NCBI GenBank assembly: GCA_900299205.1
Contig: OMIW01000093.1
Coordinates: forward strand, 1-7,249
Source: Pseudomonadota bacterium
GTDB taxonomy: Bacteria > Bdellovibrionota_C > UBA2361 > OMIW01
Length of the DNA: 7,249 nucleotides
Reading direction: 5' to 3'
A model generated the notes under the pieces. The model made no database searches. It saw only the letters and a list, made by a program, of their open reading frames with translations, and was not told the DNA's origin. Below, in pieces: positions 1 to 7,249 of this stretch (position 1 is the stretch's first letter; every line of letters begins with the position of its first letter). Position numbers and translations under genes: made by a program.

Positions 1-4
1 CTAT

Positions 5-80
5 TCCCCGGTAGCTCAGTTGGTAGAGCAGGTGACTGTTAATCACCGGGTCGGCGGTTCGAGCCCGTCCCGGGGAGCCA
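5..80 (+). tRNA. trnN: tRNA-Asn (anticodon GTT), CCA encoded
   Basis: Complete cloverleaf. The acceptor stem TCCCCGG (5-11) pairs with CCGGGGA (70-76), followed by discriminator G77 and an encoded CCA (78-80). The anticodon stem GGTGA/TCACC (31-35/43-47) encloses the loop CTGTTAA with anticodon GTT at 38-40, which reads Asn codons AAC/AAU. The T arm is GGCGG/CCGTC around the TTCGAGC loop (58-64), with a 5-nt variable loop. The CCA is followed at once by six T residues. The tRNA delivers asparagine in translation and is probably unrelated to the CRISPR locus except as a possible integration site. Confidence 0.97.
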
Positions 81-86
81 TTTTTT
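81..86 (+). terminator. T-run after tRNA-Asn, possible transcription end
   Basis: Six T residues directly follow the encoded CCA. The GC-rich acceptor and T-arm stems just upstream could act as the hairpin of a Rho-independent stop, or the run may mark where the primary transcript is trimmed. There is no separate dedicated hairpin, so this is a weak call. Confidence 0.35.
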
Positions 87-144
87 CCTTCCGCATAGAT
101 ACAGATTCAGCGTGGCCCACGAGTTATTCGGTAGCGGGCTATCC

Positions 145-173
145 TTGACAGATTCCAGTCCCTCAATTATCGA
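145..173 (+). promoter_or_regulatory. Candidate sigma70-like promoter for cas12b and the cas operon
   Basis: A perfect -35 box TTGACA (145-150) is followed after 17 bp by TATCGA (168-173), a weak -10 that keeps only the first three consensus bases. Transcription would start near 180 and leave a 5' UTR of about 60 nt. It is the best candidate in the 159-bp gap between the tRNA and cas12b and would drive cas12b, cas4-cas1 and cas2 as one operon. The strong -35 supports it and the poor -10 is the main doubt. Confidence 0.5.
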
Positions 174-229
174 TCCCCTCTGGTAAAACTCCCCTTCGGG
201 CATAAGGCCTGTTTGGGCGCAGTTTACGC

Positions 230-236
230 GGGGTGA
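230..236 (+). promoter_or_regulatory. Ribosome binding site of cas12b
   Basis: GGGGTGA ends three bases before the ATG at 240. GGTGA can pair with the UCACC segment near the 3' end of 16S rRNA. Together with a Cas12b-like N-terminus beginning at this ATG, it supports the chosen start. Confidence 0.55.
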
Positions 237-239
237 CTC

Positions 240-3200
240 ATGGCAGCTAAAAAGGAGAGAGAGACGACAAGAAGAGCATATACCCTCCGGTTAAGCGGAC
301 TATCGCCCACTGATACCGAGTGGCGCGATGCGCTCTGGCAGACCCATGAAGCGGTCAACAAAGGAGCAAAGGTCTTTGGGGATTGGCTCCTGACGTTGCG
401 GGGAGGTCTCGATCATAATCTCGTTAATTTCGCCGATAGCAAAGGAAAAGAGAGCTCCGAGCCAACCGAGGAGGAGCGCCGAAGCCGCCGCATATTGCTC
501 GCCCTTTCATGGCTTTCGGTTGAATCGGAACGGGGTGCACCTGAAGAGTTTAAGGTGGAACAACAGGAAGTGGTCGAGGTGTTCAAGAAGATCCTCGCGG
601 CGCGGGGGGTTGGGCCTGATGAGGTGGAGGTCTGGGTCAAGGATTGCAGCCCCTCGCTGAAGGCAGCAATTAGGGATGATGCGGTTTGGGTTAATCGGAG
701 TGGGGTGTTCGATTCAAAGGTTAAACTGTTGGGCGATGAACTGACGCGGGAAGATGGCTGGGACCTTCTTGAAGAAGTCTTTGGCGGCAAGGAGACCTAT
801 TTTTCTGATGTCGATTCTGAGGAGAGTAAAAATAACCGAACTCCTTCAGAAAAAGAGCAAAACATGGGGTCCACTTCACGGAGCAATGATTCAAAGGAGG
901 ACAAAGGTAAGGATTTCGCTATAAAAGCTCGAGGATGGCTCAGTAGACGATTTGGGACTGGCAAGGGTGCAGATTTTGAGCAGTTAGCGAAAACGTATCG
1001 TGAGATAAAAGCTTGGGCCGAAAATCAACCGACACCCCCTAGTGGTGGTCGCCAGCTTAGCAAAAGCGACCGAGATAACATAGAAAGGTTTAAGAAGCTT
1101 ACAAGTGCTCCAGGGCATAGGAGCAAAACCATATATTTACTCCAAAATATCACGGAAAAAAACGTTATCATGGAGGGTGATTTAATCGGGTTGAGACAAA
1201 AAGCAGAGGAGGATAGCCAAGAAACCTCAAAAAAAACGAATTCGAAGGGCCCTCGGAGGTACTCTAATCAAATCCGCGATGAGGTCCAGGCGGCGTGTCG
1301 AATACGCTATGTATCCGAGAACAAGGATCAGACTGGTGAATTTTCCGTCATGCTTGATCACGCTGCACGCCGGGTATCCCTTGCTCATACATGGATAAAA
1401 AAAGCGGAGGCGACGAGACGTAAATTCGAACGGGATTCAGAAAAGGGAGATGATGTACCTGTCCATGCTAAGGCCTGGCTGGAGTCCTATTGTCGGAATC
1501 GGTCTGATTCATCGAGAGCCCATGATTCGTATCGGATCCGTCGTCGAGCCATTGGGGGATGGAAGGAAGTGGTCGATGAGTGGAGTCGCGATGATTGTAC
1601 GTCAGTAAGGGACCGAATCGAAACGGCAAGACGGCTACAGCAGGATCGTTCTATTGATAAGTTTGGCGATATCCGATTATTTGAGGATCTCGCTCAAATG
1701 GATGCCATCTGTACTTGGTCTAAGCCTCCTATCGAAGACGGGAAAGCAAAACGAGCGAGCGACCCTCAGATCCTCAACAACTTCGTTGATGCAACAGAGG
1801 CTAAGTTCAATCGGGTTCGATTCAAGGTACCGGCTTATCGCCACCCAGATGTTTTTCTTCACCCAATTTTTTGCGATTTTGGTGATTCTCGTTGGTCGAT
1901 TACACCTGGAAAATCCTCAAAAGGTGGCCCTGTTGCATTTCCACGAACCATTGAGTTAAAGCTTCTGACCCCCGAAGGTGCCGTGAAGCCTTTCGAAATA
2001 ACTTGGCAATCAAAACGAGTGAGGCGAGATTTTGAATCAGCCAAAAATATCGAAGGTGGGGATGGTCGAGAGGTTGCTCGTGCAGATAGACACGGAAGAG
2101 CTACAGGTGAAGAAAAATGCGGAGGCACAACATCTATAATTGTACCCATCAGCAACAAACTCAATGGCCGATTACAGGTATCACGAGCACAGTTGGAGGA
2201 ATTATCGAAGTTTAAAAAAGATGAGTGGGATCATAAAACCCTGCGAATGAGGCGGTGTCTTAATTGGTTCATTACATACTCAGCAGATCTGACCCCGAAA
2301 GGACCGGGAATTGAATATGGCACGAAGAGGGGATTTGGAAAAAAATGGTGGAAAAAACCCCTCTCGCGCCGCCCCGGACTTCGCATCCTCTCCGTCGATC
2401 TCGGACACCGTCATGCGGCTGCCTGTGCGGTTTGGGAGGTGATGAACCGAGAGCAGATTGAAGAGGCTTGTCGTGATTGTGGTTGCGACGCTCCCACCGA
2501 GCAGCAGCTTTTTCTCCATCTTAAAGGAGAGTTGAAAAAAAAGAATAAGAAAGGAGAAGAGGTTGAAGTAGCAAAGACTACCATTTATCGTCGCATCGGA
2601 GCGGATACCATCGAGGATGGGCAACCCCATCCGGGGCCCTGGGCACGGCTTGATCGCCAATTCTTAATTAAGCTTCAGGGCGAGGAGCGGGGTGTACGAA
2701 AGGCCTCGAATGAGGAGGTTGAATGTATCGATGAAATCAAGAAAGAGCTAGGGCGTCAGCAGCAATCGAATGAGAAGAGCGCTGCTGTCGACGAGGTGAT
2801 GTTTTCGGCTGTCTCAACCCTTCGAAATGCGATGAAAAGGCATGGGGACCGAGCACGGATCGCATTCGCGATTAACAGTAACTACCAAGTAATGCCGGGC
2901 GGGCAGAAGTATTACTTCGACGAAAGTAAAGAGCTTTCAATCGATGATGATGCTGAGAAAAGAAGTGAACGTCACATCGCGTTCATCCAAGATATGCTCA
3001 TCTGTTGGCGTTCTCTCTTCTCAACAGAGGGGTGGCAAGATGACGAAGCTCGCGAAGCGTGGGACCGCTTTATCAAGCCCCTTCTTGGTGATGTTGAGAT
3101 TAAGGAGGGCTCCACCAATATTTCACGCGCCCAGCGGCGTAAGGAACAAGAGCAGGTGCGCGAAAAGCTGAAACCCGCGGCAACCGCTCTCATTGACGAT

Positions 3201-4490
3201 TTAGCTCTTCGTGATTGTATTTACAAGTCTTGGAGTGAGCAGTGGGAGGATAAAGATGTTCAGTTGAGGAGGCACATTAAGACCATTTCTCGAATGATTC
3301 TCCCTCGTTCAAAAAAAACGAAAGATCCGACGATTCGTAAGGTCGGCGGTCTTTCTCTTACCCGAATAGCGACTCTGACTGAATTTCGACGAAAGGTGCA
3401 GGTTGGATTTTTCACCAGATTAAGGCCAGACGGTACGCGCGAGGAGGCCAAAGAGGGCTTCGGACAGCGGACCCTTGATGCGCTTGAACGACTTCGAGAT
3501 CAGCGGGTGAAGCAGCTTGCGAGTCGTATCGTAGAGGCGGCGCTTGGTATTGGGAGGATGGCGCATACTTCGGGGACAAAAGATCAAAAACGTCCAGTCA
3601 GTCAAGTTGATAAGGTGTGTCACGCCGTCGTCGTAGAAAATCTTAAGAACTATCGTCCTAAGGAAACCCGAAGCCGACGTGAAAACAGGCAGCTGGCCGA
3701 GTGGTCTTCGTCGCGAATTGCGAAATATCTCGGGGAGGCCTGTGAGCTTCACGGATTGGGTTACAAAGAGGTGTCAGCCGCTTACACATCACAGCAAGAT
3801 TCGCGAACGGGAGCGCCCGGCATCCGCTGTCAGGATGTGCCTACCACCGAAAAAAATACCTTCTGGAAGAATCAGGTCACGGAGGCAGGGAAAAAGGATA
3901 CTTTTAGGAGTAGGTATATCGAGGATCTTCACCAAAAATTCAAAAAAATGAGCGATAAAGATCGCTCAAAACATCCATTTGTCAGAATTCCACAGAGGGG
4001 TGGGGATATATTTGTCTCCGCAGAGAGCACCTCTTCGGCGGCAAAGGGCATCCAAGCAGATCTGAACGCTGCGGCCAATATCGGGTTAAAAGCGCTGGTT
4101 GATCTTGAATTTGGGGGAGCGTGGTGGTTTGTGCCGTGTGATCAAAAGGGGTATCCGGTCAAAGATAAAGTCAAAGGCTATCAAATCATTAAGACGGACG
4201 AATCTCTTTTACCGGAAAAATCGGAGGACGGCCCCAGAGATTCATCAGTATCGAAGAAGCGGTCAAAGGGCTCTGCTGAAAAAGCAGAGAAACGGATTAT
4301 AAATCTGTGGTGCGATATCTCGGCCACGGATTGTCACAGCCGATCGAGAAGCTGGCTCCCTTATGAGGACTATTGGTCGAAAGGGGAAAAGAGCGTCGAG
4401 TCGAGAGTTGTTAAGATCCTCAGAGACCAGAGTAAGGTGTTAAAAAATGAATTAAATGGTCGCTCGGAGGATGAAGAAATGCCGTTCTGA
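240..4490 (+). CDS. cas12b: Type V-B CRISPR effector nuclease Cas12b (C2c1), unusually long
   Basis: RNA-guided DNA endonuclease of 1416 aa. In the family, one RuvC site cuts both strands of DNA next to a T-rich 5' PAM, guided by crRNA plus tracrRNA. Seen here: the N-terminal segment LWQTHEAVNKGAKVFGDWL resembles the Alicyclobacillus protein (LWKLHKEVNAGVRYYTEWL); a VPAYRHPDVFLHPIF segment precedes the nuclease half; RuvC-I has D720 (LSVDLGHR), RuvC-II E1133 (VVENLKNY) and RuvC-III D1274 (ADLNAAANIG). Other family blocks are LIKLQGE (809-815), GGLS (1036-1039) and TGAPGIRC after RuvC-II. All three acidic catalytic residues are present, so it should be active. It is 100-300 aa longer than most relatives. 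Charged Ser/Lys/Glu-rich stretches at about 189-225, 322-340 and 766-779 look like disordered inserts. The ATG at 240 has an upstream Shine-Dalgarno site. The stop lies 11 bases before the cas4-cas1 ATG, indicating an operon. Confidence 0.96.
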   Translation: MAAKKERETTRRAYTLRLSGLSPTDTEWRDALWQTHEAVNKGAKVFGDWLLTLRGGLDHNLVNFADSKGKESSEPTEEERRSRRILLALSWLSVESERGAPEEFKVEQQEVVEVFKKILAARGVGPDEVEVWVKDCSPSLKAAIRDDAVWVNRSGVFDSKVKLLGDELTREDGWDLLEEVFGGKETYFSDVDSEESKNNRTPSEKEQNMGSTSRSNDSKEDKGKDFAIKARGWLSRRFGTGKGADFEQLAKTYREIKAWAENQPTPPSGGRQLSKSDRDNIERFKKLTSAPGHRSKTIYLLQNITEKNVIMEGDLIGLRQKAEEDSQETSKKTNSKGPRRYSNQIRDEVQAACRIRYVSENKDQTGEFSVMLDHAARRVSLAHTWIKKAEATRRKFERDSEKGDDVPVHAKAWLESYCRNRSDSSRAHDSYRIRRRAIGGWKEVVDEWSRDDCTSVRDRIETARRLQQDRSIDKFGDIRLFEDLAQMDAICTWSKPPIEDGKAKRASDPQILNNFVDATEAKFNRVRFKVPAYRHPDVFLHPIFCDFGDSRWSITPGKSSKGGPVAFPRTIELKLLTPEGAVKPFEITWQSKRVRRDFESAKNIEGGDGREVARADRHGRATGEEKCGGTTSIIVPISNKLNGRLQVSRAQLEELSKFKKDEWDHKTLRMRRCLNWFITYSADLTPKGPGIEYGTKRGFGKKWWKKPLSRRPGLRILSVDLGHRHAAACAVWEVMNREQIEEACRDCGCDAPTEQQLFLHLKGELKKKNKKGEEVEVAKTTIYRRIGADTIEDGQPHPGPWARLDRQFLIKLQGEERGVRKASNEEVECIDEIKKELGRQQQSNEKSAAVDEVMFSAVSTLRNAMKRHGDRARIAFAINSNYQVMPGGQKYYFDESKELSIDDDAEKRSERHIAFIQDMLICWRSLFSTEGWQDDEAREAWDRFIKPLLGDVEIKEGSTNISRAQRRKEQEQVREKLKPAATALIDDLALRDCIYKSWSEQWEDKDVQLRRHIKTISRMILPRSKKTKDPTIRKVGGLSLTRIATLTEFRRKVQVGFFTRLRPDGTREEAKEGFGQRTLDALERLRDQRVKQLASRIVEAALGIGRMAHTSGTKDQKRPVSQVDKVCHAVVVENLKNYRPKETRSRRENRQLAEWSSSRIAKYLGEACELHGLGYKEVSAAYTSQQDSRTGAPGIRCQDVPTTEKNTFWKNQVTEAGKKDTFRSRYIEDLHQKFKKMSDKDRSKHPFVRIPQRGGDIFVSAESTSSAAKGIQADLNAAANIGLKALVDLEFGGAWWFVPCDQKGYPVKDKVKGYQIIKTDESLLPEKSEDGPRDSSVSKKRSKGSAEKAEKRIINLWCDISATDCHSRSRSWLPYEDYWSKGEKSVESRVVKILRDQSKVLKNELNGRSEDEEMPF

Positions 4491-4491
4491 C

Positions 4492-4496
4492 AGGAG
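4492..4496 (+). promoter_or_regulatory. Ribosome binding site deciding the cas4-cas1 start
   Basis: AGGAG lies just after the cas12b stop and five bases before the ATG at 4502. It overlaps the alternative in-frame GTG at 4496, so the ATG is the likelier start. Confidence 0.6.
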
Positions 4497-4501
4497 TGGA
4501 G

Positions 4502-6247
4502 ATGGATGAAAGCCTCTGGCCTGCCCGTAATATAGCGGAATATGCGTATTGCCCCCGTCTTTTTTACTTTATGCAGGTTGAGGGAGTATTTGTTCCGAGT
4601 AGTGATACGGAGAAAGGGGCAGCTGTTCATCGGAGAGTCGATAAGCCGAGCGCGCCGCCGCGAGGCCACCGTTTAGCTTCAGATGAGGTGAGTGACCATA
4701 CCCTCGAGCGGCCCGAGGTGGTTCGGAGTCTTGTTTTAACGAGTGAATCGCTCGGTCTGACCGCGACACTCGACCTGGCGGAGATCGTAGGGGAACGGGC
4801 CGTACCGGTCGAGTATCGAAAAGGGCATCCGAAGCGAACTTCTCGTGGGCGTCTCTTTGACGATTGGGGCGATGACGATGGTGGAGGGGATGTGCCGACG
4901 GCTCAAAATCGAGAGCCGTGGCCGTCCGATCGTATTCAGGTGGCGCTTCAGGGGATTTTGCTCCAAGAGGCAGGTTTCATGGTTGAAGAGGCGATAATTT
5001 ATTACGCCGAAGAAAAAATTCGGGTGAGGATTGCGCTGGATGATAAGGTGAGAGCGGATGCTTTGCAGACGCTAGAAGATGCCAAGCGGTGCGCCACGGG
5101 TTCGCGGCCTCCTCCTCTGATTAATGACCCTCGGTGTCCTCGTTGTTCTCTTCAGCCGATCTGTCTTCCTGATGAGGTTAATCATCAGCGAGTCGTTCAT
5201 CCATCAGAGGAGCTGACTCCCCGAAAAATATGGCCACCCCGAGACGATGGTATTCATGTCGTTGCCCAGCAGGAGGGAGTGAAGATCGGTGTGCGGGGAA
5301 TGGAGTTGAGGGTCACCGATAAAAACGGGGCTGTTGCGAAAACATTGCCACTTGCAAACCTTGAAAGCCTCTCCATTCTCGGTTCGGTTCAATTATCGAC
5401 ACAGGCCGTTCACACCCTCGCTGATATGCAGCTTCCGGTTGCGTTTCTCTCCTCAGCTGGTCGATTGGTAGCGATGATCGATCCTCTTGATTCTGTGAGC
5501 GCGGAGGTGCGGAGAGCACAGGTGAGAAAGTTCGATGTACCCGATTTCTGCCTTGAGCTTGTGCGGGCTCTCGTTTCGGCAAAAATTACTAATCAAAGAA
5601 CGCTTCTCCTTCGTAACCATACCTCGCTATCCGCGCAAGCCGCAGCGGATCTCGCAAAGGAGGCAAAAAGGGCGGCGCAGGCCGATTCGGTTGATGCAGC
5701 GCGTGGGCATGAAGGGCTGGCGGCAGCGATCTATTTTAGTAATTTCTCGGGGATGATAAGGGGAGCTCTAGGAGGCGAATTTGATCAGAATGGCCGTAAA
5801 AGACGCCCTCCCCCCGATCCGATCAACTCGTGCCTGTCCCTTGCTTATTCGATGCTTACCCATGAATGTGTCGCTGCGTTGCGTGTTGCGCGACTTGAGC
5901 CTTCAATTGGGGGTTTCCACGTCTCAAAACCGGGTCGACCTGCACTGGCTCTTGATCTCATGGAGCCGTTTCGACCGTTGATTGCTGATTCGGTGACTAT
6001 CACCTGTTTTAATAGGGGTGAATTGACAGAGGGGCATTTTCTGCGGATTGCGGCGGGCTGCGCGCTTACTGATGCGGGGCGACGTGCGTTCTTTAATGCG
6101 CTGGGCCGACGAATGGATGCCGAGGTTACCCATCCGGTCTTTGATTACCGGCTGAGTTATCGACGAATGATCGTTCTCCACGCTCGAATGATCGCTGCCT
6201 GGTTGATCGGCGATATTCCCTCCCTAGCATTTTTAACTACCCGCTGA
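4502..6247 (+). CDS. cas4-cas1: Cas4-Cas1 fusion protein, CRISPR spacer acquisition
   Basis: 581-aa fusion typical of type V-B and some type I loci. The Cas4 part (about 1-230) is a RecB-like nuclease that selects and trims prespacers by PAM. It shows the four iron-sulphur cysteines C17, C212, C215 and C221, H43, D91 (TATLDLAE), E104 in VPVEYRKG and Q146. The usual E-x-K lysine is Arg106 here, with Lys107 next to it. The Cas1 part (about 250-581) is the integrase. It shows E404 (HEGLAAAIYF), H473 (GGFHVSKPGRP) and D485 in ALDLMEPFRP, the conserved Glu/His/Asp metal site. I prefer the ATG at 4502 because AGGAG (4492-4496) sits five bases upstream; an in-frame GTG at 4496 would overlap that site. 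Cas1 should act with the Cas2 encoded 15 bases downstream. Confidence 0.96.
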   Translation: MDESLWPARNIAEYAYCPRLFYFMQVEGVFVPSSDTEKGAAVHRRVDKPSAPPRGHRLASDEVSDHTLERPEVVRSLVLTSESLGLTATLDLAEIVGERAVPVEYRKGHPKRTSRGRLFDDWGDDDGGGDVPTAQNREPWPSDRIQVALQGILLQEAGFMVEEAIIYYAEEKIRVRIALDDKVRADALQTLEDAKRCATGSRPPPLINDPRCPRCSLQPICLPDEVNHQRVVHPSEELTPRKIWPPRDDGIHVVAQQEGVKIGVRGMELRVTDKNGAVAKTLPLANLESLSILGSVQLSTQAVHTLADMQLPVAFLSSAGRLVAMIDPLDSVSAEVRRAQVRKFDVPDFCLELVRALVSAKITNQRTLLLRNHTSLSAQAAADLAKEAKRAAQADSVDAARGHEGLAAAIYFSNFSGMIRGALGGEFDQNGRKRRPPPDPINSCLSLAYSMLTHECVAALRVARLEPSIGGFHVSKPGRPALALDLMEPFRPLIADSVTITCFNRGELTEGHFLRIAAGCALTDAGRRAFFNALGRRMDAEVTHPVFDYRLSYRRMIVLHARMIAAWLIGDIPSLAFLTTR

Positions 6248-6249
6248 TT

Positions 6250-6255
6250 GGAAGG
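6250..6255 (+). promoter_or_regulatory. Ribosome binding site deciding the cas2 start
   Basis: GGAAGG lies seven bases before the ATG at 6263. It favours this ATG over an in-frame TTG at 6248, which would overlap the site and abut the cas4-cas1 stop. Confidence 0.55.
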
Positions 6256-6262
6256 TGCACTG

Positions 6263-6553
6263 ATGCGACGATGCTATCTGGTTTTCTATGACATCCGAGA
6301 GCCAAAAAGATTACGCCGCGTGCATCGGGTGTTAAAGGGGTATGGCGAGGCGTGGCAGTACTCCGTTTTTTTTTGTGTTCTCAAAGATATCGACCGAGTC
6401 CGATTGCAAACGGATCTCGAGGGGGAGATGAACCAAAAGGAGGATCAAGTGATGATTCTTGATCTTGGTGCAAACGAAAAGCGTGCGCAGGAAGCGGTGA
6501 CGACCATCGGATTGTCGCTTCCTGAGCGACCGAGCGGCATTTTGGTGATTTGA
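6263..6553 (+). CDS. cas2: Cas2, structural partner of Cas1 in spacer integration
   Basis: 96 aa, normal Cas2 length, beginning MRRCYLVFYDI with the conserved Asp10 at the end of the first beta strand. The segment GEAWQYSVFFCVL matches the family's G-x-x-x-Q-x-S-V-F block in the second strand. A ferredoxin-like fold that dimerises between two Cas1 dimers is expected from the family; in most systems Cas2 acts as a scaffold rather than a needed nuclease. The gene is 15 bases after cas4-cas1 and last in the operon. Its stop codon TGA (6551-6553) overlaps the -35 box of the predicted tracrRNA promoter. Confidence 0.95.
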   Translation: MRRCYLVFYDIREPKRLRRVHRVLKGYGEAWQYSVFFCVLKDIDRVRLQTDLEGEMNQKEDQVMILDLGANEKRAQEAVTTIGLSLPERPSGILVI

Positions 6554-6577
6554 CGGGGACGATTGCTCCAGTATAAT
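6550..6577 (+). promoter_or_regulatory. Sigma70-like promoter of the tracrRNA
   Basis: TTGACG (6550-6555, five of six consensus bases) and a perfect TATAAT (6572-6577) are separated by 16 bp. The -35 overlaps the cas2 stop codon. Transcription should start at about 6584, exactly at the G that begins the 5' hairpin of the predicted tracrRNA. It is the strongest promoter I see in the window. Confidence 0.82.
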
Positions 6578-6583
6578 CAGACC

Positions 6584-6677
6584 GTCTCTACAGGAGACTC
6601 CATCGCCGCGGTACGTGTCGTCCTCTTCAATGAGCTTTAGCACCGCGGAGTCGATCAGTTTTATTCCGAATGGCGCC
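6584..6677 (+). ncRNA. tracrRNA: Predicted tracrRNA of the type V-B system
   Basis: Not a protein gene; recognised by complementarity and architecture. A 5' hairpin, GTCTC (6584-6588) / GAGAC (6594-6598), opens the RNA. CCGCGGT (6606-6612) then pairs with ACCGCGG (6642-6648) to close a large loop. That loop contains GTGTC (6615-6619), which can pair with the GACAC end of the repeat. After AG comes the anti-repeat: GTCGATCAG (6650-6658) pairs with CTGATCGAC of the repeat, ATTCC (6663-6667) with GGAAT, and GAATGGCGC (6668-6676) with GTGCCATTC (one G-U pair). TTTT against TGGC forms a small internal loop, and GTC of the repeat bulges out. The order hairpin, closed stem with a repeat-end complement, then AG plus anti-repeat follows the Alicyclobacillus Cas12b tracrRNA as I recall it. 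The true 3' end is uncertain and could extend to about 6720. Confidence 0.87.
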
Positions 6678-6690
6678 ATATTTCGTAGGC

Positions 6691-6720
6691 GGGATTTGAT
6701 ATTGAAAATTTCCCAGTTTT
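6691..6720 (+). terminator. Possible intrinsic terminator of the tracrRNA
   Basis: GGGATTT (6691-6697) can pair with AAA (6706-6708) and TCCC (6711-6714), leaving two T residues bulged and an 8-nt loop. TTTT follows at 6717-6720. The stem is imperfect and the T run short, so termination may be partial, allowing some read-through toward the array. Confidence 0.4.
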
Positions 6721-6900
6721 GCGAGAGCAAGGGTGGTAACAAGGGGGCTGGGGGATGCTCGCAGTGGCTGTTTTTCCCAAAAAAATAGGAAAAAAGCCTC
6801 GAGTTCGGCCTAGGCACCTAATGAGTTCGCCCCGACTTTCAATCACGCTCGCACGACAGTCGGAAAATGTGTGTGGGGTTAGGGGGTTGGAAGGGCGGCT
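6720..6900 (+). promoter_or_regulatory. CRISPR leader region
   Basis: Non-coding stretch between the tracrRNA and the first repeat. Leaders normally hold the array promoter and the sequence that directs Cas1-Cas2 to the first repeat. It contains several inverted repeats: TGCGAG (6720-6725) / CTCGCA (6758-6763), an 11-bp stem at 6766-6798, and CCGACT (6832-6837) / AGTCGG (6858-6863). A G-rich run (6875-6898) lies just before the first repeat. I find no convincing -35/-10 pair here, so the crRNA promoter is unidentified. The leader assignment follows from the tracrRNA-derived + orientation of the array. Confidence 0.65.
6766..6798. repeat. Inverted repeat, 11-bp stem in the leader
   Basis: GGCT-G-TTTTTCC (6766-6777) pairs with GGAAAAAAGCC (6788-6798), with a single bulged G (6770) and a 10-nt A-rich loop. 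Neither strand has a T tract after the stem, so it does not look like a standard terminator. It could form a hairpin in RNA or serve as a protein-binding site. Confidence 0.6.
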
Positions 6901-7249
6901 GTGCCATTCGTCGGAATTGGCCTGATCGACGGACACGTGGAGTGGGATGACGAAAAGCGCGAGGCTCGACTGTGCCATTCGTCGGAATTGGCCTGATCGA
7001 CGGACACGATAACATCGCCAGCGTAGTTTACCCCTTCTGGTCCCGTGCCATTCGTCGGAATTGGCCTGATCGACGGACACAAGAGGGCAGCACACTGAGT
7101 TTTGCGTAGGAGATAAGTGCCATTCGTCGGAATTGGCCTGATCGACGGACACTACGAGATTTCAATCACCCCACCACCTGAAACAAAGTGCCATTCGTCG
7201 GAATTGGCCTGATCGACGGACACTTGCCATGCAGTAGGCAAAAAAAACC
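6901..7249 (+). CRISPR. CRISPR array, five identical 36-bp repeats, truncated by the window end
   Basis: Repeats lie at 6901-6936, 6972-7007, 7045-7080, 7117-7152 and 7188-7223. They are identical, beginning GTGCCATTCG and ending ATCGACGGACAC. Complete spacers are 6937-6971 (35 bp), 7008-7044 (37), 7081-7116 (36) and 7153-7187 (35). The fifth (7224-7249) is cut at 26 bp, so more units probably follow. Orientation is taken as + because tracrRNA-like structure appears only when the upstream region is read in this direction. The 3' end of the repeat (CUGAUCGAC then GGACAC) then abuts the spacer, as in Cas12b crRNAs. The leader is at 6720-6900, so the spacer at 6937 should be the newest. The absence of any degenerate repeat fits an intact leader-proximal portion. 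Confidence 0.98.

Follow-up and report, generated by a model that had tools for sequence, protein, structure and literature searches.

A candidate tracrRNA with covarying stems in a type V-B CRISPR locus encoding a large Cas12b

The closest known counterparts of the RNA considered here are the guide RNAs of Cas12b enzymes, which form a pseudoknot with a short duplex of 5–7 bp (PMC11246509) and whose crRNA:tracrRNA duplexes are conserved in structure and even interchangeable between related enzymes (PMC6476878). A long bulged duplex together with a short pseudoknot duplex has also been described for the guide RNAs of Cas12f1, Cas12g, and Cas12l (PMC11246509). One RuvC-inactivated V-B variant, Cas12b3, has been proposed to serve in repression (PMC12669027). 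The window analyzed here is a whole contig, 7249 bases long, from a draft genome of 2.45 Mb. We are close to certain that the stretch from 6584 to about 6677 encodes, on the plus strand and behind its own promoter, a type V-B Cas12b tracrRNA that would guide DNA cutting.

Gene context and CRISPR array

The window carries a complete type V-B set on one strand, comprising Cas12b, a Cas4g/Cas1g fusion, Cas2, and an array (from cas12b to the array, the features described are on the plus strand). The effector gene at 240–4490 encodes a 1416-aa protein that matches the NCBIfam Cas12b family NF033949 with 907 bits (cut-off 150) and the PADLOC Cas12b model with 773 bits. Adjoining it are a cas4-cas1 fusion at 4496–6247 (NF049935 Cas4g/Cas1g, 624 bits, cut-off 560) and cas2 at 6263–6553 (TIGR01573 above its cut-off; PADLOC Cas2g, E 7e-27). 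The genome also encodes an RNase III and two HU/IHF-family proteins, and no second Cas12b was found among the genomes searched from the same phylum. At the contig end, 160 bp 5' of cas12b, lies a tRNA-Asn gene (5–80).

The array (6901–7223) consists of five identical 36-nt repeats and four complete spacers of 35–37 nt, with a partial fifth spacer continuing to the contig end; the repeat occurs nowhere else in the assembly. When the opening 20 nt of the four complete spacers were searched for in viral contigs, none had an exact match, so no PAM could be derived. With only five repeats visible and no spacer seed match in viral contigs, one might suppose that the tracrRNA is real but that the locus is inactive or serves only repression, as proposed for Cas12b3 (PMC12669027). 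The contig ends within the array, however, so that five repeats are only its visible part, and the adaptation genes are intact. The catalytic residues of the effector are also in place: RuvC D720, E1133, and D1274 line up with the conserved residues of other Cas12b proteins (alignment A1), whereas Cas12b3 carries substitutions at its RuvC residues. We consider an inactive or repression-only locus very unlikely.

A search with the window's effector as a single protein returned no relatives in genome contigs or viral contigs. When the query was instead an alignment of the window protein and the 9kln chain, genome contigs yielded 19 loci belonging to several phyla. Neither this two-sequence alignment nor a four-sequence alignment found relatives in viral contigs, a conserved tracrRNA pattern had no match there, and no relative was found in phage records.

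The leader upstream of the array also contains conserved elements. A CTCG box, within CGCTCGC, lies at 6848–6851, 53 bp before the first repeat, and 18/18 V-B loci, including the classical one of Alicyclobacillus dauci, have the same box at about -52 (range -49 to -53) (the window, L004, L005, L008–L013, L019–L021, and L049–L054). Further upstream is the element GCGAG-N32-CTCG at 6721–6761 (GCGAG at 6721–6725, CTCG at 6758–6761); across the loci the second CTCG lies at about -128 to -147, with GCGAG about 37 nt upstream of it in nearly all. Leader motifs of other CRISPR types have a known role in spacer integration. Because of its fixed distance from the first repeat, the CTCG box is a putative integration site, and our guess is that it is possibly read as DNA during spacer integration, anchoring the Cas4-Cas1/Cas2 integrase. 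A CAA-N4-TTR motif that looks like an IHF-site core is found at about -25 to -11 of the leader in L009, L013, L020, and L052 and is not clear in the window.

Promoter, anatomy, and strand of the tracrRNA

The candidate tracrRNA is situated between cas2 and the array, just 3' of a predicted sigma-70-type promoter, TTGACG-16-TATAAT (6550–6577, 11/12 matches), which overlaps the cas2 stop codon. This is the sole match in the region, where 0.4 would be expected by chance, and many relatives have similar hexamers at the same position. The sequence-only reading had placed the transcription start predicted from TATAAT at the first base of a 5' hairpin, 6584. The spacing fits this placement, with a gap of 7 nt in the window and 6–8 nt, judged by eye, in the five relatives with a clear -10 box. 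The start, like the end and the processing sites of the RNA, is a prediction from the DNA. A (C)TTGACA motif recurs 3' of the anti-repeat, about 183–213 bp before the array and with no clear -10 box behind it, in L005, L008, L012, L013, L019, L021, L049, L052, and L054, and in the window it is present only in a degraded form (6694–6701).

The 5' hairpin, P1 (GUCUC-UACAG-GAGAC, 6584–6598), and the closing stem of 7 bp, P2 (CCGCGGU at 6606–6612 with ACCGCGG at 6642–6648), were both recovered as originally described, appearing in the minimum free energy and centroid structures given by RNAfold for 6584–6649 (z -2.1). RNAfold also gives a small inner hairpin, P3 (CUC-UUCAAU-GAG, 6623–6634). Folded alone, 6584–6679 is not more stable than chance (z -0.5), as expected of a strand meant for pairing with another RNA. 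Rfam 15 gave no match to a tracrRNA or other family at the locus up to E 5.

The long anti-repeat at 6650–6676 pairs with the repeat GTGCCATTCGTCGGAATTGGCCTGATCGACGGACAC through 9 + 7 + 7 pairs, one of them G-U. The internal loop of 4 nt and the bulge of 3 nt proposed for this duplex are both readable in the sequence, as a 4x4 loop (TTTT/TGGC) and as TCG on the repeat side, and the duplex has an energy of -34.9 to -35.2 kcal/mol. An AG does follow the closing stem as had been stated, but its G is already the first paired base of the duplex. Leaving the array aside, the window contains 13,733 34-mers, and of these the anti-repeat is the repeat's most stable partner; a simple pairing score had put it third, and nearest-neighbor energies, the better measure, put it first. 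In shuffles of the intergenic region 1/300 was as good as the real anti-repeat. This single-sequence score is moderate; the strength of the case comes from the relatives. Across 14 loci, anti-repeats pair with their cognate repeats at a mean of -36.1 kcal/mol vs -22.7 kcal/mol with foreign ones, and the sum of the cognate energies was reached by 0/100,000 permutations.

Inverted repeats read nearly as well on either strand, and the array and anti-repeat could in principle be transcribed from the minus strand, making the functional RNA the reverse complement of the one described here; in 2/14 loci the minus version of the duplex is indeed the more stable. In the other 12/14, however, it is the plus-strand duplex that is more stable. 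The loci that were read have the promoter first, then the hairpin, and then the array on the plus strand, and where pairs in P1 and P2 vary, the plus reading gives six G-U cells vs one C-A, counts that would be swapped on the minus strand. Minus-strand transcription is thus, in our judgment, highly improbable.

Conservation, covariation, and the pseudoknot

The same RNA was found in 12/19 fetched loci, which come from several phyla, between cas2 and the array or the contig end. In an alignment of these 12 relatives with the window (A3, 13 loci), the proposed stems have 93.2% of their cells paired, vs 82.1% in shuffled alignments and 41–49% when the stems are slid. Both sides have changed at eight pairs, with compensatory changes in three helices. 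Such changes affect 4/5 pairs of P1 across the 13 loci, and P2 and P3 covary as well; P3 reads CCC...GGG in most relatives, whereas the window shows a double change at one of its pairs, U-A in place of C-G.

A covariance model built from the 12 relatives only, with the window left out (R1), recovered exactly 6584–6662 in the window, scoring 83.9 bits (E 2.9e-18), and its runner-up within the window's genome was 67 bits lower. In two fragmented genomes whose cas12b contig was without the RNA, R1 also located it on another contig, in each case adjoining an array with matching repeats. Together with the complete V-B locus and the covarying RNA in 12 relatives, the recovery of the window by a model that had not seen it bears out the sequence-only reading of 6584–6677 as a V-B-like tracrRNA. 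That the stretch between cas2 and the array is no RNA gene, but only a decayed copy of the repeat accompanied by inverted repeats that arose by chance, would suit the moderate single-sequence statistics (fold z -2.1; anti-repeat 1/300), but we give this almost no credence in view of the compensatory changes in three helices, the recovery by R1, and the cognate matching of anti-repeat and repeat in 14 loci.

We also identified a short anti-repeat, GUGUC (6615–6619), which is predicted to pair with the 3'-terminal GACAC of the repeat and so to form a pseudoknot. This pairing was absent from the earlier account of the sequence and is kept as our main model. An exact complement at the matching place was found in 18/18 loci, in three types: GUGUC/GACAC, GUGCC/GGCAC (L050 and A. 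dauci), and CCGCC/GGCGG (L051). The short duplex therefore covaries across the 18 loci, as the pseudoknot of a Cas12b tracrRNA should, with the covariation stemming from three outlying loci and the duplex invariant in the main clade. RNAalifold favors a different pairing, GUGUC with a GGCAC internal to the tracrRNA. As a main model this was rejected, because the window (C-A at one pair) and L013 have it only in weakened form and L052, judged by eye, lacks it. It is conceivable, though unlikely, that the free tracrRNA masks GUGUC with the nearby GGCAC (one G-U pair is in the way) until the perfect GACAC of the crRNA displaces it, so that binding of a crRNA would switch the P2 loop open.

Some relatives depart from the common form of the RNA. 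By eye, L051 is without the CTACAGG hairpin, and L052 keeps GUGUC within a much longer inner domain. Judged from these sequences, the stem and the short and long anti-repeats look like a fixed core, with the remainder variable. The planctomycete loci L013 and L052 (G442) share an identical 36-nt repeat, and the L052 Cas12b scores only 497 bits and has a tracrRNA with a much larger inner domain, a pattern that suggests exchange or divergence of modules.

Proposed mechanism and comparison with known systems

Our observations concern anatomy, conservation, covariation, and gene context; it is from characterized Cas12b systems that we infer how the RNA would be transcribed, trimmed, bound, and used for DNA cutting. 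The tracrRNA would be transcribed on the plus strand from the promoter at the end of cas2, and its long anti-repeat would pair with the repeat of the pre-crRNA while GUGUC pairs with the spacer-adjacent GACAC to form the pseudoknot. The P1 hairpin and the P2/P3 stem would dock on Cas12b, the genome-encoded RNase III would probably trim the long duplex, and the dual RNA would then direct the 1416-aa Cas12b, with its intact RuvC residues, to cut matching DNA.

The window effector belongs, by sequence, to a well-populated clade of Cas12b proteins of about 1400–1500 aa. The same clade contains its closest solved relative, the 1496-aa Cas12b of 9kln, 9klo, 9klp, and 9klq, with which it shares 50% identity over the aligned length. 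This likeness is one of the effector proteins, and our literature search found no paper on the 9kln–9klq guide RNA. Both RNA and effector had been called divergent, which holds against the Alicyclobacillus and Bacillus enzymes, whose Cas12b is about 300 aa shorter, but not within this clade.

For the Alicyclobacillus and Bacillus tracrRNAs, we examined the A. dauci locus and relied on BthCas12b and BhCas12b as described in PMC11246509. The order of parts is shared, as had been stated for the hairpin, closing stem, and long anti-repeat of the Alicyclobacillus RNA. In full it comprises a 5' hairpin, a closing stem, and a short anti-repeat in an internal loop, followed by an inner hairpin, the other strand of the closing stem, and a long bulged anti-repeat. 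The location is shared too, with the RNA encoded on the same strand as cas2 and the array and lying between them. The primary sequence is different, as also anticipated, with GUGUC/GACAC in the window vs GUGCCA/UGGCAC, and the window's inner hairpin is much shorter. The covariance-model comparison suggested earlier gives a weak but positive answer. In the search that recovered the window, the second-best match of R1 was a full-length one in the V-B locus on the A. dauci plasmid, where the tracrRNA is expected (17.9 bits, E 0.03). Since this match is weak, the case for homology across the whole V-B family leans less on the score than on the layout and context in common. Annotation of the A. dauci plasmid splits the Cas12b gene (L004, 3680–7044) into two overlapping reading frames, and the gene may be frameshifted.

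The resemblance to the guide RNAs of Cas12f1, Cas12g, and Cas12l is one of layout only, because the window effector is Cas12b by a wide margin. As Cas12b duplexes are already described as conserved in structure and, between related enzymes, even interchangeable (PMC6476878), the conservation described here will not surprise a specialist. Its value lies in the guide-RNA layout, with both anti-repeats, stem boundaries, and predicted start, that it provides for the large Cas12b enzymes of a clade spanning several phyla, and in a covariance model that detects such RNAs even where the contig is broken. In addition, the covariation of the pseudoknot's short duplex across V-B lends evolutionary support to what structures had reported. 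With its long bulged repeat:anti-repeat stem and its short pseudoknot duplex, the RNA at 6584–6677 is a clean addition to the known class of Cas12b tracrRNAs rather than a new class of RNA.
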